Origin: Phycisphaera sp.
GTDB lineage: Bacteria; Planctomycetota; Phycisphaerae; Phycisphaerales; SM1A02
NCBI GenBank assembly: GCA_016124975.1
Contig: WGMP01000026.1
Span: forward strand, 1 to 64,000
Length of the DNA: 64,000 nucleotides
Direction of reading: 5' to 3'
Within the stretch, counting starts at the first letter, position 1; each line of letters opens with the position of its first letter. Below the pieces are notes generated by a model, which searched no databases, was not told where the DNA came from, and was given only the letters and a program-made list of their open reading frames with translations. A program made the position numbers and the translations under genes. Shown piece after piece: positions 1 through 64,000 of the stretch.

Positions 1-565
1 CTCGGACGATTCAAACCGTCGGAGCCCCCGGCCAGGGGTGCCCGCATCCTTCAGCATGCTGAACGCCAGCCGTCGGAGCCGACGGCTGACACCACCCGTT
101 CCGCGGACTGAAGTCCACGGGCACCCCTGACTTTCGTGTCGCACGATTCAGATCGTCGGTGTCACCGCACGCGATTGTCGCGTCGCTCGATTCACACCGC
201 CGGAGTCCCCGGCCAGGGGTGCCCGCATGCTTCAGCATGCGGAACGCGAATCGTCGGAGTCGACGGCTGACACCACCCGTTCCGCGGACTGAAGTCCACG
301 GGCACCCATGACTTTCGTGTCGCACGATTCAGGTCGTCGGTGTCACCGCACGCGACTGTAGTCTCGGACGATTCAAACCGTCGGAGTCCCCGGCCAGGGG
401 TGCCCGCATGCTTCAGCATGCGGAACGCGAACCGTCGGAGTCGACGGCTGACACCACCCGTTCCGCGGACTGAAGTCCACGGGCACCCATGATGTTCGTG
501 TCGCACGATTCAGATCGTCGGAGTCACCGCACGCGATTGTCGCGTCGCTCGATTCACACCGCCGG
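1..565. repeat. 181-bp tandem repeat array of hairpin-forming units
   Basis: The motif GATTCA plus its surroundings recurs at 8, 189, 370 and 551, an exact 181-bp period, so at least three units are present and the array may continue to the left. Each unit contains several dyads: GCATGC-TTCA-GCATGC, CCGTC-GGAGTC-GACGG and GGACT-GA-AGTCC. The block around CAGGGGTGCCCG and the block around CGGGCACCC are inverted copies of each other. Unit differences are mostly in the small dyads. The array stops near 565, just past the end of the convergent-facing L,D-transpeptidase gene. No coding capacity is believed; translations across it simply repeat. It is probably a REP-like structural element. Confidence 0.85.
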
Positions 566-617
566 CGTGTCCAGCACCAGAGCGAGCAAGTTGCGAAGCA
601 GGTTGCGAGCGCTCAAA

Positions 618-1868
618 TCAACGAATCTCGACCTCGCATCCGTCGCCGAGCGCTTCCCACACGATCGCGACATCCTCCGCGATCAGGCGCACGCAGCCGA
701 GGCTCTGGTCCTGTCCGATCGAGCCGGGCTCGATGGTGCCGTGGATCCCGTAGCCGAGAAGCTGCGCGTTCGACGGCTCCACTCCTTCGAGACCGAGCCA
801 GTGCTCGCCGATCGGGTTGAGCGGATCATTCGCGTCGAAGAACTCGCCGGTGATCGGGTTACGCCACTCCGGGTTCAGCAGCTTCGAGCCGACGCGGACC
901 TTGAAGCGTCCCGTGGGCGTGCCGTTCGACTTGCCGAGGCCGACGGGAAGCGAGGTCATCACCACGCGGTCGGAACCGACGCCCATGCAGAGGTCGATGC
1001 GGTAGTCGCGCTTCCACACGACCGCGCTGAACGGCCCCTTCGGAAGCTTGAGCCGCTGGCCCACGCGGATCGCCTCGGGCTTCTTGATGTTGTTGATGCG
1101 TGCCACGAGCCGCCAGTCGCAGCCGAGCTTGTGCTTGCGCACGATTCGCTCGAGCGAGTCGCCCGGCTGGATCTGATACTGGAAGAAGTGCGGGTCGCCC
1201 GCGTTGAAGTTCGGCGTGAACACGAGCTCCGCCGCGATGCGCGCGAGCGCGTCGGACGCCTGCTTCGCCTCCGCGGGCGGAAGCGTGCCCGAGAGAAGCG
1301 CCTGCGAGAGGATCGTGCGCGCGCGGACCGGATCGGTCGCCGCGAGCGAGAGTCCGAGCGCGAGATCGCCCGCGGCGGGTGCAGCGGCTGCGCGCGACTC
1401 GCGGCGCAGTGCCTCGAGCGACTGCGGGTCGGCGAGACCGTTGCCGCCAGCGGGTGGCGCGATCGCGGGCGTCGCGGGGGCTTCGGGTTCGCTCGCCGGC
1501 GGCTCGAGCGCGGCCGAGGCGGCAGACTCCGCGACCGCGTCGGTCTCCGCCTCAATCGCCGTCTGCGGCGCAGGTTCGTCCGCAGTCGCGGCAGTCGCCA
1601 CAGCGGGCGCGATCGGCGTCGCCACAAGCGCGGGCGGAATCTCCCGCAGGCCCGCGTCGCTCAGCGAGGTTCGCGCTGCCTCGAGCGACTTCGGCAGAAG
1701 CGGATCCGCGGCGGGGTCGGTCTCGGGGCGAAGGAGCGCATACGCGCCAGCGAACGCGACCAGCGTCGCGGTGAGCGCGACCGCGCCTCTCGTGCCGAAG
1801 GGCAGGCGGCTCGCGCGGCGCATCGCGTGCGGGCGGTCGGAACGGGAGGACTGGCTTGCGAGGGTCAT
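618..1868 (-). CDS. LysM and L,D-transpeptidase (YkuD) domain protein
   Basis: Protein of 416 residues anchored by one N-terminal membrane helix (about 28-46). A long Ala/Pro/Glu-rich linker follows (about 50-225), then a LysM peptidoglycan-binding domain (about 231-277), then a YkuD catalytic domain to the C-terminus. The catalytic signature is visible: His376, then SLGCVR with Cys392, the HGT...S-x-G-C-x-R pattern of L,D-transpeptidases. The enzyme should form 3-3 crosslinks in peptidoglycan or attach proteins to it, acting outside the inner membrane. An alternative start lies at residue 16 (position 1823) and would give a shorter cytoplasmic tail. It ends next to the tandem repeat array. 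Confidence 0.9.
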   Translation of the reverse strand: MTLASQSSRSDRPHAMRRASRLPFGTRGAVALTATLVAFAGAYALLRPETDPAADPLLPKSLEAARTSLSDAGLREIPPALVATPIAPAVATAATADEPAPQTAIEAETDAVAESAASAALEPPASEPEAPATPAIAPPAGGNGLADPQSLEALRRESRAAAAPAAGDLALGLSLAATDPVRARTILSQALLSGTLPPAEAKQASDALARIAAELVFTPNFNAGDPHFFQYQIQPGDSLERIVRKHKLGCDWRLVARINNIKKPEAIRVGQRLKLPKGPFSAVVWKRDYRIDLCMGVGSDRVVMTSLPVGLGKSNGTPTGRFKVRVGSKLLNPEWRNPITGEFFDANDPLNPIGEHWLGLEGVEPSNAQLLGYGIHGTIEPGSIGQDQSLGCVRLIAEDVAIVWEALGDGCEVEIR

Positions 1869-1950
1869 GATGTGCGGCGGGTTCGGGTTTCGAAGACCGA
1901 GCGTGCGTTCGGTTCAGGTTCGTCGAGGGTACCCGCGTTGCCGCGCGGAA

Positions 1951-2661
1951 TCACTTGGCCTCGGTGGCGTTTCGCCCATTTTCCGCGCGGAAACGGGCCG
2001 CACGCGCCGTCCGCGCGTCCGTGGCCAGCCATGCGACGGCACGGTCGTTCGCCCCGACGGGAACCCGCGGAACGACCTGCTCCCTGAACGCGACGCCCAC
2101 GGTGCGAGAGCGGGCGTCAGGGCGAAGCCGCGCGAGGAGACGGTCGTAGTGGCCGCCGCCGCGGCCGAGCCTGTTGCCCGCGCCATCGAACGCACGCCCC
2201 GGGACGATCACCGCGTCGATCTCGCGCGGATGGACGCGCCGCGCGCCGGCCGCGTCAAGGCGTGGCGAGGCGATGCCATGGCGATCGACATCCCAGCGCG
2301 ACGGGTCGCGAAGGAGGCTCGCGCCCGCATCTCCGCCGGGCGCACCGCCGACTTCGACGAGCGTCATGGCGCCGCCAGCGTCGACGCGCGGAAACGCAAC
2401 ACGCCATCCGCGCGCGAGGAGCGCCTCGACGAGACCGTCGACGCACACCTCGTCGGGCAGCGCGCGATAGGCGAGGACGAGCCCGCGCTGCGCGAGCGGC
2501 GGCGAACGCAGGAGCCGCGCGGCGAGCCGCGACGAGCGGAAGCTCCGCGAAAACGGTCTGATCGCGCGGGTCGCCGTGCGCATCGCGCCGCGGAGCGCGC
2601 GCTTCTCCGCGCCGAGCGCCGTGTCTTCGGCCTGCGAGGGGGCGTCGGGCGCTTTCGTCAT
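1951..2661 (-). CDS. 5-formyltetrahydrofolate cyclo-ligase
   Basis: The 236-residue product converts 5-formyl-THF to 5,10-methenyl-THF with ATP in one-carbon metabolism. The family's C-terminal phosphate-binding block is clear: VPGRAFDGAGNRLGRGGGHYD. The basic N-terminus (KRALRGAMR) matches the usual K-x-x-L-R start of the family. The ATG overlaps the stop of the upstream rarA gene by four bases (ATGA), so the two are probably translationally coupled. The C-terminus has an extra charged tail of about 20 residues after the catalytic domain. folP, another folate gene, is in the same window at 20.3 kb. Confidence 0.92.
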   Translation of the reverse strand: MTKAPDAPSQAEDTALGAEKRALRGAMRTATRAIRPFSRSFRSSRLAARLLRSPPLAQRGLVLAYRALPDEVCVDGLVEALLARGWRVAFPRVDAGGAMTLVEVGGAPGGDAGASLLRDPSRWDVDRHGIASPRLDAAGARRVHPREIDAVIVPGRAFDGAGNRLGRGGGHYDRLLARLRPDARSRTVGVAFREQVVPRVPVGANDRAVAWLATDARTARAARFRAENGRNATEAK

Positions 2662-4034
2662 CCCCTGTCTCCCCGCGTGCGGCCCGACTCCGCGGCCTCG
2701 CGCCGCGTCGCGCGCACGCGCTCGAGGTGCTCGCGGATCGCCTGCTCGAGCCCGCGGTCGGTCGGGCGGTAGTAGCTGCGCGTGACGCCGAGATAGTCCT
2801 GCACGCCGATCCCGTCGGCGCGGTCATGCGGATACTCGTACTTCCCGTCGCCCGCCGCGAGCGGCGTGCCGTCGTCTGCGGTGCGCGTGAGGCGACGCTT
2901 GGTCTGGTCGAGGATCGTGAAGGGAACGGGCACCGTGCGCGCCTCGCGCGCGTCGTCCATCGCCTCCCAGATCGCGCACGCGGCCGCGTTCGACTTCGGT
3001 GCTACCGCGAGGAAAGTGACGCACTGCGACAGGATCAGCTGCGCCTCGGGCATGCCCACGCGCTCGACCGCGCTCCAGCATGCGACCGCCGTCTGCAGTG
3101 CGCGCGGGTCTGCGTTTCCGATGTCCTCGCTTGCGAAGATCGCGAGACGGCGGCAGATGAAGCGCGGGTCCTCGCCGCCGACGAGCATGCGTGCGAGCCA
3201 GTAGACCGCGGCATCGGGGTCGCTCCCGCGCATCGACTTGATGAGCGCGCTCGCGAGGTCGTAGTGCTCGTCGCCGTCTTTGTCGAAGACGGGGATCTTG
3301 CCGTCGAGCGCCGCGCGCGCAAGATCGAGGTCGATGCGTGGGGCGTGCTCGCCGCGCACGGCGCTCGCCGCGATCTCGAGCGCACCGAGCGCGCGGCGCA
3401 CGTCGCCGTCTGCGGCGCGCGCGAGGTGCGCGCACGCGTCGTCGTCGAGCACGAGCCCTGCGATCCCGAGCCCGTGCTCGTGCACGAGCGCGCGCCGCAG
3501 CACCGTGGCTACATCCTCTTCCGAGAGCGGCTGAAAGCGGAACACCGTCGAGCGCGAGAGAAGCGCGGGCGCGACGGCCCAGGTCGGGTTCTCCGTCGTC
3601 GCGCCGAAGAGCACCACGCTTCCCGCCTCGACGCCCTCGAGGAGCGCGTCCTGCTGGTTGCGCGCGAGCCGGTGGATCTCGTCGACGAAGAGCACCGTGC
3701 GGCGCCCCGATTCGCCGAGCCTGCGCGCGGCCGACTCGATCTTCTCGCGCAGCTCCTTGACGCCCGTGGTCGCGCCGTGCGCGCGCTCGACCGCTGCGCC
3801 CGTGCGTGCGGCGATCACCTCCGCGAGCGTCGTCTTTCCCGTCCCAGGCGGGCCCGACACGACCATCGACGAGAGCGCGTCCTGCTCGATCAGCCTGCGC
3901 AGGAGCATCCCCTGGCCGAGGCAGTGTCGCTGCCCCGCGATCTCGTCGAGCGTGCGCGGGCGCATGCGCACCGCGAGCGGCGCGGCCTGCGCGCGTCGTT
4001 CGCTGCGGATCGGCGACCAGAGATCTTCGGCCAT
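2658..4034 (-). CDS. rarA: Replication-associated recombination protein RarA (MgsA), AAA+ ATPase
   Basis: 458-residue AAA+ clamp-loader-like ATPase that acts at stalled replication forks. Walker A GPPGTGKT is at 61-68 and Walker B LFVDEIHR near 110. Sensor 1 (FGATTENP), the arginine-finger block (LLSRSTVFRF) and the C-terminal tetramerisation region (IFASEDIGNADPRAL) are all present. The frame stays open far upstream, but the ATG at 4034 gives the canonical MAEDLW... N-terminus and leaves 91 bp to the divergent gene at 4126. Upstream residues show no homology and are antisense to the neighbouring gene. It overlaps the downstream folate gene by four bases. Confidence 0.95.
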   Translation of the reverse strand: MAEDLWSPIRSERRAQAAPLAVRMRPRTLDEIAGQRHCLGQGMLLRRLIEQDALSSMVVSGPPGTGKTTLAEVIAARTGAAVERAHGATTGVKELREKIESAARRLGESGRRTVLFVDEIHRLARNQQDALLEGVEAGSVVLFGATTENPTWAVAPALLSRSTVFRFQPLSEEDVATVLRRALVHEHGLGIAGLVLDDDACAHLARAADGDVRRALGALEIAASAVRGEHAPRIDLDLARAALDGKIPVFDKDGDEHYDLASALIKSMRGSDPDAAVYWLARMLVGGEDPRFICRRLAIFASEDIGNADPRALQTAVACWSAVERVGMPEAQLILSQCVTFLAVAPKSNAAACAIWEAMDDAREARTVPVPFTILDQTKRRLTRTADDGTPLAAGDGKYEYPHDRADGIGVQDYLGVTRSYYRPTDRGLEQAIREHLERVRATRREAAESGRTRGDRG

Positions 4035-4125
4035 GGGCGCATGGTACGGCGGCGGAGGCGCACGATTTGCGAGGAACGCTGCGCGAGGGCTTCCATGCGC
4101 GCCCGATCGCTGCGAGACTGCACCG

Positions 4126-7100
4126 ATGCAGCGTTCGACCGCAATCGGACTCGTCGCCTCAGGGTCGCTCCTTGCAGGCATCGTCCTTGTCACGGCGCTT
4201 CCCGCCGTCTTGAACCTGCGCGGCGGCGCAAGCGGCGCCGATGCCGCGCTCGGCGAGGTCAGAGCCGCCGCGAAGGCCGCGATCGACGCGCCGTTGCCCG
4301 CAGCGCCCGCCGTGAATCCTGCACGCGCGCCGCTCGCGACGCCATCGTGGATCTGGCAACGCGGACCCGACGGCGACGAATCGAAGGCGACGCTCACGCG
4401 CACGATCGAGCTCGCCGCGCCTGTGCGCGACGCGCGCATCGTGGTCGCCGCCGACAACAAGGCCTCCGTGAGCCTCGATGGCCGCGCGGTCAGCACGGGC
4501 GACGACGAGAGCGAGTGGTGGCTTCCGCGCGAGATCGCGCTCGGCGAACTCGCGGCGGGCACGCACGAGCTCGTGATCGAGGCGCGCAACGAAGGCGGTC
4601 CCGCGGGCGTGTGCGCGATCATCGAGTGGACCGACGAATCGGGCGTGCGACAGCGCATCGCGACCGATGCATCGTGGCGTGCGCGCGCGCGCGACGGCGC
4701 TACGGAGCCCGCGGCTGTCGTCGCGCGCCTTGGCGAGGGCCCGTGGGGCGACGGCGTGTCCGCATCGTTCGGCACGGTGGTCGGCGACATCGACCGCGCC
4801 ATCACAGTGCCCGCAGGCTTCGTCTGTGAGCTCGTCTACGCCGTGCCGAAGTCGCGCGGCTCGGTCGTCGCGCTCGCGCCCGATGGAAACGGCCGCATCA
4901 TCGCAAGCGCGCAGTACGGGCCGCTCTTCGCGATCACGCCGTGCGCCGACGGAGGCGACCCCGCCGCGACGAAGGTCGACGCGATCGAGCCCGCGATCGG
5001 CTTCGCGCACGGGCTTCTCGCGCTCGAGAACGATCTCTTCGTCGTCGTCAGCGAGGGCGGCCCCGACAAGCGCGGGCTCTATCGCCTGCGCGACACCGAC
5101 GGCGACGGCCGCTACGACGAGAAGAAGCCGCTCGGCTCGTTCGCGCGCGACGGCGGCGAGCATGGCCCGCACCAGGTCGTGCTTGGCCCTGACGGCGCGC
5201 TCTGGGTCGTCGGCGGAAACCACTGCGCGCCGCCCGACGAGGCGCTCTTGCACTCGCGCGTGCCGCGCGTGTGGCAGGAGGATGTCGCGTTCGACCGACT
5301 GTGGGATCCGAACGGCCATGCCGTCGGCGTGATGGCCCCCGGCGGCTGGATCGCGCGCACCGATCGCGAGGGTGCCAAGTGGGAGCTCGTCACGATCGGC
5401 TTCCGAAACAGCTACGACCTCGCGTTCGACGAGGTCGGCCGCGCGTTCACCTTCGACAGCGACATGGAGTGGGACATGGGCCTTCCGTGGTATCGCCCGA
5501 CGCGCGTCTACGAGGCCGCGAGCGGCGTCGACTTCGGCTGGCGCTCGGGAAGCGGCAAGTGGCCCGACTGGAGCCCCGACTCGCTGCCGCCCTCGGTCGA
5601 TGTCGGGCCTGCATCGCCGACGGGCGTGCTGTCGGCGCAGGGGCTGATGTTCCCGCCGCCGTGGAACGAGTGCATGTTCTTCCTCGACTGGACCTACGGC
5701 ACGATGTGGGCGGGCTGGCCGACGGAGGAGTCGAAGGACGCGTCGACGCCTTCGCTGCGCATCGAGCCGTTCCTCGCGGGTCGGCCGCTGCCGTTGACGG
5801 ATGCCATCACGATGGACGGCGCGATGTACTTCGCGGTCGGCGGGCGCAACCTGCCGAGTGCGATCTACCGCGTGCGCGCGGAGAACCCCGTCGCCATCAA
5901 GCGCGCGCCGAAGGAGCCGCCCGCAGCGCTCGTCGCGCGGCGTGAACTCGAGAAGTATCACCGCCCGATGGAGTGGGCGGCCGGCCCGGCGGCCGTCGCG
6001 CTTGCCTTCGAGGGCCTCCGCTCCGAAGACGCAGGCGTGCGCAGCGCCGCGCGCATTGCGCTCGAGCACCAGGACCCAGCGCTCTGGCGCGAACGCGCGC
6101 TTGGCGAAAGCGATCCGCAGGCCGCCGTCCTCGCGCTTGTCGCGCTCTGCCGCACGGGCGACGCTGCGAAGGACGCAGCCGTCGTCGCGGAGCGCCTCGC
6201 TGCGCTCGAGGCACCGTCGCGTGGCACGCGGAACGAGCGCGCGTGGCTCCGCGCGTGCGAGCTGTGGGCGCTGCGCTTCGGCGCGCAGGCGCCCGACGCC
6301 GACCGCGATCGCGTCAAGCGCGCGATCCTCGCCCATTTCCCGGCAGACGCGGCCCTCGATGGCGCGCACGAGCTCGACGCGCATCGCGCGGCGTGGCTTG
6401 CGCGCAACGGTGCGCCTGAAGCCGTCGCGACCACGGTCGCGCTCCTCGAGCGGCCCGATACGCGCGAGCGGCCGCGGGTCGACGCGCGGATCGACGCGGC
6501 GCTTCTTGCGCGCGGCGGGCCGTATGGAAAGGCCGTCGCCGACATGATGGCGAACGCGCCCTCGACGCGGAAGATCGCGCTCGTCCACGCCGTGCGCTCC
6601 GCGCGCGAGGGCTGGACGCCTGATCTCCGCATGCGCTTCGCGCGCGGCGTCGCCGATCTCCGCCGTGCGAGCGGTGGGCACTCGTTCGCCGGGTTCCTCA
6701 ACTGGATGGCCGACGAGTTCCTCGCGAACGCGCCCGAGGAGGACCGCGCGTTCCTCGCTTCGACCGCCGCGGGCGCGCGCGAGGAGGTGCCGTTCGTCGC
6801 GCCGCGCGGCCCCGCGCAGACCTGGTCGGTCGCATCGATCGTCTCGCTCGCGCCGAAGCTCGCCGCGGGCCGCGACCACGCCGAGGGCGTGCGCGCCTAT
6901 CGCGCGGCGCAGTGCGCCGACTGCCACCGCATCGGCGGCATCGGCGGAAGCGGCGGCCCCGAGCTCACGGCCGTGTCGCGCCGCTTCTCGCTCGAGGACC
7001 TCGCCGTCTCGCTCGTCGAGCCAGACCGCACCGTGAGCGACCAGTACGCCAACAGCGAGGTCGTCCTGCGCGACGGTCGCCGCCGCGTCGGGCGCCTGGT

Positions 7101-7950
7101 CTCCGATTCGCCCGACGCCGTCGAGATCCGTCCCACGCTTCTCTCCGATGCACGCGAACGCATCGCGCGCGCGGAGATCGCGGCGATCGAGCCGAGCGCC
7201 GTGTCGCCGATGCCCGCGCATCTCCTCGACACGCTCTCCGAAGGCGAGATGCTCGACCTCCTCGCGTTCCTGCGCGCGGGCGGCGACCCTGGAGACGCGG
7301 CGTTCGCGCCGCTCGACGACGACGGCTACCACGAGATCTTCAGCTTCACGCACGCGTCCGCGCGCGGTGCGTCGCCGCTCGCGGCGTTCGACCATGACCC
7401 GCGCTTCTGGACCGTCGAGAACGGCGAGATCGTCGGCCGCACCAGCGAGGCGAACGCGGCGCCGCACAACACCTTCCTCACCTGGCACGGCGAGGTGCGC
7501 GACTTCGAGCTCGAGGTCGTGATGAAGGTCGTCGGCAACAACTCGGGCATCCAGTACCGCAGCGAGCTCTTCGACGCGCACAGGCTGCGCGGCCCGCAGA
7601 TCGACGCGCACCCCGCGCCGAACTACACGGCGATGTGCTACGAGGAAGGCGGACGCGGGATCCTTGCCGAGCGCGGCACGGAGCTCGTGATCGGCGAGGA
7701 CGGATCGCGCCGCGCGTCGCCGCTCGTCGGCGCCTCGTCGCCCGAGGTCGATCTCACGCAGTGGCACACCTACCGCGTCGTCGCGAAGGGAAGCGCCATG
7801 CGTCACTTCCTCGACGGGAAGCCGACCGCGGTCGTGGTCGACGACTCGCCCGAGCGCGCCGCAGGCGGAAAGATCGGCATCCAGATCCACTCTGGCGAAC
7901 CGACCGAGGTGCGCGTGCGCAGCATCCGCCTCAAGCGGCTCGACCGCTGA
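4126..7950 (+). CDS. PVC-type haem-binding CxxCH / DUF1080 multidomain secreted protein
   Basis: 1274 residues. An N-terminal signal anchor (about 6-28) is followed by a beta-sandwich-like region (about 75-210, WIWQRGPDGDES...). Next comes a beta-propeller dehydrogenase-like region (about 230-590, beginning ITVPAGFVCELVY), a helical HEAT-like stretch (about 610-900), and a class I cytochrome c motif CADCH near residue 929 with a following methionine-bearing segment. The last about 210 residues form a DUF1080 (3-keto-disaccharide hydrolase-like) fold (NGEIVGRTSE..., NNSGIQYRSE). This PVC family is linked to periplasmic sugar oxidation and hydrolysis; the substrate is not readable from sequence. 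The ATG at 4126 was chosen because it gives the signal anchor; the frame is open further upstream only as antisense of rarA. Confidence 0.88.
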   Translation: MQRSTAIGLVASGSLLAGIVLVTALPAVLNLRGGASGADAALGEVRAAAKAAIDAPLPAAPAVNPARAPLATPSWIWQRGPDGDESKATLTRTIELAAPVRDARIVVAADNKASVSLDGRAVSTGDDESEWWLPREIALGELAAGTHELVIEARNEGGPAGVCAIIEWTDESGVRQRIATDASWRARARDGATEPAAVVARLGEGPWGDGVSASFGTVVGDIDRAITVPAGFVCELVYAVPKSRGSVVALAPDGNGRIIASAQYGPLFAITPCADGGDPAATKVDAIEPAIGFAHGLLALENDLFVVVSEGGPDKRGLYRLRDTDGDGRYDEKKPLGSFARDGGEHGPHQVVLGPDGALWVVGGNHCAPPDEALLHSRVPRVWQEDVAFDRLWDPNGHAVGVMAPGGWIARTDREGAKWELVTIGFRNSYDLAFDEVGRAFTFDSDMEWDMGLPWYRPTRVYEAASGVDFGWRSGSGKWPDWSPDSLPPSVDVGPASPTGVLSAQGLMFPPPWNECMFFLDWTYGTMWAGWPTEESKDASTPSLRIEPFLAGRPLPLTDAITMDGAMYFAVGGRNLPSAIYRVRAENPVAIKRAPKEPPAALVARRELEKYHRPMEWAAGPAAVALAFEGLRSEDAGVRSAARIALEHQDPALWRERALGESDPQAAVLALVALCRTGDAAKDAAVVAERLAALEAPSRGTRNERAWLRACELWALRFGAQAPDADRDRVKRAILAHFPADAALDGAHELDAHRAAWLARNGAPEAVATTVALLERPDTRERPRVDARIDAALLARGGPYGKAVADMMANAPSTRKIALVHAVRSAREGWTPDLRMRFARGVADLRRASGGHSFAGFLNWMADEFLANAPEEDRAFLASTAAGAREEVPFVAPRGPAQTWSVASIVSLAPKLAAGRDHAEGVRAYRAAQCADCHRIGGIGGSGGPELTAVSRRFSLEDLAVSLVEPDRTVSDQYANSEVVLRDGRRRVGRLVSDSPDAVEIRPTLLSDARERIARAEIAAIEPSAVSPMPAHLLDTLSEGEMLDLLAFLRAGGDPGDAAFAPLDDDGYHEIFSFTHASARGASPLAAFDHDPRFWTVENGEIVGRTSEANAAPHNTFLTWHGEVRDFELEVVMKVVGNNSGIQYRSELFDAHRLRGPQIDAHPAPNYTAMCYEEGGRGILAERGTELVIGEDGSRRASPLVGASSPEVDLTQWHTYRVVAKGSAMRHFLDGKPTAVVVDDSPERAAGGKIGIQIHSGEPTEVRVRSIRLKRLDR

Positions 7951-8051
7951 CGCGCGGCCATTCAGGCCGAATCTGCCGAGCGTTCCGTTATCAGACAGCC
8001 AGCGCGGCGCGGCGCGTGACCACGCAGTGCATCCTTTGCAGAAGGCTCGCA

Positions 8052-8074
8052 CGCCCCTTGCCGATGAAGGGGCG
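8052..8074 (+). other. GC-rich hairpin between the haem protein gene and glmS
   Basis: CGCCCCTT (8052-8059) and AAGGGGCG (8067-8074) form an eight-pair stem with a seven-base loop. There is no U-tract, so it is not a textbook terminator. It lies 101 bp after the upstream stop and 80 bp before the glmS start. It could end transcription of the former or sit in the glmS leader. No glmS ribozyme core was recognised. Confidence 0.4.
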
Positions 8075-8154
8075 CGACGATCTCCCGCGCAGCGGGGCGG
8101 CCGTACCCTCGTCGACCCGTCGGAAACCCTCTGAACACCTCGGATACCTCAATC

Positions 8155-9990
8155 ATGTGCGGAATCGTCGCCTACATCGGTCGCCGTCAAGCCACGGACA
8201 TCCTGCTCGAAGGCCTGAAGCGGCTTGAGTATCGCGGATACGACTCCGCAGGCGTCGCGGTGATGAACGGCGGCCTGCACCTCGCGCGCTCGGTCGGACG
8301 CGTGGCGAATGTCGAGAAGGCGATCCACGACCGCGGCGGCTTCAAGGGAACGATGGGCATCGCCCACACGCGCTGGGCCACGCACGGCGGCGTCACCGAG
8401 AAGAACGCGCACCCGCACCGCGACGACGCGAAGCTCGGCCACGGCATCGCGATGATCCACAACGGCATCATCGAGAACTACTCCGCGCTCAAGAAGTACC
8501 TCGAGGAGAAGGGCCATGTCTTCACGAGCGAGACCGACACCGAGGTGCTCGCGCACCTGATCGGCGAGCTCTACCAAGGCGACCTCGAGAAGGCCGTCCA
8601 GTCTGCGCTTCGCGAGGTGACGGGCGCCTACGCGATCGCCGTGATGTGCGAGAAGGAGCCCGATGTCCTCGTCGTCGCGCGCAAGGGTTCGCCGCTCATG
8701 GTCGGCGTCGGCAACGGCGAGTATGTCGTCGCCTCCGACGCCAGCGCCATCGTCAGCCACACCACGCAGGCGATCGCGCTCGGCGACTACTCGGTCGCGC
8801 GCATCACCCGCGACGGCTTCCGCACCACCACGATCGACAACATCGAGATCACGGCCGAGATCCGCGAGCTCGAGTTCGACCTCGAGCAGATCGAGCTCGG
8901 CCACTACGAGCACTTCATGCTCAAGGAGATCTTCGAGCAGCCGCGCGCGCTGCGGATGACGCTCCAGGGCCGCGTCGATGTTGCGAAGGGCGAGATCCGC
9001 CTCGGCGGCGTCGGCGAGCACGCGCGCAAGCTCGCGAACGCGAAGCGCGTGGTCTTCGTCGGCCAGGGCACCGCGCTCCACGCGTGCATGATCGGCAAGT
9101 ATCTCTTCGAGGACCTCGCGAAGGTCCACGCCGAGCACGACTTCGCAAGCGAGTTCCGCTACCGCAACCCGATCGTCGAGGACGGCACCGTCGTCGTCGC
9201 CGTCAGCCAGTCGGGCGAGACAGCCGACACGCTCGCGGCGCTCACCGAGGCGAAGCAGCGCGGTGCGCTCGCGCTCGGCGTCGTCAATGTCGTCGGCAGC
9301 TCGATCGCGCGCGAGACCGACGCGGGCGTCTACCTGCGCGTCGGCCCCGAGATCGGCGTCGCGAGCACCAAGGCCTTCACCGGGCAGGTGATGGTCAACT
9401 CGATGCTCGCCACCTTCATCGGCCGCAGGCGCTATCTCTCGCAGGAGTATGTGTCGCACCTCCTGCGCGAGCTCGAGGCGATTCCCTCGAAGATCGAGCG
9501 CGCGCTCGAGTGGAACGGCCGCATCCGCACGGCGATCGCGAAGTACATCCACCGCGAGAACTGGCTCTTCCTCGGCCGCGGCGTGAACTACCCCGTCGCG
9601 CTCGAGGGCGCGCTCAAGCTGAAGGAGATCTCGTACATCCACGCCGAGGGCATGCCCGCGGCCGAGATGAAGCACGGCCCGATCGCCCTCATCGACAACG
9701 GGATGCCCGTCGTCTTCGTCGCCACGCGCAACTCGCAGTACGAAAAGGTCCTCTCGAACATCGAGGAAGTCCGCTCGCGCGGCGGCCATGTCATCGCGGT
9801 CGCCACCGAAGGCGACGACGACATCAAGTCGCTCGCGCAGGAGGTCTTCTATGTGCCCGACTGCATCGAGATGTTCCAGCCGCTCGTGACGGTGATCCCG
9901 CTGCAGCTCCTCGCCTACCACGCCGCCGTCATGCGCGGCAAGGACGTCGACAAGCCGAGGAACCTCGCGAAGAGCGTCACGGTGGAATGA
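8155..9990 (+). CDS. glmS: Glutamine-fructose-6-phosphate aminotransferase (isomerizing)
   Basis: 611-residue first enzyme of UDP-GlcNAc synthesis, making glucosamine-6-phosphate from fructose-6-phosphate and glutamine. Cys2 directly after the initiator Met (MCGIVAYIG) is the N-terminal nucleophile of the glutaminase domain (about 1-220), with HTRWATHGG downstream. Two SIS sugar-isomerase domains follow (about 285-425 and 455-600), with SQSGETADT and AGEMKHGPIAL-like (AAEMKHGPIAL) blocks. The C-terminus PRNLAKSVTVE is the conserved family end. The start is fixed because the nucleophilic Cys must be residue 2. The upstream 204 bp contain a hairpin but no recognised ribozyme. Confidence 0.97.
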   Translation: MCGIVAYIGRRQATDILLEGLKRLEYRGYDSAGVAVMNGGLHLARSVGRVANVEKAIHDRGGFKGTMGIAHTRWATHGGVTEKNAHPHRDDAKLGHGIAMIHNGIIENYSALKKYLEEKGHVFTSETDTEVLAHLIGELYQGDLEKAVQSALREVTGAYAIAVMCEKEPDVLVVARKGSPLMVGVGNGEYVVASDASAIVSHTTQAIALGDYSVARITRDGFRTTTIDNIEITAEIRELEFDLEQIELGHYEHFMLKEIFEQPRALRMTLQGRVDVAKGEIRLGGVGEHARKLANAKRVVFVGQGTALHACMIGKYLFEDLAKVHAEHDFASEFRYRNPIVEDGTVVVAVSQSGETADTLAALTEAKQRGALALGVVNVVGSSIARETDAGVYLRVGPEIGVASTKAFTGQVMVNSMLATFIGRRRYLSQEYVSHLLRELEAIPSKIERALEWNGRIRTAIAKYIHRENWLFLGRGVNYPVALEGALKLKEISYIHAEGMPAAEMKHGPIALIDNGMPVVFVATRNSQYEKVLSNIEEVRSRGGHVIAVATEGDDDIKSLAQEVFYVPDCIEMFQPLVTVIPLQLLAYHAAVMRGKDVDKPRNLAKSVTVE

Positions 9991-10041
9991 GCGCTCGCCG
10001 CCGCGGCGCGGACTCGCTGTGTCGGTGCGCCGCGCTACAAG

Positions 10042-10431
10042 GTGATCAACCTGCGCCGCGAGGCCGCCAACTCCTGTCTGCCGAGCCCCGACATCAATCT
10101 CGACGTCGATGTTTGGTTCTGGCAGCGATGCGATCCCATGACCGGCATGGAGAATGCGCGCGTCGATTTCTCCGGCGCCCACGATCTCTTCCCGGCGTAC
10201 GAGCTGGTCGTGCAGGAGGAGCGCCCAGCCGATGTCAGGCGAGGCTGCCTCTACACATGTCCGCCGATCGGCCGACCAGAGGATCTCATTGCAGGTCCCG
10301 GCTGGTGGCAGCCTGGAGCCCGCATCACGTTTGGTCCGCCGCCAATGCATGCCTCTCACCTCATCACCGGGTGCCCACAATCTGTTCCGACCGCGCAGTA
10401 CTGGAAGCCGCTGAGTGCGTACTTCGATTGA
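10042..10431 (+). CDS. Hypothetical protein, possibly a gene remnant
   Basis: 129 residues from a GTG start, in the same frame as glmS and 51 bases after its stop. The composition is protein-like (Trp-, Pro- and Cys-containing, with a block SGAHDLFPAYELVV), unlike the Arg/Ala-rich shadow frames elsewhere in the window. No signal peptide or Shine-Dalgarno sequence is obvious and no family was recognised with confidence. The block with HD-x-FPAYE resembles a beta-sandwich motif seen at the C-termini of some secreted and toxin-like proteins, but that is only an impression. It could be a short real gene or the 3' remains of a longer one. Confidence 0.4.
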   Translation: MINLRREAANSCLPSPDINLDVDVWFWQRCDPMTGMENARVDFSGAHDLFPAYELVVQEERPADVRRGCLYTCPPIGRPEDLIAGPGWWQPGARITFGPPPMHASHLITGCPQSVPTAQYWKPLSAYFD

Positions 10432-10584
10432 CTCGGCGTGGGCCGACCGCCGATGCCGATGTGCGGTCTGCGCGAGTGGTCGATGCGCCTGAGGCTCGAC
10501 CTATGATGTCCCCAGTGAACATGGTGCTGCGATCGTCGGGTACTCCAGCGCTCTGTTCGCCTTTCTTCAAGTCCCATCGGAAGG

Positions 10585-12039
10585 ATGCCTCGACACATGC
10601 ATCGGTATCTCGCCTCTTCTGCGCCGAGCGTACGGTCTCTCGCCGCGGCGCTCGGGCTCGTCGCGGGCTTCACGCTCTGTACCCCTGCGCTTCAGGCCAG
10701 CGACGACGACCCCGCGGTCACTCGGGCTGTCGCCGCGCTCCTCAGGGGCGAGAAGGACGCGGTCGAGGAAGCGTGGCGCCTCCCGCCGCATCAGATCGAT
10801 CTGGTGGCCACTCGGCTTGTCGAGCGGTGGAAGCGTGACCCGCACGGCATCGCGCTGCAGCGTGGGGCCGACATGCAGGAGCGCGCAGTAGGGGGTCCTC
10901 TCTTTGCGCTTCGGGCTCTCACACAGGATCGTCCGCCTCTGCCCGGAGGCGCTCCGAGGATCCTTGTGGACGAGGTCAGTCGGCTTGTGCTCCAGCCGCC
11001 AGATGCACACGCGTCCGAGTGGGCCATCGGTGACTATCACAAGCAGTCGAAGCTCACGCTCGAGATCGCATGCGCCGCAGACGGCCCGGGCCGCATGGAG
11101 GAGCGCTTCGGCACCCTGGCACCGCTTCCGTCGCTCGCCTACGCGAGTGGCATGTTGGAAGCTGCGCAAATGGCGATGAAGGAGGGCGTACGGGGCTGGA
11201 CCAAGGCAGACGCCATGAAGGTCCTCGACCGGGCCTCCGACGAAGTGATCTGGTTTCTGTCGGAGCCTGACGCCGCGCAGGTGCTTCGCACGCAGCCCGT
11301 GCTCGACGGGATCACTGGAATGATCGGATTGGTGGCGATGGAGTCGGATTTCCCCGAGGATCAGCGCTTCGCGGCGGCGCGGTGTTTTGCAGAGATCGCG
11401 GATGCATACTCGACGCTTGCGGCGCGCGAGGCAGGCGTACCACCGCGCTTCGAGGGGGCCGTGGTGATCTCTCTGGCGGTCCTGAGCGGGTACGAGTGGG
11501 AGAGTGGCATGATCTTCCTTCCCGAGCCAAAGTCGGTGGAAGCCTCGATCCATCGGCTGGCCGAGTTCGACGGCGAGCGCCTCTCCGAGCGGACTCTTGG
11601 AGCCATCGTCACGCTGCTCGACTCCGCGTCGAGACAACTTGGTGTCTTTGCTTCGATGCGCGAGCAGTATGCGGCGCGGAAGATCGGAGCGGAGAAGGAG
11701 CCCGGCGTCGATGGGGTCTGCGACGCCCTTGCCGCGCTCGTGCTCCGGATCCACGCCATTCCTCCGTCGCACGCGGCCTGGAGCGAGGAGAACCGATGCC
11801 TCTGGATCGAAGCCGTCGACCGCGATCGCGGTGGCGAGCACGAGGCGAAGTGCGCCGCGATCGCCGCGGCATGGGCGACGGCCCGCGCGGGAATCGACGC
11901 GGAGTGGCGCGAGGCCTGCACCAAGCGCGCCGAGACCGACTCGGCGGAGCGCGAGACGCGCCGCGCGGATCGCCAGGCGCGGCGCGAGGCGTGGGAAGCA
12001 CGCCTTCGCGAAGGCGCCGCGAAGCCGAAGGACTCCTGA
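10585..12039 (+). CDS. Exported protein of unknown function
   Basis: 484 residues with a clear Sec signal peptide (cleavage likely after ...PALQA, about residue 38). The mature part is mostly helical and acidic. The last about 60 residues are strongly charged, Glu/Arg-rich and likely a coiled coil (AERETRRADRQARREAWEAR). No catalytic motif or named domain was recognised. Two starts are possible: ATG at 10585, which has GGAAGG too close to it, and ATG at 10597, which has the same purine tract at a better distance; both keep the signal peptide. It lies just upstream of the first cassette leader and may be part of the same accessory region. Confidence 0.7.
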   Translation: MPRHMHRYLASSAPSVRSLAAALGLVAGFTLCTPALQASDDDPAVTRAVAALLRGEKDAVEEAWRLPPHQIDLVATRLVERWKRDPHGIALQRGADMQERAVGGPLFALRALTQDRPPLPGGAPRILVDEVSRLVLQPPDAHASEWAIGDYHKQSKLTLEIACAADGPGRMEERFGTLAPLPSLAYASGMLEAAQMAMKEGVRGWTKADAMKVLDRASDEVIWFLSEPDAAQVLRTQPVLDGITGMIGLVAMESDFPEDQRFAAARCFAEIADAYSTLAAREAGVPPRFEGAVVISLAVLSGYEWESGMIFLPEPKSVEASIHRLAEFDGERLSERTLGAIVTLLDSASRQLGVFASMREQYAARKIGAEKEPGVDGVCDALAALVLRIHAIPPSHAAWSEENRCLWIEAVDRDRGGEHEAKCAAIAAAWATARAGIDAEWREACTKRAETDSAERETRRADRQARREAWEARLREGAAKPKDS

Positions 12040-12143
12040 TACGCCCGCCCGCCGTGCCGCTGACCGTCGCGATGTCCGCGCCACCCGAGCGGGGAGGGGT
12101 CAGGCGGGATTCGAGATATTCAACAGGCAGCGGTACAAACATC

Positions 12144-12171
12144 TTGCAAAGGAGCTACCGCGCGGTACATT
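12144..12171 (+). promoter_or_regulatory. Candidate promoter of cassette 1
   Basis: TTGCAA (12144-12149), a 16-bp spacer and TACATT (12166-12171) make a plausible -35/-10 pair. The leader that is conserved between the two cassettes, GTGACAGTTCGCGGCCCGCC, begins directly after the -10. The second cassette has the same geometry with TTGACT-16-TAACTT at 15577-15604, which strengthens both calls. Predicted leader length is about 95 nt. Confidence 0.5.
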
Positions 12172-12211
12172 GTGACAGTTCGCGGCCCGCCGTTGCGGCC
12201 GCAGCGCATGT

Positions 12212-12267
12212 CCCAGCCTCGAGGTCCCAGCCTCGAGGTCCCAGCCTCGAGGTCCCAGCCTCGAGGT
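12212..12267 (+). repeat. 14-bp leader repeat, four copies, carrying Shine-Dalgarno cores
   Basis: CCCAGCCTCGAGGT is repeated four times without error. Each copy contains GAGGT, a Shine-Dalgarno core, inside the self-complementary octamer CCTCGAGG. The last GAGGT ends seven bases before the ATG at 12275. Because the octamer is its own reverse complement, adjacent copies can pair as an eight-base stem with a six-base loop and would then hide the ribosome-binding core. The same repeat has two copies in front of the second cassette (15645-15672). Confidence 0.9.
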
Positions 12268-12274
12268 CCTGACG

Positions 12275-13462
12275 ATGCGACAGACACTCTCGCGATACCT
12301 GACGACGCTCCTGTGCATGCTTGCGGCAGGAACTTGGATCTTGCCCGTCCACACGCTCGCAGCGTCGGCGCCGGCGCCACTGCCGATCATGGCGAGCGAG
12401 GCCGAAGATGACATCGTCACGATGTCCGCGATCGCAGCGGAGCTGAGTGAGTGGATTGGCTCGGGCGCCTTCCAGACTGGGGCCCGAAGCGACTCAAGCG
12501 TCGATCTCGATGGTGATGGGGTGACGGACACGGTTCTCGCATCGAGCGTGGACCTTCTCGGCGAAGGTGGCTCGATCGCGGTCATGGATGGCGCAACCGG
12601 AGCGCTGCGGTTCACGCTGGGATCGCCGATAGGGGAGCGGGGTTTCGGATCAAAGGTTGCGCTGGTCGGCGACTGTGATGCCGATGGATGTCGGGACATC
12701 GTTGTTGCGTCGGGACTGCTGCGCGCGGGTGAGATTGAGATTCGGTATCGGTTGGTGAGCGGGATGTCCGGGAAGCTCATCGCGGTGAAGACCGACACGC
12801 TGCGCATTGATGCCTCTGTCGACGCCGAGGTGGGACAGCCCCTGTCCGTCGCGGGCGATGCAAACGACGATGGTGAGGTCGATGCATCGGATATCGCGCT
12901 TGCGATAGGGGAACTCGGTGTTCCAACGGCCGCACGGCCGGCGCTGGACCTCGACTGTGACGGTCAGGTGACCGTTGCGGATGTGGTGGGAGTCGCGGAA
13001 AGGGCCGGAACCGTGATCCAAACCGAGGATTCGGGATTCTGGTCGCTGGCAGAGACGCAGAGTTTCCACGCGGTCGACGCTGAGGGCGATAGCGAGGGCT
13101 TTGCCGGGCTTTCGTGGGCCTGCTGGGCGAGGGCCGTGGGTCTGGCGATCACAGTCGGCATTTTGATCGGAGAGATTGCGGCCTGCACGGCGCTGTGCAC
13201 TCCCCCGACTCCCGCATGCGTGGCTGCTGCAAACGCCTGCGCTCTGCTTATCGTTTGCACGCTTGCGAATGCCGTGCTCAAGCTCGCTCGATTCCTCATG
13301 GAGTGTGTTGGCGATCTGCAACTCCCGATGGGCTTGGAGGTGTTCTTTGAACTCGCCGACACGCTGACCGAAGCGTGCGCCTATGGTGCAGGATTCGTCG
13401 GAGGGCTGAAAGTCATCAAGAAGGCTTTGGAAATCCTCCGAGATGTGCATCGAAACCTGTGA
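12275..13462 (+). CDS. Cassette 1 secreted protein: FG-GAP/dockerin-like region and 8-Cys hydrophobic tail
   Basis: 395 residues. The signal peptide (about 1-30, MRQTLSRYLTTLLCMLAAGT...) matches that of the protein at 15680 in 28 of 30 residues. The middle has an FG-GAP-like calcium loop (DLDGDGVTDTV) and a dockerin-like pair of EF-hand loops (GDANDDGEVDASDIA, DLDCDGQVTVADV). From about residue 285 the composition changes to a hydrophobic, Ala-rich tail with eight cysteines (in WAC, AAC, ALC, PAC, NAC, IVC, MEC, EAC). This tail could be membrane-inserting or a compact disulfide-bonded peptide domain. Function is unknown. Two small two-helix membrane proteins follow at 13513 and 13918. The start is fixed by the GAGGT core seven bases upstream and by conservation with the second cassette. 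Confidence 0.75.
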   Translation: MRQTLSRYLTTLLCMLAAGTWILPVHTLAASAPAPLPIMASEAEDDIVTMSAIAAELSEWIGSGAFQTGARSDSSVDLDGDGVTDTVLASSVDLLGEGGSIAVMDGATGALRFTLGSPIGERGFGSKVALVGDCDADGCRDIVVASGLLRAGEIEIRYRLVSGMSGKLIAVKTDTLRIDASVDAEVGQPLSVAGDANDDGEVDASDIALAIGELGVPTAARPALDLDCDGQVTVADVVGVAERAGTVIQTEDSGFWSLAETQSFHAVDAEGDSEGFAGLSWACWARAVGLAITVGILIGEIAACTALCTPPTPACVAAANACALLIVCTLANAVLKLARFLMECVGDLQLPMGLEVFFELADTLTEACAYGAGFVGGLKVIKKALEILRDVHRNL

Positions 13463-13512
13463 ACGATAGGCGCTCTTCGCCCGTACGGGGCCCCGCTTGA
13501 AGAGGTACGATT

Positions 13513-13695
13513 TTGGCCAGCCAATTGTCGTGGTTCATGTTCTCCGCATTCATATGGGCCGTGATGGTCTTCGTGAGGTTCGACCGGTACCGCTCAAGGC
13601 CATGGAGGATATTCTCATGGACTATGCTCCTCTTGAGCATTGTGGCGGTGGTCGTTGCGATCCTCGAGAAGGTAGGCGCGCTGGGTCCGTTCTAG
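13513..13695 (+). CDS. Small two-helix membrane protein (cassette 1)
   Basis: 60 residues from a TTG start preceded at the right distance by AGAGGT. Two hydrophobic helices (about 4-20 and 36-55) are separated by a basic loop (RFDRYRSRPWR), so both termini may face the same side. It begins 50 bp after the secreted eight-Cys protein, on the same strand. The same arrangement, a small two-helix protein just downstream, is seen in the second cassette, which suggests a functional partner such as an immunity or anchoring protein (inference). The TAG stop lies inside the left end of the inserted MITE (13692-13858), at its CTAG target. Confidence 0.6.
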   Translation: MASQLSWFMFSAFIWAVMVFVRFDRYRSRPWRIFSWTMLLLSIVAVVVAILEKVGALGPF

Positions 13696-13858
13696 GTTCT
13701 GTCTGACGGATCCCCGAAGACCAAAGAAGCGCGCGGCGCCCGGATGGCAAGGAGGCGAGACGAAGCTGTATCCGCAGCGATACAGCGAGTTGAAGCCGAC
13801 GCCGCCAGCCGGGATGCCGCGCGATTCGACGTCCGGGGATCCGTCAGACAGAACCTAG
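13692..13858. mobile_element. 167-bp MITE with perfect 25-bp terminal inverted repeats
   Basis: The 25 bases at 13692-13716 are the exact reverse complement of 13834-13858. Both ends read CTAGGTTCTGTCTGACGGAT inward. CTAG at each edge with TA shared is what IS630/Tc1-type transposases leave, since they insert at CTAG/TA and duplicate TA. The core (about 117 bp) has no credible gene. The insertion sits exactly at the stop codon of the upstream small gene. A third copy of the end is at 34765-34786. No IS630 transposase is in this window, so the element would be mobilised in trans. Confidence 0.8.
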
Positions 13859-13917
13859 CTGCCTCGAAGTCATGGCCAGACACATGACCGTGCCCGCCCT
13901 CTCACGAGGATGCCCGC

Positions 13918-14109
13918 ATGTCCGATCTTGACCGATGGATGAGCGTCGTCGTGCTCGGGATCCTGCTCCTGATCCCGTCGCGCGGGTGGATCGAGAGGCG
14001 GATTCGCTCGGAACGCGCGCGACGCATCGTGCGGATCGGCACGCTGCTGCTCGCGCTTGCAGCGGCGGCGGTGTGGCTCGGGCGACTCGGCATGTACCTC
14101 ATGGCGTAG
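13918..14109 (+). CDS. Second small two-helix membrane protein (cassette 1)
   Basis: 63 residues from an ATG preceded by GAGGA at a good distance. Helix one is about 8-20 (MSVVVLGILLLIP), then a very basic loop with several Arg residues (about 22-40), then helix two (about 41-60). It resembles the 13513 and 16557 products in size and topology rather than in sequence. It lies just after the MITE, which may have pushed it away from the cassette it belonged to. Function unknown; possible immunity or membrane partner of the secreted eight-Cys protein. Confidence 0.55.
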   Translation: MSDLDRWMSVVVLGILLLIPSRGWIERRIRSERARRIVRIGTLLLALAAAAVWLGRLGMYLMA

Positions 14110-14143
14110 CGGATCGACCTCGTGGTCCGGCGAATCATGGGAT

Positions 14144-14156
14144 GCGGCTTCGCCGT
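14144..14156 (+). other. Hairpin at the 3' end of cassette 1
   Basis: GCGGC-TTC-GCCGT, a short stable stem, lies in the 20-base context ATGCGGCTTCGCCGTCTCGC. The same context with one change occurs at 16812-16831 after the small gene of cassette 2. It may be a terminator or the shared right edge of the duplicated cassette. There is no T-run. Confidence 0.35.
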
Positions 14157-14164
14157 CTCGCGCT

Positions 14165-14220
14165 GTTTGCCTCACCTTGTTTGCCTCACCTTGTTTGCCT
14201 CGCCTTGTTTGCCTCGCCTT
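14165..14220. repeat. 14-bp tandem repeat, four copies
   Basis: GTTTGCCTCACCTT is repeated four times (copies 3 and 4 read GTTTGCCTCGCCTT), ending directly at the left end of the ISL3 element. The period of 14 equals that of the leader repeats at 12212 and 15645 and of the array before trxA, although the sequences differ. No coding meaning is visible. Confidence 0.85.
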
Positions 14221-14227
14221 GTTTTCC

Positions 14228-15546
14228 GGCGCTTCAGGAAATCGTGTGGGTTGAAGCCGGCCTCGGATAGAGATCCAGCCCCCCGAGGTGGAAGAGGATC
14301 GCGTTGCGGAAGCGCGCTCGGTTTCGGTACCCGCACGCCATCCGCTTGATCCGCTGGATCCGCGCGTTCATCGACTCCGCAGCCGCGTTCGTCGTCCGCA
14401 GCACCACCGCGTTCAGGATCCCCTCGAGGTGGGTCCTGACCATCCGCGCCACCCGCACCATCGGCCCGAGCCTGCTCTGCGAGGCGAGCGCCGCCCACGC
14501 GAGCCACGCCTTCCGCGCCCACGCGATGCTGACGTAGTCCCACAGCCCCGAGGCCGACTCCTTCAGCGCCCACGCGCGGCCCGTCCGCGCGCAGAGGTCC
14601 TTGAGCTGCGCAAGCAGCGTCCTGCGCGCGGGCTTCATCGACGCCGGGCTCTCGAGCCACAGGTACTTCGTCCCCGTCAGGGTCCCGTCGCCCTCGGCGC
14701 GCAGCCGCTTGTGCTCCTGCTTGCGCACCGCGTTCGCCGCGTCGCCGAGGTGCCGAGCCACGTGGAAGCGGTCGAAGCACACCCGCGCCTTCGGAAGCCA
14801 CTTCGCCGCCGCGTCGATGTACGGCCGCCACATGTCCATCGCCACGACCTCGACAGCCTCGCGCGATTCCGCCGGAATCGCCGCGAAATGCGCGTCGACC
14901 GCATCCCTCGTCCGCCCGTCGACGACCGAGAGCACGCGCTTCCCGTCGAGGTCCGTCACCACCGTCACGTACTCGTGCCGCTTCTGGAACGACGTCTCGT
15001 CGAGGCCGATCCGCGCCGGACACGACTCGTCGCGCCGAGCGAGCCCGCGGGCGACCGCGCGGGCCATGATGCCGTCGACCTCGTCCCACGAGAGACCGAG
15101 CCGGCGCGCGACCGCCGCGAAGCTCGCCTCCTTCAGCCAGTCGATCACGACCGCCTCGAGGAGCGCGGTGAAGCGCGAGCCGGGCTCCGCCCACGGCGTC
15201 GCCGCCTGCGAGACGCCGTGCTCGGCGCACTCGACGCGCGGCACGTCGGCCGTCAGGTGGGTCTGGAACTGGCAGGTGTCGAGGTGCCGCCAGCGGCGGC
15301 GGCGGGCGTCGTAGCCCGCGCAGGGCTTGCCGCACTTCGGGCAGCTCGCCTCGCCGCGGTGCTCGACGAAGACCTCGACCGTGCCGGCCGAGACGTCGAG
15401 GACCACGTCGGTGACGTGCCAGGGTGCGGAGATGCCGAGGATCTTGGCGTAGAGCTCGCGGTCGCGCATGGCGCCAAGGTACGGGCCGAGAAGGCCACGG
15501 CGAAGGCCGTCAGGGCGGGGTTACCCACACGAATTCCCGAAGACCC
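14228..15546 (-). mobile_element. ISL3-family insertion sequence
   Basis: About 1.32 kb. The ends at 14228-14251 and 15523-15546 are imperfect inverted repeats (20 of 24 bases match), each with the inner block TCGTGTGGGT. Reading outward the right end has the CCCACACGAATTCCCGAAGA sequence typical of ISL3 termini. The transposase stop codon falls inside the left inverted repeat. No 8-bp target duplication was found by eye, so the copy may be old or one flank has changed. The element lies between the two cassettes and ends 31 bp before the promoter of cassette 2. Confidence 0.85.
14234..15469 (-). CDS. ISL3-family transposase
   Basis: 411 residues, full length for the family. An N-terminal zinc-ribbon-like region has cysteines in CPKCGKPC and ECAEHG. 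A helix-turn-helix-like region follows (FAAVARRLGLSWDEVDGIM). The DDE catalytic domain shows the expected acidic residues: Asp in RIGLDETSF, Asp in VAMDMWRPY and Glu in NAAAESMNARIQ. The frame is uninterrupted, so the enzyme may be active. The ATG at 15469 lies about 54 bp inside the right end. Confidence 0.93.
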   Translation of the reverse strand: MRDRELYAKILGISAPWHVTDVVLDVSAGTVEVFVEHRGEASCPKCGKPCAGYDARRRRWRHLDTCQFQTHLTADVPRVECAEHGVSQAATPWAEPGSRFTALLEAVVIDWLKEASFAAVARRLGLSWDEVDGIMARAVARGLARRDESCPARIGLDETSFQKRHEYVTVVTDLDGKRVLSVVDGRTRDAVDAHFAAIPAESREAVEVVAMDMWRPYIDAAAKWLPKARVCFDRFHVARHLGDAANAVRKQEHKRLRAEGDGTLTGTKYLWLESPASMKPARRTLLAQLKDLCARTGRAWALKESASGLWDYVSIAWARKAWLAWAALASQSRLGPMVRVARMVRTHLEGILNAVVLRTTNAAAESMNARIQRIKRMACGYRNRARFRNAILFHLGGLDLYPRPASTHTIS

Positions 15547-15576
15547 AGAAATTCAATGCGAAGCGGTGTGCAGGCC

Positions 15577-15604
15577 TTGACTACGCACGGCGAAGAAGTA
15601 ACTT
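15577..15604 (+). promoter_or_regulatory. Candidate promoter of cassette 2
   Basis: TTGACT (15577-15582), a 16-bp spacer and TAACTT (15599-15604), followed at once by the leader GTGACAGTTCGCGGCCCGCC that is shared with cassette 1. The -35 lies only 30 bp from the ISL3 right end, so the IS did not disrupt it. Confidence 0.5.
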
Positions 15605-15644
15605 GTGACAGTTCGCGGCCCGCCGTCGTGGCCGCAGCGCATGT

Positions 15645-15672
15645 CCCAGCCTCGAGGTCCCAGCCTCGAGGT
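15645..15672 (+). repeat. 14-bp leader repeat, two copies
   Basis: Two copies of CCCAGCCTCGAGGT, identical to the repeat unit in front of cassette 1 but half as many. The last GAGGT is again seven bases before the ATG (15680). An ATG at 15641, just before the repeats, is in frame with the main gene here. In cassette 1, with four copies, the equivalent ATG at 12208 is out of frame. Fourteen is not a multiple of three, so copy number sets this frame. Confidence 0.9.
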
Positions 15673-15679
15673 CCTGACG

Positions 15680-16546
15680 ATGCGACACACGCTCTCGCGA
15701 TACCTGATGACGCTCCTGTGCATGCTTGCAGCAGGAACCTGGATCCTGCCTGTCCATACGCTTGCGGCGCCGGTACCGATGCCCTTGGCCCAGGATGGCG
15801 ATGAAGGCGTATTGGACCTTGACCCGACTTCCGCCATCGCCGTTGAGAGCGTTGCGGGAGTGGTTCTCCTCCCGAGAGAGATGGCTCCCAGCGAGCCAGC
15901 GCCGGGCATTGAAGTGATTCTGTTGCTCGACTCGCAGGCGGTTCCCGAGGAGTGCCTGGCGCTGCTCGGCCTTGCGACCCCAGAGGGTGCTGGGTCGGCC
16001 AACGCGCCTGTCGAGGTGCGTGTCGAGTTGCACTCAGTCGCTGTTGCATTTGTGCGCAAGGGTGAGTCCACCATCCGCTTTGGATTCGGACTTCGGTCGG
16101 ACGTCGTGGTCACGGTGCAGTCACAGGCTTCCGGGACCTTGGCACAGGCCGAATCATTTCAACTCGTGTCCGAGACGGCAAGCGCAGGAGAAGCCGTCGA
16201 TGGGTCCCTGCAACTGTGGAGTCAGGTCTCGCAGGCAGCCCCTGCACCTGCGCCGCCGTTTCCCTACTACTCGACCTGCGTGACGCTTTGCCTGATGGAA
16301 GTCCACAATCAGTGGTGGGGGGTGGTCATGGACTGCATCGCCTACTCCGGCATTGGTGCCGCCCTCGTCTCGGGGGCGGCCGTGCTCGCTTGCCTGCTTA
16401 CTGGTCCCGGTTGGCTTGCGTGCGTTACGGCGTTGCTCACAGGAATAGGTATCGTCACTGGGATGGTCTGGGCTTCCTGTCTCGCGAGCTACCTCGCAGC
16501 GATGGCCCTTGCGATTCCTGTATGCACTGCAGGATGCGCGTTGTAG
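15680..16546 (+). CDS. Cassette 2 secreted protein with 8-Cys hydrophobic tail
   Basis: 288 residues. The signal peptide is nearly identical to that of the 12275 product: two replacements and eight silent changes over 30 codons. The mature part (about 31-195) has no calcium-binding loops and looks beta-rich with many Glu and Val residues; no family was recognised. The last about 100 residues are strongly hydrophobic and again hold exactly eight cysteines (STC, TLC, MDC, LAC, LAC, ASC, PVC, AGC), ending CTAGCAL. The gene ends ten bases before a small two-helix membrane protein gene with a perfect ribosome-binding site. A start at 15605 or 15641 is possible in frame, but conservation and the GAGGT position favour 15680. 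Confidence 0.75.
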   Translation: MRHTLSRYLMTLLCMLAAGTWILPVHTLAAPVPMPLAQDGDEGVLDLDPTSAIAVESVAGVVLLPREMAPSEPAPGIEVILLLDSQAVPEECLALLGLATPEGAGSANAPVEVRVELHSVAVAFVRKGESTIRFGFGLRSDVVVTVQSQASGTLAQAESFQLVSETASAGEAVDGSLQLWSQVSQAAPAPAPPFPYYSTCVTLCLMEVHNQWWGVVMDCIAYSGIGAALVSGAAVLACLLTGPGWLACVTALLTGIGIVTGMVWASCLASYLAAMALAIPVCTAGCAL

Positions 16547-16556
16547 GAGGTGTGCC

Positions 16557-16775
16557 ATGGAGGTGATGAAGCCGTTTCCAACGATGACGCCGCTTCAGAC
16601 GATCTTTCTCATTCTGTTCTCGTTGGTTCTCTGGCAGGCGTTTCTGGTCCTGCTCATCAAGACCCGAAAGATTGACTCGCGGTTGCAGTCGCCGTTCCGA
16701 GCCATCATCTTCATTCAGGCGGTGGGCGTGCTGATGCTCTTGGTCGACGCCACTCACCGCTGGTTGAACCAGTGA
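16557..16775 (+). CDS. Small two-helix membrane protein (cassette 2)
   Basis: 72 residues. The ATG is preceded by a perfect AGGAGGT six bases upstream, and the gene starts only ten bases after the stop of the secreted eight-Cys protein, so the two are co-transcribed and possibly coupled. Two hydrophobic helices (about 14-32 and 45-62) are joined by a short basic loop (KTRKIDSRLQ). It does not resemble the cassette 1 small proteins in sequence, only in topology and position. This is what one expects of cognate partner or immunity proteins, but that role is inference. Confidence 0.65.
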   Translation: MEVMKPFPTMTPLQTIFLILFSLVLWQAFLVLLIKTRKIDSRLQSPFRAIIFIQAVGVLMLLVDATHRWLNQ

Positions 16776-16813
16776 CCGCAGCGCGTCTGAGGTGCATTCG
16801 ATGACCGGCCTAT

Positions 16814-16886
16814 GCGGCTTCGCCGCCTCGCCTGCAGGCCTCGCCACGCATGCCGCACGCGCGGCCGACCTCGGGCGAAGCCCGGG
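16814..16886. terminator. Hairpins between convergent genes
   Basis: Two stems lie in the 130-bp gap between the cassette 2 membrane protein and the convergent DUF2238 gene. GCGGC-TTC-GCCGC is at 16814-16826. CTCGGGC-GAA-GCCCGGG at 16870-16886 has seven pairs, one of them G-U. Neither has a T-tract. The position between convergent stops suggests a bidirectional terminator; the first stem is shared with the end of cassette 1. Confidence 0.35.
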
Positions 16887-16905
16887 CGGCGAGTGTCGCC
16901 AACCG

Positions 16906-17523
16906 TCACCCTTGCGCGATCTGCCTGTCCTGCATCGGGCCGAGCATGGCGACGGCCATCGCTGCGCCGACCATGCAGAACAGCATGTCCCACTGCGCGT
17001 CCCAGACATCGCCTTGCGCGCCGAGGAAGTTGATGCTGTCTTCGCCGAGGAGGAGCGCGCTTGCGAACTCGAGCAGCTCGAAGAGCGCGCTGAAGGCGAG
17101 GCACATGCCGACGACGACGACGGAGAGCCACCCGCGCCCCGCGACGATCGCCTTGCGGATGAAGACCTCGCGCCAGATGAGCGCTGGTGCGAAGCCCTGG
17201 ATGAAGTGGCCGAGCCTGTCGTAGTCGTTGCGCGGCCTCCCCATCCACTCCTGCACCCACAGTCCGATCGGGACATGCGCGTAGGTGTAGATGCCGCCGA
17301 CGACGAGGATGACGGCGTGCACGACGACGACCCAGAAGGTCACGCCCGTCGTCGGAAGGCGCCGAAGCCACAGCGCCCACATCGCGATCGCGGCCACGAC
17401 CCAGCAGACCTCGAGCGCCCAGGTGAGGCGGTCGAAGGGGTCGATACCGCTCCACACGAGGAAGAGCGCGAGGGCGACGACGACCCAGTCGCGCAGCGAG
17501 AGCGGGGGTGCGGCGGGCCTCAT
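16906..17523 (-). CDS. DUF2238 (YjdF-like) integral membrane protein
   Basis: 205 residues with about six membrane helices, matching the usual size of the DUF2238/YjdF family. Conserved loop blocks are visible: NDYDRLGHFIQGF after the second pair of helices, ALFELLEF, and DVWDAQWDM near the C-terminus. The His and acidic residues in these loops are family-typical; no reaction is established. It is convergent with cassette 2 and 31 bp downstream of the glutathione peroxidase stop on the same strand, so it may be in one transcript with it. Confidence 0.85.
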   Translation of the reverse strand: MRPAAPPLSLRDWVVVALALFLVWSGIDPFDRLTWALEVCWVVAAIAMWALWLRRLPTTGVTFWVVVVHAVILVVGGIYTYAHVPIGLWVQEWMGRPRNDYDRLGHFIQGFAPALIWREVFIRKAIVAGRGWLSVVVVGMCLAFSALFELLEFASALLLGEDSINFLGAQGDVWDAQWDMLFCMVGAAMAVAMLGPMQDRQIAQG

Positions 17524-17554
17524 GCGCGCAGCGTACGAGACGCGGCGCGCTGCG

Positions 17555-18259
17555 TCAGTTCGCGCCCGAGCCTGCGGGCGCGGTGCCTGCCGCCGGCGCA
17601 GCAGGCGCGGGTTCGGCCGCCGGGGCCTTCGCGTCCTTCTCGGTGCTTGTCTCCGCGAACTCTGCGGGAACAGGCTCCTTCAGCGCCTTCTCGATCGCCT
17701 CGATCACGCGCGCGCTGTCGGGCGCCGTGCTCGAGGAGAAGAACTGCGCCGTCTTCCCGTCGCGGGAGACGAGGTACTTGCCGAAGTTCCAGCCTGGAAG
17801 CTCGCCCGTCTTCGTGCCGAGGCACTCGAAGACAGGCGACTGGCCCTCGCCCGCCTTCACGCGGGTCTTCTCGTACATGGGGAAGCTGACGCCGTAGCGC
17901 GTGCTGCAGAACTCGCGGATCTGCGAGGCCTCGGCGAACTCCTGACCGCCGAAGTCGCCGCTTGGGAAGGCGAGGACCTCGAAGCCCTGCGCGCGATACT
18001 TGTCCGCGATCTTCTCGAGCGCGGCGTACTGGCCCGTGAGGCCGCAGCGGCTGGCGACGTTGACGACGAGCGTGACCTTGCCGCCATGCTCGCGCAGGTT
18101 CGCATCCTGCCCCTCGAGCGTGCGCACGGGAAGGTCGTAGAGCGTGGCGTCCTTCCACTTCGCCTCGAGCGAGGCGTCCTGCGGCGCGCTCTGCGAGCAG
18201 GCGAGGCCCGTGACGAGGGCGACGGAGCCTGCGACGGTGGCGATGAATCGGTCGAGCAT
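17555..18259 (-). CDS. Glutathione peroxidase, thioredoxin-dependent type, lipoprotein
   Basis: 234 residues. The N-terminus is a lipoprotein signal peptide with lipobox TGLAC, so the enzyme is probably anchored outside the cytoplasm. The peroxidatic Cys is in NVASRCGLTGQY, and the usual Gln and Trp are in FGGQE and WNFGKYL. The resolving Cys is in REFCSTRYGVSFP, as in thioredoxin-dependent members. The FPCNQ block is FPSGD here, lacking the extra Cys. A Pro/Ala-rich tail of about 35 residues follows the domain. The ATG at 18259 is chosen because a start 16 codons upstream would bury the signal peptide. Confidence 0.9.
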   Translation of the reverse strand: MLDRFIATVAGSVALVTGLACSQSAPQDASLEAKWKDATLYDLPVRTLEGQDANLREHGGKVTLVVNVASRCGLTGQYAALEKIADKYRAQGFEVLAFPSGDFGGQEFAEASQIREFCSTRYGVSFPMYEKTRVKAGEGQSPVFECLGTKTGELPGWNFGKYLVSRDGKTAQFFSSSTAPDSARVIEAIEKALKEPVPAEFAETSTEKDAKAPAAEPAPAAPAAGTAPAGSGAN

Positions 18260-18458
18260 GATGGTTCTCGGATGAAGAGGTCCGCCGCGGGTGGCGGGGG
18301 CGGGCAATGTGCGGGGAGCGCGGCGGGGGGCCCGCGGGAAATCAGGTCGGAAGTCGAACGGACGAGCGCGCGTCTTCGCGCGGCCCGCGCCTCGGATGCA
18401 CCGCGGCGGGGAGTCGCAGGAACCCGTAGAGTAGCCCCGTCACTTCAGGAGTCGCCCC

Positions 18459-20294
18459 ATGCGCCGTCGACGAATTCCCGCCATCGCAGCCACCCTCGCC
18501 CTCTTCGCGGCGCCGTCGCTCCTTGCGAGCCAGGATTCCGTCGAGCGCGCCCTCGGCTGGATTCCCGAGGACTCCGTCAGCTTCATCCTCGTTCCCGAGC
18601 TGAAGCGCGCGAGCGACGACATCGCGGCGCTCGTCGAGGCGACGGGCCAGGGCGGCATGCTCTCGCTCGGGCGCCCGATCGATGTCCTGAAGGCGCAGCT
18701 CGGGATCGGCGCCAACCTCGACGAGCGGGCGCCGATCGTCGCCTACTACCCGCCGCGTGCGCTGCGCGGTGCGAAGGCGGCAGAGGGCGCGGCCGCTGGC
18801 GGAGAAGCCGCCGCAGCCGCGGGAGCCGCTGCACCAGCGACGCCCGAGCTTCCCGTCGTCGTCGTCGGAGTCACCGACGCCGATGCGTTCCTCTCCGCGA
18901 ACCTGACCGCCGTGCCCGAGGCGGGCGACGACGCCTACCGCACCTCGAACGGCGTGACGCTCTTCGCGCGCCGCCTCGACGGACGCGTGGCGCTCGCACC
19001 GCGCCGCGAGTCGCTTCCCGCGGCCGACGCGCGCGGCATCGGCGAGCGCTTCCGCGCGCGGCTCGAGGCCGCCGAGAGCGAGTGGCTCGCGCGTGCGGAC
19101 CTCGTCGCCTGGGGCTCGCGCGATGCGCTGCGCGAGGCGGTCGAATCGGCGCGCGCGCTCGACCTCGCCGCGATGCGCGACGCGATGGACGCAGAGGGAC
19201 TCGCGCCGACGGAGGGCGCGCCGGCGGGCGGCGTGGCGGGCGGCGCCAACGCAGCGCAGGTCGAGCGTTTCCGCGAGAAGAGCCTCGAGATCCTCGACAT
19301 GCTCGCCGACGGCATGGTCGTCGTCGACGCGGACCCACTTGGCCTCTTCGTGGCGGCGCTCGGCGTCGCCGAGCCCGATTCCGCGCTGGCGAAGATCACA
19401 GCGGGCGGCGAAGGCCGCGCCGCGCGCTTCGACAGGCTTCCCAAGAACCCGTTCTACTTCGCGTTCGCCGCCGACCTCGACGGCCTCGGCGGCGCCGCGA
19501 AGCTCGGCGAACTCCTTGATTTCGGCGGCGTCGAGCGCAACCTGCTTCCCGAGTGGGTCTTCACGGAAGGCGCGGATCTGCGCACCGTGCAGCTCGCGGC
19601 CTACCCCTCGAAGCTCGGCGTCGCGATCGGCGGCGCGCTCAACGACTCGGCGCTCGTCCTCGGCTCGCGCAACCCAGCGCGCACGCTCGCGCGCATCAAG
19701 AGCACGATCGAATCGTCGCGCGGCGAGAGCGCGGGCGTGCGCCGCGAGCCCGCGTGGGAAGACGCGCGCACGCTCAAGTCCGGCGAGGTCGCGGCTGCGT
19801 TCGAGGTGAAGGAGACGGTGTTCGACGCGTCGCAGCGCCCCGCGCTCGACATCGAGCGCGTGTCGCGCCAGTTCATCTTCGGCTCGCGCGGAATCCACGG
19901 CCTCGCGCGGCAGACGAGCGACTCCGTCGTCGTCACCTTCAGCCAGCGCCCCGATGTCCTCGGCCGCGCGCTCGAGAGCGCGCAGGGCCCGAACTCGCTC
20001 GCGAGCGACCCCGTCGTCGAGTCGATCGAGGAGTGGCTGCCCGCCGACCGCGATGTCGAGGCGATGATCGGCGTCGGACGCGTGGTGAACCTCGGCACCC
20101 AGATCGCGTCGAGCTTCGTGAGCGCGGAAGAGGTGCGCGCGCTCGTCCCCGAGATCGAGGCCGACGCCGAGCCCGTCGCGTTCGCGCTCTCGGTCGACGA
20201 AGGCCGCGTGCGCTCGGTCGTCGTGGTTCCCGCCGCCGTGCTGCGGATCGCGGCGGGCTTCGGCACGCGCGCCGCAGGGGGCGCAGGCCGATGA
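18459..20294 (+). CDS. Exported protein of unknown function (DUF3352-like)
   Basis: 611 residues with a signal peptide ending near LLAS-Q (about residue 24). The mature protein starts with a WIPEDSVSFILVPEL block and has repeated alpha/beta segments typical of large planctomycetal periplasmic proteins of the DUF3352 type (assignment by style, not by a named motif). Ala/Gly-rich insertions occur near residues 108-125 and 250-265. The stop overlaps the folP start by four bases (ATGA), so it is co-expressed with folP although no folate role is apparent. Confidence 0.7.
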   Translation: MRRRRIPAIAATLALFAAPSLLASQDSVERALGWIPEDSVSFILVPELKRASDDIAALVEATGQGGMLSLGRPIDVLKAQLGIGANLDERAPIVAYYPPRALRGAKAAEGAAAGGEAAAAAGAAAPATPELPVVVVGVTDADAFLSANLTAVPEAGDDAYRTSNGVTLFARRLDGRVALAPRRESLPAADARGIGERFRARLEAAESEWLARADLVAWGSRDALREAVESARALDLAAMRDAMDAEGLAPTEGAPAGGVAGGANAAQVERFREKSLEILDMLADGMVVVDADPLGLFVAALGVAEPDSALAKITAGGEGRAARFDRLPKNPFYFAFAADLDGLGGAAKLGELLDFGGVERNLLPEWVFTEGADLRTVQLAAYPSKLGVAIGGALNDSALVLGSRNPARTLARIKSTIESSRGESAGVRREPAWEDARTLKSGEVAAAFEVKETVFDASQRPALDIERVSRQFIFGSRGIHGLARQTSDSVVVTFSQRPDVLGRALESAQGPNSLASDPVVESIEEWLPADRDVEAMIGVGRVVNLGTQIASSFVSAEEVRALVPEIEADAEPVAFALSVDEGRVRSVVVVPAAVLRIAAGFGTRAAGGAGR

Positions 20295-21178
20295 CATCCG
20301 ACGACACGCCGCGCTTCTGGACCGTCGGGCCCGACCGCGTCGTGTCGCTCGAGCCGTTCGTCCTGATGGGCGTCGTCAACATGACGCCCGACAGCTTCAG
20401 CGACGGCGGGCGCTTCGCCACCGTCGACGAGGCCTTCGCGCACGCGATGCAGCTCGTCGACGAAGGCGCGGGAATCCTCGACATCGGCGGCGAGAGCACG
20501 CGGCCGGGTGCAGAGCCTGTCGCCGCCGACGAGCAGATCCGCCGCGTGGTGCCGCTCATCGCGCGCATCCGCACGCGCTCGAACACTGCGATCTCGGTCG
20601 ACACGACGAGCGCGACCGTCGCGGAGGCGGCGCTCGAGGCGGGCGCCGACATCGTCAACGACGTGAGCGCGGGCGCCGACGACCCCGCGATGCTGCCGCT
20701 CGTCGCGCGCCGCGGCGTCGGCATCGTCCTCATGCACCGCCTCGCAGCGCCGCGCGAGGACAGCTATTCCGACCGCTACGAGCGCGAGCCTGTCTACGGC
20801 GATGTCGTGCGCGCGGTGTGCGACCACCTTCTCGCGCGCGTCGACGCGGCGATCGGCGCGGGCGTGGCGCGCGATTGCATCGCGCTCGACCCTGGCCTCG
20901 GCTTCGGGAAGAGCGTCGCGCAGAACTACGAGCTTCTCGCGCGCACGAGCGAGCTGGCCGCGCTCGGCTACCCCGTCCTTGTCGGCGCCAGCCGCAAGAG
21001 CTTCCTCGGCGCCGTGAGCGGGCGCAGCGACCCGGAGCAGCGCATCATCGGCTCCGTCGTCGCGGCGGTCGCTGCCTTCGGCGGCGGCGCGCGGATCGTG
21101 CGCGCGCACGATGTCGGCGCGCACCGCGAGGCGCTGCTCGTGGCGCACGCGGTCCTTCGTGGCGGCGGCGTGTCGTGA
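20291..21178 (+). CDS. folP: Dihydropteroate synthase
   Basis: 295 residues, condensing 6-hydroxymethyl-7,8-dihydropterin pyrophosphate with p-aminobenzoate in folate synthesis. All family landmarks are visible: MGVVNMTPDSFSDGGRF, GGESTRPGAEPV, the SVDTTS and NDVSAG blocks, ALDPGLGFGKS and VGASRKSFLG. The ATG overlaps the upstream stop (ATGA). The C-terminus is a short alpha-helical end after RAHDVGAHREA. This is the second folate-linked gene of the window after the cyclo-ligase at 1951. Confidence 0.96.
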   Translation: MTSDDTPRFWTVGPDRVVSLEPFVLMGVVNMTPDSFSDGGRFATVDEAFAHAMQLVDEGAGILDIGGESTRPGAEPVAADEQIRRVVPLIARIRTRSNTAISVDTTSATVAEAALEAGADIVNDVSAGADDPAMLPLVARRGVGIVLMHRLAAPREDSYSDRYEREPVYGDVVRAVCDHLLARVDAAIGAGVARDCIALDPGLGFGKSVAQNYELLARTSELAALGYPVLVGASRKSFLGAVSGRSDPEQRIIGSVVAAVAAFGGGARIVRAHDVGAHREALLVAHAVLRGGGVS

Positions 21179-21198
21179 CGCGCGCGTGAGGCCGCACG

Positions 21199-21268
21199 GG
21201 GCTTTTCGATGGGGGCTTTTCGATGGGGGCTTTTCGATCGGGGCCTTCCGATCGGGGTCTTCCGAAGC
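21199..21268. repeat. 14-bp tandem repeat, five copies, upstream of trxA
   Basis: The unit GGGCTTTTCGATGG (21199-21212) repeats at 21213, 21227, 21241 and 21255 with increasing divergence to the right (GGGCCTTCCGATCG, GGGTCTTCCGAAGC). It sits between folP and trxA, ending 113 bp before the trxA start. It is the fourth 14-bp-period array in this window. It may lie in the trxA leader or promoter region. Confidence 0.85.
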
Positions 21269-21381
21269 GCGTTTCCATCCTCGGTTCAGGCCGCTACGAT
21301 GTCCGCCCGTTCGCGCGGCGCGCGGCGGTCGAGAAGACGAAGACAGCACGCAACGAAGACAGCATCGAGCGAGGAGCAACC

Positions 21382-21711
21382 ATGGCAGGCGCAGCGACCC
21401 TCACCATCACCGAGTCGAACTACCAGAGCGAAGTCGTCGAGAGCCAGGTGCCCGTGCTCATCGATTTCTGGGCCGAGTGGTGCCAGCCCTGCCGCATGAT
21501 CGGCCCGTCGATCGACCAGCTCGCCGCCGAGTACCAGGGCAAGGCAAAGGTCGGCAAGGTCGACATCGACACGAACCGCCAGCTCGCGCTCAAGTTCAAC
21601 GTGCAGTCGATCCCCTGCGTCATCGTCCTCAAGGGCGGCCAGGTCGTGTCGAAGACCCAGGGCGTCAAGCCCAAGGCCGAGTTCGCGAAGATGATCGACG
21701 CGGCGCTCTGA
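21382..21711 (+). CDS. trxA: Thioredoxin
   Basis: 109 residues, standard length. The redox centre is WCQPC (Cys34, Cys37) instead of the usual WCGPC; the Gln could shift redox potential. The cis-proline loop is QSIPCVIVLKGG, with an additional Cys after the proline. GAGGAGC lies seven bases upstream of the ATG. The frame is open upstream through the 14-bp repeats, but the Met with the Shine-Dalgarno sequence gives the normal thioredoxin N-terminus. It may supply reductant to the thioredoxin-type glutathione peroxidase nearby only if both are in the same compartment; the peroxidase looks exported, so that link is doubtful. Confidence 0.95.
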   Translation: MAGAATLTITESNYQSEVVESQVPVLIDFWAEWCQPCRMIGPSIDQLAAEYQGKAKVGKVDIDTNRQLALKFNVQSIPCVIVLKGGQVVSKTQGVKPKAEFAKMIDAAL

Positions 21712-21817
21712 CGCGCGTCGGCGGGCGCTCGGTTTCCCGCGTTCCGCCCGCGTTCCTCCCGCGAATCCTCCCGCGAATCCTCCCGCACGGCGGCCCGCTG
21801 CGCCGATATCGCACGCG

Positions 21818-23122
21818 ATGGCGTCGTCGATCTTCTCCAGGCTCGCCTCCGCTTTTCCAGCGCGTCTCTTCCGCCGCATCACCTCGGGCGGCGCGCTGCT
21901 CGCAGAGCTCGATGGCCTGCGCGCGGTGGCGATCCTGCCCGTGGTGCTCTTCCACGCCACGATGTCGCTCTACCTGAAGGGCGCGGAAGGGCAGGTCTCC
22001 GCGATCGACCCGTCGGCCGCGCCGTTCCACACGCCGCTCGGATGGCTCGTCTCGCAGGGCTTCCTCGGCGTCCAGCTCTTCTTCGTGATCTCTGGCTTCG
22101 TGGTCACGCTGCCGTTCGCGCGAGCGCGGCTCCTCGGCGACGCGGCGCCGTCGCTCAAGGGCTTCTATCTGAAGCGTGTCACGCGCATCGAGCCGCCCTA
22201 TGTGATCGCGCTCTGCTCCTACCTCGCGGGCGTGCTCCTCATTGCGCCTGAGAACGCGCGCATCGCCGACTATCTCGCGGGGCTCGTCTACCTGCGCACG
22301 GCGCTCTTCGGAAGCGAGCCCTGGGCGTTCTTCATCTCGTGGAGCCTCGAGATCGAGGTGCAGTTCTACCTGCTCGCGCCGCTCCTCGCGACCGTCTTCT
22401 GGATCCGCTCGACCGCGCTCCGCCGCGGCATACTCGTCGCAGCGATCGCGCTGACCGCGCTCTACGCGGCGGATGTGCGCCTCTCCGCGAGCGAGCCGCC
22501 GCCGCTCGGCGGCCCGCTCCAGCACGGCCGCTGGCTCGGCACGGAGATCGCGTTCTTCCTCATCGGTCTTCTCGTCGCAGATCTGTGGACGCTGCGCGAG
22601 CTCCGCACGGGCGATCGCATCGCGTCGATCGGCTACGACCTCGGATGGTTTGCGGGATTCGTCGCGGTCGTGACGAGCTATCGCGTGCTCGCGTGGCACC
22701 ATCTCGGGATCGCGCTGCTCGTGCTCGGCCTCTTCCTCATGACGCTGGGCGCGTTCCGCGGAAACCTCGTGCGACGCGCGCTCTCGGTGCCCGTCGTCAG
22801 CGTCGTCGGGGGCGCGTGCTACACGATCTACCTCTTCCACTTCCAGCTCGTGTCGCTCTTCGGGCGCTTCCTCGCGCCCTTCACGACGACCTCGCTCGAG
22901 TGGAACATCCTCGTGCTCGCGCTTCCGTTCTCGCTCGTCGTCACGGCCGCGTGCCTCGCGCTCTTTCCGCTGGTCGAGCGGCCCTTCATGCACGGGCGAT
23001 GGCCCGCGCTCGTGGCCGCGGCGGTGCGCACGCGCAGCCTCGCGGCGCTCGCGCCGCTGTTCGAGGGGCCGGCTACATCATCCCGTCGAAGCGCGATGCC
23101 TCGCTCCGGATCAGGCGGTTGA
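21818..23122 (+). CDS. Acyltransferase 3 family membrane protein (OafA/YrhL-like)
   Basis: 434 residues with about ten membrane helices. The family signature is clear: ELDGLRAVAILPVVLFHA with the catalytic His in the first helix, FLGVQLFFVISGFVV, and RVTRIEPPY. Members O-acylate surface sugars or lipids; the substrate cannot be told. The C-terminal 17 codons overlap the convergent TPR protein gene (stop at 23073) by 50 bases. It is preceded by a short 12-bp repeat (CGCGAATCCTCC) in the 106-bp gap after trxA. Confidence 0.88.
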   Translation: MASSIFSRLASAFPARLFRRITSGGALLAELDGLRAVAILPVVLFHATMSLYLKGAEGQVSAIDPSAAPFHTPLGWLVSQGFLGVQLFFVISGFVVTLPFARARLLGDAAPSLKGFYLKRVTRIEPPYVIALCSYLAGVLLIAPENARIADYLAGLVYLRTALFGSEPWAFFISWSLEIEVQFYLLAPLLATVFWIRSTALRRGILVAAIALTALYAADVRLSASEPPPLGGPLQHGRWLGTEIAFFLIGLLVADLWTLRELRTGDRIASIGYDLGWFAGFVAVVTSYRVLAWHHLGIALLVLGLFLMTLGAFRGNLVRRALSVPVVSVVGGACYTIYLFHFQLVSLFGRFLAPFTTTSLEWNILVLALPFSLVVTAACLALFPLVERPFMHGRWPALVAAAVRTRSLAALAPLFEGPATSSRRSAMPRSGSGG

Positions 23123-26100
23123 AGGGGGCGGTCGCCGTGCCGAGCAGGTGATGGAGCGCCGTGGAGAGGTCGGCATTCACCTCCACGGGCTTCCAGAGGA
23201 GCGCGCGCCACCAGGTGTCCGCGTAGCCGAACTCGAGGACCGACGCCCCGCGCGCCACGAAGATCCTTCCGAAACCGCGCAGCATCGAGGTGACGATGGG
23301 CGCCTTGTGCACCGCGACGATCTCATCCGCCGACTTCTCGAGGCCTGCGAGCGCATGCTTGCTCGGCCGGCCCGGCCTGTCGAGAAGCGTAAACGCCTTG
23401 AGCGCCCACTCGGCGATCGCCGTCGATTCGGGCGTCGCCTGGCATTCGAGGATGCGCGAGAAGACGACGCGCGCCTCCTCGATGGACGGCGCGTCGCCGC
23501 GCCCGAGGAGCGCGACGCCGCGGATCGAAAGGAGGCACGGGTAGTCCGCGGGTGAAGCGAGCGGAAGCCCGCGCGTCGCGGCCGCGATCGCGCCGTCATG
23601 GTCGTCGAGCACATCGAGGATGCGCGCGACGCTGAGCAGCGGGCCGCCCGCGAGATCTCCGCGATCGCGCCACGGCGCGAGCCACGCGCGCACGGCGTCG
23701 CGGCGCCGCGCGACCCAGAGCGCGTCCGCCATTCCCACAAAGTTCGAGGGGCGCCGGCGCAGCGCGCCCGAGTGATCGCGTTCGAGCCGCCGCGCCAGGC
23801 TCTTGAACCGGTAGTTCGTCGCCACGAAGACCAGCCCCTCGAGCGCGTCCTCGACCGCGTCGCGATCCTTGAAGCGACGCGACAGGTCGCGCATGGTGCC
23901 GCCGACGGAGTGCCGCGAGATCGCCACGAGCGCCCACGCCGCGCGCACGCCTGCGGGGCTCGCGTCGTCGGCCGTCTCGAGCGCCTCTCGCCACAGCCTT
24001 CGGATCCATCCCGTGCCCTTGGTGATGCCCCCGACCTTCGGATTGAGCCGCGCGTCGATCGCGGCGATCGCGCCGCTCACCTCGTGGAGCTGGGGCAGGA
24101 TGTCGCGGATCGCGCGCGCCGCGGCGTCCTTGTCGCGGAGCTCCACAGCAAGGTCGACGCGGCTCCAGCCGAGCGCCGCACTCGGTGCGCGCAGCCACAC
24201 GCGGTCGAGCACGGCGAGGCCTTCTGCACCGCGCTTCAGCTGCGCCAGCGTGAACGCAAGCGTCGAGGCCGCGTGCAGGTCGTCGGGGCGCAGCGCCAAG
24301 ATCCGCTCGAGCGGCGCGATCGCCGCCCGCGGCTCGCCCTCCTGGCCGTGCGCGTCGGCGAGCGTCCACAGCGCGCGCACGGAGTAGGGGAAGTCCGCGC
24401 ACCAGCGCTCGACCGCGGCGATGGCCCCTTCGCGCCTGCCTGCGGACCAGAGCGCGTCGAAGCGCAGCGCGTGCGAGTCCTCGCTGTGGCCGTAGTGCGC
24501 GAGGTGATGCATGCTCGCGGCGACGGCGCGGTCCCAGTCGCGCTCCCGCAGGGCGAGCCGCACCAGCGACGCGTGGACCCCTTCGTATTCGGGGGTCTTC
24601 GCGCAGCTCTCGATGAACCCCGCGACCTCGGCGAGCGCAAGAGGCGGCACGCTCGAGAGAAGGAGCGCATGCAGCCGATCGGGCGAGCGCGGCTCCTTGA
24701 GCGCGGCGGCCCACTGCTTGCGCAGCCAGGTCGCGCGCGCCGCAGGGTCTGGAAGCGCGCGCGTCACGCGGTCGACCGAGTGAGGATCGGCCTCGATGGC
24801 GAGGCTTCGCTCCGCCGCCTCGCGCGAGCCCTCGAGGTCGCCCGACGCGAAGAGGAGGTCCGCGAGGATGGCCCACGGCGCAGGCGGATGCGGTGCGACC
24901 TCGCACGCGCGTCGCGCGGCCGCCACGCCCGCGGCGAGGTCGCCGACGCCTTGCTGCAGCTGCGCGAGGTGCATCAGCGCTCCCGCGTTGCGAGGGTGCT
25001 CCTTGAGATGCCGCTCGAGCACCGCGATGCCCCGGGCCGGATCGCGGTCGGCATGGATCGCCGTCAGCACCGAGGCGACGGGCCAGTGGGCGGGCGCGCG
25101 CGCGAAGCGCTGCTCCAGCTCGCCCACGAGGTCGTCGAGCGCGCGCGGATGCGCGGCAAGCTCGCGCAGCCCGTCCCACGCGATCATCGACGCAGGGTCG
25201 AGCTCGAGAAGCTCGCGATAGCGGCGCTTCTGCTCCTCGATCGACCCGCGCGCGCGCGCGATCAGCGCGTGCTCGACGACCCAGTCGAGCCTGTTGACCT
25301 TGTTCGCGAGGTCCGCGAGCCCGCGCTCGGCGTCGTCGAGTCGGCCGATGGCCCGCTGGAAGCCCACGCAGCGCATCGCGAGGTCGAGGTCGTCGGGCCG
25401 CTCGGCGGCGTCGCGCTCGATGCGCGCGCACGCCTCGTTGCGGAGGCCGCGCATCCACATCGCACCCGTGAGCGAGGAGAGAAGCTGCCGCTCCGCCGCG
25501 CCGCCCTTCGCGATGCGCGCGTCGAGCTCTGCGATCACATCGCCGAGCGTGCCGTTCCGATGCGCGAGGTCGATCCACCTGCGCGCCGACGATTCGTGCG
25601 ATGGCGCGAGGAAGGAGTTGATGCGAAGGAGGCGCTCCGCGTCGCGGGGGCGACCGTCGCGCTCGGCGAGCATCGAGAGAAGGACGAGGCACTCCGACGG
25701 CGAGTGGCCCCTGCGCATCGCGTCGCGGAGCGCGCGTTGGATCGACTCGGACGGAGCATCGGTCGCGAGGAGCTTCGCCGTGCGGTCTACGCGGAGCCCT
25801 GGCGCTGCGCCGCGCCGCGCCAGCGCGCGCGTCCATACGGCCTCCGAATCGACGACGCGGCCGATGTCGTCGAGCGCCGCCGTGTAGTAGCGGACGAGGA
25901 GGTCGTCGTCGGGATAGCGCCCGTAGAGCACGGCCAGCGCGTCCGCGAGCGCTTCTGCGTTCGAATAGCGGCGCGCGCGGTCGGCCGTCAGCAGCAGCGT
26001 GACATCGTCGTCGGCAAAGCGCGCGCACAGTTCGGCGAACGCACGCTCCGCGCCCGCCTCGTCGCCCTCGCGCCACGAGAGCCGAATGCGGTGCGCAAGG

Positions 26101-27566
26101 TCGAACTGCATGCGCTTGGGAAGATCGATCGTGCGCAGCGTCTCGGCCTCGGGCGAGCCCGCGGGCACCATCGCCAGCGCCGAGATCGTCTGCGCAGGAA
26201 GCACGCGCGGCGGAAGCTCGAGGCTGAACTCGATGAAGCGCGGGATCGAGGGCTCGCGCACGACCGCCGTGTCCGTGCGTTCGTCGAAGCCCATCAGGGT
26301 CTGGGAATGCGCGCCGCCGAGCCACGCTGTGTGGATCGCGAAGGGGATCCCTTGCGAGATCAGCGCGCGCGCCGACGCCGCGTCGGGCACGAACTCGGCG
26401 GTGACCCAGCCATTGCGGTCGGCCCACGCGCGCGAGAGCTCGCGAGGCGTGCCATCGGCGCAGATCTCTTCCGCGATGACGTCATGAAGCGCCTTGATCG
26501 AGTCTCCCTCGCGCCATCGCCCCGCAAGCGCCGCCAGCGACGCGGGCGAGCAGGTCATGTGGTCCTGCGCGACGAACGGAACAGGAAGCACGGTGCGGCG
26601 CCGCGTCGGGAAGTCGTCTGCATCGAGCGCATCGAGAATGCGCCGCGCATAGCTGCGCGGGGCGCCCGGCCGCGGGCTCCGCCGCTCGAGCGCCACGAGC
26701 GTCTTCGCGACGGCGCGGGCCTCGTCGAAGCGCTCCTCGAGGAACAGCCCCTCGAGCCTGAGCCGCAGCAGGCGCATGCTGTTCGAACGGTCCGCAAGCG
26801 GCGAGAGCGCCGTCGCGCGGTCGAGGAAGTCGAGCGCCTGCGCGCGCCGGCCCTTCTCGACGAGCACGGCCGCGGCCATCTCCGCGAGATGCGGCACCTG
26901 CACGAGCCCGAGCGCATGCTCCGCGTGCGCGACCGCTTCGTCGCCTCGCCCGAGGACCGATAGGATCTGGACGAGCAGACGGTGGCCGTAGCCAGAGCGT
27001 GGAAACCGCGCGAGGGCCGCGATGGTCGCGAGCCGAGCCTCCTCGCGGCGGTCCTCCGCAAGCAGCGTGCTGGCGCCGATGAGGAGCGACCAGGGATGTC
27101 CCGCGATGCGCTCACGCGCCTCCTCCGAGATTCGATGGGCGTCATCGAAGAGACGAAGCTGGGTGGCCACGAGCGCGCGGCCGTGGAGCCACGACGCGGC
27201 CATGTCGATCGAGAGTCCCTCGGGCATCGCCTCGCCGTGGCGGTCGAGGTAGAGGAGCGCCTCGACGGGGCTCGTTCCCGAGAGCTGGAGCAGCCATTCC
27301 GCGCGGCACTCGGGATGATCGGGCCACTCGCGCGCCGTTCGCTCGGTCAGGAGGTGCGCGCCGCGCGGGTTGCCGCCGTAGGAGAGGATCCGCGCGAGCC
27401 TGAGCCGCGCCTCGGGGGAGCGGTTCGAGCGCACGCATTCGCGCACGCCCTCCGCTCCGCCGAGCGCGTCGACCGTGTCGACGAAGCGTCCCTCGTCGAT
27501 CAGGCGCTGGAGCGCGGGCCAGCGGAGGAGCATCGCATCGTCCGTGTCGCGCGCGGCGGTTTCCAT
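23073..27566 (-). CDS. Giant TPR protein with an embedded C39-like peptidase domain
   Basis: 1497 residues with no signal peptide, so probably cytoplasmic. Most of the chain is helical repeats of the TPR type (examples: GHPWSLLIGASTLLAE, NAGALMHLAQLQQGVGDLA). At about 320-460 lies a papain-like C39 peptidase-like domain: PVPFVAQDHMTCSPASLAAL with Cys near 339 and HSQTLMGFDE with His near 420. The Cys-x-Pro-Ala-Ser context and the later His match the catalytic pair of that fold. An additional conserved-looking C-terminal region has Trp-rich ends (YADTWWRALLWKPVEV). It may be a scaffold with a processing or sensing domain; no partner is evident. Convergent overlap of 50 bases with the acyltransferase gene. 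Confidence 0.8.
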   Translation of the reverse strand: METAARDTDDAMLLRWPALQRLIDEGRFVDTVDALGGAEGVRECVRSNRSPEARLRLARILSYGGNPRGAHLLTERTAREWPDHPECRAEWLLQLSGTSPVEALLYLDRHGEAMPEGLSIDMAASWLHGRALVATQLRLFDDAHRISEEARERIAGHPWSLLIGASTLLAEDRREEARLATIAALARFPRSGYGHRLLVQILSVLGRGDEAVAHAEHALGLVQVPHLAEMAAAVLVEKGRRAQALDFLDRATALSPLADRSNSMRLLRLRLEGLFLEERFDEARAVAKTLVALERRSPRPGAPRSYARRILDALDADDFPTRRRTVLPVPFVAQDHMTCSPASLAALAGRWREGDSIKALHDVIAEEICADGTPRELSRAWADRNGWVTAEFVPDAASARALISQGIPFAIHTAWLGGAHSQTLMGFDERTDTAVVREPSIPRFIEFSLELPPRVLPAQTISALAMVPAGSPEAETLRTIDLPKRMQFDLAHRIRLSWREGDEAGAERAFAELCARFADDDVTLLLTADRARRYSNAEALADALAVLYGRYPDDDLLVRYYTAALDDIGRVVDSEAVWTRALARRGAAPGLRVDRTAKLLATDAPSESIQRALRDAMRRGHSPSECLVLLSMLAERDGRPRDAERLLRINSFLAPSHESSARRWIDLAHRNGTLGDVIAELDARIAKGGAAERQLLSSLTGAMWMRGLRNEACARIERDAAERPDDLDLAMRCVGFQRAIGRLDDAERGLADLANKVNRLDWVVEHALIARARGSIEEQKRRYRELLELDPASMIAWDGLRELAAHPRALDDLVGELEQRFARAPAHWPVASVLTAIHADRDPARGIAVLERHLKEHPRNAGALMHLAQLQQGVGDLAAGVAAARRACEVAPHPPAPWAILADLLFASGDLEGSREAAERSLAIEADPHSVDRVTRALPDPAARATWLRKQWAAALKEPRSPDRLHALLLSSVPPLALAEVAGFIESCAKTPEYEGVHASLVRLALRERDWDRAVAASMHHLAHYGHSEDSHALRFDALWSAGRREGAIAAVERWCADFPYSVRALWTLADAHGQEGEPRAAIAPLERILALRPDDLHAASTLAFTLAQLKRGAEGLAVLDRVWLRAPSAALGWSRVDLAVELRDKDAAARAIRDILPQLHEVSGAIAAIDARLNPKVGGITKGTGWIRRLWREALETADDASPAGVRAAWALVAISRHSVGGTMRDLSRRFKDRDAVEDALEGLVFVATNYRFKSLARRLERDHSGALRRRPSNFVGMADALWVARRRDAVRAWLAPWRDRGDLAGGPLLSVARILDVLDDHDGAIAAATRGLPLASPADYPCLLSIRGVALLGRGDAPSIEEARVVFSRILECQATPESTAIAEWALKAFTLLDRPGRPSKHALAGLEKSADEIVAVHKAPIVTSMLRGFGRIFVARGASVLEFGYADTWWRALLWKPVEVNADLSTALHHLLGTATAPFNRLIRSEASRFDGMM

Positions 27567-27599
27567 CCGCGCAGCATATCTTCCGTCGCGCTGCTTTCG

Positions 27600-28499
27600 T
27601 CAACCCGAGCCGAGCTTCCTCTCGACGCGGGGATGCGCGTGGCGCTCGGGAAGCGGATGCAGCGCGAACCGCCGCAGCTCCGCGGCGCGCCCGATGCCGA
27701 GCTTCCTGAAGATGCGCTTGCAGTGGGCGTGGACCGTGTGCGGTGAAAGACCGAGCTTGCCCGCGATCTCGTTGCGCGTCTGGCCGTCGTGCAGTTCGCG
27801 CGCGACCTCGAGCTCGCGCTCGCTGAGGTTCATGGGGACGAGCAGTGAGTCGGGTGCGTGCGTGGACGCGGGCGGATGAACGGAGCCGCCTGCGTTGAGC
27901 GAGACCACGGGCGAAGGCAGCACGGGCTCCGCAAGCGGCGCCATGTGCACCGACACCATGTAGTTGCAGTGCTCGATCACGCCGTGCCTGGCATTGCGCA
28001 CCCTCTTGCCATGCGACTCGAGGAACTCCGCCACGCTTGCGAGCCTCGCCTGAAGCTCATGAAGGTCGTCATCGTCGAGTATGAGCGCGTGCGCTTCCCC
28101 GAACACCACATCGTTCGCGTCCATCTCCTGCATCGGCTTCGTCTTCGTGACGAGAGTCGCGTGAAGCGAGCGCGTCGCCTCGGCAAGGTGCGCGAGCGTG
28201 TTTCGCGTCTCCGCGTCGTCGGGCGAACCCATGACGGAGAACCGCTCGCAGGTGACCTCGAAGGTCGGCACCCGCTGGTCACGCTGGGCGCGCTGCTTCT
28301 CGACGAGGCCGACCGACTCGAGCCGGTCGAGCGACCTGCCGACGAGGTCGATGCCGCGACCCATCGCAGCGGAGAGCGTTGCCAGCGAGATACGGCCTCC
28401 GAGCTGGCGCAGGCACTCCCATGTCTGCATGGCATCGTGGTCGACGAGTACCGAGAGGACCTCGGGGTCGCGCGGATCGAGTGCACGGTTCAAGTTCAT
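27600..28499 (-). CDS. Transcriptional regulator: N-terminal winged helix plus C-terminal LuxR HTH (paralogue A)
   Basis: 299 residues from the ATG at 28499 (a TTG at 28514 would add five). The N-terminal region (about 20-95) reads as a winged helix (MQTWECLRQLGGRISLATLSAAM...LDRLESVGLVEKQ). The middle carries the block IEHCNYMVSVHMAPLAEPVLP. The C-terminus is a LuxR/GerE-type HTH (LSERELEVARELHDGQTR, KLGLSPHTVHAHCKRIFRKLG). There is no receiver domain with a phosphorylatable Asp. A paralogue with the same order is at 29797-30771; both flank a beta-helix PEP-CTERM gene, so they may control it. Confidence 0.85.
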   Translation of the reverse strand: MNLNRALDPRDPEVLSVLVDHDAMQTWECLRQLGGRISLATLSAAMGRGIDLVGRSLDRLESVGLVEKQRAQRDQRVPTFEVTCERFSVMGSPDDAETRNTLAHLAEATRSLHATLVTKTKPMQEMDANDVVFGEAHALILDDDDLHELQARLASVAEFLESHGKRVRNARHGVIEHCNYMVSVHMAPLAEPVLPSPVVSLNAGGSVHPPASTHAPDSLLVPMNLSERELEVARELHDGQTRNEIAGKLGLSPHTVHAHCKRIFRKLGIGRAAELRRFALHPLPERHAHPRVERKLGSG

Positions 28500-28868
28500 G
28501 GTCGGCTGCTTCAATCTTCAGTTGGCTCGGGCGTTCCCTTGCCGCGGCGCGGAAAGGAACCGAACAACCTTCAGATTCCCGCCCCGCGGAAGGCAACCGC
28601 GTCGACGCGTTTCGGCTGAAAAGCGGCGCCCGCGCTGCAGGCTGGTCGGTCTGTGCGGGATACGGGGGCGGGGCGGGCGCCTCTGGCGCGAGGGCGGAGA
28701 ACCATCGGAGCGCGCGTGCCCCTCTGTCTCTCCGCGTGGCCGCGTGTACCCATCCCTGATGAGCGGAGGCCACGATCGACCTCTTACGCGCGCTGCGCTG
28801 ACACGGCGAGGACGGGGCATGCGTCTTCAGGGCAGCGATCCTCGCCTCCTGATCGGAAGGAGACCCAC
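28500..28868. other. Divergent intergenic region between regulator A and the PEP-CTERM gene
   Basis: 369 bp without a credible gene. It must hold the promoters of regulator A (leftward) and of the beta-helix protein (rightward). The right end has a strong GGAAGGAG eight bases before the ATG at 28869. No clear dyad operator, riboswitch or terminator was seen. The segment ATGAGCGGA occurs here (28759-28767) and also upstream of the paralogous regulator (30840-30848), but nine bases is weak evidence of a shared site. Confidence 0.4.
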
Positions 28869-29852
28869 ATGCAACACCTCAGAACGCCGCATCTCCTCGC
28901 CGTCTCCGTCGCCGCCGGCCTCCTCTTCGTCGCGCCCATCGTGCAGGCGGGCGTCGTGCTCATGCACGCGGGCGGCGGCGAGACCGACTTCGGCTCCTAC
29001 AAGGGGTTCCTGAACTACGGGAACTTCCAGGACAGCGCCCTGCACCTTGCGATCGCGGCCGCGCAGCCTGGCGACATCGTCGAGATCCGCGACAACGACA
29101 CCTGGACCCACATCAACAACAACGGCTACCGCATCAACACGGACAACATCACCGTGCGCGGGGGCGCGGGCTACAACCCGGTCCTGCGCTCGACCTCCGC
29201 GGGCACGAATGCGCTGTTCTTCGTGAATGCCAACGGATTCACGGTGCAGAACCTCACCTTCGACAACACGCCCGCGCTGCACGGCCTGCACTTCATGGAG
29301 CTGACCAACGGCATCAACCAGCCGTCGCAGTGGCTGCAGACTGTCGACGGCCTCACGATCGCCGATGTCACCATGCTCGGCGGGCGCAGCGCCATGCGCT
29401 TCGGCGTCGGCTCGCGCACAATGACGAATTTCACCATGGTGAACAACACCATGACGAACCTGCGATTCGGACTCGGCTCGATCGGCGTCGGCTTCGGCGG
29501 CGGAACCAATGTGATCTCGGGCAACACCTTCGACGCGGTGGGGCTTGCCGCAGCGGGCGACGCGGCGCTCTGGTTCGGCCAGATCGCTGGCATGCTCGAG
29601 ATCACGAACAACACCTTCCGCAACTTCGACGGGCACTACGCGATCTACGGGAACCAGTGGCCCGTTGGAGACCTCGTCATCGGCGGCAACGACTTCGGCA
29701 CGGGCATCGGCGGCACGGGCGCGCCTTGGAACGACTTCGCGCTTGCCGGGGGCGGGCACGCGGTTGGCTTCGTGCCCGCGCCAGGGGCGGTGGCACTCAT
29801 CGGGCTGCTTGGCCTGACTCCCCGTTCGCGTCGGCGCGCGGACGCGCGCTGA
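28869..29852 (+). CDS. Exported beta-helix protein with PEP-CTERM-like sorting tail
   Basis: 327 residues. Signal peptide about 1-28 (cleavage near VQA-G). The mature part has repeated Asn-rich turns (NANGFTVQNLTFDN, FTMVNNTMTNL, LEITNNTFRNF) typical of right-handed parallel beta-helices, as in carbohydrate-active or surface proteins. The C-terminus is VPAPGAVALIGLLGL followed by a basic RSRRRADAR tail, a PEP-CTERM/exosortase-type sorting signal. Its last 56 bases overlap the convergent regulator B gene. Flanked on both sides by paralogous regulators, which suggests tight control. Confidence 0.85.
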   Translation: MQHLRTPHLLAVSVAAGLLFVAPIVQAGVVLMHAGGGETDFGSYKGFLNYGNFQDSALHLAIAAAQPGDIVEIRDNDTWTHINNNGYRINTDNITVRGGAGYNPVLRSTSAGTNALFFVNANGFTVQNLTFDNTPALHGLHFMELTNGINQPSQWLQTVDGLTIADVTMLGGRSAMRFGVGSRTMTNFTMVNNTMTNLRFGLGSIGVGFGGGTNVISGNTFDAVGLAAAGDAALWFGQIAGMLEITNNTFRNFDGHYAIYGNQWPVGDLVIGGNDFGTGIGGTGAPWNDFALAGGGHAVGFVPAPGAVALIGLLGLTPRSRRRADAR

Positions 29853-30771
29853 GCCGAGCCGACCGCTTCGCGAACTCGTCCTGACGCGCATCGAGCGACA
29901 CGCGCTGCAGGTCCGCCGAGCGACCGATGCCGAGCTTCTTGAACACGCGCTTGCAGTAGGTATGCACGGTGGCGAGCGACACGCCGAGCTTCTCCGCGAT
30001 CTCCGCGCGGCTGTACCCCTCCTGCAGGAAGCGCGCGACAAGAAGCTCGCGCTCGCTGAGGGCGCGCTTGACCGATGCGAAGCCGTGCTGCGAGGCCGTG
30101 TCCACGGGAACGGCCCGCACGCCCACGTGCGCGATCGGCAGGACGGGCTCGACCAGCGGAGCGAGGTGCACGGCCACGAGATAGTTGCAGCGCTCGACCG
30201 TTCCCGCGGGTGTGCGCTGGGCACGCCGCTGCTGGAGTTCGAGAAAGTCGGCCACATGCGCGACCCGTCGGACGAGTTCGGCCACTTCCTCGTGATTGAG
30301 CGAGACGAAGTGCATGTGGTTGCTGGACACATCCCCCTTCTTGAGCTGGTCGGGCGCGCAGATGTTGGCGACCGCCGCGAAGAAGTGCTCGATCGCCGCG
30401 CGCTCCGCGATATTGAACACATCCTTGGTGCGCAGATCCGCAGGATCCACGATCACCTCGAACCGATCGGTCGTCACCGAGTACCGGATCTCCTTCGAGG
30501 CCTGCGAGGCGCGCGCCTTTGAGACGACTCCCGCGGCGACGAGGCGATCGAGCGACGGCGCGAGGCGGGCGATCGGCCATCCCATCTCGGCCGAAAGTGC
30601 GGCGATCGAGGTGCGGGGCCCCATGCGCCTCAGGCACTCCCAGACCGTTCGAACCTCGACACTGAGCGCGATCGCGAAGTGCTCGGGGTCGTAGACGTCA
30701 AGCGCGACCCCGCGAGATGACGCGTGGTTGCGCGGCTTGGATCTGCGCGGGGGCGAGTCGGGTTCGTTCAT
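29797..30771 (-). CDS. Transcriptional regulator: winged helix plus LuxR HTH (paralogue B)
   Basis: 324 residues from the ATG at 30771; the frame is open upstream but the codons there are antisense to other features and look non-coding. Same order as paralogue A: winged helix (VWECLRRMGPRTSIAALSAEMGW...LDRLVAAGVVSKA), the middle block VERCNYLVAVHLAPLVEPVLP, then LuxR HTH (LSERELLVARFLQEGYSRAEI, KLGVSLATVHTYCKRVFKKLG). The C-terminal 35 residues are basic. The tail-to-tail overlap with the PEP-CTERM gene is 56 bases, so antisense effects are possible. Confidence 0.85.
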   Translation of the reverse strand: MNEPDSPPRRSKPRNHASSRGVALDVYDPEHFAIALSVEVRTVWECLRRMGPRTSIAALSAEMGWPIARLAPSLDRLVAAGVVSKARASQASKEIRYSVTTDRFEVIVDPADLRTKDVFNIAERAAIEHFFAAVANICAPDQLKKGDVSSNHMHFVSLNHEEVAELVRRVAHVADFLELQQRRAQRTPAGTVERCNYLVAVHLAPLVEPVLPIAHVGVRAVPVDTASQHGFASVKRALSERELLVARFLQEGYSRAEIAEKLGVSLATVHTYCKRVFKKLGIGRSADLQRVSLDARQDEFAKRSARLSARPRADANGESGQAAR

Positions 30772-31131
30772 GGTGCATGCTTTCTCAAGAGCCGCTTCGG
30801 GAGACCGCCATCCGCACGCCGCGTGTGCGCTCGTTTCCGCATGAGCGGACCATGCCTCATCTTCGGTCGGATGCGTGCCCTTCGTCAGGTCGACTTGACG
30901 GCTCCTGCGCGCGTCGGGCGAACGGACCGCGAGGACCGCGCGACCGTACGCGGGCGTCGGGCGCGTGGAGCCAGACTCGCGCGAGGCTCCTCCCCAATTG
31001 CCGCCCGCACGGATGGAATCGCGCGGCGTGGTCGGACTGTTGTCCCCATGGATGGTGAAGATGGATGGTGGATGCGCCCGCGATGGAGACGGGGATGGGT
31101 CCGAGATGCGCGGTCGGATACGCTCCGCTCC
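30772..31131. other. Divergent intergenic region between regulator B and a lipoprotein gene
   Basis: 360 bp with no gene recognised. It contains a short imperfect repeat of GATGGTGAAGATGGATGGTG at 31050-31069 close to the lipoprotein start. Promoters for the two divergent genes should be here but no convincing -35/-10 pair was identified. Confidence 0.35.
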
Positions 31132-31842
31132 ATGCAAAGGGCACTGCACCCGACCGTCCAGGCGTGCTGCGCGGCGCTTGGCCTCCTGTCGGCAGTCGCT
31201 GGCTGCGGCCCGGCCGCGCCGCAGCCGACGCAGCAGCAGCAGGCGGCGCGCGTCGTGCCCGCAGCGCTCCCGGCCTTCTGGTCGGGCCTCGTGTCGAACG
31301 ACCCGCTCAAGCTCGAGGGTGCGCTCGGGCTTCTTCCCGCGACCCCCGAGATCTCGGATGCGCCGTTCGTCGCGAGCTTCTCGCTCTTCGGTGCAGGCCC
31401 GCTCGGCTCCTCGAACTTCACATGGTCGTTCGCGGATGGCACGACTATCACGCTCGATCCGGGAGTGCTGAAGCGGCTTGGTGCCGCGATCGACGCAGCC
31501 ATTGTGGCGGCGGAGCCCGATGCGGCGAGGCAGGTGGAGCGCAGGGTCGAGCTGCTTGACCGTCTCGACACGGTCACTGTCGGCCTCTGGGAGACAAGCG
31601 CCGCATTCGAGGCGCCCCGCGGCGGGCTCCTTGGGGAGAACTCGGGCGACCGGCTCACCCGCGAGAGCGCGCTCTTCGACCTCCGCTCCTACGCCGTGCT
31701 CCTCGGGCGCATCGTCATGGAAGAGCGCGGGAAGCTCCCCGCGGGGCTTGTCGATCAAGCGGAGCTTGCACGCCGCAGCGAGGAACTGAAGGCGTGGCGG
31801 AAGGCCATGCTGTCCAACGCACCAGGCACGGGTTCGCCATGA
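31132..31842 (+). CDS. Lipoprotein of unknown function
   Basis: 236 residues. Lipobox SAVAGC gives a lipidated Cys near residue 25, followed by a Gln/Pro-rich spacer (PQPTQQQQ). The rest is a single mixed alpha/beta region with FTWSFADGTTITLDPGVL and a helical C-terminus; no domain was recognised. The ATG at 31132 was chosen because it gives the lipoprotein signal; upstream codons in the same open frame look non-coding. Confidence 0.65.
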   Translation: MQRALHPTVQACCAALGLLSAVAGCGPAAPQPTQQQQAARVVPAALPAFWSGLVSNDPLKLEGALGLLPATPEISDAPFVASFSLFGAGPLGSSNFTWSFADGTTITLDPGVLKRLGAAIDAAIVAAEPDAARQVERRVELLDRLDTVTVGLWETSAAFEAPRGGLLGENSGDRLTRESALFDLRSYAVLLGRIVMEERGKLPAGLVDQAELARRSEELKAWRKAMLSNAPGTGSP

Positions 31843-31903
31843 GGGCTGCGCAGCGCCTCAAATCGTCGTGCCTCGGGAATCGGCTCCACATGGAGAATCA
31901 GAA

Positions 31904-32428
31904 ATGACGAACTGGCAACCAACCCTCCGCGGCGAGCGCGTGACGCTGCGCCCGATCCGCGCCGACGGCGCCGCTTCCGACCTCGACGCGATGCACGCGG
32001 CTGCGAGCGACCCCGAGGTCTGGGCGCAGCACTCCGAGAAGAACCGCCACGAACGCGCGGTGTTCGAGCGCTTCTTCAAGGGCGCGGTCGAATGCGGCGG
32101 TGGGCTCGTGATCGTCGACAACGCGACTGGCGCCGTGATCGGCTCGAGCCGCTACTACGACTGGAACCCCGCCGACGAGTCCGTGGTGATCGGCTACACC
32201 TACCTCGCGCGCGCCTACTGGGGCGGCGCCGTCAACGGCGAGGTCAAGCGGCTGATGATCGCGCACGCGTTCCGCTTCGCGCGCACCGTGTGGTTCCATG
32301 TGAGCCCGGGCAATGTGCGCTCCCAGCGCGCGCTCGAACGGATCGGCGCGCGCTTCGACCGCGAGCAGATCGTCCCCGTCGGCGGCGTGCCGAGTGCGCG
32401 GATGATCTATCGCGTGGATCGGGGGTAG
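31904..32428 (+). CDS. GNAT acetyltransferase, RimJ/RimL type
   Basis: 174 residues. N-terminal LRGERVTLRPIRADG is the usual beta1 start of RimJ/RimL-like GNATs. The acyl-CoA region is less regular than in textbook members (TYLARAYWGGAVNGEVKRLMIAHAF), and the conserved end is VSPGNVRSQRALERIGARFDR. It may acetylate an N-terminus or a small amine; the substrate is unknown. The 3' two thirds (from codon 64) are duplicated at 33829-34164. AGAATCAGAA upstream is a weak ribosome site. Confidence 0.88.
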   Translation: MTNWQPTLRGERVTLRPIRADGAASDLDAMHAAASDPEVWAQHSEKNRHERAVFERFFKGAVECGGGLVIVDNATGAVIGSSRYYDWNPADESVVIGYTYLARAYWGGAVNGEVKRLMIAHAFRFARTVWFHVSPGNVRSQRALERIGARFDREQIVPVGGVPSARMIYRVDRG

Positions 32429-32608
32429 AGGGAAGCGGACGAGGAAGTGCAGGAACGAGGGGCGCTGACGGCTCGAGTTGCTGAACCTTTCCAAGAGCCT
32501 CGCTGATGAATCGCGTAGAGGGCTGATTCCATCCGCAAGTGGAAATCTGTCTGGCGCGTAGGGGAAGCCGCTGACTGCCAGCAGCGCCGATTCGACCCTT
32601 CGCGCCCT

Positions 32609-33826
32609 ATGCTCTCGACCTTCATGGTGACTCGCTCACGGCTGCTCCTTCTCATCACCGTGAGCGCGCTCTGGAGTCTCGTCATCGCGGTGCTCGCGAT
32701 GTCGTTCGAGATGGTGGTTGGAGCGGGATGGATCGGTGCGCACGGGTATCGTCAGTCTCTGCGCGGCGACGATGCGGCTACGCACGGTTGGCCGAGGGAT
32801 GTCGATCCGCCATGGCCGTCGCCGAGCGGACTGTCGGTCGTATCCATTCCTGCGTATCGGATGACCGATGCTTGGCGCGAGGATGCCGGCGGCGACCGCG
32901 ACCCGTTCTTCATGACCCATGTCGAGTATGGGTGGCCATGTGCAATCTGGTCGTCGACCAGCTTCTGGCATCGCGATTCGAGCCAGTTGGAGCATCCGCT
33001 GTGGTCGCGGGGCTGGGAAACTGGACGAGAGTTTCGTTGGCTCGGGCTTGCGCTCTGCACGGCTGCATGGGCGCCGATCCTCATGGCGTGCGATGTGCTC
33101 GCCCGTCTTTGGCGGAGGCGCGCGCACGGCGTAGGCCCTCCGCATGCGCCGGAGATCGCGAGGTATCCAAGGCTTACGAGACGCCGCGCTGCGGTCACGG
33201 CGATCTTGGGATTGTTGACAAGCGTGGTGGTCGCCGGTGCCGCCATCGGATTCAATCGACTCGGTGGTTTGAGCTGGGACTGGGCCAGGGGCGTGCGCTG
33301 GGGTCAACTCGCGTTCGTCGACCGAGAGGGCGGAAGCGAGGCAGCACGCCGCGGGTGGCCCGTCGCGGTGGATCCAACATGGCCGAAACCAGATCGTTGG
33401 ATGCTCCAAGAGCTTCCCGGAATTCGGTCATTCCAGTGCACGCGCGAACCGACCGGCCCTGATCCGCGGGGGTTTGACCTGCTGCACACCGAGTATGGGT
33501 GGCCCACGACCGTCTTCTCCGAGAGCTCTCTCAGCTCTCGCGGCGATCCCTCCGAGTGGTCGTCGTCGGAGGTGGTCGAGATCCCGCTCCACGCGCATTG
33601 GCGTGGTGTCGCGCTGGGCGCATTGGCATGGACCGCGATCCTTCTTGCCTGCGATTGGCTCGTGTGTCTCCTACTCGGCGCGAGGCGCCACGCGCGCATT
33701 CAGCGAGGCGTATGCCCGTCTTGTGCCCACCCAATGGCGAACTCGACAGTCTGCCACGAGTGCGGAGCGCAGATTGCGGCGCAGGAGGCCAAGACGAAGG
33801 GTGTATCTGCAACGAAGCTCGCTTGA
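32609..33826 (+). CDS. Membrane protein with internal duplication and C-terminal zinc ribbon
   Basis: 405 residues, function unknown. Two similar halves are each made of a membrane helix, an extracytoplasmic segment containing GWP-x-x-VDP-x-WP and a later EYGWP block, and a second helix (first half about 10-190, second about 195-365). The C-terminus has a zinc ribbon, CPSCAHPM...CHECGAQ (about 372-391), facing the cytoplasm by the predicted topology. An alternative start at 32624 would drop five residues. The gene lies between the intact GNAT gene and its truncated copy and ends two bases before the copy begins. Confidence 0.65.
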   Translation: MLSTFMVTRSRLLLLITVSALWSLVIAVLAMSFEMVVGAGWIGAHGYRQSLRGDDAATHGWPRDVDPPWPSPSGLSVVSIPAYRMTDAWREDAGGDRDPFFMTHVEYGWPCAIWSSTSFWHRDSSQLEHPLWSRGWETGREFRWLGLALCTAAWAPILMACDVLARLWRRRAHGVGPPHAPEIARYPRLTRRRAAVTAILGLLTSVVVAGAAIGFNRLGGLSWDWARGVRWGQLAFVDREGGSEAARRGWPVAVDPTWPKPDRWMLQELPGIRSFQCTREPTGPDPRGFDLLHTEYGWPTTVFSESSLSSRGDPSEWSSSEVVEIPLHAHWRGVALGALAWTAILLACDWLVCLLLGARRHARIQRGVCPSCAHPMANSTVCHECGAQIAAQEAKTKGVSATKLA

Positions 33827-33828
33827 GG

Positions 33829-34164
33829 TGTGGCGGCGGGCTCGTCATCGTCGACAACGCGACTGGCGCCGTGATCGGCTCGAGCCGCTACTACGACTGG
33901 AACCCCGCCGACGAGTCGGTGGTGATCGGCTACACCTACCTCGCGCGCGCCTACTGGGGCGGCGCCGTCAACGGCGAGGTCAAGCGCCTGATGATCGCGC
34001 ACGCGTTCCGCTTCGCGCGCACCGTGTGGTTCCATGTGAGCCCGGGCAATGTGCGCTCCCAGCGCGCGCTCGAACGGATCGGCGCGCGCTTCGACCGCCG
34101 CGAGATGGTCCCCGTCGGCGGCGTGCCGAGTGCGCGGATGATCTATCGCGTGGATCGCGCCTGA
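33829..34164 (+). pseudogene. 5'-truncated duplicate of the GNAT acetyltransferase gene
   Basis: 336 bp matching 32093-32428 without any gap, with about 15 differences counted by eye (about 95% identity). It lacks the first 63 codons of the intact gene and has no start of its own, but its frame is intact to a TGA stop. Several differences cluster at FDRREM versus FDREQI and at the last codons. The left breakpoint is two bases after the stop of the membrane protein gene, which indicates that the duplication and that gene share a history. Confidence 0.85.
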
Positions 34165-34246
34165 GGAACGCTGCAGATCGCTCGCCGTGCTTCGGCATCT
34201 CTTCGGGCCCCCAACCCTTGGGTCGTCTCGTGTCCGCAGTCTCGCG

Positions 34247-34720
34247 TCACGCGGCGCGGGCCTTTCGCGGCTTGACGGCTCGGTTGGCGGCTGATTGACG
34301 CGGGATCCGCGTCACGCGGACGCGGCGATGGCTGCGTGCGCCGTCGCGCGCAGGGGCTGGCTGGACCGTCAGCACCAGGCCGAGGGCGTCGAGGACGGCG
34401 ATGATCGTCGAGAAGCGGGGGTTGCCCCGCTCGGAGAGCGCGCGGTAGAGGCTCTCGCGCTCGATGCGCGCCCGCTCGGCGACCTGCGCGATGCCATGTG
34501 CGCGTGCCAGCTGGCGGAGCGCAATGAGGATCGCTTTCGGATCGTCGCTCTGAGCGAGCGCGGCCTTCAGATATTCCGCCGCGAGTGCGGGGTCATCGCG
34601 AAGTTCGCGCGCAACGGCATCGTCGTGCGAGATGCTCGTGATGCTCGTGGGCGACACGGAGGCCGCGGCGCGCGTGCCGGTCGTGGTTCGTGTCGGGCTC
34701 TTGCGTGGGGCGCGGGGCAT
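34247..34720 (-). CDS. Antitoxin of HI1420/HigA-like family
   Basis: 157 residues. The core (about 30-125) matches the 'probable addiction module antidote' family: ISHDDAVARELRDDPALAAEYLKAAL, then LRQLARAHGIAQVAERARIERESLYRALSERGNPRFSTIIAVLDALGL, a helix-turn-helix of the Cro/XRE type. It has an unusual Ser/Thr/Ala-rich N-terminal extension of about 28 residues and a basic tail. It lies downstream of the frameshifted toxin gene in the usual order and binds DNA in known relatives. The 62-bp gap to the toxin contains a fragment of the MITE end. Confidence 0.85.
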   Translation of the reverse strand: MPRAPRKSPTRTTTGTRAAASVSPTSITSISHDDAVARELRDDPALAAEYLKAALAQSDDPKAILIALRQLARAHGIAQVAERARIERESLYRALSERGNPRFSTIIAVLDALGLVLTVQPAPARDGARSHRRVRVTRIPRQSAANRAVKPRKARAA

Positions 34721-34764
34721 GCGTGGGTCTCGTTTGGTGGTAGAGGCGCTGGAGGTCTGGGCGA

Positions 34765-34786
34765 GGATCCGTCAGACAGAACCTAG
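34765..34786 (-). repeat. Solitary end of the 167-bp MITE
   Basis: The 22 bases GGATCCGTCAGACAGAACCT(AG) equal the outer part of the terminal inverted repeat at 13692-13858. Only one end is present, and the other end was not found within 600 bp. As at 13692, the CTAG at the edge supplies the TAG stop codon of the adjacent gene, here the toxin pseudogene ending at 34783. It separates toxin from antitoxin. Confidence 0.8.
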
Positions 34787-35117
34787 CGCCTCTTGCGTTG
34801 GTTCTCGCGGCGCTGGTAGTCCGCGAGCAAGCCGCGGGCGGTCTTTATGTCGGTCGACTGCGAACGCTTGTCGCCTGCACAGAGGAGAAGCAGGATTTCC
34901 TTTCCGATTTTGGCGAAGTACACGCGGTAGCCAGGCCATGGTCAATGCGAAGTTCCCAGACGCCGCCCCCGATCGCTTTGCAGTCACCCGCATTGCCCGC
35001 CTCAAGCCGCGCCAAGCGCACCAAGATCGCCGCTCGGGCGGTGGTATCGCCGCACCTTCCGAGCCAATGTCCGAAGACGTCCTTCCCAGTTGGTGCGCAG
35101 TAGCGACGGATCTCCAC
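34783..35117 (-). pseudogene. HI1419/RelE-type toxin gene inactivated by one frameshift
   Basis: The first part reads VEIRRYCAPTGKDVFGHWLG... to GGGVWELRIDHG, typical of HI1419-family addiction toxins. The next expected block, GPGYRVYFAKIGKEILLLLC and then AGDKRSQSTDIKTARGLLAD, is present but in another frame. Joining needs one extra base near 34934-34937, where the gene has GGCCT instead of GGCCCT, so one C was lost (or a sequencing error). Repaired length is 111 residues, the normal size. GTG at 35117 is the likely start. Without the second half the toxin should be inactive, leaving an orphan antitoxin. Confidence 0.85.
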
Positions 35118-35126
35118 CCGCACGAG

Positions 35127-35155
35127 AGTGTAACTCATAAGTTACAACTTGTCAA
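35127..35155 (-). promoter_or_regulatory. Toxin-antitoxin promoter with dyad operator
   Basis: On the minus strand TTGACA (35155-35150), a 17-bp spacer and TACACT (35132-35127). The inverted repeat GTAACT-CAT-AAGTTAC overlaps the spacer and -10 region (35130-35145), a position suited to autorepression by the antitoxin. The predicted start of transcription (about 35120) is three bases before the GTG at 35117, so the toxin message would be leaderless. An upstream ATG at 35138 would then not be transcribed. Confidence 0.6.
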
Positions 35156-35379
35156 CACGATCTCGAGCGTGCATGTCGGTGTCCCCAGGCCGCGGCGACC
35201 TCGAGCCATCGGGCCATCCGCGGCGCGGTGGCGCCCCCGCGACCACTCGGGGGGATGTCGTTGATGGTCTTCTCGTGGGGATCTTCCTGTCGAAGGCTGA
35301 TCGTCCTGCGCGTCGTGGCGCCGAAAGCCGGCCCAAAACGACACCGCCGCAGGCGTGTCTGCCTGCGGCGAGTCTTGAG

Positions 35380-35407
35380 GTGGACCTGATCGGGCTCGAA
35401 CCGACGA
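35380..35407 (-). repeat. Attachment-site-like duplicate of the tRNA-Ala 3' end
   Basis: 28 bases identical to 36465-36492, which is the T-arm and acceptor 3' strand of the tRNA-Ala(GGC) gene. Such duplications mark integration of a tyrosine-recombinase element at a tRNA. The interval between the two copies is 1085 bp and holds recombinase remnants and a small membrane gene. Confidence 0.8.
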
Positions 35408-35637
35408 GCGAAACCGCGGGGAAACAAGCCGATTCTGTCGAGACGCCCTCCGCGGTGGTGACGCCGGTGGTGACATTTTCTGCGAACAGCCCTCTCGGGT
35501 GTCCCGATCTCGCCGCGATCGCCGCGCTCTGGGAGCGGCTCACGCCGGCCATGCGGGCCGCGGTGCGCTCGATGGCCGAGGCGATGGCGTCAAACCACCC
35601 GCTTCACAAACAGCAGTCCGAGCAGAATCCCGAATAG
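35408..35637 (+). pseudogene. C-terminal tail of a tyrosine recombinase (remnant)
   Basis: The frame reads AVVTPVVTFSANS and then DLAAIAALWERLTPAMRAAVRSMAEA, the style of C-terminal extensions of planctomycetal integrases. The VVTPVVT element is also present in the integrase fragment at 35889 (EAVVTPVVT). No catalytic residues are included. It starts directly next to the duplicated tRNA end. It is an uncertain call, based on similarity of style between the two tails. Confidence 0.35.
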
Positions 35638-35763
35638 GAACAAGCCAGCCATCCCGATGCTCGCTAGATCTTGCTTGCCCATCAACAGCCCGATTGCGAG
35701 GCAAAGCAGGAATATGGCGCACGCGCCACCCGTAATGACCTTGAGGATACCGTTTAAGTTCAT
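35590..35763 (-). CDS. Small two-helix membrane protein in the decayed island
   Basis: 57 residues from ATG at 35763: MNLNGILKVITGGACAIFLL opens the first helix, MGKQDL is the loop, and SIGMAGLFLFGILLGLLF the second helix. The local base composition is clearly less GC-rich than the surroundings, which suggests recent transfer with the integrative element. It is codirectional with nothing nearby. Function unknown. Confidence 0.5.
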   Translation of the reverse strand: MNLNGILKVITGGACAIFLLCLAIGLLMGKQDLASIGMAGLFLFGILLGLLFVKRVV

Positions 35764-35888
35764 GCGGATGCTTTCAGTTAGAGATTTAGAGACGGTACCC
35801 CATGTGTCAGTTGCCCGCAACCTTGCCAATCTCTCCAACTTATCCAACCTAGCACCCCTCGGGTAACTGGCGAGGTTGCCGATAGCGC

Positions 35889-36527
35889 CGCGCGATTCGC
35901 GTTGACTCGCCAAAGACGCGCCGGCATGGCAAGCCTTGGCGTCTGGTGCCGCTCGTGCCCGAGTTGCTCGAGATGCTCGAGAGCGCCTACTCGGATGCCC
36001 CAGAGGGGGCGGAGTTCATCCTCCCGACCTACAGCACGCACACGAGCCCCGCGATGCTCGTGCTCCGCGCTTGCCGCGCGGCCGGCGTCGAGCCATGGCC
36101 GCGGCCGTTCCACGCGATGCGCGCGAGTTGCGAGACGGATTGGGCGGCACGCTTCCCGCTCGCCGATGTGGCCGAGTGGCTTGGGCACTCTCGCATGGTG
36201 GCCGCACGGCACTATCTGCGGCCGACCGGTGCGACCTTTGCGGCCGCGACGATGAGCGCGAGCGGCGGCTCGATTGGTGGTGACGCCGGTGGTGACAACA
36301 TTTGCGAAGCGGTGGTGACGCCGGTGGTGACGCGAGTTTCCGCTCCGAGCGGGGCCCTCTCGCAAGTTGCGGGCGAAGTGCCGACGAACGATCGACTTAC
36401 GCTCGTGAAACGCAACATCCCGCGACTCCCCGCAAATAGTTGCGAGAAGCGCGGGATGCGCCGAGTGGACCTGATCGGGCTCGAACCGACGACCTCTTCC
36501 ATGCCATGGAAGCGCTCTCCCAATTGA
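35889..36527 (+). pseudogene. Tyrosine recombinase, C-terminal catalytic fragment
   Basis: The frame has IRVDSPKTRRHGKPWRLVPL near its start, then FHAMRASCETDWA and VAEWLGHSRMVAARHYL. These carry the family's H-x-x-R, G-H and Tyr nucleophile residues. An in-frame stop at 35883 precedes the fragment, so the N-terminal DNA-binding part and first catalytic Arg are missing. The last about 20 codons (VDLIGLEPTTSSMPWKRSPN) simply read through the tRNA-Ala gene. It is the remains of the integrase that placed an element at this tRNA. Confidence 0.8.
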
Positions 36528-36538
36528 GCTACAGGCCC
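36466..36538 (-). tRNA. tRNA-Ala (anticodon GGC)
   Basis: 73 nt cloverleaf. The acceptor stem GGGCCTG/CAGGTCC contains the G3-U70 pair that identifies alanine tRNA, with discriminator A. The D-arm is GCTC...GAGC. The anticodon stem is CTTCC/GGAAG with loop ATGGCAT, giving anticodon GGC. The T-arm is GTCGG-TTCGAGC-CCGAT. CCA is not encoded. Its 3' half is duplicated at 35380-35407, so it was an integration target and the gene was restored on integration. Confidence 0.95.
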
Positions 36539-36673
36539 GCTGAGTTGCGCCGCGGAGACGGCTCCCGCGGGTCGGGAAGAGTACTGCGGAGACCGCTTTG
36601 GGGCAAGTCACTGCGGCAATTCGACTTGGATTGAAGAGCGGATAACTGCGGGGCGAGCCGCGACCACGGCGCT

Positions 36674-37375
36674 CTAGCCGCGTGGTTGGCCTGTTGACGC
36701 CGTACGGCGCGCGCCCACGGTGCCCGTGCGGTCGAGCTTGCCGCCTCGCCACTCGGTCGACAGGATCGACCAGACAGCATGGTCGCGCCATTCGCCATTG
36801 ATCTCGACGAGGCCGCGTGCGACGCCTTCGTTCGTGAAGCCGAGCGCCTCGGCGACGGCGTGCGAGCGGCGGTTGGCGGGCAGGATGTTGGCGACCACGC
36901 GGTGGAGCTTCCTCTCCTCGAACGCGATGTCGACCATCGCGGCGAGGGCGTCGCGCATGAGGCCCTTGCCTGTCTCGCCTGCGCAAAGCCAGTAGCCCGT
37001 GTTCGCCGCGAGCTGCGGCCACTCGGAGATGTTCGAGAGCGACACCACGCCGACCATGCGGCCCGCGGGGCCCGCGTCGTCGGCGTCGCGCGCGCAGACG
37101 AGGACGCGCAGCTTCGTGGGCGTGTCGCACTCGGGCAGGAGCATGCGCGCGAACTTCCTCGCGAGCGTCGGTTCGCTGGCGCGCGCCGAGCGCGGCATCC
37201 ACGGCGCGAGGTGGTCGCGTGAGCGCTCCAAGAGCTCGAGGAACACACGCGCGTCGTCGTCGCGCGCAAAGCGGAGCACGGTGCGCTCGCCGACGCGCAC
37301 GACGCCAGCCGCGCATTCGCTCGCGGTCGGCTTGCGTGAGGGCGCTGGGAGCATGGGACTCGCGGGTTTGCCCAT
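36674..37375 (-). CDS. GNAT acetyltransferase, RimJ/RimL (ribosomal-protein-alanine type)
   Basis: 233 residues from ATG at 37375 (a start at 37399 would overlap the divergent gene). Conserved features: ERTVLRFARDDDARVFLEL at the N-terminus, VGVVSLSNI, the GYWLCAGETGKGLMRDAL stretch in place of the usual Q/R-x-x-G-x-G/A acyl-CoA loop, and NRRSHAVAEALGF near the end. The N- and C-terminal extensions are basic. It likely acetylates protein N-termini or small molecules. Not closely related to the GNAT at 31904. Confidence 0.88.
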   Translation of the reverse strand: MGKPASPMLPAPSRKPTASECAAGVVRVGERTVLRFARDDDARVFLELLERSRDHLAPWMPRSARASEPTLARKFARMLLPECDTPTKLRVLVCARDADDAGPAGRMVGVVSLSNISEWPQLAANTGYWLCAGETGKGLMRDALAAMVDIAFEERKLHRVVANILPANRRSHAVAEALGFTNEGVARGLVEINGEWRDHAVWSILSTEWRGGKLDRTGTVGARRTASTGQPRG

Positions 37376-37397
37376 GCGCGGAGCGTATGCTGCGCAC

Positions 37398-38519
37398 ATG
37401 ATGCGTGCAGCGATCGCCGTGAGTTCCGTCGTGCTTGGGCTCGTGCTGCCTGCCGTCGCGGGCGACGCCTTGCCGCCTGTCGACGCGGCGAAGGTCGCGC
37501 GCGAGATCCGCCCGCGTCACGAGGTGCCCGCGCTCGTCTGCGCCGTGGTGACGAAGGAAGGTGTCCATGCGATCGGCGCCGACGGCGTGCGCCGCGCGGG
37601 CGGGGATGCGGCGGTGACGGGCGACGACCGCATACACCTCGGCTCATGCACGAAGGCGTTCACGGCGACGCTTGCCGCGGTGTTCGTGGCCGAAGGCGCC
37701 ATGCGGTGGGACACCACCGTCGGCGAGACGGTCGCTCTGTCGCTTCCCGACATCGACCCCGCGTGGCGTGCGGTGACGCTCGAGCAGCTGCTGCGCCATC
37801 GCGGCGGCGTGCCGACCGCGCCCGATCCGAAGGCGTGGGCTGCGGCGTTCGGTTGCGGCGACTCGCCGAAGGCCTGTCGCACCGCGTTCGTCGAGGCGGC
37901 GCTCGCGAAATCGCCTGTCGGCATCGGCACTTTCGCCTACTCGAACCAAGGCTACGCGATCGCGGGGCGCATGATCGAGATCGCGGCAGGTGACACGAAG
38001 GACTATGAAACGCTGCTCGCCGAGCGCGTGCTTGCGCCGCTCGGAATCACGCGCTTCGGCTTCGGCGTGCCGACGAAGGCCGACGCCGCGTCGCCCGCTG
38101 GGCACACCGAGCAGGGCGCGCCGCGCGAGATCGACAACCCGAACGCCATCGCGCCCGCGGGCACGCTGTACATGCCGCTTAGCGAATGGGCGAAGTTCGT
38201 CGCATTCCACCTCGGGGCGAAGGCGCCAGCCGCGCTCGAGGGCGCCGCGCGCGAGCTGCCGAAGCTGCATGCGCGCGCGAAGGACTCGCCGTTCGAGGCG
38301 CTCGGGTGGATGACCGGCACGCGCCCGTGGGGCGGCGCCGTGCTCACGCACGCTGGCTCGAACACCATGTGGTACTGCGTGGCGTGGCTTGCGCCCGAGA
38401 AGGGGTTTGCGGTGCTGGCGGCCACGAACCAGGGCGGCGACGCGGCCGAAGGGGCGTGCGACGAGGCGTGCGCGGCGATGATTCAGGCGGTCGTGAAACC
38501 TGCTGCGAAGCCCGAGTGA
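37398..38519 (+). CDS. Serine hydrolase of the class C beta-lactamase/DD-peptidase fold, exported
   Basis: 373 residues with a signal peptide (cleavage near AVAG-DA). The catalytic motifs are present: GSCTKAF (S-x-x-K) around residue 80, YSNQGY (Y-x-N) around 180 and HAGSN (H-x-G, the KTG equivalent) around 320. This fold includes esterases, D-aminopeptidases and beta-lactamases; the Cys after the Ser is unusual but does not alter the motif. Two adjacent ATGs (37398, 37401) are equivalent starts. It is followed by a cluster of palindromic intergenic repeats. Confidence 0.88.
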   Translation: MMRAAIAVSSVVLGLVLPAVAGDALPPVDAAKVAREIRPRHEVPALVCAVVTKEGVHAIGADGVRRAGGDAAVTGDDRIHLGSCTKAFTATLAAVFVAEGAMRWDTTVGETVALSLPDIDPAWRAVTLEQLLRHRGGVPTAPDPKAWAAAFGCGDSPKACRTAFVEAALAKSPVGIGTFAYSNQGYAIAGRMIEIAAGDTKDYETLLAERVLAPLGITRFGFGVPTKADAASPAGHTEQGAPREIDNPNAIAPAGTLYMPLSEWAKFVAFHLGAKAPAALEGAARELPKLHARAKDSPFEALGWMTGTRPWGGAVLTHAGSNTMWYCVAWLAPEKGFAVLAATNQGGDAAEGACDEACAAMIQAVVKPAAKPE

Positions 38520-38520
38520 C

Positions 38521-38670
38521 CCCGGTGCCTGGCACCTGCCGTGTGGAGCGTGCACCGTCCGCGCACCTGCCAGGCACAAGAAGGTACACATGTCTATGCC
38601 CGCGGCTTCTCGGCACGTGCCACTCGGGTGCCTGGCGTGCCTGGCAGGTGCCAGGCACAGCATCCGGAAA
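38521..38670. repeat. Cluster of TGCCAGGCA-type palindromes
   Basis: GGTGCCTGGCACC-like palindromes and partial copies occur at least four times in about 150 bp: GGTGCCTGGCACCTGCC at 38523, CACCTGCCAGGCAC at 38564, GGTGCCTGGCGTGCC at 38629 and CCTGGCAGGTGCCAGGCAC at 38640. This type of GTGCCAGGCAC repeat is known as a dispersed intergenic element in several environmental bacteria. Here it fills the gap between a serine hydrolase gene and the convergent PEP-CTERM gene and may act as a terminator or REP-type repeat. Confidence 0.75.
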
Positions 38671-38730
38671 TGGGGACCGCGCCGCTGCTGCGTTCCTTTC
38701 CGTGTAACCCATCCAGTCGAGCGGTCGTTG

Positions 38731-39429
38731 TCAGCGCCGCCGACGGCTTACGCCTAACGCGAGTCCGACCAGCGCGCATGTGGCTGGCATGGGGATGGCG
38801 TTCGTCGGCACCCACAGCGACTCAGTGACAAAAAACCCAGAGCCTTGGAAACTGATGTAGTCGAACTCGACATCGGTCGTGAAGGCCATCAACTTCGAGT
38901 AAGCGGTCGTACCGCCCCCGGGCAGGCCGTAGCTGGGGATGTTGCTGATCGAGTAGGTCTTGAAGCCGAGGTACTGGCCATCTCGATAGAGGGAGGCCTG
39001 GACAAAGCCACTGGCCGCAGCGCCCCGGATCCAGAATGCCATGCCCGTGATCGGGGCGATGAAACGCAGGTTGTCGTAGCGGGTCACGAGCCCCGATTGA
39101 AAGCCCAGCGAGGAATGGACCCACGCACTGTCGGGCGACATTCCGACCTGCGAGTACGGCAGCCCCGGAAACGGGCCTTCGCCGCTCGCTCCATAGAACT
39201 GTCCTGCTCCAAGCACACCAAAGCCACCGTACTGATCCGTGAAACTGCCGAACCCGCCGGAAACTGGGAGCCCAATGGGCTCGAAGTCGAAAGTACACTC
39301 GTTCGCGCCATTCACGGCCGTCGCCCACGACGAAAGGTCGGAATGGACTGTCCAGTTGAAGGCCGCGTCTGCGGCCTGCACGGCGGCGAGCGCGATAGAA
39401 ACAGACAGCGCAATGTTAGTTCGTGGCAC
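38731..39429 (-). CDS. Exported protein with PEP-CTERM-like tail
   Basis: 232 residues from a GTG at 39429, which gives a good signal peptide (cleavage near ADA-A). The start lies inside the end of the upstream gene (14-base overlap), so translation is probably coupled. The mature protein is beta-rich and Gly/Ser/Phe-rich (CTFDFEPIGLPVSGGFG, FIAPITGMAFWIRG), like other PEP-CTERM surface proteins with a jelly-roll-like fold. The C-terminus is VPTNAIPMPATCALVGLALG and ends in SRRRR, a PEP-CTERM-like signal (PMP in place of PEP). The frame remains open upstream to 39633 but those codons are antisense-like. Confidence 0.8.
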   Translation of the reverse strand: MPRTNIALSVSIALAAVQAADAAFNWTVHSDLSSWATAVNGANECTFDFEPIGLPVSGGFGSFTDQYGGFGVLGAGQFYGASGEGPFPGLPYSQVGMSPDSAWVHSSLGFQSGLVTRYDNLRFIAPITGMAFWIRGAAASGFVQASLYRDGQYLGFKTYSISNIPSYGLPGGGTTAYSKLMAFTTDVEFDYISFQGSGFFVTESLWVPTNAIPMPATCALVGLALGVSRRRR

Positions 39430-41182
39430 GGCGAATTGCCTCCATTGTCTCACTGATGAGCTGGCCGCGAGCTTGCAACTCGCCGAGCGGCGCGTTGACT
39501 GCGGAACCGATAAACGCGTCGACGCATCCCTCGCCGCAGATCGAAAGTGCAAGCTCAAGCCGTTCCATCGGGGCGGGCTCGTCCGTGCAGCAGAAGGACT
39601 CCAGCCCTGTGACGTTGCCGATTGTCCAGTCATTCAGCAGTTCGGCAAGATCCTGTGGTCCGACGCTGCCATTTGCATCGACGTCCTCAGCCAAAGGGCT
39701 GCACGGATCAGACAACAAACCCCACGTGTTCAGAAGGCTCGCGAGGTCGAGCGAGTTCACGACAAGATCGGCGTTGATGTCGGACATGCGAGTCGCGACA
39801 AACACGCGATGTGATGGCTGCTGGGAGACACCAACGAATAGACCTGACTCGCTTGCGTCGTAGGCGGCAAGAGCGCTCCAGTTCTCGCACTGTGGGGACC
39901 AAACACGCGGATTCGCGGAGTCAAGGTCTTGAACAACAGTTGGCGCGAGGCCAAATTCTGCATGCCAAGATCCGTCGCACTCATCCCAGATCACAGCGGA
40001 AGTGAACGACTGATGAATTCCAGGTGTTGAAGCGATTGTGGCCGCGCCCGCAACGCGCGTACCCCCTCCGAGATTGCGACGGACACCGAGTGCAACGGAC
40101 GAGTCACTCCCGACCGACATCGGCACAAACTGCTGGAGATCACGGCTTGTTGGGCTCCAGGTCAGATTCTCCCAGATGACGGCACGCTGAGCACACTGGG
40201 GATCCGAGTCGGCCTCGAGTGCGCGTCCAACAACGGTGTTGGCGTCACGCGCTCGAATGGCTTCAGCGGATGGCACAGAGGCCCCAGTGACATGTTGGAC
40301 GAGCATGTTCGGCGGATCCCATCGAAATGCCCGCGACGCTGAGAATTGACACGGTCCCGACAGGACGACAGAGCATGAGGACGGTATCTCGTAGTGTCCG
40401 ACTCCCCAAATCGATGAGCCGTCACACGCGAATCCAAACAGGGATTCACGGAATATGGTCGCCGATCCCTCGAGCAACTGGTCGGGCAAGGTCGCGCCTG
40501 CGAGCGCGATGCTGTCCCCGATGAACGCACGCGCGACAGACGAGCTTGAACTGCCGCCAGGCCCACCTCCTGAACCCTCGCATGTGGCCGTTGTCATCCC
40601 CGCGACCGTTACGCCCGCAGCGCGGTCGATGCCAAATGCAGCCGACGCCGCGCTCGGCGGCGGCGAAATGGCAAACGCCGCTACAGGTGTTCCCACCGAA
40701 GTCAAGTCCCACCTCACGGCAGAGTCGGCTGAAACTCCAACTGCAAGACCGGAGTCAGACAGATCGCAGGCTGCGGATTCGATTGGGGCTTCCGCCGTCT
40801 CGCCGAGCCCGGGAAGTCGTGAAACTCCAGCTGGAATCGCGTATCCCGATAGTGTCCGCGGTGCCCAGGCCCACGCGACCTCCGAAGTAGACCCCCCACC
40901 TGCTGGTGCAACCTCTACGCTCCCCACGACGACTCCGTCTGCATTCAACGACAGGCGGCGGGAACCGGCGTCTCCACTCCAGCCCGTCGGAAGATAGAGC
41001 CGCGGGCCGAGTGGACTCAGATCGAGCAAAACGGCCTTCCATCGCCGGCAGTTCCCGGAGATCCCGTCCACCGCGAGCGCGTTGGGTGCCGCAGCATTCG
41101 TTGACAAGAGTGCGATGACGGAGACCGTTGCGGGCGACAAATAGACCCCAGGTGTCATGCTTGATTTGATCGATCCACCCAT
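39416..41182 (-). CDS. Large exported protein with dockerin-like C-terminus
   Basis: 588 residues. The N-terminus is only weakly signal-like (hydrophobic stretch VYLSPATVSVIALL). The body has repeated beta units with ALAVDGISGN, LNADGVVVGSVE, GLAVGV, GIDRAAG and AYDASESGLFVGVS motifs, similar to HAF-type repeats of surface proteins. At about 480-530 are two EF-hand/dockerin-like loops (DINADLVVNSLDLASLLNTW, DVDANGSVGPQDLAELLNDW). The gene is less GC-rich than its surroundings. Overlap with the downstream PEP-CTERM gene suggests a two-gene unit of cell-surface proteins. Confidence 0.75.
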   Translation of the reverse strand: MGGSIKSSMTPGVYLSPATVSVIALLSTNAAAPNALAVDGISGNCRRWKAVLLDLSPLGPRLYLPTGWSGDAGSRRLSLNADGVVVGSVEVAPAGGGSTSEVAWAWAPRTLSGYAIPAGVSRLPGLGETAEAPIESAACDLSDSGLAVGVSADSAVRWDLTSVGTPVAAFAISPPPSAASAAFGIDRAAGVTVAGMTTATCEGSGGGPGGSSSSSVARAFIGDSIALAGATLPDQLLEGSATIFRESLFGFACDGSSIWGVGHYEIPSSCSVVLSGPCQFSASRAFRWDPPNMLVQHVTGASVPSAEAIRARDANTVVGRALEADSDPQCAQRAVIWENLTWSPTSRDLQQFVPMSVGSDSSVALGVRRNLGGGTRVAGAATIASTPGIHQSFTSAVIWDECDGSWHAEFGLAPTVVQDLDSANPRVWSPQCENWSALAAYDASESGLFVGVSQQPSHRVFVATRMSDINADLVVNSLDLASLLNTWGLLSDPCSPLAEDVDANGSVGPQDLAELLNDWTIGNVTGLESFCCTDEPAPMERLELALSICGEGCVDAFIGSAVNAPLGELQARGQLISETMEAIRRATN

Positions 41183-41586
41183 CCGATTCCTCCGCGCATA
41201 GCTGCGAATCCGGGAAATCCGACCGCAAGCGCTATCCGATCAACGCCTGGAATCCATAAATTAGCAGACACAGGAGAATTGGCAAGACCTCAATCCCCTT
41301 TTTTGCGTTTAAACACTACATGGTGGTGAGAAAGTCGCAAAGAGGCCGCAAAACGAGGGCCTGCATCGCGAGATCATTGCGGATTGACGGCTTTCACCGA
41401 CCGATGTCAATTTGCCGCCGATCAAGGTAATGCTCATCAGAGCCCAGGCCGCCTCCGACTGGATCCAGACGGGACTTGTTGAAGCAGCCATGTATAGCCC
41501 TGACCAAGTCATCAGTTCATTGCGTCAGGTTTCAGGGAGTTGGGGATGTTGTCTGCCGCTGTACCTCGGCGCCAATATCCGCGAAG
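41183..41586. other. 404-bp intergenic region, lower GC
   Basis: No convincing gene. It separates the divergent genes at 41182 and 41587 and should carry both promoters. The interval 41255-41330 is locally AT-rich (CATAAATTAGCAG, CCCCTTTTTTGCGTTTAAAC). A plus-strand frame around 41412-41500 reads like a protein fragment (PPIKVMLIRAQAASDWIQTG) and may be the relic of a lost gene, but no family was recognised. No riboswitch or tRNA was found. Confidence 0.35.
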
Positions 41587-43929
41587 ATGTGGCGTATGTC
41601 CGCCCGATTCCTCTCATCGCTCTTTCGCATTGCGTTCGTCGTGGCTGCCATCGACTTGGCCGCCTGCGCGACGACTCAGACTGACATGATTGAGCCCGCG
41701 CGCGACGCCGCGGCCGCGCGCGCGTTCGCTGAACTCGCCACGCACGATGTCGCGTGGACGGCGCCTGGCGGCGACGAAGCGGGGTCGATGCCGATCGGAA
41801 ACGGCACCTTCGGCGCGAATGTCTGGTTCGACGCGAAGGGCGACCTGCTTGTGCTCCTCTCGCACACCGACGCGTTCAGCGAGATCGAGCGCCTGCTCAA
41901 GCTCGGCCGTGTGCGCGTTTCGTGCGACCCGCCGCTCTCGGTCGCGCCGTTCGCGCAGCGCATGCGTTTCGCGGACGGCATGATCGAGGTCGACGCGGGC
42001 GCGGGTGACGACCGCGCGACCGTGCGCGTGTGGATCGACAGCGCGAGCGAGGTGCTGCATGCGACGGTCGAGAGCGCGCGTCCGCGCACGGTCACCGCGA
42101 CGCTCGAGAACTGGCGCGACGCAGCGCGCACGCTCGAAGGCGGCGAGCGCAACAGCTCGTGGGTGATGCGCGACGCGCCTGCGTCGATCGCGCTCACGGA
42201 GTCGGCCGACATCGTGGTACCGGCCGAGGATTCACTTGGGGAATCGCCCGACGCGGTCGCGTGGTACCACCGCAACGAGTCGTCGATCGTGGCGTTCACG
42301 CTCGAGCACCAAGGACTGCTTGCGTTCGAGACGGCGTTTCCTGATCCGCTCATCCTGCGCACCTTCGGCGGCCGCATCGATGGCGAAGGCTTCGCGCGCA
42401 CCGACGCGAACACGATGCGCAGCACCGCGCCGAACACGAGCCACGCGCTGCGCGTCACCGTCGCCTGCTCGCAGGCCGACGACCTTGCATCGTGGCAGAG
42501 GCGCCTGGCGTCGGTGGCCGCGAATGCAGCCGATCACGCCGCGTCGCGCGCACGCACCGCGGCGTGGTGGAGCGCGCGTTTCGCGACAAGCTGGGTCTTC
42601 GTCGACATGCCCGAGGCCGAGCGCGGCGCGCTCGCGCTGTCGCAGGCCTACGCAGCGCAGCGGGCGGCTGCGCTTGCCGCGACGGGCGGCGTGTTCCCCG
42701 TGAAGTTCAACGGCTCGATCTTCACCGTCGCGCCGCGCTTCGTGAACGGCGAGCCCTACAACGACGACTTCCGCAGGTGGGGCGGCGACTACTGGTGGCA
42801 GAACACGCGGCTTCCGTACCACGGGATGCTCGCGCGCGGCGACGGCGACCGCCTGCGCTCGCTCGTCGACTTCTACTTCCGCGCGCTGCGCGGCTGCGCG
42901 GTGCGCGCGAAGGAGTACTACGGCGCGGACGGCGCGTACTTCCCCGAGACGATGACGACCTTCGCCACCTACTCGAACGGCGACTATGGCTGGAACCGCG
43001 AGGGCGTTGAGAAGAGCGTCGTCCAATGCCCGTGGTGGCAATGGGAGTGGAACCAGGGCTTCGAGCTCGTGGCGCTTCTGCTTGACCACTGGGACCACAC
43101 GGGCGACGAGCGCATGCTCGAGGAGCGCACCGTTCCCATGGCGCGCGAGGTGCTCCGCTACTTCGACACGCGATTCGCACGCGACGAGCGCGGCGTGCTC
43201 GTGATCTCGCCGACGCAGGCGCTCGAGACCTACTGGACGGGCGTGGTGAACGACCTGCCGTCGGTCGCGGGCCTGCGCGAGATCACGGCGCGGCTTCTTG
43301 CGCTTCCATCGGGCTTCGGCGGCCCCGACGACCGCGCGCTCTGGGAACGGATGCGCGCGTCCTGCCCGCCGCTGCCGCTGACGCCCGACGGCACGCGACT
43401 CGCGCCTGCCGAGAAGTTCGACCCCGTGCGCTCGAACTGCGAGAACCCCGAGCTCTATGCGGTGTGGCCGTTTTGGTTGCAGAGCGACATGCTCGAGATC
43501 GGCCGCGCGAGTTTCGCGTCGCGCATCGAGAAGATGACCCAAGGCTGGACGCAGGACGGCATGCAGGCCGCGCGCCTCGGCCTCGTCGACGAAGCCGCCG
43601 CGAATGTGCGCGCGAAGCTCGAGAACACCCACAAGAATTTCCGCTATCCGACCTTCTGGGGCCCGAACTTCGACTGGGTGCCCGACCAGTGCCATGGCTC
43701 GAACCTGCTGACGACCGTGCAGGAGATGCTGCTCCAGTCGCGGCCCGACGGCACGATCCATCTCCTGGCCGCGTGGCCGAAGTCGTGGGACGCGCGCTTT
43801 CGCCTGTACGGCGCTGCGGGCACGCGCATCACCGCCGAAGTGCGCGAAGGCGCCCTCGTGTCGCTTGAGGTCGACCCGCCCGCGCACCGCGCGCGGGTGC
43901 GGGTCGCGGAAGGGTGGGTGGCGCCATGA
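41587..43929 (+). CDS. DUF5703 domain lipoprotein, glycoside-hydrolase-like (alpha/alpha barrel)
   Basis: 780 residues. Lipobox DLAAC near residue 24 predicts a lipoprotein. The N-terminal beta domain (about 45-290) has the DUF5703 hallmark SMPIGNGTFGANVW followed by SHTDAFSEIERLLKLGRVRV. The C-terminal about 450 residues resemble the alpha/alpha barrel of GH95-type enzymes (WGGDYWWQNTRLPYHGML, WEWNQGFELVALLLDHW, NFDWVPDQCHGSNLLTTVQE, HLLAAWPKSWDARF). It may cleave a fucose- or galactose-containing glycan, but substrate is inferred only from the fold. An alternative ATG is at 41596. The stop overlaps the next gene's ATG by four bases. Confidence 0.85.
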   Translation: MWRMSARFLSSLFRIAFVVAAIDLAACATTQTDMIEPARDAAAARAFAELATHDVAWTAPGGDEAGSMPIGNGTFGANVWFDAKGDLLVLLSHTDAFSEIERLLKLGRVRVSCDPPLSVAPFAQRMRFADGMIEVDAGAGDDRATVRVWIDSASEVLHATVESARPRTVTATLENWRDAARTLEGGERNSSWVMRDAPASIALTESADIVVPAEDSLGESPDAVAWYHRNESSIVAFTLEHQGLLAFETAFPDPLILRTFGGRIDGEGFARTDANTMRSTAPNTSHALRVTVACSQADDLASWQRRLASVAANAADHAASRARTAAWWSARFATSWVFVDMPEAERGALALSQAYAAQRAAALAATGGVFPVKFNGSIFTVAPRFVNGEPYNDDFRRWGGDYWWQNTRLPYHGMLARGDGDRLRSLVDFYFRALRGCAVRAKEYYGADGAYFPETMTTFATYSNGDYGWNREGVEKSVVQCPWWQWEWNQGFELVALLLDHWDHTGDERMLEERTVPMAREVLRYFDTRFARDERGVLVISPTQALETYWTGVVNDLPSVAGLREITARLLALPSGFGGPDDRALWERMRASCPPLPLTPDGTRLAPAEKFDPVRSNCENPELYAVWPFWLQSDMLEIGRASFASRIEKMTQGWTQDGMQAARLGLVDEAAANVRAKLENTHKNFRYPTFWGPNFDWVPDQCHGSNLLTTVQEMLLQSRPDGTIHLLAAWPKSWDARFRLYGAAGTRITAEVREGALVSLEVDPPAHRARVRVAEGWVAP

Positions 43930-46900
43930 ATGCGCGCGATGCGGCACTCGCCATAAGGCTTCTGCGCGCGTCAGCCTTCGCGATCGCGACGGTGCTCACC
44001 GCGACGCCGTGCGCCGCGCAGCCCCGGCAGGACGAGAGGCAGCCGCGAGGTTCCGCGTCGACCGCGGAGAGCGAGGCGATCACCCGCTACGAGGAGCTCG
44101 CAGCGCGCGTAGACGCGGCGTACACGATGGACGCCGACGACGGGTGGGAACCGTTCGTGGTGTCGGGTGTCGCAAACGAGGCTGTGACGAAGTGGCTCGA
44201 GGCCGTGCGTCCCATCGGCCCGGGGCTGATCGCGGCGGTGCGACTTCCGTACGAGAGCAAGATCGATCCCGAGCAGGGATGGAGCCGGCAGCCTCCCTCG
44301 CTGTCGCCCCAGCGCTTGCTTGCGAGAGCTGCGCGGCTCCTCGCGCATGACGCCGCGCTTCGCGGCGACCATGTGACAAAGCTCGATCTCCTGCGTGCCC
44401 AACTCCAGCTTGCAGGACAACTGAAGGAGCAACCTGAGACAACAAGCGCGCTTGTACATGCAGGCATCGTCGCCATCCACGCGAAGACCGTCGATGAACT
44501 GATCGATCGTGGCGCGATCGATTCCACCGAAGCGAATGCGCTGCTTGAGACGCGACGAGATGTCGCGGTAGTCTTGCGCGCGCACCTGTTGGCGGGTCTG
44601 CGCAACGACGCGGAGATCCTCGTGGCGGAGACGCGGAGGCTTCACGCCAATGGAGCCGAGCGGGCGAAGAGACAGCTTGAGGCGCGCGGGCTTGGCGAGA
44701 TGGCGAAGCTGCTCGGGGGCGACAAGATCCAGAAGCTTGCGGATTCGATCGCGTACAGGGATGCGATCGTCGCGGCCACCGCGGTGGAAGACGACGCAAT
44801 GCTGCTCGCGGCGGTTCGCTCGATCGAGGAGCGCGCGGTCGCAGGGACGCTTGGACCATGGGTCGCCGAGTTGGGTCGCGCGAATGCGAGTTCGGTCATG
44901 GCTCAACAGTCGGTGCAGAGGCAACTCGCGATGCAGGAGGACGCACTCTTCGGCCTCGAGGATGGGGTATACGAACCCGTTCACCTCATCAACGCGGCGC
45001 CGCACTATCTCACGGCGTCGAAGTCCGCCGAGTCGCTTTCGCCCGACATGCAGCGAAGGATCATCGCGCTTCGCAGCGCCCCCGACGGTGGAACGGAAGA
45101 GGAGCAGCGCGCCGTACGCGGGGCGATCGAGGCACTCCGGCCGCAGCTGATCGACCGAATCCTGCGGGCGACGAAGCATGAGCGCTGCGTCTTCGATGCG
45201 ATCAGGCATCTGAGCGGCCCTCATCCCTCGCTTGTGCAGGAAGGGTGCGAGGGCGCATTGGGCGCGCTTCGCATCATGCTCTTCGATCCGCTGCTTCCCG
45301 GCGCACGGCCGGCGGATGCGCCGACAGCCGTCGACGCCTGCGTCGCGTCGCTTGTTGCGATCCGGCACTTCGCGGAGGGCGGCGGAATCGGGAATCCGCT
45401 CGTCGCACAGCGCTTCTCGCGCGATGTCGCGGCGGTGCTCGAGGAACTCGCAACGCGCGGTTCGCTGGACCGAAAGGCGCGTCGACGGCTCGGCGCCGAA
45501 TTGTCGCGTCTCGATCCGGACGATCCGTTCGGCCTGCGCGGCGGCATCGACTTCGAGCGCGCCCACATCGCGACGATGGGCCAGCCGATGTTCGCGGAAC
45601 CGCGCGAGCACTCCGCGTTCGGCCGAAAGCGCCTCGCCGATCTCACGCCCGACCATGTCGGATTTCTCGTGGGAACGCTGACCGGTCTGCGGCCGGCGAT
45701 CGCGAGCGAACCGTGCGAGTGCTCATTCGATGGACCGTTGCTTGATCTTCGCGGTCTCTTCGATCTCGATGACCTCGAGTCCGCGCAGGCGCAGTCGAGC
45801 CAACTACGCACGCGCATCTACTCGTCCCTCGACGGGGAGCAAGTCGATGAGCCCTCGGCGCTCGATGGCCTCGCGGTGACCAAGCCCATCGACATGGAAG
45901 CACGCCTTGCCGAGGCGACCGCGGACTTCGAGCGGCTGCAGGCGCTCGTGCAGGTCGAGCCACAGGCGGGCAGCGCAGCGCCGCAGCCGCCGAGCAAGGC
46001 CTTGATCGCGCAGAACGCGCGCATGCCGAAGCCCGGGTCCGAGGGGCCCGCGGTCGAGGTGTACATGGAGGCGCTTGCGGGCGAAGACGGGTCGTACCGC
46101 TCGAAGCGGGGGCACGACGGAGTCGACGAGTTGCTCGTGCTCGTGGACAGGCTCGACAAGGACGAAGAGGCGCTCGCCCGCGCGAAGACGCTCATCGCTC
46201 AGATCATGCCCGACATTGCGAAGCTTCGCACCATCCGCGAGCGCCCCGTCTTCGGCGTGCCGTTCGTCGCGGGGCCGCTTAAGGACGCGAGGCTTGCGCG
46301 GTTTCTCGATGTTGCCGAAGCGGAGACTCGTACGGGCCTCCTGACGAACACGCTGCTGCGCGCGCGGCGGCCCGGGCACTCGATGTTGATGCGTGCATCC
46401 GAGTTGATGCTCGCGTCGGCAGCGGTCGCGTTGCGCGAACAGCGCACTGGCGACTTCGCCGTCGACATCGAGACCGTGAGGATGGTCGCGCGCCACTTCG
46501 GGGAAGGCGAGGACTGGCTGGCTGCGATCGGACGGGATTTCGTTGAGACAGAGATCTGCCGGGCGATCTGCGGCGCTGTGTCTTCGCAGGCGGAGCACTT
46601 CACCGAAGAGCAGCTTGTCGGGCTTGCGGCCGCGATTCCCGTCCGAGGAGACGCGCTTCTACGGGCCATCGAGTTCGAGCGCCGGAAGATCGACGAGATC
46701 GCCGAACTTTGCTTCGCGGATGACGGTTCGGGTGATGGCGTGCCGCGAGACCCGGCGTTCGAGACGGTCTTCGGTCCCGCGCGGGGTGGACCGATCACCT
46801 TCGCTGGGCAGGACACGGAGTGGGAGGTCAAGCCGATCGGCCGTCGCGCGTATCTCGCGGCCGCGCACGGGTTGCTCGACCGGATTCTCGCCGCGGCACG

Positions 46901-47300
46901 CGCGCCGAGTGCGGATGAGGCGCTGGCATTGAGCCGCGAGCTCAACGAGCGGTACGGCGACACGCTTTCGAAGGACCGTACGGAGATCGAGGTCCCCGAC
47001 TTGGTTGGGCTCGACGCCGCCGCGCAGGCGAGCGGGCTTGTCCGGGTGCTCCAGCGCGAGAACCGTGCGCAGGCCGCCCGCGCCGTGATCGCGATCGTTC
47101 GCTTTGAGCGTGCGAAGGGCAGGTACCCCTCCGATCTCGCGGAGCTTGGCGGGTTCATGGACGAGACGCTCGGAAGCTGGGCCGCCGAGGGCGCTTGGTG
47201 GCGCTTCGCGGCGGGCAGCGCCTCCGCGAGACTTGAGGTGCCGTGGTATGGCGCCGACGACTACCTGCAGTTCTCGTTCCGATCGGCCTCGCGGCGGTAG
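43926..47300 (+). CDS. Large secreted protein, fusion of two sensor-like modules
   Basis: 1124 residues with a signal peptide (cleavage near CAAQ-P, about residue 33). Residues about 45-660 match the extracytoplasmic part of the PadR fusion at 47456 (shared CVFD, ALGALR, DACVASL, EPCECSFDGPLLD). Residues about 690-1124 match the post-membrane part of the protein at 49798 (EGPAVEVYMEALAGEDGSYR, CFADDGSGDGVPRD). It has neither the PadR domain nor the HAAS/membrane segment. Function unknown. The ATG at 43926 overlaps the upstream stop (ATGA); a GTG at 43914 is an alternative. It belongs to the DUF5703 lipoprotein transcript. Confidence 0.75.
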   Translation: MNARDAALAIRLLRASAFAIATVLTATPCAAQPRQDERQPRGSASTAESEAITRYEELAARVDAAYTMDADDGWEPFVVSGVANEAVTKWLEAVRPIGPGLIAAVRLPYESKIDPEQGWSRQPPSLSPQRLLARAARLLAHDAALRGDHVTKLDLLRAQLQLAGQLKEQPETTSALVHAGIVAIHAKTVDELIDRGAIDSTEANALLETRRDVAVVLRAHLLAGLRNDAEILVAETRRLHANGAERAKRQLEARGLGEMAKLLGGDKIQKLADSIAYRDAIVAATAVEDDAMLLAAVRSIEERAVAGTLGPWVAELGRANASSVMAQQSVQRQLAMQEDALFGLEDGVYEPVHLINAAPHYLTASKSAESLSPDMQRRIIALRSAPDGGTEEEQRAVRGAIEALRPQLIDRILRATKHERCVFDAIRHLSGPHPSLVQEGCEGALGALRIMLFDPLLPGARPADAPTAVDACVASLVAIRHFAEGGGIGNPLVAQRFSRDVAAVLEELATRGSLDRKARRRLGAELSRLDPDDPFGLRGGIDFERAHIATMGQPMFAEPREHSAFGRKRLADLTPDHVGFLVGTLTGLRPAIASEPCECSFDGPLLDLRGLFDLDDLESAQAQSSQLRTRIYSSLDGEQVDEPSALDGLAVTKPIDMEARLAEATADFERLQALVQVEPQAGSAAPQPPSKALIAQNARMPKPGSEGPAVEVYMEALAGEDGSYRSKRGHDGVDELLVLVDRLDKDEEALARAKTLIAQIMPDIAKLRTIRERPVFGVPFVAGPLKDARLARFLDVAEAETRTGLLTNTLLRARRPGHSMLMRASELMLASAAVALREQRTGDFAVDIETVRMVARHFGEGEDWLAAIGRDFVETEICRAICGAVSSQAEHFTEEQLVGLAAAIPVRGDALLRAIEFERRKIDEIAELCFADDGSGDGVPRDPAFETVFGPARGGPITFAGQDTEWEVKPIGRRAYLAAAHGLLDRILAAARAPSADEALALSRELNERYGDTLSKDRTEIEVPDLVGLDAAAQASGLVRVLQRENRAQAARAVIAIVRFERAKGRYPSDLAELGGFMDETLGSWAAEGAWWRFAAGSASARLEVPWYGADDYLQFSFRSASRR

Positions 47301-47340
47301 CGCGCGGGGCCCGACGGGTCGAGAACCCGCAGCAGCGCTG

Positions 47341-47416
47341 ATCCTTTGTGCGACAAAGTATCAAGATTCCGAACATCCCGACTCAAGGCATGCGTATACT
47401 CTGTGCGACAAAGTAT
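47341..47416 (+). promoter_or_regulatory. Twin dyad operators, probably for the PadR-type regulator
   Basis: A perfect 21-bp dyad ATACT-N-TGT-GCG-ACA-N-AGTAT lies at 47396-47416. A near-perfect copy (one mismatch, ATCCT) is at 47341-47361, 55 bp upstream. A likely -10 element TATACT (47395-47400) overlaps the downstream operator. The ATAC...GTAT outer arms fit known PadR sites. The position just upstream of the padR-containing gene (start 47456) suggests autoregulation. The upstream operator lies only 41 bp after the previous stop. Confidence 0.65.
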
Positions 47417-47455
47417 GCACGGCAGGGTTCGGCCCTTGCCCACGGAGGCAGTCCC

Positions 47456-49786
47456 ATGGCGAACGAAAATCAGTTCATCCGCGGCGCGGGCATGCTCGCG
47501 GTCCTCAAGGTCCTCGAGGGGGGCGAGCTCTACGGCTACGCGATCGTCGAGGCGCTGGGGAAGACGAAGGGAAGCGCGCTGCACCTCGGGCAGGCGACCG
47601 TCTATCCGATGCTCTACAACCTCGAGGCGAAGGGCCTCGTGAAGGCGCGCTGGGACGAGTCGGGTCCGCGGCCGCGGAAGTACTACTCGCTGACGAAGGC
47701 GGGCAAGACTCGGCTTGCCGACGACACGGAGGAGTGGAGCGCGGTGACGCGGGCGATGGCGTCGCTCGGGCTCGAGCGCACGGCGTGGATTCGGTTTGCG
47801 ACGCTTGCGCTCGCCATGGTGCTTGCCGAGTGGACCGCGGCCGTCGCACCGGCGCACGCGGCGGTGTCGGTGCGGCAGCAGCAGCAGGCGGCGGAGGAAC
47901 GCGTCGTCGACGCCTATGCGCGGCTCGCGCGCCGCCTGAACGAGCTCCAGGCGCTTGTGCCAGACGAGTCGCGCGAGGCGTTCCTCTTCACGGGCGTCGT
48001 CGACGAGCCGATGCAGCGATGGCTCGAGCAGGTTCGTCCGCTTGGACGCGAGTTCCTCGCTGCGACGCGCAGCCCCTATGAACGCGGCCTCGACCGGTCG
48101 CTCGGCTTCGAGCTGGCGCTGCCGCATCTCTCGGAGCAGCGCGTGCTGGCGCGAACCGCCGAGGTCCTCGCGCACGATGCGGTGATCCGAGGCGACCACC
48201 GATACGCGGTCGAGCTCCTCGGCGCGCAGGGCACGCTTGCACGCCAGATCGGGACCGACGGGCTCGTCATCAGCTCGCTCGTCTCGATGTCGGTCACGCA
48301 GCTCGGTGTGAAGTCCGTGAACGGCGTCCTCGACCTCGGCGCCATCGACGGCGACGGCGCGAGGAGCCTGCTCGATTCGCGGAAGGACCTCGTGCAGACG
48401 ATGCGTTCGCAGCTGTGGTCCGCGCTTGAGACGGAGTCCTCGATCGCCATGCAGGAGATCGGGAAGCTTGCGAACCTCGATCCTGCGGCGCGTCAGGCCA
48501 GGCTCGCGCTCTTCGGAGCCTCCGATGGTCTCGCCACCGACGACAGGAGCTGGGAGGAGTGGACCGCGCAGGGCGAGCGCTACCACGAGGCCATGAAGGC
48601 CGCGGTCGCGAGCGGAGACCCGAAGACGGTCGCCGCCGAGGTGAAGGCGCTCGCCGCGCGCGTCGAGGCGGGGGAGTTCGGCGACTTCCTGAAGACGCTG
48701 AGCCCTGTCCTCGACAGGGTGTTCGTGCAGCTTGGGCGCGTCGAGGCGGAGCTTGCGGCGCAGGACGCCGTGCTCGCCGACCTCGCGAGCGGCACGCGCA
48801 ACCCCGAGGACTTCCTCAACGCCGCGCGTCTCTACGAATCCGCCGCCAAGGCCGTCGAGGGACTCTCGGCCGATCAGCAGAACACGATCGAAGCGCTGCG
48901 CGTGGCGCCCGACAGCTTGACCGAGCTCGACCGCCGCGAGGCTCGCCGCGCCATCGAGGCGCTGCGCGCGGGCGTGATCGACAGGGTCCTCCGCGCATCG
49001 AAGCTGCCGCGCTGCGTGTTCGACTCGGGACCGCGCGAGGTGACGGACCTGATGCCGTCGCTGAGCGAGGGGCTGCTCGGCGCACTGCGCGTCACGCTCT
49101 ACGACCCGCTCTTGCCCGAGCTGCGGCCAGACGGGGCGCCCGCTGCGTTCGACGCGTGCCTCGCGACGCTTCGCGCGATCAGGCACCTTTCTGACGACGC
49201 GGGGCTCGGGCGCGCGCTCGTCGCGCAGCGCGTCTCGCGCGATCTCGCCCGCGCGCTCGCCGAACTCGACGCGAAGGGGGCGCTCGACGAGGCGGCCCGC
49301 GCGCGCCTCGCCGACGAGCTCGCCCGGTTCAACGGCGAGGATCCGTTCGGCATTCGCCGCGCCATCAAGACGGAGCGCCTCCGCATCTCGCGCAGCGCAG
49401 GTCTGCGATATGCGCCGAGCGACGGCAGGAGCGTCTTCTCGGAATCGCGTCTTGCGAACCTTGCGCCTGACTCCACGGCGTTTCTCGTCGCCGCGCTGTC
49501 GCTCGAGCGCGCGCTCCTCAAGCCTGAGCCGTGCGAGTGCCCGTTCGACGGACCCGTGCTTGACGTGCGGCCGCTCTTCGACGCCGAGGCGTTCGAGGCC
49601 GCGCGTGCGCAGCGCGGCAAGCTCGACGAACGGATCGACGAGGCCCGTGACGAGCCAGGCGCCGACGGCACGGCGCTGCGTGGCCTGACCGTCACGCGGC
49701 CCGTGCCCGTCGAGGAGCGCATCGCCGAGTCCTTCACCGACTTCGAGCGGCTGGCAGCCTTCGCATCGACCAAGGACCGCAACTGA
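47456..49786 (+). CDS. PadR winged-helix regulator fused to a membrane-anchored extracytoplasmic domain
   Basis: 776 residues. Residues 1-90 are a PadR domain (GAGMLAVLKVLEGGELYGYA, LGQATVYPMLYNLEAKGLVK, RPRKYYSLTKAGKTRL). One membrane helix follows (about 110-132), then a helical domain of about 640 residues outside the membrane. PadR proteins are usually about 110-180 residues and soluble, so this is a one-protein sensor: outside domain, helix, DNA-binding domain inside. The outside domain is homologous to the N-terminal two thirds of the secreted protein at 43926. GGAGG precedes the ATG. The next gene, 11 bp downstream, is a HAAS-domain membrane protein, the usual PadR neighbour. Confidence 0.85.
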   Translation: MANENQFIRGAGMLAVLKVLEGGELYGYAIVEALGKTKGSALHLGQATVYPMLYNLEAKGLVKARWDESGPRPRKYYSLTKAGKTRLADDTEEWSAVTRAMASLGLERTAWIRFATLALAMVLAEWTAAVAPAHAAVSVRQQQQAAEERVVDAYARLARRLNELQALVPDESREAFLFTGVVDEPMQRWLEQVRPLGREFLAATRSPYERGLDRSLGFELALPHLSEQRVLARTAEVLAHDAVIRGDHRYAVELLGAQGTLARQIGTDGLVISSLVSMSVTQLGVKSVNGVLDLGAIDGDGARSLLDSRKDLVQTMRSQLWSALETESSIAMQEIGKLANLDPAARQARLALFGASDGLATDDRSWEEWTAQGERYHEAMKAAVASGDPKTVAAEVKALAARVEAGEFGDFLKTLSPVLDRVFVQLGRVEAELAAQDAVLADLASGTRNPEDFLNAARLYESAAKAVEGLSADQQNTIEALRVAPDSLTELDRREARRAIEALRAGVIDRVLRASKLPRCVFDSGPREVTDLMPSLSEGLLGALRVTLYDPLLPELRPDGAPAAFDACLATLRAIRHLSDDAGLGRALVAQRVSRDLARALAELDAKGALDEAARARLADELARFNGEDPFGIRRAIKTERLRISRSAGLRYAPSDGRSVFSESRLANLAPDSTAFLVAALSLERALLKPEPCECPFDGPVLDVRPLFDAEAFEAARAQRGKLDERIDEARDEPGADGTALRGLTVTRPVPVEERIAESFTDFERLAAFASTKDRN

Positions 49787-49797
49787 ACGGAGGCATC

Positions 49798-51372
49798 ATG
49801 TTCGGACGCACACGGCGATCGGTTCGCGCGAGGCTTGCGGAGACGGGTCTTCCCGCAGGGCTTCAGGACTTCATCGCGAGGCTCGTCGCGCGGACAAGGC
49901 TCCGTCGAGACGAGCAGATGGACATTGCGGCGGAGCTCAGCTCGCACTTCCGCGAGGGGCTCGCTGTGGGAAAGACAGCGGACGCGTTGTTGGCGTCGTA
50001 CGGCGAGGTCGCGAGGAGCGCGCGCGAACTCCGCGCGGGCGCGATCGCCAAGCGCGGTCCGCTCGACCGTGCGGCGGGCACCCTCATGAAGTGGTCAGGC
50101 GTCGGCGTGGCAGTCGTGTCCGTGGCCTACCTCGCCTCTGCGGCGGTGCTCTACTCTCGCGAGCCTGTGATCGCCTTCGACGCACGCGCCGCGGCCAATG
50201 CGCGCATTCCGACGGCGGGGCCCGAGGGACGCGCGCTCGACATCTACATCGCGGCGCTCGCGGACGAGAACGGGCGGTATCGCGAAGAGTGGCTCGGCGA
50301 GTGTTTGACCGCGATCGAGGACGCGCTGCTCAAGCTCGACGCGGATGCAAGCGCTGAGGCGGAAGCGAAGGCTGCGGTCCGCGCGTCGTTCGCCGACATG
50401 CGTGGCACGATCGATGTATTGCGCGGAGTCCGGTCGAGGCCCGCCCTCGGGCTCGGCATCGAGGCGGACGGTCTCACCGACGACGCCGCAGTCCGCTTCT
50501 TCGGCGCGGACGCGCTGCAGATCGCCGATCCGCATCGCTCGAACAGCCCGCTGGCCTCCTCGGTGCTCAGCATCGGGCTGCCGCAGGCCGCCATGCTGCG
50601 CCGATGCGCGAAGATCCTGTGCTTCGATGCGCGCATCGCAGCGATGGATGGCCGCGGAGACGACTTCATCCTGTCGATCGAGGCCGCGTTGGCCGCAGGC
50701 GGCCATGCGGGCGAGCAGGGCTTCCTGATCTCGCGATTGGTCGAGGCGGGAATCAGGAGCATGGTGCTCGAGACGATCGAACGCGCGGTGGCGCGGAACC
50801 CGAGCGCATTCGACGACGCGCAGTTTGCGCAGCTCGAGCAGATCGCCCGCAGCCAGCACACCGACTTCGCGGTGGCGCTCGAGAGCGAGTGGCACCTGCT
50901 GCGCGATGTGGTGCAGCGCTGCTACAGCGACGATGGTCGCGGAGACGGGGTGCTCTTGCCACGCGCGTTCGGCCTCCTGATGCGAGACCTGTCCTCGTGG
51001 TCGGGCACGGACGGCGCTTCCCTCGGTGCGGTGCGCGGGTCCGCTGCGATGGAGTTCCTCGCAGGGCCGCTGGCCGCGACCGTCTCGCCCTCGCGCCGCG
51101 AGGTCGAGGACCGCGCAAGGGCGTACTTCACGAAGGCGATCGCGGTGGTTTCCGCTCAGACCGACGAAGAGCATGAGGCCCGTCGGCGAGAATTCGATGC
51201 GATCGCGACCGAACCGAGCCGCAGCGCTGGCGGCCTGCTCGAGATGGTGATGCCCGCGCTCGATCGCACGCTTGAGCACCCGCGGAAGCTCGAGCTGGCG
51301 GCGGAACGCACCGCCGACGCGGTTCGAGCCGTGCGCGCGCGGCGCTCGGAGGTCAACGCAGCGGCGCAATGA
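49798..51372 (+). CDS. HAAS-domain membrane protein, partner of the PadR fusion
   Basis: 524 residues. The N-terminal about 80 residues resemble the HAAS/permease-prefix domain found next to PadR regulators (RRDEQMDIAAELSSHFREGL, ADALLASYGEVARSARELR). One membrane helix follows (about 95-118), then a helical extracytoplasmic domain homologous to the C-terminal part of the 43926 product (GPEGRALDIYIAALADENGR; CYSDDGRGDGVLLPR). It is preceded by GGAGG and starts 11 bp after the PadR fusion stop, so they form an operon. The 3' end overlaps the convergent pgeF gene by 20 bases. Confidence 0.82.
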   Translation: MFGRTRRSVRARLAETGLPAGLQDFIARLVARTRLRRDEQMDIAAELSSHFREGLAVGKTADALLASYGEVARSARELRAGAIAKRGPLDRAAGTLMKWSGVGVAVVSVAYLASAAVLYSREPVIAFDARAAANARIPTAGPEGRALDIYIAALADENGRYREEWLGECLTAIEDALLKLDADASAEAEAKAAVRASFADMRGTIDVLRGVRSRPALGLGIEADGLTDDAAVRFFGADALQIADPHRSNSPLASSVLSIGLPQAAMLRRCAKILCFDARIAAMDGRGDDFILSIEAALAAGGHAGEQGFLISRLVEAGIRSMVLETIERAVARNPSAFDDAQFAQLEQIARSQHTDFAVALESEWHLLRDVVQRCYSDDGRGDGVLLPRAFGLLMRDLSSWSGTDGASLGAVRGSAAMEFLAGPLAATVSPSRREVEDRARAYFTKAIAVVSAQTDEEHEARRREFDAIATEPSRSAGGLLEMVMPALDRTLEHPRKLELAAERTADAVRAVRARRSEVNAAAQ

Positions 51373-52210
51373 TCGCAGCGAGCCGTCCGCTCGCGGCTCC
51401 GTCGCGGCGATAGCTGAAGAATCGCGCGCGGTCTGCGTAGGTGCACGGCGGCTCCGCGTCGATGTTCGCGTGCGCGAGACCCGCGCGCGCAAGCTGCAGC
51501 GCGACTGCCGCGACGAGATCGGCGTGGTGCTTCGGCCCGTGCACGCCTGGATCGACCACGCACGACGCGAGGTCTGCGGTCGCGAGCGCGTCGGCGACCT
51601 CGGGGCCGATCTCGAAGTGCTTCGCAGAGATGCATGGGCCGATCGCAGCGACCGCGCGGCCAGGATCGACGCCGAGCGCGCGCAGTGCGTCGACGGCCGC
51701 AGGCACGATGCCGCTCACGACGCCGCGCCACCCCGCGTGCACCGCGGCGACATGGCCCGTCGCTTCGTCTGCGATGAGCACAGGCACGCAGTCCGCAACG
51801 CGGACGAGCACCGCGCATCCGCCGCGCGGACTCGTGACGGCATCGGCAGGCACGCGCGCGGCCAGGGCGTCGGCCGCGCGCGCCACGGAACAGCTGTGCA
51901 CCTGGCTCAGGTCGGCGACAGTCGCGTTGCGCGCGAGCCCCGCGGCCGCCGCGAAGCGCGCGTGGTTCTCGCGGATGTTCGCATCGAGGTCGCGCGGCTC
52001 CCCCTCGGGAATGCGCCCGTTCGCCTGCGTCGACTGAAGATTGAGCGTGTCGAACGGCGCCGCGCTGACGCCGCCCGCCCGCGTCGAGAACGCATGCGCG
52101 AAGCCCGCGCGCGCGAGCAGGGCGCTTTCGAGCGTCACGACGCCATCGGGGCTGGTCCGTTCGACGAGCACGGGCAGATATCGACAGGGCCTTGTCGCAA
52201 GCCTCAACAT
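51353..52210 (-). CDS. pgeF: Laccase-domain protein, purine nucleoside phosphorylase/adenosine deaminase (YfiH)
   Basis: 285 residues from ATG at 52210. Family blocks: AHAFSTRAGGVS, LSQVHS, VRVADCVPVLIAD, VAAVHAGWRG and IGPCISAKHFEIG, containing the two His and one Cys that bind zinc (His in QVHS, Cys in ADC, His in VHAGW). The enzymes act on purine nucleosides and process cytoplasmic peptidoglycan intermediates in some hosts. An upstream ATG (52279) would add 23 residues without homology. Divergent from the lipoprotein at 52261. Confidence 0.92.
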   Translation of the reverse strand: MLRLATRPCRYLPVLVERTSPDGVVTLESALLARAGFAHAFSTRAGGVSAAPFDTLNLQSTQANGRIPEGEPRDLDANIRENHARFAAAAGLARNATVADLSQVHSCSVARAADALAARVPADAVTSPRGGCAVLVRVADCVPVLIADEATGHVAAVHAGWRGVVSGIVPAAVDALRALGVDPGRAVAAIGPCISAKHFEIGPEVADALATADLASCVVDPGVHGPKHHADLVAAVALQLARAGLAHANIDAEPPCTYADRARFFSYRRDGAASGRLAAIIAPLR

Positions 52211-52260
52211 TGCGGCATGCCGATCTTCCGAGCGGAAGCACGCTCGGCTATCCTGCGCGC

Positions 52261-52677
52261 ATGCCCTCCCGCAGAGCATTCACGCGTCTCTCCGCACTCG
52301 CGCTTCCGATCGCGTGCACGGCCTTCCTCGGCGGCTGCGACGGGCCGACGGGCGGATACCCGCCGCCGCCGCCGCCCTATGAGGCGCCTGCGTCGGCGCT
52401 TGAGCTGGCGAAGACCCCGAAGTTCAGGCCGCTCATCGCGGCGCTGCAGGCGCAGCGCGCTGCGGCGCGCGAACTGGCCGCGTTCAACGCAGAGGTCGCG
52501 GGACGCATGGACGAGGTCCAGCAGGAGCGCTACCAGCAGCTCTTCGGCAAGGTGCTCGAGGCGTCGCGTGCGGTGGGTGCTGCGGTGAAGGCCGCGGGAC
52601 TCAGCGCGGACGAACTCGCTGCGTGGAGCGCCGTCAGCGCGCTCGACGACGCGAAGCTGTCGGAACTCGCGAAGTGA
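52261..52677 (+). CDS. Small lipoprotein of unknown function
   Basis: 138 residues. Lipobox FLGGC, then a Pro-rich spacer (YPPPPPPYEAP) and a helical domain with heptad-like Ala and Leu spacing (FRPLIAALQAQRAAARELAAF...). No family recognised. The start at 52261 was chosen because the RR/hydrophobic signal follows at once; an in-frame start at 52192 would place 23 extra residues before it and overlaps the divergent pgeF start. Confidence 0.65.
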   Translation: MPSRRAFTRLSALALPIACTAFLGGCDGPTGGYPPPPPPYEAPASALELAKTPKFRPLIAALQAQRAAARELAAFNAEVAGRMDEVQQERYQQLFGKVLEASRAVGAAVKAAGLSADELAAWSAVSALDDAKLSELAK

Positions 52678-52753
52678 GCGTGGATTCGCCACGCGGGCAA
52701 TCGCGTCGCGCGCGTCGCACGGGTTGCCGCGACCGTCGTCGCGGCGAACGACG

Positions 52754-53671
52754 CTACTGAAGCTCGGGACGCACGACGCCCGGAAGCAGGATCGTCGCCA
52801 TGAAGCGGAACGCGGGGCGGCCGCCGAGCTCGGTCACCGCGTGCAGCGGCGGCGCAGAGGGATTCGGCTGCATGATCCGCGCGAGCTCTTCATAGATGAT
52901 GTTCGGCGCGTCGACGCTGCCGTCGAGGAACGAGAGGTTCACGCGGCCCGTGTTCCAGAGCGCGGGCGTGTCGATCCACAGTCCGCCTGATGCGGTCGGC
53001 GGGCCGACCTCGATGGCCCAGCCCTGGAAGTTGAAGCCGAACGCATCCTCCTCGGCGATCGACAGCATCGTGCGCGACGGCTGCGGGATCTGCGAGAGCG
53101 TGACCGTCTTGAACTGCGTGTTGCGCACGGCGTCGGGCGCATCGGGGCTCTCGAGGTCGGGGAAGTCGTACCAGTCATCCGCGCGGCGCGTGTAGTCGCT
53201 CTCGCCGACGCCGACGAAGGCGCTCAGCGAGTAGCTGCGCACGCGGCCCGTCGGGTCCATCGGCGAGACATACGCCTTCGGGTTCTCGCCGAGGTAGGAC
53301 CACATCACGCCGCCCTCGAGGCTCTTCACGGTCTCGACGCCCGAGGCGAGCGCGCCCGGCCGCGCCGTGTTGACCCACGGGTTCGGCGTGCCGCGCATGT
53401 TGCCGGCGGGGGGCAGGCTGTCGGTGCGGGGGCTGACGAACCTGCCGTTGTTGTCGGCGGCGTAGGCGTTGTTCGCGAGCGCGATCTGGCGCTGGTTCGA
53501 GAGGCAAGCCGTGGCGCGGGCGCGCTCCTGGAGCTGGCGCAGGCTGATCAGGACAAGCGTGACGATGATCACGACGATCGCGATCACGAGCAGGAGCTCC
53601 ACGAGCGTGAAGCCCGCGGGGCGGCCCGATCGCAGGGGAGAGCGCGCGGAAAGGCGAGCGGTGGTTCGCAT
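52754..53671 (-). CDS. Prepilin-type pseudopilin (DUF1559-like)
   Basis: 305 residues. The prepilin cleavage and methylation motif is G-FTLVELLLVIAIVVI near residue 20, with the hydrophobic N-terminal helix after it. The rest has the ACLSNQRQIALANNAYAADNNG motif and a later FLDGSV loop typical of the planctomycetal prepilin/DUF1559 family. It is probably a minor pseudopilin or a type II secretion-like surface protein. Single gene, no pilus assembly genes are nearby. Confidence 0.87.
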   Translation of the reverse strand: MRTTARLSARSPLRSGRPAGFTLVELLLVIAIVVIIVTLVLISLRQLQERARATACLSNQRQIALANNAYAADNNGRFVSPRTDSLPPAGNMRGTPNPWVNTARPGALASGVETVKSLEGGVMWSYLGENPKAYVSPMDPTGRVRSYSLSAFVGVGESDYTRRADDWYDFPDLESPDAPDAVRNTQFKTVTLSQIPQPSRTMLSIAEEDAFGFNFQGWAIEVGPPTASGGLWIDTPALWNTGRVNLSFLDGSVDAPNIIYEELARIMQPNPSAPPLHAVTELGGRPAFRFMATILLPGVVRPELQ

Positions 53672-53878
53672 GGTTCGGTCCTCGGAGGCGCGGCGAGGCC
53701 GCGGTCGACGAGTGTACTACGCGGCCCCGCCGAAACCGATCCCGAATCCCGCGGGGGGCGCGCGAAACCGTTCCGACACACAGGTGTCCAAACGCAGGCA
53801 GGTTCCTGCGGGCGCACGCCGCTCGTGCCGGCGCGCCGGACCCGCGATGGCGGGCCTCTCGGCGATCCCGTACCTTGA

Positions 53879-55252
53879 ATGGCGATGAGCGGACCAGCGG
53901 TTGAACAGGATGCCGGCGGCCCCGACCGCGCGCCCCGCGGGGCCCCGTCGCGCACCGCCGTTGCGCTCGTCATCGTCGTGGCCGCGCTCGGCTACTTCGT
54001 CGACATCTTCGACCTCCTGCTGTTCGCGCTCGTGCGTCGGGCCTCGCTCACCGAGATTCTCGGGCCGAGCCTCGAGGGAAAGCCCGCCGAGGAAGTGAAC
54101 CGCATCCTCGCGGAGTCGGGGATCTGGCTCGACAACATCCTGCAGACGACGGGGCTCCTCGTCGGCGGACTCGTGTGGGGCATCATCGCCGACCGACGCG
54201 GGCGGCTCAGCGTCCTGTTCGGATCGATCCTCTGCTATTCGCTCGCGAACCTGCTGAATGCGGCCGTCACCGACGTGGACCCGAACGGGCCGCTCGGCTT
54301 CCTGCATGCGCTCGGGCTCGGCAGCGCCATCAACCAGTACGGCCTGCTGCGCTTTGTCGCGGGTTTCGGCCTCGCGGGCGAGCTCGGCGCGGGCATCACG
54401 CTCGTCGCGGAGCTCGTGAGCAAGGAGCGCCGCGGGCTCGCGACCACGGTCGTCGCGGCGGTCGGCATCCTCGGCGCGGTCGCGGGGTACTTCACCACGC
54501 AGTTCGTCGGATGGCGCACGGCGTTCGTGATCGGCGGCGTGCTCGGCCTCGCGCTTCTCGTGCTTCGGATCGGCGTCGTCGAGAGCGGGCTCTTCGCGCA
54601 CGCGAAGGAGTCGCGCGTTCGCGGGCGCGGCGCGTTCTGGAAGCTGTTCTGGCCTGCGGAGCGGCTCAAGCGCTACGCGTGCACCGTGCTGATCGCGGTG
54701 CCGATCTGGTTCATCGTCGGCACGCTCGTCAAGTACTGCGACAGGATCATGCCGAGCCTCGGCCTCGAGGGTGCGGAGCAGCCGAACCCCGCGCGCGCCA
54801 TCATGTGGTGCTATGTGGGCCTGGCGGCGGGCGACCTCGGGAGCGGGCTCCTCAGCCAGCTGCTCCGCTCGCGCCGACGCGCGATCTGGATCTTCCACGG
54901 GCTCACGCTCGCCGCGATCGCGCTCTACTTCACGGTCGGCGCGCGGAGCCTGACCGCGTTCTACGCCGTGATCTGCCTCGCGGGCTTCGCAAGCGGCTAC
55001 TGGGCCGTCTTCGCCACGATCGGCGCCGAGCAGTTCGGCACCAACCTCCGCGCGACGGCGGCGACGACGGCTCCGAACATCGTGCGCTGGTCGGCGGCGT
55101 GGACGGGCGGCCTCTGGCTCTACCTCAGCGGTTCGATGGAGGCGTGGACGGCGGCTGCGATCGTCGGCGCGATCGTGATGCCGATCGCGATCCTCGCGAC
55201 CTTCGGCCTGCGCGAGAGCTATGGCACGGACCTCGACTTCGCGGAGAAGTGA
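53879..55252 (+). CDS. MFS transporter
   Basis: 457 residues with about 11-12 predicted helices. The major-facilitator A-motif loop after helix 2 is GIIADRRGRLSVLFGS. The first helix reads VVAALGYFVDIFDLLLFALV. ATIGAEQFGTNLRATAATTAPN in the late loops is common in sugar and organic acid carriers. Substrate unknown. Starts MAMSG at 53879; the second Met at 53885 is an alternative. It is followed 32 bp later by a lipoprotein gene on the same strand. Confidence 0.88.
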   Translation: MAMSGPAVEQDAGGPDRAPRGAPSRTAVALVIVVAALGYFVDIFDLLLFALVRRASLTEILGPSLEGKPAEEVNRILAESGIWLDNILQTTGLLVGGLVWGIIADRRGRLSVLFGSILCYSLANLLNAAVTDVDPNGPLGFLHALGLGSAINQYGLLRFVAGFGLAGELGAGITLVAELVSKERRGLATTVVAAVGILGAVAGYFTTQFVGWRTAFVIGGVLGLALLVLRIGVVESGLFAHAKESRVRGRGAFWKLFWPAERLKRYACTVLIAVPIWFIVGTLVKYCDRIMPSLGLEGAEQPNPARAIMWCYVGLAAGDLGSGLLSQLLRSRRRAIWIFHGLTLAAIALYFTVGARSLTAFYAVICLAGFASGYWAVFATIGAEQFGTNLRATAATTAPNIVRWSAAWTGGLWLYLSGSMEAWTAAAIVGAIVMPIAILATFGLRESYGTDLDFAEK

Positions 55253-55284
55253 CGCGGCCTACACTCGCGCCCCGAAGGACCGCC

Positions 55285-55749
55285 ATGACGCAGTACACCC
55301 GCTCGATCGCCGCAATCCTGACCGCACTCTGCCTCGCCCTCCTGCACGCCTGCGCGGCGACGCCGAGGCCCGTCGCGCCGACCGGTGCGGGCAACTACAT
55401 GGTGACCGTGCTCGATGCCGCGAGCGGGCGGCCCGTCGAGGGTGTCGAGCTGGTGGCGAGCGCATCGGGCGCGCGCTTCAGCGGCACGGCCCCGTCGGCT
55501 GCCACGACCGACGAAGACGGCATCGCCGTTCTGCGTTTCGGCAACTGGGGCGCGGTCGAGCTGCGCGTGACGCAAGGCGATGCGGCCGAGCGGTGGCTCG
55601 TGACGCAGGACCGCGTGGCTGTGAACGGCGGCAAGAGCGCGGTCGAGCCGCTGCGCATGATGGTCGGTTCGCAGCGGCAGGGCGGCGCCAGCGCCTACGC
55701 GCTCTCGATCACGCGCGTCGAGCGCGGCGGCAAGATCGACGCGGAGTGA
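55285..55749 (+). CDS. Lipoprotein with a carboxypeptidase-regulatory-like fold
   Basis: 154 residues. Lipobox LLHAC gives Cys near residue 23. The mature part has the beta-sandwich pattern of carboxypeptidase-regulatory/transthyretin-like domains (NYMVTVLDAASGRPVEGVEL, ATTDEDGIAVLRFGNWGAVE). Binding role likely, ligand unknown. The ATG at 55285 is 32 bp after the MFS stop, so the two are probably one transcript. The upstream frame is open but read-through of the MFS gene in another frame. Confidence 0.7.
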   Translation: MTQYTRSIAAILTALCLALLHACAATPRPVAPTGAGNYMVTVLDAASGRPVEGVELVASASGARFSGTAPSAATTDEDGIAVLRFGNWGAVELRVTQGDAAERWLVTQDRVAVNGGKSAVEPLRMMVGSQRQGGASAYALSITRVERGGKIDAE

Positions 55750-55769
55750 GCGGCCGTGACGGCGACCGA

Positions 55770-56540
55770 TCAGGTCGCGAGTTCATCGAGCAAAGGCCCG
55801 ATCGCCTCCGCCACGCGTGCGGAGGTGCGGGCGAGGTTGCGCATGAACGCCTCGTGCGCGGGCTCGTGATGGTCGACGAGGTCGGTGATCCCCTTGAGGG
55901 CGACGAGCGGGCGGCCGTGCTCTCGGCACACGAGGGCGAGCGCCGCGAGCTCCATCTCCTTCGAAAGTGCGCCGTGTCGCGCGAAGAACGCGAGCTCGTC
56001 CGCGGTCGCGTCGAGGCTTGCGCCCGTCGACACGAGTCCGACGCGGGCGTCGAGCGCGGCGGCCATGCGTGCGAGCGTCGCCTCGTCGGCCGAGAGCCGC
56101 GTGTGCGCGCGGGCGACGGCGTCGTAGCCTCCGAGCGCGACGCGCGCGTCGTGGAAGAGCGTGTCGCGCGCGAGGACGATGTCTGCGATCCGCTGACCCT
56201 GCGACTCGAAGCCGCCCGCCGTGCCCGCGTTCACCACGAGGTCGCAGGGAATCCGCTCGAGCGCGCGCGCGAGCACGGCGGCCGCGTGCACGGGCCCGAT
56301 CTGGTCGACGCGCGTGTTCGCGCAGATTCCAGGGGAAAGGAGCGAGACCTCGAGCGCGCCCGTGCGGCCGCTGCGCACGCCCGCGCTTCCGAGCGGCAGC
56401 CTGTCGGGCGCGAGACCGAGCGCGCGCGCGATCGGCTCCGCCTCGGCCTCCATGGCCACGAAGAGGAGGACGCGCCGCGGCGCCTTCGGCAGGGGCGGAA
56501 GCGCGAAGTCGGCGCCCCGCGCATCCCCGTCAGACGGCAA
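55770..56540 (-). CDS. Purine nucleosidase/phosphorylase family (MTA/SAH nucleosidase-like)
   Basis: 256 residues. The fold starts at VLLFVAMEAEAEPIARAL and continues with LLSPGICANTR, VVNAGTAGGF, SKEMELAALALVCREHGRP and GITDLVDH. EMELAA is the counterpart of the catalytic DMEGAA loop of nucleosidases (Glu conserved). Whether it acts on methylthioadenosine, S-adenosylhomocysteine or futalosine cannot be decided. The likely start is TTG at 56540, overlapping the upstream MBL gene by 11 bases. No ATG lies between it and VAMEAEAE. Confidence 0.82.
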   Translation of the reverse strand: MPSDGDARGADFALPPLPKAPRRVLLFVAMEAEAEPIARALGLAPDRLPLGSAGVRSGRTGALEVSLLSPGICANTRVDQIGPVHAAAVLARALERIPCDLVVNAGTAGGFESQGQRIADIVLARDTLFHDARVALGGYDAVARAHTRLSADEATLARMAAALDARVGLVSTGASLDATADELAFFARHGALSKEMELAALALVCREHGRPLVALKGITDLVDHHEPAHEAFMRNLARTSARVAEAIGPLLDELAT

Positions 56541-57987
56541 GCGGCTCTCCGCGCGCGGGAAGCGCGCACTCGAGCGCGAGTTCGTCGCGCAGCTTTGCGG
56601 CGAGCGCGGCGCGCGCGGGCTCCGTGCCGTGGTTCAGCACCACGCGCGAGGGCTTCGCCTTGAAGCGGCGGAACCACTCGATGAGGTCCTCCTGGTAGGC
56701 ATGGCCTGAGAGGCCCTCGACGCGCGCGGTCGTCGCGCGGATCGGAATCACCTTGCCGCTCGAGAACTGCGCGCGCTCCGCGCCGCGCTCGATGCGCGAG
56801 GCGAATCCGTCCTCGGGCTGGTATCCGCCGAGGAGAAGCAGGCAGTCGGGCCGGTCGATCGACTCCTCGAGATGGCGCAGCATCGGGCCCGCGTCCATGA
56901 AGCCGCTTCCCGCAAGGATGATGCCGCCGTGCACCATGCGGTCGATCGCCATCGACTCGCGCTTCGAGAGGACATAGTGGAGCTCGGGGAACCAGAGCGG
57001 CGCCTCGCCCGCGCGCACCGCCGCTGCGATGTCGGGCGCGAGATACTCGGGGTGGCGGTAGAGCGACTCGATGCCGTGGACGGCCATGGGCGAGTCCACA
57101 TAGACATTGAGCCCGTGCATGAGCCCGCGCGCGTGGAGCCGCGCGAGGCGATGGACGAGAAGTTGCGCGCGGCCGAGCGCGAAGACGGGCGCGAGCACCT
57201 TCAGCTTGCGCCGCGCCGCGTCTGCGACGATCGCGGCGAGCGTCTCGTCGGTGTCGGCGTGCACCTTGCGCGGGCGCTCGCCGTTGGTCGACTCGACCAC
57301 CACGACATCGGCGTCGACGGGGTGATGCGGCGCCGCGAGGAGCGACACGGCGCCCGCGCGGTGCGGCCCGAGGTCGCCCGTGAAGTAGAGCCTTCGCCGC
57401 GCTGCGCCCGCGCCGACCGTGAGCTCCGCGCCCGCGGCCCCGGGCGTGTGGCCCGCGTTGCGGAAGACGAGCGACACGAGCGGCGCGATCTTGACCTCGC
57501 GGTCGAGGGGCACGCCTTCGATCGCGTCCATCGTGTCGCGCACGTCGGGGATGTCGAAGAGCCGCTGCGCAGGCGGGAACTTGGGCGCGGGGCCCGGCTC
57601 CTCGCCCGCGAAGAGCGCGCGCGACCAGGGCGAGGTGCCGCTCGCACGCTCGTAGACGCGACCGCGCTGGAGCCGCGCACTCGAGCGGAGCACGCGTCCG
57701 AGGAGCTCGTGCGTGGCGGTGGTCGCGTAGATGCGGCCCTTGAAGCCGAGCGACGGCAGCATGGCGAGGCGTCCGCAGTGATCGATGTGCGCATGCGTGA
57801 CGACGACCGCGTCAAGCGACGCGAAGTCGATCGGCGGCGCGACCGCGTTGCGCGCCTCGTCCTCGGGCGAACCCTGGAACATTCCGAAGTCGATGAGGAT
57901 GCGCGCCTTGTCTGTGCGGACGAGGGTGCAGCTTCCCGTCACCTCGCCTGCCGCGCCGTGGAACTCGAGCGTTGCGCCGATCGTCAT
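56530..57987 (-). CDS. Metallo-beta-lactamase fold nuclease, beta-CASP RNase (YSH1/CPSF-like)
   Basis: 485 residues. The MBL core has THAHIDHCGRLAMLPSLGF (H-x-H-x-D-H), then AGHTPGAAGAELTV and FTGDLG. The beta-CASP insert follows with VESTNGERPRKVH, APVFALGRAQLL, YVDSPMAVHGIE and LAGSGFMDAGPMLRHLEE, and the final RNA-binding block is SGHAYQEDLIEWF...VVLNHG. It cuts RNA in known relatives, possibly in rRNA or mRNA turnover. ATG 57987 overlaps the mutarotase stop by four bases. Within the run mutarotase-MBL-nucleosidase all junctions overlap. Confidence 0.9.
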   Translation of the reverse strand: MTIGATLEFHGAAGEVTGSCTLVRTDKARILIDFGMFQGSPEDEARNAVAPPIDFASLDAVVVTHAHIDHCGRLAMLPSLGFKGRIYATTATHELLGRVLRSSARLQRGRVYERASGTSPWSRALFAGEEPGPAPKFPPAQRLFDIPDVRDTMDAIEGVPLDREVKIAPLVSLVFRNAGHTPGAAGAELTVGAGAARRRLYFTGDLGPHRAGAVSLLAAPHHPVDADVVVVESTNGERPRKVHADTDETLAAIVADAARRKLKVLAPVFALGRAQLLVHRLARLHARGLMHGLNVYVDSPMAVHGIESLYRHPEYLAPDIAAAVRAGEAPLWFPELHYVLSKRESMAIDRMVHGGIILAGSGFMDAGPMLRHLEESIDRPDCLLLLGGYQPEDGFASRIERGAERAQFSSGKVIPIRATTARVEGLSGHAYQEDLIEWFRRFKAKPSRVVLNHGTEPARAALAAKLRDELALECALPARGEPLAV

Positions 57988-58367
57988 GTCGTCTGGGCTC
58001 CGTGTCGTGCGGTCGTGGCCGCGGCGGAAGGCGGGAACCACGCGAGGTCGAACACCTCCTCGAGCGGCGACCACCATTCGCCGTCCTTCGCGAAGGGCGC
58101 GGGCCGCTGGAAGCCGCGCATCAGCGCGTCCCATTCCTGCGCGCGGGGGTCGCGCGCATAGTCCTGGTATCGCGCGGGGTCGAAGCCGTCGTCCGTCTCG
58201 ACGAGCATGAAGAGCCTCGTGCCGCCGCGCCAGATGCGCATGCCGCGCACCCCGATCGCGCGCAGGCCTTCGGTGACCTCGGGCCACACGGCGCGGTGGT
58301 GGCGCAGGTATTCGTCGACGCGCGCGGGGTCGTCGACGAGATCGAGTGCCTGGGCGAAGACGCGCAT
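57984..58367 (-). CDS. L-rhamnose/L-fucose mutarotase family protein
   Basis: 127 residues, ferredoxin-like RhaM fold of the mutarotase family. Typical blocks: DEYLRHHRAVWPEVTEGLRAIG, MRIWRGGTRLFMLVETDD and EVFDLAW. The His and Tyr residues in the first block are the sugar-binding ones of relatives. It interconverts anomers of L-rhamnose or L-fucose. Divergent from the fucokinase/GDP-fucose pyrophosphorylase gene only 29-56 bp away, so L-fucose is the more likely sugar here (inference). Confidence 0.88.
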   Translation of the reverse strand: MRVFAQALDLVDDPARVDEYLRHHRAVWPEVTEGLRAIGVRGMRIWRGGTRLFMLVETDDGFDPARYQDYARDPRAQEWDALMRGFQRPAPFAKDGEWWSPLEEVFDLAWFPPSAAATTARHGAQTT

Positions 58368-58396
58368 GTCGAGAAGGTATCTGATTCACCGACGAA

Positions 58397-61300
58397 ATGC
58401 CTCGATCGGATACCGTGGCGGGAATGGAACCGTTTCGCGCGAAAGGTCCCCCGTTCGACTGGCTGGCGCTGACCGCTGCGAACGCGCGGCAGGCTGCGGC
58501 CTACGGGCTGCAGCTCGACGCACGCGCAGGCCATGCGCCGTTCGCGGGCATGAAGGGCGCGTTCGCGATCGCGGACGCGCGCGACGCACGCATCGGCTCG
58601 GGCGCGGCGACCGTGCTTGCGCTCGCCGAGGTCGCGCGGCGGCTCCTCCGCACGAAGCGCGCGCGCAGCCTCGAGGCGCTGTTCGCGGGCGAGCGCGTGC
58701 TGATCCTGCACTCGGGCGGCGACTCGCGGCGGCTGCCGATGCATGCGGTCGAAGGGAAGATCTTCGCTCCCGTGCCGGTTCCTGCGCCGGGAAACCGCTG
58801 CGCCACGGTGTTCGACATCCTCGTCGACGATCTCGCGTCGCTTGCGCCGCGCGAGGGCGGCGAAGTGCTCGTCGGCGCTGGCGACGCGGTCCTTGGGCTC
58901 GGGCGCGATCCGCCGAGGCTCGCGGGCGACGGCGTGATCGGCGTCGCGCAGAGGGCGTCGCTCGAGCGCGCGTCGCGGCACGGCGTGTTCGTCGCGCCTG
59001 CGAAGGGCGGTGCGGTGCGCGGGTTCCTGCAGAAGGCGGGCGAGCGCGAGATGCGCGCCGCGGGCGCCGTGCTCGACGATGGCCGCGCGCTCGTCGATCT
59101 CGGGCTCTTCTCGTTCGACCCGCGTTCGGTCGCGGCGCTCCTCGCGGGCGCGGGGGTGCGGCTGCGCGCGGGAAAGCTCATGTTTTCCGCTTGCGGACTC
59201 GCCGATCTCGCCTCGCGAGCCTCGATTCCGCAGGTCGACCTCTACCGCGAGATCGCGATGGCGCTTCCCGCGCGGGCGCGACGCGGCGAGTATCTCGAGG
59301 CGTGCGCGGGAGAGGCGCTGGCGAAGCCGCTGGGCGCGCACTTCGACGCGATGCGTGGCACGCCGTTCCGCGTGGTGGTCGCCGAAGTCGGCGATTTCAT
59401 GAACACCGACCTTAAGAACACCGACTTCCTGCACATCGGATCAATGCGCGAGATGCTCGACGCGCTCTGCGGCGAGAGGCCAAAGGCCGCGGAGTTCGGC
59501 GTGGTGAACTCGTCGTGTCCAGCGCCGCCCGCGGCGGTGGCCGGACGCGGGGCGGTCGCCGCGCTCGACTGCGGTCGGCGCGCGGCCGTGCGGATCGCGG
59601 GCGGCAATGCGGTCGTCGATGCATGCGAGATCGGATCGCTCGAGCTCGGGGGCGCGAACATCGTGCACGGAATCGACGCGCGCACGCTTGCGCTCCCGCG
59701 TGGCGTCGCGCTCTTCGCAGTGCCGACCGCGCGCGGCGTCGCGATGGTGGCGTGCGGTGTCGACGACGACTTCAAGACGCCGCTCGACGAAGGCGGCACG
59801 ATCTTCGGCGCGCCGTTCGCGCGGTTCCTCGCGAAGGCGGGGTTTCGCGCAGAGGATGTGCTCGAAGGAGACCGCACGCTGTGGGATGCGCGGCTCTGGA
59901 CGATCGGCGCCGCGCGCGACGGGCGCGTGCTTCGCTGGATGTGGAGCGGCGCGCGGGCGCCGCGGGCCTGGCGCGTCGCGCGGCGCCACTCGATGCGCGA
60001 GCTCCTCGCGATCGGCGATGCGGCGGCGATCGCCGAGCGCCGTGTGCGCATGGGTAGGCTCGCCGCGATCCGCGATCCCGCGTGGGCGTTCGAGTGCGCG
60101 GCGACTCATGGGCAGCTCGACGAACTCCATCGCGCGCTGCGCGCCGCACCGCGCGAGGAACGCCGTGCGCTCGCCTCCGGCGCGCAAGATCCCGGCGCGC
60201 TGCTGCCGCGGCGACCGCTGCCGCGCGCGTACGCGTCGGCCGCGCTTTCCTGCGCGGTGCGCGACCTCGGCGCCGCGGGCGCGCGCCGTGCCGCCGAGTT
60301 CCGCGCGCAGGCCTTCGCGGCGGTCGGCGAGGCGGTGCTCTCGCGATTCGAGCTGCCGCAGCGCCCCGCGCGCGCCGCGATCATGCACGACCAGGCGGTG
60401 TGGACCTCGACGCCCGTGCGCGTCGACCTCGCGGGCGGCTGGACCGACACGCCGCCCATCTGCAACGCCGTCGGCGGCAGCGTGGTGAACGTCGCGGTGA
60501 CGCTGCGCGGGCAGCTTCCGATCCAGGTGGTCGCGAAGCTCGAGGAGGAGCCTGTCATCCGCATCACGAGCACCGATCTCGGCGAAACGCGGGTGATCTG
60601 CTCGGTGCGCGACCTCGCGCACCGCGGCGACCCGACGCGCTGGTCGAGCCTTGCGGAGAACGCGTTGGTGCTGACCGGCGCGGCGCCGTCCGATCCGAAG
60701 GCGTCGCTCGCAAAGTGGCTGCGCGCGGTCGGCGGCGGCATCTCGCTGACGATGTTCAGCGCCGTGCCCAAGGGCTCGGGCCTCGGCACGAGCTCGATCC
60801 TCGGCGCCGCCACGATCCAGTGCCTCGACCGCGTCTTCGGCCGCGAGCGCCCGACTGGCGAACTCTTCGCAGCGACCAGCGCGCTCGAGCAGATGCTGTC
60901 GACGCGCGGCGGCTGGCAGGACCAGGTGGGCGGCGTGCTCGGCGGCTTCAAGATCGCGCGCACGCTTCCCGGCGCCGACCAGCGGCCCGTCGCAGAGCCG
61001 CTGGCGGTGTCCGCGGCGTTCGCGCGCGAGCTCTCCGCGCGTTCGCTCCTCTACTTCACGGGAGAGCGCCGCATGGCGAAGAACATCCTCGAGAGCGTGG
61101 TGTGGAACCACCTCACGCACGAGCCGGCCGCGGTCGAGGCCGTGCGCGGGCTCAAGGAAAACGCCCTGCGGATGCGCGCGGCGCTCGTCGAGGGCGACGG
61201 ACGCGCGTTTGCGGGCGAGGTCGACCGATACATGCGGCTGAAGCGGCAGATCGACCCAGGGTCGTCGCCCCCGATGTTCGATGCGCTGGCGCGGCGCTGG

Positions 61301-61486
61301 AAGCGGGAGCTTTCCTCGTGGTGCTTCGCGGGCGCGGGTGGCGGGGGGTTCATGCTCCTCGTCGCGCGCGACGCCCGCGCTGCGGCGCGTCTCGCGGCCT
61401 CGATCGACCGCGACCCTCCGCACCCGCGCGCGCGCGCGTTTCCGTTCGAGGTCGATTCGGTCGGCCTGCGCTGCGCCGTCCTCTGA
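58397..61486 (+). CDS. fkp: Bifunctional L-fucokinase/L-fucose-1-phosphate guanylyltransferase
   Basis: 1029 residues, the length of Fkp. The N-terminal half (to about 600) is the pyrophosphorylase: VLILHSGGDSRRLPMHAVEGK near 95, then DLASLA, FLQKAG and TDFLHIGSMREML. A central spacer leads to the C-terminal GHMP kinase (about 660-1029) with TPVRVDLAGGWTDTPPI and PKGSGLGTSSILGAA. It makes GDP-L-fucose from L-fucose, ATP and GTP by salvage. A second start is 58424 (MEPFRAK), which leaves more space for the divergent promoter. With the neighbouring mutarotase it forms an L-fucose salvage unit. Confidence 0.93.
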   Translation: MPRSDTVAGMEPFRAKGPPFDWLALTAANARQAAAYGLQLDARAGHAPFAGMKGAFAIADARDARIGSGAATVLALAEVARRLLRTKRARSLEALFAGERVLILHSGGDSRRLPMHAVEGKIFAPVPVPAPGNRCATVFDILVDDLASLAPREGGEVLVGAGDAVLGLGRDPPRLAGDGVIGVAQRASLERASRHGVFVAPAKGGAVRGFLQKAGEREMRAAGAVLDDGRALVDLGLFSFDPRSVAALLAGAGVRLRAGKLMFSACGLADLASRASIPQVDLYREIAMALPARARRGEYLEACAGEALAKPLGAHFDAMRGTPFRVVVAEVGDFMNTDLKNTDFLHIGSMREMLDALCGERPKAAEFGVVNSSCPAPPAAVAGRGAVAALDCGRRAAVRIAGGNAVVDACEIGSLELGGANIVHGIDARTLALPRGVALFAVPTARGVAMVACGVDDDFKTPLDEGGTIFGAPFARFLAKAGFRAEDVLEGDRTLWDARLWTIGAARDGRVLRWMWSGARAPRAWRVARRHSMRELLAIGDAAAIAERRVRMGRLAAIRDPAWAFECAATHGQLDELHRALRAAPREERRALASGAQDPGALLPRRPLPRAYASAALSCAVRDLGAAGARRAAEFRAQAFAAVGEAVLSRFELPQRPARAAIMHDQAVWTSTPVRVDLAGGWTDTPPICNAVGGSVVNVAVTLRGQLPIQVVAKLEEEPVIRITSTDLGETRVICSVRDLAHRGDPTRWSSLAENALVLTGAAPSDPKASLAKWLRAVGGGISLTMFSAVPKGSGLGTSSILGAATIQCLDRVFGRERPTGELFAATSALEQMLSTRGGWQDQVGGVLGGFKIARTLPGADQRPVAEPLAVSAAFARELSARSLLYFTGERRMAKNILESVVWNHLTHEPAAVEAVRGLKENALRMRAALVEGDGRAFAGEVDRYMRLKRQIDPGSSPPMFDALARRWKRELSSWCFAGAGGGGFMLLVARDARAAARLAASIDRDPPHPRARAFPFEVDSVGLRCAVL

Positions 61487-61504
61487 GCGAGTGCCGCGCG
61501 TACC

Positions 61505-62266
61505 ATGCGCGTCATGCCCGATGATGCAGCGCAGAAGACGCCGCTTGCGACCAGCCGACCCTGGCTGTCGGTCGCGGGCTGTCTCGGCGGCGGCGTGCTG
61601 ACGGTCGTGTTCGTCTTCCTGCTTGTCGTCGGCGTCGCGCTCTACTTCCTCTGGCCCCGCATCGTCGGCGGCTCGCGCGGCACCGAGACGATGGTGCTCC
61701 AGGCGATCGGAGAGCTGCGCAAGGCGCCCGCGCTGAAGGTCGCAGACCGCGAGATCGCCGTGCGCATCGAGCACTCGGTGCCGCGGGAGTGGACGGTGCG
61801 GCCGTGGATGGTGCCCATTGGTCCCGGCTATCGCCTCGAGGTCGGCCGCACGACGGTCGCGATCGATGTTCCTGAGAACCGCGTGCAGTACATCGTGCCT
61901 TTCGACGGCGACGCGGAGCCGAAGGTCGCTGCGAGCGCGGACGGGAAGCTCGTGATCGTCACGATGCCGCCGCCGCGCGTCGACGAGAAAGTGGTCGAGG
62001 TGCAGAGCGACCCTTCGAAGCTGCGCGTCGACTTCGACCGCGACTGGCTGAACCACATCCTGCCCGAGGGCGAGGTGCGCGACCAGGCGCTCGCCATGAT
62101 CCGCGCGCGCGTCGTCGAGACCGCCTCGACGCCGTCGGCGATCTTCGAGGTGCGCGAGAAGTCGCGCGAGACGGTCGCGGAGATGATCCGCGCGCTCCTT
62201 CCGCCGAGGCTCAAGGACTGCGAGATCCTCGTCCGCTGGAGCGACGAGGAGGCGATCGTTCCGTAG
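61505..62266 (+). CDS. DUF4230-like single-pass membrane protein
   Basis: 253 residues, one N-terminal membrane helix (about 25-50) and an extracytoplasmic beta-rich domain with VGRTTVAIDVPENRVQYIVP and FDRDWLNHILPEG. The pattern of paired beta strands after a short membrane anchor fits DUF4230 proteins. Function unknown. 18 bp after the fkp stop, so probably co-transcribed with it. Confidence 0.72.
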   Translation: MRVMPDDAAQKTPLATSRPWLSVAGCLGGGVLTVVFVFLLVVGVALYFLWPRIVGGSRGTETMVLQAIGELRKAPALKVADREIAVRIEHSVPREWTVRPWMVPIGPGYRLEVGRTTVAIDVPENRVQYIVPFDGDAEPKVAASADGKLVIVTMPPPRVDEKVVEVQSDPSKLRVDFDRDWLNHILPEGEVRDQALAMIRARVVETASTPSAIFEVREKSRETVAEMIRALLPPRLKDCEILVRWSDEEAIVP

Positions 62267-62294
62267 CGCGGCGCCGCGCTGATACATTGCGCCG

Positions 62295-64000
62295 ATGCAG
62301 CAGGCGATCCCGTTCCATCGCACCGTGCTCGGCCGCGCCATGCTGATCGGCGTGCTGCCTGCGGCGCTCGTGGTGCTCGCGGTCGTCGTCTTCAACAGCG
62401 TGCGCGCGTGGAACGACCTGCGCGGCGAGCTCGAGCGCGACCTCCGCAGCGCGACCGAGCTCGTCGTCGAGGAGGTCGAGCTCCTGAACAGGAAGCATGT
62501 CGAGCTGGTGCGGCTCGTGGCGCTCGCGCAGGAGTCTGGGCAGTTCGGCCGGCGCGCCGAGACCCTCGACTATCTCGAGCGCATCCTGCGCGCGAACCCG
62601 CGCGTCTACGCGGCCTACATCGCCTACGAGCCCGACGCGGACGGGCAGGACGCGCTCGGCGCGCAGGCGGGCGTGCCTGCCGAGGCGCTCGGCGCGGGAG
62701 GCCGCTTCTATGCGTATCTGAAGCGCGCGCCCGAGGCCGCGGGCGGGCTCGTGCTCGAGCCGATCGAGGATGTCGCCGAGGACGAAGGCCTCTGGTACGC
62801 GTTCCCGAAGACGCGCTTCGAGCGGAGCGGCGTGGCGGAGCCCGTCATCACCAAGCCCTACACCTACCTCGGCACCGACATCGTCGAGCATGTCGCGCCG
62901 ATCGTGCGCGACGGGCGCTTCGTGGGGATCGCCGGGCTCGACATCGCGCTCACCGATCTCCAGAGGCGGCTCGACGAGATCGCGCGCGAGCTTGACGCCG
63001 ACATCTTCGTCGAGACGCGCGGGTTCTTCGTCGCGGCCACGACCGACGCGTCGGGCGGCGCGCCGCTGCGCACGACCGAGATCGCGCGCTCGCCGCTGGC
63101 GTCGTTCTTCGACGACGCGCGCGGGTCGGCCCCGTCGATGCGCGTGGCGCTCGATCCGATCACGAAGGAGGAGTGCTACTTCTACAGCGCGGCCGTCGAC
63201 ACGGGCGGCTGGAGGCTCGTCTTGCGCAAGCGGACCGACGCGATCGCGGTGCGCCTGGCCGATCTCTTCGCGGTGAACGCGGCGACGGCGGGGCTCGGGA
63301 TCGTGCTCATCGTCGCCATCCTGGCCGCGGGCGCCGCCTCGCTCGGCCGGCGCGTGCGCGCCGCGCACCAGGTCGCAGAGCGCATCGCCTCGGGCAACCT
63401 CGCGGGCGAGCCGATCGCCGTCGCGGGAACCGACGAGAGCGCGGAGCTCGTGCGCGCGATGAACGGTATGGCGACTGATCTCGCCACGATGGTGCGGGCG
63501 GTGCGCGAGGCGTCGTCGCGGCTCTCCGCGACGAGCACGCAGCTTGCCGCGACGAGCCGCGAGCAGGGCGCGACCGCGGGCGCGTTCGGCGGGTCGACCG
63601 CGCAGATCGCGGCGGCGATCCGCGAGATCGCCGCCACGCAGACGGAGCTCCTCCGCTCGATCGAGACGGTCGACCGCGGCGCGCGCCGCACGCGCGAGGC
63701 CGCGGAAGGCGGACGCATGCGGCTCCACGGCATGGCCGCGTCGATGGCGAGGCTCGACGGCGCGACCGCCGAGATCGGCGATCGCCTCGGCGTCATCGCG
63801 GAGAAGGCGGGCGCCATCAACGCCGTCGTCGTCACCATCACGAAGGTCGCCGAGCAGACGAACCTCCTCTCTGTGAACGCCGCGATCGAAGCCGAGAAGG
63901 CGGGCGAGGCGGGCCTCGGGTTCCTCGTCGTCGCGCGAGAGATCAGGCGGCTCGCCGACCAGACCGCGTCGGCGACGCTCGACATCGAGCGCATCGTGCG
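62295..64000 (+). CDS. Methyl-accepting chemotaxis protein, truncated by the window
   Basis: 568 codons visible, open at the right edge. First membrane helix about 15-35; then a periplasmic dCache-like sensor ([20 protein letters not shown]-like block, [46 protein letters not shown]). The second helix is about 330-353, followed by a HAMP region and the start of the signalling domain. The hairpin-tip region is visible: [20 protein letters not shown] and [16 protein letters not shown]. The ligand is unknown. In-frame ATG at 62295 gives the normal topology; it follows the DUF4230-like gene by 28 bp. Confidence 0.92.

What the first reader, a model, noticed from the sequence alone, without database searches (positions are those of the whole stretch)
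12144..16831. Two cassettes share promoter, leader, signal peptide and 3' hairpin but encode unrelated mature secreted proteins
Seen: the segments 12144-12364 and 15577-15770 match from the -35/-10 pair through the signal peptide. In 30 signal-peptide codons there are two replacements and eight silent changes, so the peptide is under purifying selection and is not just a recent copy. After the signal peptide the proteins share nothing until a hydrophobic eight-Cys tail. Both are followed by small two-helix membrane proteins and then a near-identical 20-base hairpin context (14142-14161, 16812-16831). Inference: a modular locus with fixed expression/export ends and an exchangeable core, as in polymorphic antagonism systems. 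No known family fits.
Basis: partly seen in the sequence, partly recalled or inferred. Interest (0 to 1): 0.82.

Follow-up and report, generated by a model that had tools for sequence, protein, structure and literature searches.

The report
Swappable exported proteins sharing one leader
A family of planctomycete bacteria carries interchangeable gene cassettes that export unrelated proteins through one shared, unusual signal peptide, several of them ending in a hairpin of two long helices whose cysteines sit at mirror-image positions, each usually next to its own membrane protein; they look like weapons with immunity partners or swappable surface proteins, but no function has been tested.

Summary
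Both cassettes share leader DNA, a 30-codon signal peptide (2 replacements, 8 silent changes) and a 3' 18-mer with only these two exact copies in the 3.6 Mb genome; the bodies are unrelated. The -35/-10 pair is only suggestive. The leader DNA does occur only twice in this genome, but a profile of the signal peptide finds 12 of 400 genomes of the order at E<=1e-3, all in the window's family (one probably chance). There it heads about six kinds of mature protein, and a membrane ORF follows 11 of 12 members with readable downstream DNA. New: B and two other kinds end in a long helical hairpin with palindromic cysteine spacing (e.g. 3-14-14-3-9-3-14-14-3), suggesting nested disulfides; A's tail does not. 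A carries a dockerin domain. The cassettes lie in a 6.9 kb insertion absent from 7 of 13 relatives, and two sister genomes carry different cassettes at one otherwise 99% identical locus. Best reading: accessory, exchangeable export cassettes, most likely membrane-active antagonism proteins with immunity partners. The architecture rests on sequence and a modest-confidence model; disulfides, toxicity and immunity are inferred.

The parts
12144..12171 (+). promoter-like pair of cassette A (TTGCAA-16-TACATT)
   Evidence: same geometry in B and in a copy in another genus; not found by the sigma-70 consensus scan
12170..12274 (+). 5' leader of A: hairpin starting at GTGACAGTTCGCGGC, then four copies of GTCCCAGCCTCGAG (12210-12265)
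   Evidence: blastn to B leader; RNA fold z -6.5; units located
12275..12364 (+). conserved signal peptide of A (core LAAGTWILP)
12275..13462 (+). protein A, 395 aa: signal peptide, FG-GAP-like 77-144 (below cut-off), Dockerin_1 193-238, Cys-rich hydrophobic tail 283-368
13121..13378 (+). hydrophobic eight-Cys tail of A; predicted helices 274-306 and 313-344 (single-sequence model, mean pLDDT 43)
13513..13695 (+). 60-aa two-helix membrane protein, partner of A (homologue, 60% over 50 aa, follows the A copy in genome G493)
13692..13858 (.). 167-bp element with 25-bp perfect inverted repeats at the end of the 60-aa ORF
13918..14109 (+). second small two-helix ORF, 63 aa, on the A side
14142..14161 (+). 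3' shared sequence of cassette A
14223..15551 (-). ISL3-type insertion sequence between the cassettes (transposase 14234-15469; 29-bp inverted repeats, 83%)
15577..15604 (+). promoter-like pair of cassette B (TTGACT-16-TAACTT)
15603..15679 (+). 5' leader of B, with two copies of GTCCCAGCCTCGAG (15643-15670)
15680..15769 (+). conserved signal peptide of B
15680..16546 (+). protein B, 288 aa: signal peptide, predicted beta-rich domain about 65-166, helical hairpin 196-287
16265..16540 (+). B tail: two helices of about 44 residues joined at TGPG; eight Cys at mirror-symmetric positions (3,14,18,9,18,14,3)
16557..16775 (+). 72-aa two-helix membrane protein, partner of B
16812..16831 (+). 3' shared sequence of cassette B
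9991..16905 (.). 6.9-kb insertion between glmS (ends 9990) and a DUF2238 gene (16906-17523); the two abut or lie within 94 bp in 7 of 13 relatives

Best explanation
The locus holds two members of an accessory family of export cassettes found, as far as searched, in one planctomycete family. A cassette is a leader, a signal peptide of a conserved type (core LAxG[TS]W[ILMV]xP in most; E[IM] for G[TS] in two), a mature protein whose N-terminal part differs between kinds, usually a hydrophobic Cys-rich C-terminal helical hairpin, and a membrane protein right downstream. Shown: the shared ends, the reuse of one signal peptide on unrelated bodies, mirror-symmetric cysteines in three kinds, the accessory insertion, and different cassettes at one locus in close relatives. 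Inferred: the hairpin folds outside the cytoplasm with nested disulfides, is delivered to and inserts in the envelope of a competing cell (pore or membrane disruption), the N-terminal domain sets delivery or target, the adjacent membrane protein protects the producer, and recombination in the leader and signal peptide swaps the bodies.
For: Signal peptide: the 7-row model finds members it was not built from: G501, G502, G031 (E 3.3e-9 to 4.3e-9), G493 at two places (6.7e-13, which is a near copy of A, and 1.3e-5) and G392 (3.5e-4). The 12-row model gives 12 of 400 genomes of the order at E<=1e-3, all 12 in one family. Mature parts fall into six kinds by all-against-all blastp; the only cross-kind links below E 0.01 are G031 with G437 and G493b in the tail, 3e-6 and 1e-3. 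Exact Cys mirror pairs: B 4 of 4, G392 and L091 5 of 5, G437 7 of 7, G493b 6, G031 5, each 0 of 3000 random placements; G030 4 pairs, 15 of 3000. With one residue of slack the random counts are B 9, G392 3, L091 4, G437 0, G493b 8, G031 0, G030 318 of 3000. The mirrored pair that B lacks is present on both arms in G392, L091 and G030, as expected if the two bond to each other. AF2 places two helices of about 44 residues with the turn at the symmetry centre (mean pLDDT 56.7, tail blocks from residue 201 at 66-77). Membrane ORFs follow 11 of 12 readable members (topology by eye outside the window). Partner type tracks tail type in two cases: A with G493a (60%), G493b with G437 (30% over 224 aa, E 9e-22). 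Insertion absent in 7 of 13 relatives. G493 and G502 are 99.0% identical over 4052 bp up to the leader, then carry different cassettes.
Against: No toxin, immunity or defence family above cut-off: Pfam and NCBIfam for A, B and eight relatives, PADLOC for A, B, G493b, G031 and two small ORFs. A's tail has no mirror symmetry (2 pairs; 2580 of 3000 random placements do as well), nor has G009's A-type (1 pair, 3000 of 3000); the B-type of G013 is weak (4 pairs, 68 of 3000). G493b has lost one Cys whose mirror partner stays, against strict pairing. The tails of the B-type are homologues, so the symmetry is about three independent cases at most. G007 has no small membrane ORF next to it and the B-type G030 lacks the signal-peptide motif. 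A carries a dockerin, which fits a surface protein at least as well. The leader shared by G493, G501 and G502 is a dispersed repeat of about 140 bp standing before other secreted-protein genes too. Several copies are broken (G493a, G006, G002, second G009 copy): decay or assembly error. The hairpin could anchor the producer's own protein instead of attacking another cell.
Confidence: 0.4

Rival explanations
1. Swappable surface-display proteins: the hydrophobic hairpin holds the exported protein in the producer's own membrane, the small membrane protein is an assembly or anchoring partner, and the variable N-terminal domain (dockerin and FG-GAP-like in A, beta-rich in B) binds surfaces, sugars or partners; variation serves phage escape or niche change.
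For: Dockerin_1 above cut-off and FG-GAP-like stretch below it in A; hydrophobic tails; accessory insertion; no toxin domain.
Against: Partner membrane proteins differ with tail type, which a general anchor would not need; the mirrored Cys of G031 span 227 residues around a hydrophobic centre, long for a mere anchor (inference).
Confidence: 0.3
2. No joint function: an export-ready promoter, leader and signal peptide was duplicated and fused by recombination to unrelated accessory genes in a family rich in repeats; the cassette look comes from repeat-driven shuffling.
For: The g40 leader is a dispersed repeat before several unrelated secreted proteins; A and B tails are not homologous; insertion sequence and small inverted-repeat element at the locus.
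Against: Signal-peptide core kept across genera on different bodies, dN/dS about 0.1 between A and B; repeated coupling to membrane ORFs; B-type proteins keep signal peptide, hairpin and membrane ORF together in three further genomes (G013, G392, G383 = L091).
Confidence: 0.2
3. Hairpin tails are precursors of processed peptide bacteriocins: a protease releases the C-terminal Cys-rich hairpin as a small stable peptide, the N-terminal part acting as chaperone or immunity, as recalled for halocin C8.
For: C-terminal position, small size and Cys pattern of the B-type tail; CX3C-X9-CX3C core in G392, L091 and G030 as in alpha-hairpinin peptides.
Against: No protease gene or cleavage site was noticed (not searched for systematically); the halocin resemblance is recalled, and no library match exists above cut-off.
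Confidence: 0.1

Closest known systems
[quoted passage not shown] 2012, PMC3482391; start of abstract and passages seen)
   Same: Constant export part, variable module, adjacent partner gene, exchange by recombination.
   Different: There the C-terminal toxin tip varies behind a constant trafficking part; here only the leader and signal peptide are constant and nearly the whole mature protein varies. No known toxin or immunity domain found.
SitA/SitI cassettes of myxobacteria (Vassallo et al. 2017, PMC5562445; passages seen)
   Same: Secreted proteins with a common signal-sequence type and low similarity otherwise, each with a cognate downstream gene, several cassettes per genome.
   Different: SitA are lipoproteins with predicted nuclease or tRNase C-terminal domains; A and B show no lipobox and no nuclease domain; the partners here are membrane proteins.
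alpha-Hairpinin antimicrobial peptides of plants (PMC11591084; passages seen)
   Same: CX3C-Xn-CX3C helix-loop-helix held by two disulfides; the inner part of the G392, L091 and G030 tails is CX3C-X9-CX3C.
   Different: Those are short plant peptides with 4 or 6 Cys; here the hairpin is longer, hydrophobic, with 8 to 14 Cys, bacterial, and part of a larger protein. B itself lacks the inner pair.
YSIRK/GXXS signal peptides of Gram-positive surface proteins (PMC5962339, PMC11898559; search listing with start of abstract only)
   Same: A conserved motif inside the signal peptide shared by otherwise different exported proteins.
   Different: Different motif, phylum and envelope; no evidence here on where export happens.
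Halocin C8 of haloarchaea (recalled; listings, and the outline with abstract of PMC12893001, which is about another precursor)
   Same: Recalled: exported precursor with a C-terminal Cys-rich hydrophobic domain.
   Different: Recalled Cys arrangement differs; homology not tested.

Membership tests
Polymorphic toxin system | recognisable toxin domain at the C-terminus | tested here: not met
   nothing above cut-off in Pfam and NCBIfam for A, B and eight relatives except the dockerin of A, nothing in PADLOC for A, B, G493b, G031
Polymorphic toxin system | cognate immunity gene directly downstream | tested here: inconclusive
   membrane ORF in that place in 11 of 12 readable members; protection not testable here
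Polymorphic toxin system | constant N-terminal part joined to exchanged variable part | tested here: inconclusive
   one signal-peptide class on about six mature kinds and different cassettes at one locus, but the constant part is only the leader and signal peptide
SitA lipoprotein toxins | type II signal with lipobox | tested here: not met
   no lipobox Cys in the signal peptides of A and B, read by eye
alpha-Hairpinins | CX3C-X4-20-CX3C core | tested here: inconclusive
   met in G392, L091, G030 (CX3C-X9-CX3C) and G437, G493b (CX3C-X11-CX3C); not met in window protein B, which lacks the two inner Cys, nor in G031
alpha-Hairpinins | short free peptide with four or six Cys | tested here: not met
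   tails are C-terminal parts of 278-485-aa proteins with 8-14 Cys
Dockerin-bearing proteins (A only) | type I dockerin repeat | tested here: met
   PF00404, 25.5 bits against cut-off 22.9, residues 193-238
FG-GAP proteins (A only) | FG-GAP repeats above cut-off | tested here: not met
   PF13517 20 bits against cut-off 26.9, E 0.0011: below threshold
Halocin C8 | homology to the halC8 precursor and processing into two proteins | not tested
   no record fetched; resemblance recalled

The most novel reading that the evidence does not exclude
A new class of exported bacterial proteins: long helical hairpins with hydrophobic tips, clamped by a ladder of up to seven nested disulfides set at mirror-symmetric positions, most of them launched by a dedicated signal-peptide type and carried in swappable cassettes with cognate membrane proteins, acting as a previously undescribed kind of membrane-attacking antagonism system in planctomycetes.
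Probability: 0.3. Interest if true: 0.82.

Novelty: new variant of a known kind. Interest (0 to 1): 0.62.

Why it matters
If true, it gives planctomycetes an antagonism or surface-variation system of their own, and a sequence rule (palindromic cysteine spacing plus a signal-peptide motif) by which disulfide-laddered helical hairpins could be sought in unannotated genomes. It also shows a signal peptide that stays constant while the protein behind it is replaced, which makes the question of what a signal peptide does beyond export testable.

Tried and rejected
Leader DNA against plasmids and B against plasmids: no match. B profile in viral contigs: none. B profile in 347 genomes of the class: only the own genome convincingly; of three weak hits elsewhere I read two and saw no relative. 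Structural comparison of the B model with PDB: best E 0.035. Sequence search of PDB with the B profile: only immunoglobulin light chains at E 0.29-0.96 in the beta-rich part, taken as chance. Rfam on 11900-17000: two microRNA matches below threshold, rejected. Sub-threshold SLATT-type two-helix matches of the 60-aa ORF (Pfam E 0.1, NCBIfam 0.21, PADLOC 0.077): taken as hydrophobicity. Profile of the G493b/G437 tail in 397 genomes of the class: no match; the sample evidently lacked those two genomes, since both would match, so the empty answer shows little. The 3' hairpin as a terminator: rejected. The g40 leader as proof of family-specific exchange: weakened, because it is a dispersed repeat; integron attC sites considered by eye only and not supported. 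Weak signal-peptide hits: 35 of 181 genomes pass E<=0.05 but 12 pass 1e-3, and of these G001 (3.7e-4, frame with a stop) is probably chance; one hit at 1.5e-3 read in full looks like a transporter (L088). Literature on cysteine or disulfide ladders in helical hairpins, planctomycete bacteriocins and shared signal sequences: nothing matching among the rows listed; one search found no paper, the others list at most the top 6 to 15 rows of up to 659, in open-access papers only.
Full report
WHAT WAS CHECKED. The window is contig C44 of a 3.6 Mb, 59-contig genome. That it is a planctomycete is inferred: records of relatives are titled Planctomycetia and Planctomycetaceae. Protein A is 12275-13462, protein B 15680-16546. 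The shared stretch is real: blastn 12170-12435 against 15603-15840, E 1e-52. Of 30 signal-peptide codons 2 differ in residue and 8 silently, against about 65 replacement and 25 silent sites, p = 0.0009. Likeness fades out near residue 56 (10 of 26 identical over 31-56). The noncoding leader is more alike than the silent sites (3 of 43 bases differ), so it is itself constrained or was refreshed by recombination. The leaders fold well as RNA (z -6.5, 0 of 200 shuffles; z -3.1, 4 of 200); they differ in the number of a palindrome-bearing 14-bp unit, four in A and two in B. The 3' 18-mer has two exact sites in the whole genome, these two, and one site with a mismatch.

A has a dockerin type I domain (25.5 bits, cut-off 22.9) and a sub-threshold FG-GAP stretch. 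B matches no family above cut-off. An ISL3-type insertion sequence (about 14223-15551) and a 167-bp element with 25-bp perfect inverted repeats (13692-13858) lie in the locus.

RELATIVES. The leader-plus-signal DNA occurs only twice in the own genome. At protein level A has a nearly full-length homologue in G009 (35%) and a partial one in G006; B has homologues in G030 and G013, G392 and L091, which is the same contig as G383:C102 (L090 is likewise G392). Signal peptides of G006, G009 and G013 share a core LAxG[TS]W[IM]xP. A profile of seven (A4) searched in 181 genomes of the family gave 12 genomes at E<1e-3, one of them (G001) probably chance, and 35 at E<=0.05, the weaker ones mostly chance. 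A profile of twelve (A6) searched in 400 genomes of the order, drawn from a larger group, gave 12 genomes at E<=1e-3, all in the window's family; G448 at 6.5e-4 has a stop in frame and is probably chance. Across the twelve signal peptides aligned only M1, A17, W21, P24 and P35 are invariant; G392 and L091 have E[IM] where the others have G[TS]. The finds not in the A4 model (G493 twice, G501, G502, G031, G392) are the fair test of the motif; G493:C207 is a near copy of A and so not independent.

BODIES. All-against-all blastp of the mature parts gives six kinds: A-type, B-type, G007, G002/G502, G031, and G493b/G437; G031 touches G437 and G493b in the tail only (E 3e-6, 1e-3). Membrane ORFs directly downstream: 11 of 12 readable members (A, B, G493a, G006, G009, G013, G392, L091, G002, G031, G493b; not G007). 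G501 and G502 were left out of this count because their contigs end there. Helices of the ORFs outside the window were judged by eye. The partners of G493b and G437 are homologous (30% over 224 aa, E 9e-22), those of A and G493a too; partners of the B-type are related at best weakly (E 2e-5 to 5e-4 for some pairs with composition correction off, none for G013). G030 and G437 lack the signal-peptide motif in the frames read.

THE CYSTEINE PATTERN. In B-type tails the Cys spacings read the same in both directions: G392 and L091 3-14-14-3-9-3-14-14-3; B 3-14-18-9-18-14-3, the same pattern with one mirrored pair missing on both arms; G030 3-14-14-3-9-3-18-14-3, off by four in one arm. G437 reads 14-10-10-17-10-3-11-3-10-17-10-10-14, and G031 has 10-50-10-13-10-50-10 at its centre. 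Exact mirror pairs: B 4, G392 5, L091 5, G437 7, G493b 6, G031 5, each 0 of 3000 random placements; G030 4 (15 of 3000); G013 4 (68 of 3000); A 2 (2580 of 3000); G009's A-type 1 (3000 of 3000). With one residue of slack the random counts rise: B 9, G392 3, L091 4, G437 0, G493b 8, G031 0, G030 318, G013 91, A 1023, G009 2974 of 3000. G493b lacks one Cys of a pair that G437 has, while the mirror partner stays. Homologues are not independent, so this is at most three cases. A scan of ORFs of 90 aa or more in all sequence then held found 12 distinct ORFs with four or more mirrored pairs; the 7 that passed the chance filter are all members or homologues of this family. AF2 for B puts helices at 196-239 and 245-287, turning where the symmetry centre (243) lies, with modest confidence (mean pLDDT 56.7). 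For A, from a single sequence, helices 274-306 and 313-344 (mean pLDDT 43). The nested disulfide ladder is inferred from this.

ACCESSORY AND EXCHANGED. DUF2238 was found in 13 of 15 genus relatives. In 7 of them (G001, G004, G007, G008, G010, G013, G014) it abuts glmS or lies within 94 bp of it; in the other 6 (G002, G003, G005, G006, G012, G015) glmS was not in the stretch examined, so they say nothing. In the window the two are 6.9 kb apart, with a 484-aa gene that has no match in the 15 relatives and both cassettes between. In genus g40, G493 and G502 share 4052 bp at 99.0% identity up to the leader and then carry different cassettes. Replacement is the simple reading, but the leader there is a dispersed repeat found before other secreted-protein genes as well. 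A copy of cassette A with its leader (82% over 327 bp) sits in G493, another genus, with an internal deletion and frame break, which suggests transfer between genera.

FUNCTION. Shown: a conserved export-type signal, hydrophobic Cys-rich tails, adjacency to membrane ORFs, accessory status. Inferred: disulfide ladder, membrane insertion, antagonism, immunity. Swappable surface proteins are close behind, mainly because of the dockerin in A. I put antagonism at 0.4, surface display at 0.3, shuffling without joint function at 0.2, processed peptide precursor at 0.1.

COMPARISON WITH THE KNOWN. It works most like cassette systems such as Sit (PMC5562445, passages) and polymorphic toxins (PMC3482391, passages), but fails their toxin-domain and lipoprotein tests. 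The hairpin core of several relatives, not of B itself, matches the CX3C-Xn-CX3C rule of alpha-hairpinins (PMC11591084, passages), but not their size. The conserved signal-peptide core resembles in principle the YSIRK/GXXS signal (PMC5962339, search listing only). None of the families searched contains B or the eight relatives scanned.

Noticed in passing
window 13692-13858: 167-bp element with 25-bp perfect inverted repeats that begin and end in CTAG, at the stop of the 60-aa ORF; looks like a non-autonomous transposon.
   Followed up: partly
window 14223-15551: ISL3-type insertion sequence between the two cassettes.
   Followed up: partly
window 12210-12265 and 15643-15670: 14-bp units GTCCCAGCCTCGAG (neighbouring units form the palindrome CCTCGAGG) just before the start codon, four copies in A and two in B; could tune or sequester translation starts.
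   Followed up: partly
window 10585-12039: 484-aa protein in the same insertion, with a distant paralogue on C15 (27%) and no match in 15 genus relatives at E<=1e-10.
   Followed up: no
L103 2056-2218, 4277-4441, 8258-8369, 11413-11551; L105 4921-5067, 9098-9217, 9404-9511, 12641-12819, 15601-15767: Dispersed repeat of about 140 bp, mostly standing before transcription units, many for secreted proteins, in genus g40.
   Followed up: partly
L030 1672-2957, L054 2479-3380, L082 316-934, L027 3323-4504: Frame breaks, internal deletion or truncation in four family members; decay or assembly error cannot be told apart here.
   Followed up: partly
L106 6937-7444 and L107 9843-10346: About 500 bp 94% identical between contigs of two genera that both carry family members; probably a mobile element.
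   Followed up: no
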